A DNA stretch of 5,956 bases from Chloroflexota bacterium. Lineage in GTDB: Bacteria; Chloroflexota; Anaerolineae; Anaerolineales; Villigracilaceae. The notes beneath the pieces were generated by a model, which saw only the letters and a list, made by a program, of their open reading frames with translations, was not told the DNA's origin and did not search any database. Of the stretch, positions 1 to 5,956 are shown piece by piece. The stretch's first letter is position 1. Every line of letters starts with the position of its first letter. Made by a program: the position numbers and the translations under genes. The DNA is taken from contig JAMDBC010000147.1 in assembly GCA_023484185.1 (NCBI GenBank), positions 1 through 5,956 of the forward strand, given 5' to 3'.

Positions 1-314
1 ATCTTGACCGCATCGAACAGACCAGAATAGCCGCGGGCAGCGGTGCTGATCTTGTCAATGAAAGTGCGGAGTTGAATGGCGGCTTTCTCCATATCATCCA
101 CATATTCGATCTTGCCCGCGTTGACCAGATCGGTTTGCAGGTTCGAGGCGCGCTTCCAAAGTTCATTGAAGCGTCGCGCTACTGTGTCGCGTACTAACTT
201 GTCGGTATCGCGGCGGTTCTGTCGTTCAACGTAGCCGCTAAAGCCGGGGATAAATGAAGCCAGTTTTTTGAATGGATCCATCTGGCCGCTTACATTTTGA
301 AACATGTCAGTCAT
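1..314 (-). CDS. Conserved hypothetical protein, N-terminal part (runs off the left edge)
   Basis: A leftward open frame starts at the ATG at 314-312 and is still open at base 1, giving about 104 residues of an unfinished protein. The start is well supported: AGGAGG lies 5-6 bases upstream (320-325) and a sigma70-like promoter lies about 55 bases upstream. The protein begins MTDMFQNVSGQMDPFKKL and is soluble and strongly charged, with no signal peptide or membrane segment. It has a short Pro/Gly-containing motif (FIPGFSGY, residues 22-29), then a long helical stretch rich in Arg, Lys, Glu and Asp, and ends in the window with GYSGLFDAVK. I recall similar conserved bacterial proteins carrying the 'FIPG..GY' and 'YxGLFDAVK' motifs, but I cannot assign a function. 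It is divergent from the aldolase gene and has its own promoter. Confidence 0.8.
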   Translation of the reverse strand, partial: MTDMFQNVSGQMDPFKKLASFIPGFSGYVERQNRRDTDKLVRDTVARRFNELWKRASNLQTDLVNAGKIEYVDDMEKAAIQLRTFIDKISTAARGYSGLFDAVK

Positions 315-368
315 TTGTGCCTCCTGCGATGATATACGAGTTCAAGGAAACTTAAGTTGTGCGAACCC

Positions 369-398
369 ATTATAGCCTTAGTTTCTGGTTATAATCAA
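369..398 (-). promoter_or_regulatory. Sigma70-like promoter for the leftward hypothetical gene
   Basis: Read on the minus strand, TTGATT (398-393) is followed after 18 bases by a perfect TATAAT (374-369). The predicted transcript start near 362 leaves a leader of about 48 bases before the Shine-Dalgarno and ATG at 314. The -10 box is ideal, while the -35 matches TTGACA at 4 of 6 positions. A second TATAAT lies on the plus strand at 390-395 but has no convincing -35 partner. Confidence 0.5.
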
Positions 399-644
399 GC
401 AGACAAACTTCCTATTCTGAGCAATCACGTCAGGCAAGGAAACAAACCTTTCTCGCTAAGTGAATGTTTCTTGAATCAAGAATTAGCCACAGATGAACGC
501 GGACGAGCTCTGATTTTTGGAAAAGCGCTGTAAAATCCTTTTTGTCCGTGTATACGCTAATGAGTTTCGAAACGCTTTCTGAGAGCGAGAAATTAAACCG
601 CTCGGCGTGTGCTGTGCGCGCAACATCGAGCAAGGAGAAATGAG
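399..644. other. Intergenic leader of the aldolase gene with inverted repeats and a possible relic repeat
   Basis: No gene is supported in this stretch of about 245 bases. It holds a 15-base palindrome TTCTTGAATCAAGAA (468-482) that could be an operator. It also holds a 9-base inverted repeat TTTCTCGCT (449-457) / AGCGAGAAA (584-592), an inner inverted repeat ACGCGGAC (497-504) / GTCCGTGT (544-551, one G-U pair), and a small hairpin CGCT/AGCG around 573-587. The segment CCACAGATGAACGCGGA (488-503) resembles degenerate intergenic repeats I recall from many environmental bacteria. No good aldolase promoter could be placed. The aldolase Shine-Dalgarno AAGGAG is at 632-637. Confidence 0.35.
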
Positions 645-1709
645 ATGACAACTGATATTCAATCCTTATTGGGCAGTAAAGCCGAATCGCTGCTCGGCTT
701 CAATTCGCCCAAAATTCCCAAAGAGCGTTTGCATCTACCAGGTCCCGATTTTCTGGACAACGTTTCCATGCAATCAGATCGCAACAACCGCGTACTCGGC
801 AATCTGGCGTGGATGTACAGCCACGGACGGCTGGGCGGGACAGGCTATCTTTCCATTTTGCCCGTTGACCAGGGCATTGAACATTCTGGCGGCGCGAGTT
901 TCGCAAAGAACCCTGATTACTTCGACCCCGAAAACATCGTCAAACTTGCCATCCAAGGCAGCTGTAACGCGGTCGCCTCCACGTTTGGTGTGCTGGGAAT
1001 TATCGCCCGCAAGTACGCGCACAAAATCCCGTTCATCGTGAAGATCAATCACAACGAACTGCTGACGTATCCGAACAGCTTCGAGCAGATTCTGTTTGGC
1101 AACGTCAAGCAGGCGTACGAGATGGGCGCGGCAGCCGTCGGCGCGACGATCTATTTCGGTTCGGACGATTCACATCGTGAACTGATCGAGATCGCGCAGG
1201 CATTCGCACTGGCGCATGAACTTGGCCTGGCGACCGTCCTGTGGTGCTATCTGAGAAATCCTGCTTTCAAGAAGGATAAGGACTACCACGTGTCCGCTGA
1301 CCTGACCGGGCAGGCGAACCATCTCGGCGTCACGATTCAAGCGGATATCATCAAACAAAAAATGGCGGAAAACAACGGCGGCTATATCGCCTTGAACACG
1401 GATGGCGTTTCGTATGGCAAGTACGACAAGCGCATTTACAGCGAATTAACCAGTGACCATCCCATCGATCTGTGCCGCTATCAAGTGGCGAACTGCTACA
1501 TGGGACGCATCGGACTCATCAACAGCGGCGGCGCCAGCGGCGACAACGATTTTGGCGATGCGGCGGCCACCGCCGTGATCAACAAGCGCGCCGGCGGCAC
1601 GGGCCTCATCTCGGGGCGCAAAGCCTTCCAACGCCCGATGGCGGATGGGGTGAAGCTCTTGAATACTATCCAGGATGTATATTTGGATAAGAGCATTACG
1701 GTGGCGTAA
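645..1709 (+). CDS. fbaB: Class I fructose-bisphosphate aldolase, FbaB/DhnA family
   Basis: The enzyme cleaves fructose 1,6-bisphosphate into dihydroxyacetone phosphate and glyceraldehyde 3-phosphate, and runs the reverse step, through a Schiff-base lysine in the cytoplasm (glycolysis and gluconeogenesis). The 354-residue product is close to the 350-residue E. coli FbaB and matches it along its whole length from memory. Shared motifs include [17 protein letters not shown] (65-81), [10 protein letters not shown] (129-138), [13 protein letters not shown] (161-173), [12 protein letters not shown] (216-227), [14 protein letters not shown] (234-247), [17 protein letters not shown] (283-299) and [17 protein letters not shown] (312-328). 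Lys237 in IIKQKM corresponds to the E. coli Schiff-base lysine. I chose the ATG at 645 because AAGGAG lies 7 bases upstream and [10 protein letters not shown] aligns with the E. coli N-terminus; an in-frame GTG at 609 has no such support. The gene stands alone, with its own terminator downstream. It appears intact. Confidence 0.96.
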
Positions 1710-1766
1710 GCTGCAAGAAAAAATCGAAGAAGAAATGACAAACGATGTGGTGGATTAACGATATTT

Positions 1767-1806
1767 GATACTCGATATTCGACTTTCGAATATCGAGTAT
1801 CGTTTT
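1767..1806 (+). terminator. Rho-independent terminator of the aldolase gene
   Basis: A perfect 15-bp stem (1767-1781 pairing with 1787-1801; arm GATACTCGATATTCG) closes a 5-base loop ACTTT and is followed by GTTTT on the plus strand. It sits 58 bases after the aldolase stop. The stem is AT-rich but unusually long and perfect. The T-run is short, and the minus strand has none, so it reads as a one-directional terminator. Confidence 0.75.
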
Positions 1807-1810
1807 ACTT

Positions 1811-1927
1811 ATGCCTCACTCTGATCAAGGCATCACTCGCGAACGCTACATGCTCATTCCGCACACTGCGATCTTTCTGCGGTGAGGAGATTCGTATTTG
1901 TTGTTCAAAGGCGCGCCAACCAATATC
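1811..1927 (+). pseudogene. Relic of a NUDIX hydrolase gene (N-terminus only, in-frame stop)
   Basis: From the ATG at 1811 the frame reads MPHSDQGITRERYMLIPHTA, then IFLR, a TGA stop (1883-1885), and on in the same frame GDSYLLFKGAPTNI to a TAG at 1928. This is the typical beginning of a NUDIX family protein (pattern 'R-Y-x-L-I-P-R-T-x-I-F-L-x-R-G-D-x-x-L-L-L-K-G-A-P-T-K'). The internal stop replaces an expected Arg or similar residue before GDS. The similarity stops right after 'GAPTN', so the WAG..NG-GGH..E strand and the NUDIX box GX5EX7REUXEEXGU are absent. There is no Shine-Dalgarno; the aldolase terminator ends only a few bases upstream. It is therefore a broken fragment, not a working gene. 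The identification comes from recalled family patterns over about 38 residues. Confidence 0.6.
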
Positions 1928-1988
1928 TAGTTGTGCTGCCTCATCAGTCACTGCTCGTCAGTTCAGGCAGAGAAGAGCCGGGAGTGGA

Positions 1989-2915
1989 TTAAGCGAAGTT
2001 GAATGGACTTTCCTGCGCAAAGTCAGGTAAGCACCGCGTCTGACTTTCGATCTCCTGGACAAAGGCGTTCTCAAGACCAAGCTCAAGTGCATAATCCGTG
2101 ATTTCATCATATTCAGCTTTTGTCAGAGTCCGGTTTATTTCAGGATAATTACATGCCTTATGTTGAGGAGAATATTGTGACATAATACTGACAAAAGTAT
2201 CCGGAGATAAATCAGCCAGAAAACGGAGACATCTTCGGCTATTATCCAGCTGACCGGGCAAGACCAGATGCCGTACCAAAAGTCCGCGCACTGCAATGCC
2301 ATCCTCATCCATTTCCAGTTGGCCTACTTGACCCAGCATCTCCTTAAGAACGCCGGGGATGATATCTGCGTAATCACGTACCGCTGAAAACCGCTTGCCA
2401 AGGGCGTTATCCATGTATTTGATGTCCGGAAGGTAAATATCTACCAAACCACGGATCTGTCGGAGCGCATCTACTGAATCGTATCCGTTGGTGTTGTACA
2501 CAACCGGAAGGACAAGGCCTTTTTCCTTCGCCGCCTTGATCGCATCGGCCATCTGAAAAATCATGTGAGACGGCGAAACAAAGTTGATGTTATGCGCACC
2601 TTCATCCTGAAGGCGCAGCATTTCAGATGCAAGCTCGTCAACGGTCAAGGTTCGGGTGTGACCGTGCTTAAACTCCTGGCTAATTTGGTAATTCTGGCAA
2701 AACACACAGCGCAGATTGCACCCCGCGAAAAAGATGGTGCCTGAACCTTTTGTGCCTGAGATGGGAGGTTCTTCACCAAAATGGAGACCAGCATGAGATA
2801 TCTGGATCTCGGCTCCGACTCCACAAACCGCGATTTTCCATTCAAGCCGGTTAACCCGGCAATTGCGGGGACAACATTCACATTTTGCCAGTTGATCTGT
2901 TAATGACTCATTCAT
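1989..2915 (-). CDS. Radical SAM protein related to pyruvate formate-lyase activating enzymes (COG1313/PflX-like)
   Basis: This is a complete 308-residue cytoplasmic iron-sulfur protein. Cys66-x3-Cys70-x2-Cys73 (AGCNLRCVFCQNY) is the radical SAM motif that binds the 4Fe-4S cluster used to split S-adenosylmethionine. Ahead of it is a second cysteine set, Cys12, Cys15, Cys19 and Cys31 (CECCPRNCRVNR, AVCGVG), typical of the COG1313 group. Later landmarks are the barrel strands NINFVSPSH (109-117), VVYNTNGYD (138-146), VDIYLPDIKY (158-167) and VRHLVLPG (214-221). The family is described as PflA-like, but its real substrate is generally not known, and no glycyl-radical enzyme lies in the window. 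The ATG at 2915 is the first sensible start but has no clear Shine-Dalgarno. The gene is monocistronic here; no convincing terminator was seen after 1989. Confidence 0.88.
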   Translation of the reverse strand: MNESLTDQLAKCECCPRNCRVNRLEWKIAVCGVGAEIQISHAGLHFGEEPPISGTKGSGTIFFAGCNLRCVFCQNYQISQEFKHGHTRTLTVDELASEMLRLQDEGAHNINFVSPSHMIFQMADAIKAAKEKGLVLPVVYNTNGYDSVDALRQIRGLVDIYLPDIKYMDNALGKRFSAVRDYADIIPGVLKEMLGQVGQLEMDEDGIAVRGLLVRHLVLPGQLDNSRRCLRFLADLSPDTFVSIMSQYSPQHKACNYPEINRTLTKAEYDEITDYALELGLENAFVQEIESQTRCLPDFAQESPFNFA

Positions 2916-2969
2916 ATTGCTGTGCGCTGTGCTGACGGTAGGAAGCGGAGCGCGTCAAGTGCATTTGGT

Positions 2970-2987
2970 TGTTACTAGAATGTAACA
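2970..2987. promoter_or_regulatory. 18-base palindrome between divergent genes, possible operator
   Basis: TGTTAC (2970-2975) and GTAACA (2982-2987) are perfect inverted arms around TAGAAT. The site lies between the start of the leftward radical SAM gene and the start of the truncated rightward gene at 3004, and abuts the latter's AGGAAGGG Shine-Dalgarno. TAGAAT could itself be a -10 box, but no good -35 was found. A regulator binding site is inference only. Confidence 0.3.
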
Positions 2988-3003
2988 GGAAGGGTCGTGG
3001 CGG

Positions 3004-3054
3004 ATGTATCCTTGGATGGACACCATCACCGGGATGCATCCGGGGTGTGAGCAT
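3004..3054 (+). pseudogene. First 17 codons of a rightward gene cut off by the insertion sequence
   Basis: The ATG at 3004 is preceded by AGGAAGGG (2987-2994) with a 9-base gap, a good ribosome binding site. The host-derived codons read MYPWMDTITGMHPGCEH, then the inverted repeat of the insertion sequence begins and supplies a Cys codon and unrelated residues. The pattern W-x3-ITG-x2-PGC-x-H-C resembles the cysteine-rich start of Gp37/Gp68-like (DUF5131) and related radical-SAM-like proteins ('W.P.TG...PGC..CY'), but 17 residues are too few for a firm call. It may be the remains of a real gene whose body was lost with the insertion, or only a chance frame. Confidence 0.35.
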
Positions 3055-3079
3055 TGTAATGGACCCCAAAAATTGGACA
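3055..3079 (+). repeat. Left inverted repeat of the IS (transposase 3' side)
   Basis: It begins TGTAATGGACCCC and ends TTGGACA. It matches the complement of the right end at 21 of 25 positions, differing at positions 5, 13, 14 and 19. Confidence 0.88.
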
Positions 3080-3094
3080 GTTTTTTAGTGATTC

Positions 3095-3936
3095 TTAGGG
3101 GGTACCCTGCTCCAACTGAGCGAGCTGCCAGGCGGCCTCGAACTCAGCGGGCGTCAGATATCCCAAGGCAGAGTGAATACGCTTCGTCATGTACACGTCC
3201 TCGATGAAACGTCCAATCTGCTGATAAGCGTCATGATAATCCTGATAGTCGGAAAGGTCTACCTCCTCTTCTTTGATGGTTCTCATTAACCGTTCGGCGT
3301 AGCCGTTCTCTTCGGGCTTACCTTGTGTCGCCATACTGATCTGAATGCCCAATGGTCTTAACACCTCGGTGTACGCTTGTGAGGCATATTGAATCCCTTG
3401 ATCACTGTGATGGATTTCAGGAATACACAAACTCAGGGCGCGCCGTAGAGCCACCAAGGTCAGATCCACATCCAAACTATGGCTCAGGTTCCAACCGCGG
3501 ATAGCCCGAGTAAAAACATCCAACACGATTGCCAGGAAAACGAATCCTTGGCCAAGACGTACATACGTAATGTCGCAGACCCAAACTTGCTCTGGCCGAA
3601 TGATCTCCAGATCGGTCACCAGGTTGGGATAGCGTGGGTAGGGATGTGTGTGCTGTCGGTGGTGCAATATTTGGCCCGTTTTACGGGGCGCAACAGCCTT
3701 TTCTGGCGCATGAGCCGCCGGATCCGCTTGCGGTTGATCCGGTAGTGATAAGGCGCTCGTCGCAGTTGATGTGTGACCCGCCGCGTTCCGTATTTCGGAT
3801 ACTGCCTGGCCACTGTCTCCACATCGGCACCGAGCTGACCCTCCTCCAGTCGATGCGATCGATAATAATACGTGCTGCGCGAAATGCCCATACAGTCACA
3901 GGCTATTTTCACCGAACAGCTTTGATCAGCCATCAC
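3095..3936 (-). pseudogene. IS3-family transposase OrfB (DDE integrase), frameshifted
   Basis: OrfB supplies the RNase H-like catalytic domain of the transposase. The upstream part, from a GTG at 3936, contains the HTH_21-like region (CMGISRSTYYYR, then YPKYGTRRVTHQLRR and INRKRIRRLMRQKRL). It is interrupted near 3645. The remaining frame down to the stop at 3095-3097 carries the catalytic triad: Asp in VCDITYVRL (codon at 3574-3572), Asp in IHHSDQGIQYAS, and Glu in ENGYAERLMRTIK with the expected D-35-E spacing. The family tail HSALGYLTPAEFE is also present. The expected junction 'CTTDSTHPYPRYPNLV' is split between two frames, and removing one CA from the (CA) run (TGTGTGTG on plus, 3645-3652) restores it. 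The orfB frame also runs upstream through orfA's 3' end to the slippery site. All catalytic residues lie after the break, so this copy should be inactive unless frameshifting corrects it. Confidence 0.88.
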
Positions 3937-3941
3937 TGCCT

Positions 3942-4250
3942 CTACAATGGATCGCCGTTCTTGCGCAACGAGCTGGCATAGCTCAACACTTTTTTTGAGA
4001 CCTCCACTTGCATGGTCAGACGGCCGACCATGCGCTCCAGCTCAGCGATACGCACATCTTTCTCCTGATCGTCTTGCGGCTGCTCGAAGATCTCCGTGGC
4101 CCGTTCCAAGAATTCCTGCTTCCAGCGCGACAGCACTGTATCTTTGATCTGATATTCGCGACCGGCTTCGGCTAAACTTTTCTTCCCACCGATCAGTTCC
4201 AGCACAACCTTGACCTTAAACTCGGCACTGAACTTCCTGCGTGACACCAT
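3942..4250 (-). CDS. IS3-family transposase OrfA (helix-turn-helix, coiled coil)
   Basis: This 102-residue DNA-binding subunit recognises the IS ends. Residues 7-48 (FSAEFKVKVVLELI...SLAEAGREYQIKDTVLSRWKQEF) form the transposase_8-type helix-turn-helix with the usual Trp43. Residues about 64-90 (VRIAELERMVGRLTMQVEV) form the leucine-zipper coiled coil. The ATG at 4250-4248 has GAGG 6 bases upstream (4257-4260). The length and layout are normal and the frame is intact. It overlaps the upstream extension of the orfB frame. At S85-K86-K87 the ribosome can slip by -1 to make the OrfAB transposase; without slipping it stops at 3942. Confidence 0.92.
   Translation of the reverse strand: MVSRRKFSAEFKVKVVLELIGGKKSLAEAGREYQIKDTVLSRWKQEFLERATEIFEQPQDDQEKDVRIAELERMVGRLTMQVEVSKKVLSYASSLRKNGDPL
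3970..3996 (-). promoter_or_regulatory. Programmed -1 frameshift signal: A7 slippery heptamer plus stem-loop
   Basis: On the minus strand, A7 (3996-3990) sits in the orfA frame as TCA AAA AAA, i.e. the canonical X XXY YYZ register. A -1 slip gives AAA AAA AGT GTT GAG and continues through VELCQLVAQERRSIVEAVMADQ into orfB with no stop. Five bases downstream is a small stem-loop, GAGCT-loop-AGCTC (3984-3970), of the kind that stimulates slippage. This is the standard IS3-family control on transposase production. Confidence 0.8.
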
Positions 4251-4266
4251 TCTGGACCTCGTTTCT

Positions 4267-4283
4267 GGGTAGCCATTCTACCC
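4267..4283 (-). promoter_or_regulatory. Hairpin in the transposase leader
   Basis: GGGTAG (4267-4272) and CTACCC (4278-4283) form a perfect 6-bp stem with a 5-base loop, between the right inverted repeat and the orfA Shine-Dalgarno at 4257-4260. Hairpins placed like this in other insertion sequences limit translation from transcripts entering from outside. That role here is inferred from position alone. Confidence 0.4.
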
Positions 4284-4292
4284 TAAGCATGG

Positions 4293-4317
4293 TGTCCAGT
4301 TTTATGGGTCCACTACA
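4293..4317 (-). repeat. Right inverted repeat of the IS (transposase 5' side)
   Basis: Read on the minus strand from 4317 it begins TGTAGTGGACCC and ends CTGGACA. The first bases also create the TAG stop of the truncated DUF2971 gene. Confidence 0.88.
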
Positions 4318-4801
4318 ACTTCTCATACAGCCGTTCTTTCTTGTAATCTATATATTTCACTTTACCTATAAGTAACTCATCAGAATTTGGCAGACTTTCT
4401 CGAAGACGCTTAAATGTGGATTTGATTGCCACTGCCTCATTCGTCTGAGCATAAAGTCTCCACATTGCAGCCGATTCATATTCTTTCATATACCAAGAAT
4501 TGATATTTGTGAAGTGTTTTAAGAGCTTGATTCCCTTGGATATGTCAGTAAGATCTGCCTGCGTTTTTGCATATCCCATTATTCCCTCAACAATTTTGCG
4601 CCTATAAAAATCACTTTTCCAAAAATCAACATCTACTTCAGTTGACGATCCCTCAAAAGGATCTTCCAGACCGTCAGCACGACACAAAAAGAGACTTGCC
4701 TTATCTAACACAGAAACAAACTTCGTGAAATCCATGTAGCGCCAAATGGTGCTTTGTTCATCTTGGACTGGGAATGGAACAGTGGGCATTTCTTCTGACA
4801 T
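4313..4801 (-). pseudogene. DUF2971 family protein, C-terminus lost to the IS
   Basis: The surviving frame encodes about 162 residues that match the N-terminal half or more of DUF2971 proteins: IWRYMDFTKFVSVLDKASLF, then CRADGLEDPFEGSS, then SAAMWRLYAQTNEAVAIKST and IGKVKYIDYKKE. Family members are usually about 250-300 residues and continue with a conserved 'KR..FEHE.E.R' region, which is missing. The final Leu codon is shared with the IS end, and the TAG stop (4315-4313) lies wholly inside it. I prefer the ATG at 4801 (GAGGG at 4810-4806, 4-5 bases away) over an in-frame TTG at 4825 with no ribosome site. It follows the RuvB-like/HNH gene by 29 bases, so the two were probably one operon. 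The function of DUF2971 is not established; members are often seen in accessory and defence-type regions. Confidence 0.82.
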
Positions 4802-4830
4802 ATATCCCTCAATAGTTTGATTCAAAATAT

Positions 4831-5748
4831 CTATGCAATATTACTGCTTTTTTTCCTGTTGCACGACTCGCAAAGTAGCTGAAGGTTACGCGCCGTATTG
4901 CTTCCCCCTTTTGACACAGGAATTATATGGTCAAATTCTAAGTTGTTTTGGTTACCACATATGGCACATTTACCTTGGTCTCTTTTCCAGACAAACATCT
5001 TGACGTCATCAGGAATAGGCTGTCTTCCTTTTGGAAAGGGCTTATTTACGCGGCCCAAAACGGCTAACGCGTCTCTTGTAACTGGCTGAGTTATCTGTCC
5101 AGCCGTATAAGCCAAAGCGTACTTTTGTATTCTTCCGAGCAAAGTCAATGCCTGGCTCGAATTTCCGTTGCAATACTGAGCCATTAAATTGGCCGTATCT
5201 GCGTCAAGAACAAAGCCTTGTTGCTTAGCTAATGACACTATTATCTGACCAATCTCAAGGACATGATATGGAGTAAAGTCATACACTAACATCAACGTGC
5301 TTAGCCGCTGGTCTACTTGCGAAAGTTTAGAAGTTGTTCCAATTATTGTGAAACGAGGAAGTTTCAATCTAATACTACGAGCTGACGATCCCTTTCCTAT
5401 AACTATATCAAGAGCAAATTCTTCCGCGGCGGAAACCATCACTTCAATCACTGGCTTACGCATTGACTCAATTTGTTGGACTAACAAAATATCCCCAGCG
5501 CGTAAATTTGTGAGAATTGCAGCGATGTCATTCACCTTATCAATGCTTGGACCAGACACAATTTTGATATTGACCCCCATTTCATTAGCCACGACATTAG
5601 CTACGGTAGTTTTGCCAAGACCAGAAGGCCCGTGAAAAAGTATATGGTCAAGGGCCTCACTCCTTCTACGCGCTCCAGTGATTAGGATAGAGAGATTTTC
5701 CCTAATTGAATCCTGACCAATTATGTCCGAGAGATGTTTCAGTTCCAT
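4831..5748 (-). CDS. RuvB-like AAA+ module fused to a C-terminal HNH endonuclease
   Basis: This is a complete 305-residue protein. Residues 1-160 are a clear RuvB relative: LSDIIGQDSIRENL, Walker A GPSGLGKTT (40-48), ANEMGVNIKIVSGPSID, DIAAILTNLRAGDILL and FALDIVIGKGSSARSIRL (111-128). The last is the beta-hairpin that in RuvB contacts RuvA. Residues 161-233 resemble the RuvB lid. RuvB's winged helix is absent; instead residues 242-305 form an HNH nuclease with Cys261-x2-Cys264, FDHI (Asp273-His274), Asn288, and Cys293-x2-Cys296-Asn297. The HNH set looks intact. The ATPase looks dead: Walker B reads LLVQQIES (Gln91-Gln92 for Asp-Glu), the GTPR sensor 2 arginine is replaced (GNSS), and the 'LRDRFG' arginine-finger motif is VDQRLSTL. 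The ATG at 5748 has an AGGGAAG-type ribosome site close upstream. The gene starts 15 bases after a DUF2905 gene. A Holliday-junction- or RuvA-directed nuclease is inference. Confidence 0.9.
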   Translation of the reverse strand: MELKHLSDIIGQDSIRENLSILITGARRRSEALDHILFHGPSGLGKTTVANVVANEMGVNIKIVSGPSIDKVNDIAAILTNLRAGDILLVQQIESMRKPVIEVMVSAAEEFALDIVIGKGSSARSIRLKLPRFTIIGTTSKLSQVDQRLSTLMLVYDFTPYHVLEIGQIIVSLAKQQGFVLDADTANLMAQYCNGNSSQALTLLGRIQKYALAYTAGQITQPVTRDALAVLGRVNKPFPKGRQPIPDDVKMFVWKRDQGKCAICGNQNNLEFDHIIPVSKGGSNTARNLQLLCESCNRKKSSNIA

Positions 5749-5763
5749 TTTTCTTCCCTATTC

Positions 5764-5956
5764 CTATTTTTTCCACAAACGCACTATCAAATTCAATATA
5801 ATCGTCAACATCACTGAGACTAAAATCGAACTCGTGACCGGAAAATAAAACGAGCCATTCCTGCCTTCGATGTGAATATCTCCGGGCAAATGTCCGAGCG
5901 GGATGCCGAATTTCGCTGCGAAGTAAATTCCGCCGCCCATTAAAAGCAGGATGATA
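5764..5956 (-). CDS. DUF2905 family small membrane protein, C-terminal part (runs off the right edge)
   Basis: The frame enters at 5956 and stops at TAG (5766-5764), giving 63 residues plus a partial codon; the start is outside the window. It begins with a hydrophobic segment (IILLLMGGGIYFAA), followed by the family signature GHLPGDIHIEGRNGSFYFPV and a second hydrophobic segment (SSILVSVMLTIILNLIV) ending in basic RLWKK. This two-segment layout with 'LPGDI.IEG...FYFP' is characteristic of DUF2905. The family is only about 70 residues long, so very little is missing. Its function is unknown. From memory, DUF2905 genes often lie next to ruvB in bacterial ruvCAB loci, which makes the RuvB-like gene 15 bases downstream notable. 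They are probably co-transcribed. Confidence 0.87.
   Translation of the reverse strand, partial: IILLLMGGGIYFAAKFGIPLGHLPGDIHIEGRNGSFYFPVTSSILVSVMLTIILNLIVRLWKK

Follow-up and report, generated by a model that had tools for sequence, protein, structure and literature searches.

RuvB, the closest described relative of the protein considered here, is commonly treated as a single-purpose motor. According to PMC10071043, every RuvB subunit of the P. aeruginosa complex has a RuvA domain III that captures it, and the same source reports that alanine at the arginine finger abolishes branch migration. PMC9477746 describes binding of RuvA domain III to helix alpha3 and the presensor-1 hairpin of RuvB, and gives roles for Lys65, Thr66, Asp110, Arg171 and Arg218 in that paper's numbering.

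We analyzed a stretch of DNA of 5,956 nucleotides, referred to here as the window, in which a single gene couples a RuvB-like AAA+ core to an HNH nuclease domain (Table 1). This fusion had been observed in an earlier note made from the sequence, and our analysis confirms that it is real.

Table 1. Features of the fusion gene and its immediate neighbors, with positions in the window
Feature	Position	Strand	Evidence
DUF2905 gene, 5' part off the window	5764..5955	-	Pfam 3.8e-20; 3' of native ruvB in relatives
RuvB-like AAA+ core and HNH nuclease fusion, 305 aa	4831..5748	-	ORF, Pfam, homologues with both domains
RuvB-derived AAA+ large and small domains, residues 4-232	5053..5739	-	Pfam, curated models, structures, predicted model
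Walker A GPSGLGKTT, residues 40-48, intact in the window protein	5605..5631	-	Sequence, family alignment
Walker B position, Q91-Q92 instead of Asp-Glu	5473..5478	-	Sequence, family alignment
Presensor-1 hairpin, residues 113-133, retained; equivalent of RuvB's RuvA domain III contact (PMC9477746)	5350..5412	-	Block retention, alignment
Arginine-finger position, L152 instead of Arg	5293..5295	-	Family alignment
Sensor-2 position, S198 instead of Arg	5155..5157	-	Family alignment
Flexible linker, residues 234-241	5026..5049	-	pLDDT <50 in predicted model
HNH module, residues 242-305	4834..5025	-	Pfam, cassette search, predicted model
PADLOC PDC-S31-like ORF, just downstream of the fusion	4313..4825	-	PDC-S31 3.3e-15; Pfam DUF2971 0.0018, under cut-off

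Architecture of the fusion protein

In Pfam searches, the RuvB P-loop domain (PF05496) matched residues 4-148 of the window protein at 5.9e-52 and HNH (PF01844) matched residues 261-302 at 5.4e-14, with the RuvB lid giving a weak match, under its cut-off, at residues 161-231. The winged helix (PF05491) gave no match at E<=1 in the window protein and the HNH module stands in its place; for comparison, the native ruvB product of locus L134 matched the winged-helix profile at 3.6e-25. Both curated RuvB models ended their matches at residue 231-232 and scored the window protein below their cut-offs (TIGR00635, 202.3 against 299.05 bits; NF000868, 212.5 against 282 bits). The best solved relatives by sequence were RuvB chains, which cover residues 4-234 at most. 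A model predicted from a 50-row alignment had a mean pLDDT of 90.1 and was confident for the core and the HNH part, with a floppy linker between them. The predicted core superposed on RuvB, a structural comparison (VIA list) that bears on the core, barely covers the HNH part and excludes no fold family for it. The HNH part modelled alone, without an alignment, reached a pLDDT of 47.3 and was discarded. The earlier note had claimed a RuvB-derived core with its RuvA-contact hairpin, the absence of the winged helix and a complete HNH module where that domain should be, and each of these descriptions agrees with the profiles and the alignment.

Recurrence of the fusion

RuvB_N and HNH occurred together in 65 of the 120 best matches listed, the window's own included. 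Five carried the same kind of core without HNH, and the remaining 50 were ordinary RuvB by their listed domains. With such recurrence the fusion is therefore no assembly artefact, and a chimera is ruled out by the presence of the same junction in many proteins and in the assembled genome G638. Fifty fusions were aligned, comprising 49 of the 65 together with P0168 from the HNH-cassette search; the 16 left out were near copies, fragments, or simply not taken. The aligned proteins were 41-62% identical to the window protein over their whole length. Where the listed fusions are named by a source, NCBI has 'HNH endonuclease [Anaerolineales/Anaerolineae bacterium]' and JGI a RuvB name or 'hypothetical protein'; for several of them JGI gives 'Holliday junction DNA helicase RuvB', a function that they very probably do not have.

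Some fusions have extra N-terminal parts, including Cys repeats that look zinc-ribbon-like by eye (P0012, P0016 and others), a TPR part in P0045, and in P0057 and P0059 a domain resembling, by eye beside P0130, that of short HNH proteins. The family comes mostly from uncultured bacteria and is apparently undescribed. The earlier note knew of no protein with this architecture; we found no description of one in open-licence PubMed Central, where absence is not proof, and in PMC7824862 the mentions of RuvB and of HNH are unrelated to each other. The parts are known, and it is their recurrent combination that we found described nowhere in that collection.

Free-standing degenerate RuvB cores with neither winged helix nor HNH were also seen, nine of them among the matches listed (P0058, P0063, P0064, P0066, P0067 and P0224-P0227). 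They are 238-254 aa long, except for P0058, which has 321 with an upstream extension, and some of them may be cut off by contig ends. To the eye, the extension of P0058 is similar to DUF2905 read out of frame, so this protein also seems to sit behind DUF2905.

Loss of motor residues

Motor residues were compared with a set of 84 native RuvBs, made up of four database proteins and 80 proteins from the loci of a genome contig scan, in which each of the 80 loci listed matched only residues 3-232. All 84 natives had the motor residue at every position compared. In the 50 aligned fusions the Walker A Lys was kept in 48, the Walker A Thr/Ser in 27, the Walker B Asp in 15, the Walker B Glu in 18, the arginine finger in three and the sensor-2 Arg in none. 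Some members may still bind or hydrolyze ATP, because both Walker A and Walker B are intact in eight of the 50; the full set of Walker A Lys and Thr/Ser, Walker B Asp-Glu, finger and sensor-2 Arg was found in none. The window protein keeps K46 and T47 and has the replacements given in Table 1 at the other sites. Across the 50 fusions, retention at native-invariant columns was 57%.

The earlier note had read the core as a branch-migration-type module, and this is not borne out. Since the ATPase residues that drive branch migration are lost in the window protein and in nearly all of its relatives, the sequence suggests that the window protein is most likely a pseudo-ATPase adaptor and not a motor coupled to a nuclease. 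An ATP-driven RuvB-type motor joined to a nuclease would fit the intact Walker A of the window protein, and also P0057, in which Walker A, Walker B and the finger are preserved and sensor 2 is a Lys. We nevertheless regard it as highly improbable in view of the QQ at Walker B, the missing finger and sensor 2 in the window protein, the lack of a complete residue set anywhere among the 50, and the absence of the winged helix that grips DNA.

Retention of the RuvA-contact hairpin

The presensor-1 hairpin was the best-kept motif block in the fusions, with a retention of 0.83 at native-conserved columns, a value that 3% of blocks of the same length reach. Helix alpha3 (our assignment, the third helix of the model) had a retention of 0.79, with 12% of blocks as high, and the finger helix 0.24. 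At the two hairpin positions that we take to correspond, in numbering and role, to I148 and I150 of E. coli RuvB, all 50 fusions were hydrophobic at both, and the Arg between them was kept in 22. At the level of sequence, this retention is suggestive and consistent with docking on RuvA, the block statistic ignoring burial, and it could be structural, as part of the fold.

A long branch with full support divides the tree of the cores, with 47 fusions and the five HNH-less forms together on one side. On the other side, P0057, P0068 and P0069 fell among natives, P0057 among those of Chloroflexota and P0068 and P0069 near those of Firmicutes. Several independent origins of the fusion are not claimed, as one clade of all 55 rows was not rejected (p-AU 0.39) and long branches meet.

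The HNH cassette

Seven HNH residues (C261, C264, D273, H274, N288, C293 and N297) were invariant in all 50 aligned fusions, and with its Cys, His and Asn residues the domain of the window protein is predicted to cleave. A search with window residues 236-305 returned 1526 proteins within the allowed length range, and 102 of the best 120 listed lacked the RuvB domain. Forty of these RuvB-less proteins were fetched and had several different N-termini. Such proteins (PF01844/PF14279; a few are named McrA-like by a source) have in common with the fusion a cassette of some 65 residues at the C-terminus, with identities of up to 86%, and differ in their N-terminal parts. A strongly conserved cassette was seen behind many different N-termini throughout P0121-P0223, P0168 excepted; for P0122, Pfam gave no TPR match at E<=0.01. 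The cassette looks like a widely shuffled nuclease module.

The cassette of the window protein was 83-86% identical to that of P0122-type proteins, and 63-82% (median 72%) identical to the 65 RuvB-type cassettes. A single clade of all RuvB-type cassettes was rejected (p-AU 0.024, on only 65 columns). A swap of the HNH in the window lineage is favored by the cassette tree (support 95/88), whereas its placement with the main RuvB-type group, assessed after six divergent rows had been dropped, was not rejected (p-AU 0.41), and the swap is not claimed.

Distribution and genomic neighborhood

The fusion profile was run on overlapping draws of 16, 396, 400, 152 and 400 genomes, with only four candidates per genome scored in the draw of 396 and both draws of 400, and only 12 in that of 152. 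The fusion was found in one of the drawn genomes, G638 (496.8 bits); the next highest score, 305.6 bits in G049, came from the RuvB part of the profile only. The HNH-less form gave 31 matches in 400 genomes of the order, namely the G638 fusion and 30 others at 254.9-261.6 bits, one of which (L137) is by eye a native RuvB with winged helix, the rest being judged native by score and frame length. Only one such HNH cassette, the fusion's own, was present in G638, and the cassette was found in two of 21 other genomes searched. None of 87 phage records and none of 88 plasmid records covered 80% of the query. Of 43 viral loci, 42 had a match that starts no earlier than residue 198 and consists mostly of the HNH; the remaining one matched a piece of the AAA core.

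In the window, the DUF2905 gene ends 15 bp before the ATG of the fusion. On the other side, the 3' end of the PDC-S31/DUF2971-like ORF is apparently interrupted by an IS3 element, the boundary being set by eye. This IS3-family element (window 3060-4312) comprises orfA at 3942-4250, a transposase part at 3095-3667 and an other-frame piece at 3616-3936. Its transposase is apparently frame-broken, and it has imperfect end repeats by eye, a repeat search having found none of 15 or more. Further away, the forward strand encodes a class I fructose-bisphosphate aldolase (609-1709; NF006707, 637 bits), and the reverse strand a radical SAM protein (1989-2915; PF04055). No Rfam family was found in the window at gathering scores and no tRNA gene was found; a promoter scan of 4250-5956 found two, where 3.5 are expected.

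Context beyond the window is known from one genome, G638, whose fusion is 56% identical to that of the window and whose fructose-bisphosphate aldolase is 85% identical. There (L134), the order is an intact ruvB, a small ORF with the toxin gene TumE, DUF2905, the fusion, DUF2971 on the other strand, a nucleotidyltransferase, HEPN and queA. The fusion starts 9 bp behind DUF2905, and the order of these two genes is the same in the window. G638 also has ruvC and ruvA, about 0.6 kb apart and on another contig than the fusion. The earlier note had offered an alternative resolvase as one possible role; as a substitute this is not supported for G638, the one genome available, where ruvA, ruvB and ruvC are all present.

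We surveyed 70 loci that have a native ruvB and a title of Chloroflexota type (L001-L073, leaving out L060, L067 and L068). By a script rule, queA lay within 3 kb downstream of ruvB in 43 of the 58 loci with room, and in nine more it overlapped the ruvB match by 3-25 bp; DUF2905 was within 600 bp of ruvB in 23 of 64. Ten of the longer gaps between ruvB and queA were read, and eight ORFs from five of them were run against Pfam. In L004 the gap held a restriction enzyme of EcoO109I type and a DNA methylase, in L016 a nucleotidyltransferase with a HepT-like protein, in L005 TumE behind an ORF with no match, in L027 an IS200-like transposase, and in L026 nothing with a Pfam match. In two genomes a similar small ORF and TumE lie directly 3' of ruvB, at L134:2498-3185 and L005:6977-7661 (Pfam 3.3e-21 and 1.4e-21). 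Given these variable contents and its own position, the fusion resembles a duplicate of ruvB that lies next to ruvB, at a site where the cargo varies.

Possible functions

The reading that we favor, which is plausible while still short of probable, is that the fusion, carried as accessory cargo at the ruvB-queA locus, is a pseudo-RuvB adaptor which would dock on RuvA, or on RuvB rings, and so deliver an HNH nuclease to branched DNA. A ruvB duplicate would have lost its ATPase residues and the winged helix while keeping the surface by which RuvA domain III captures RuvB, and would have gained a mobile HNH cassette, joined to it by a short flexible linker. Through its presensor-1 hairpin, the fusion could then be captured by RuvA on a Holliday junction or reversed fork or, alternatively, by a RuvB ring in which a subunit place is free. 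Walker A may still hold nucleotide, with no pumping of DNA by the fusion itself, and the HNH would nick the DNA arm against which the protein is held. Carried next to ruvB, it would probably serve to damage or restrict DNA that is undergoing recombination or replication restart, or else to process the intermediates that arise there.

We infer docking on RuvA, nuclease activity, substrate and biological role from several lines of evidence, namely the domains and the model, the loss of motor residues, the retained hairpin with hydrophobic residues at the I148/I150 equivalents, the papers on RuvA domain III, the invariant HNH, the intact neighboring ruvB, and the presence of RuvA and RuvC in G638. 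Against such an adaptor, the HNH-less sister group may mean that the core is useful without a nuclease. The occurrence of the cassette behind many other N-termini weakens a specific role in cutting junctions, and a cargo site that holds restriction-modification and toxin genes in relatives suits a defense role as well. Of the interpretation given in the earlier note, the RuvB core, hairpin, missing winged helix, HNH and recurrence are supported, and the motor and, for G638, the substitute resolvase are not; defense, selfish and junction-cutting roles are all candidates.

A role as a defense or addiction effector, with the core as a nucleotide-bound sensor or oligomer scaffold, perhaps guarding RuvAB, and the HNH as killer domain, the whole carried at the ruvB-queA cargo site along with toxin-antitoxin genes, is in our estimation rather unlikely. 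TumE, nucleotidyltransferase, HEPN and DUF2971 genes surround the fusion in L134, the ruvB-queA gaps of relatives without the fusion hold the enzymes, toxin gene and transposase listed above, and the neighbor in the window resembles PDC-S31. A cassette common to many N-termini and the additional zinc-ribbon-like or TPR parts of some fusions would also fit. However, no PADLOC model matched the whole fusion (the best, at 1.7e-05, covered HNH or P-loop parts only), only a single genome shows toxin genes beside a fusion, where they may have arrived independently, and the kept RuvA-contact surface is unexplained unless RuvAB is guarded.

It is less likely still that the fusion inhibits or modulates RuvAB, a motor-dead subunit poisoning or tuning RuvB rings by occupying RuvA domain III with the HNH being secondary. 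Missing catalytic residues beside a retained hairpin, the HNH-less sister group and the operon-like place behind ruvB and DUF2905 in G638 are what such a protein might show, but the key HNH residues are invariant in every aligned fusion, and a cassette better conserved relative to the window than the whole protein is hard to explain if the HNH were dispensable. The chances are also poor, and slightly poorer, for a ruvB duplicate in decay, its core under no selected function, that carries an HNH cassette of a promiscuous or selfish kind. The many other N-termini that carry the cassette, the rejected single clade of RuvB-type cassettes, the closeness of the window cassette to the P0122 type and the long branches in the core tree all point that way. 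Selection is nevertheless indicated by open frames, by the retention of native-invariant columns and by a hairpin kept across 50 such divergent proteins, and grouping of the window cassette with RuvB-type cassettes was not rejected.

Extended to the whole family, the adaptor that we favor would make these proteins RuvA-guided nucleases, in which a motor-dead RuvB paralogue competes with RuvB for loading by RuvA on Holliday junctions or reversed forks, and an exchangeable HNH cuts where RuvB would migrate the branch. We put this forward as a doubtful but tenable proposal. If it is true, this would suggest that RuvA can be a loading platform for other enzymes, and the family would offer a convenient way to ask whether the recognition of junctions serves cutting, defense or control.

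Comparison with known systems

The window protein shares with RuvB the AAA+ large and small domains, Walker A and the presensor-1 hairpin, and is 48% identical to the RuvB of G638 over 231 aligned residues. It differs in lacking Walker B, finger and sensor 2, in having HNH for the winged helix, and in missing the cut-offs of both RuvB models. With the RuvC resolvase it would share its proposed action on RuvA-bound junctions; the fold of RuvC is unrelated to that of the fusion, and G638 has a RuvC in addition to the fusion. In design, the closest analogue is the human annealing helicase ZRANB3/AH2, in which a fork-remodelling type of ATPase also carries an HNH. ZRANB3 is a eukaryotic protein with an SNF2 motor and an active ATPase that remodels forks. 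The HNH domains of the two match weakly (5mkw_A, E 0.0072), and the likeness is one of analogy, not of kinship of the whole protein.
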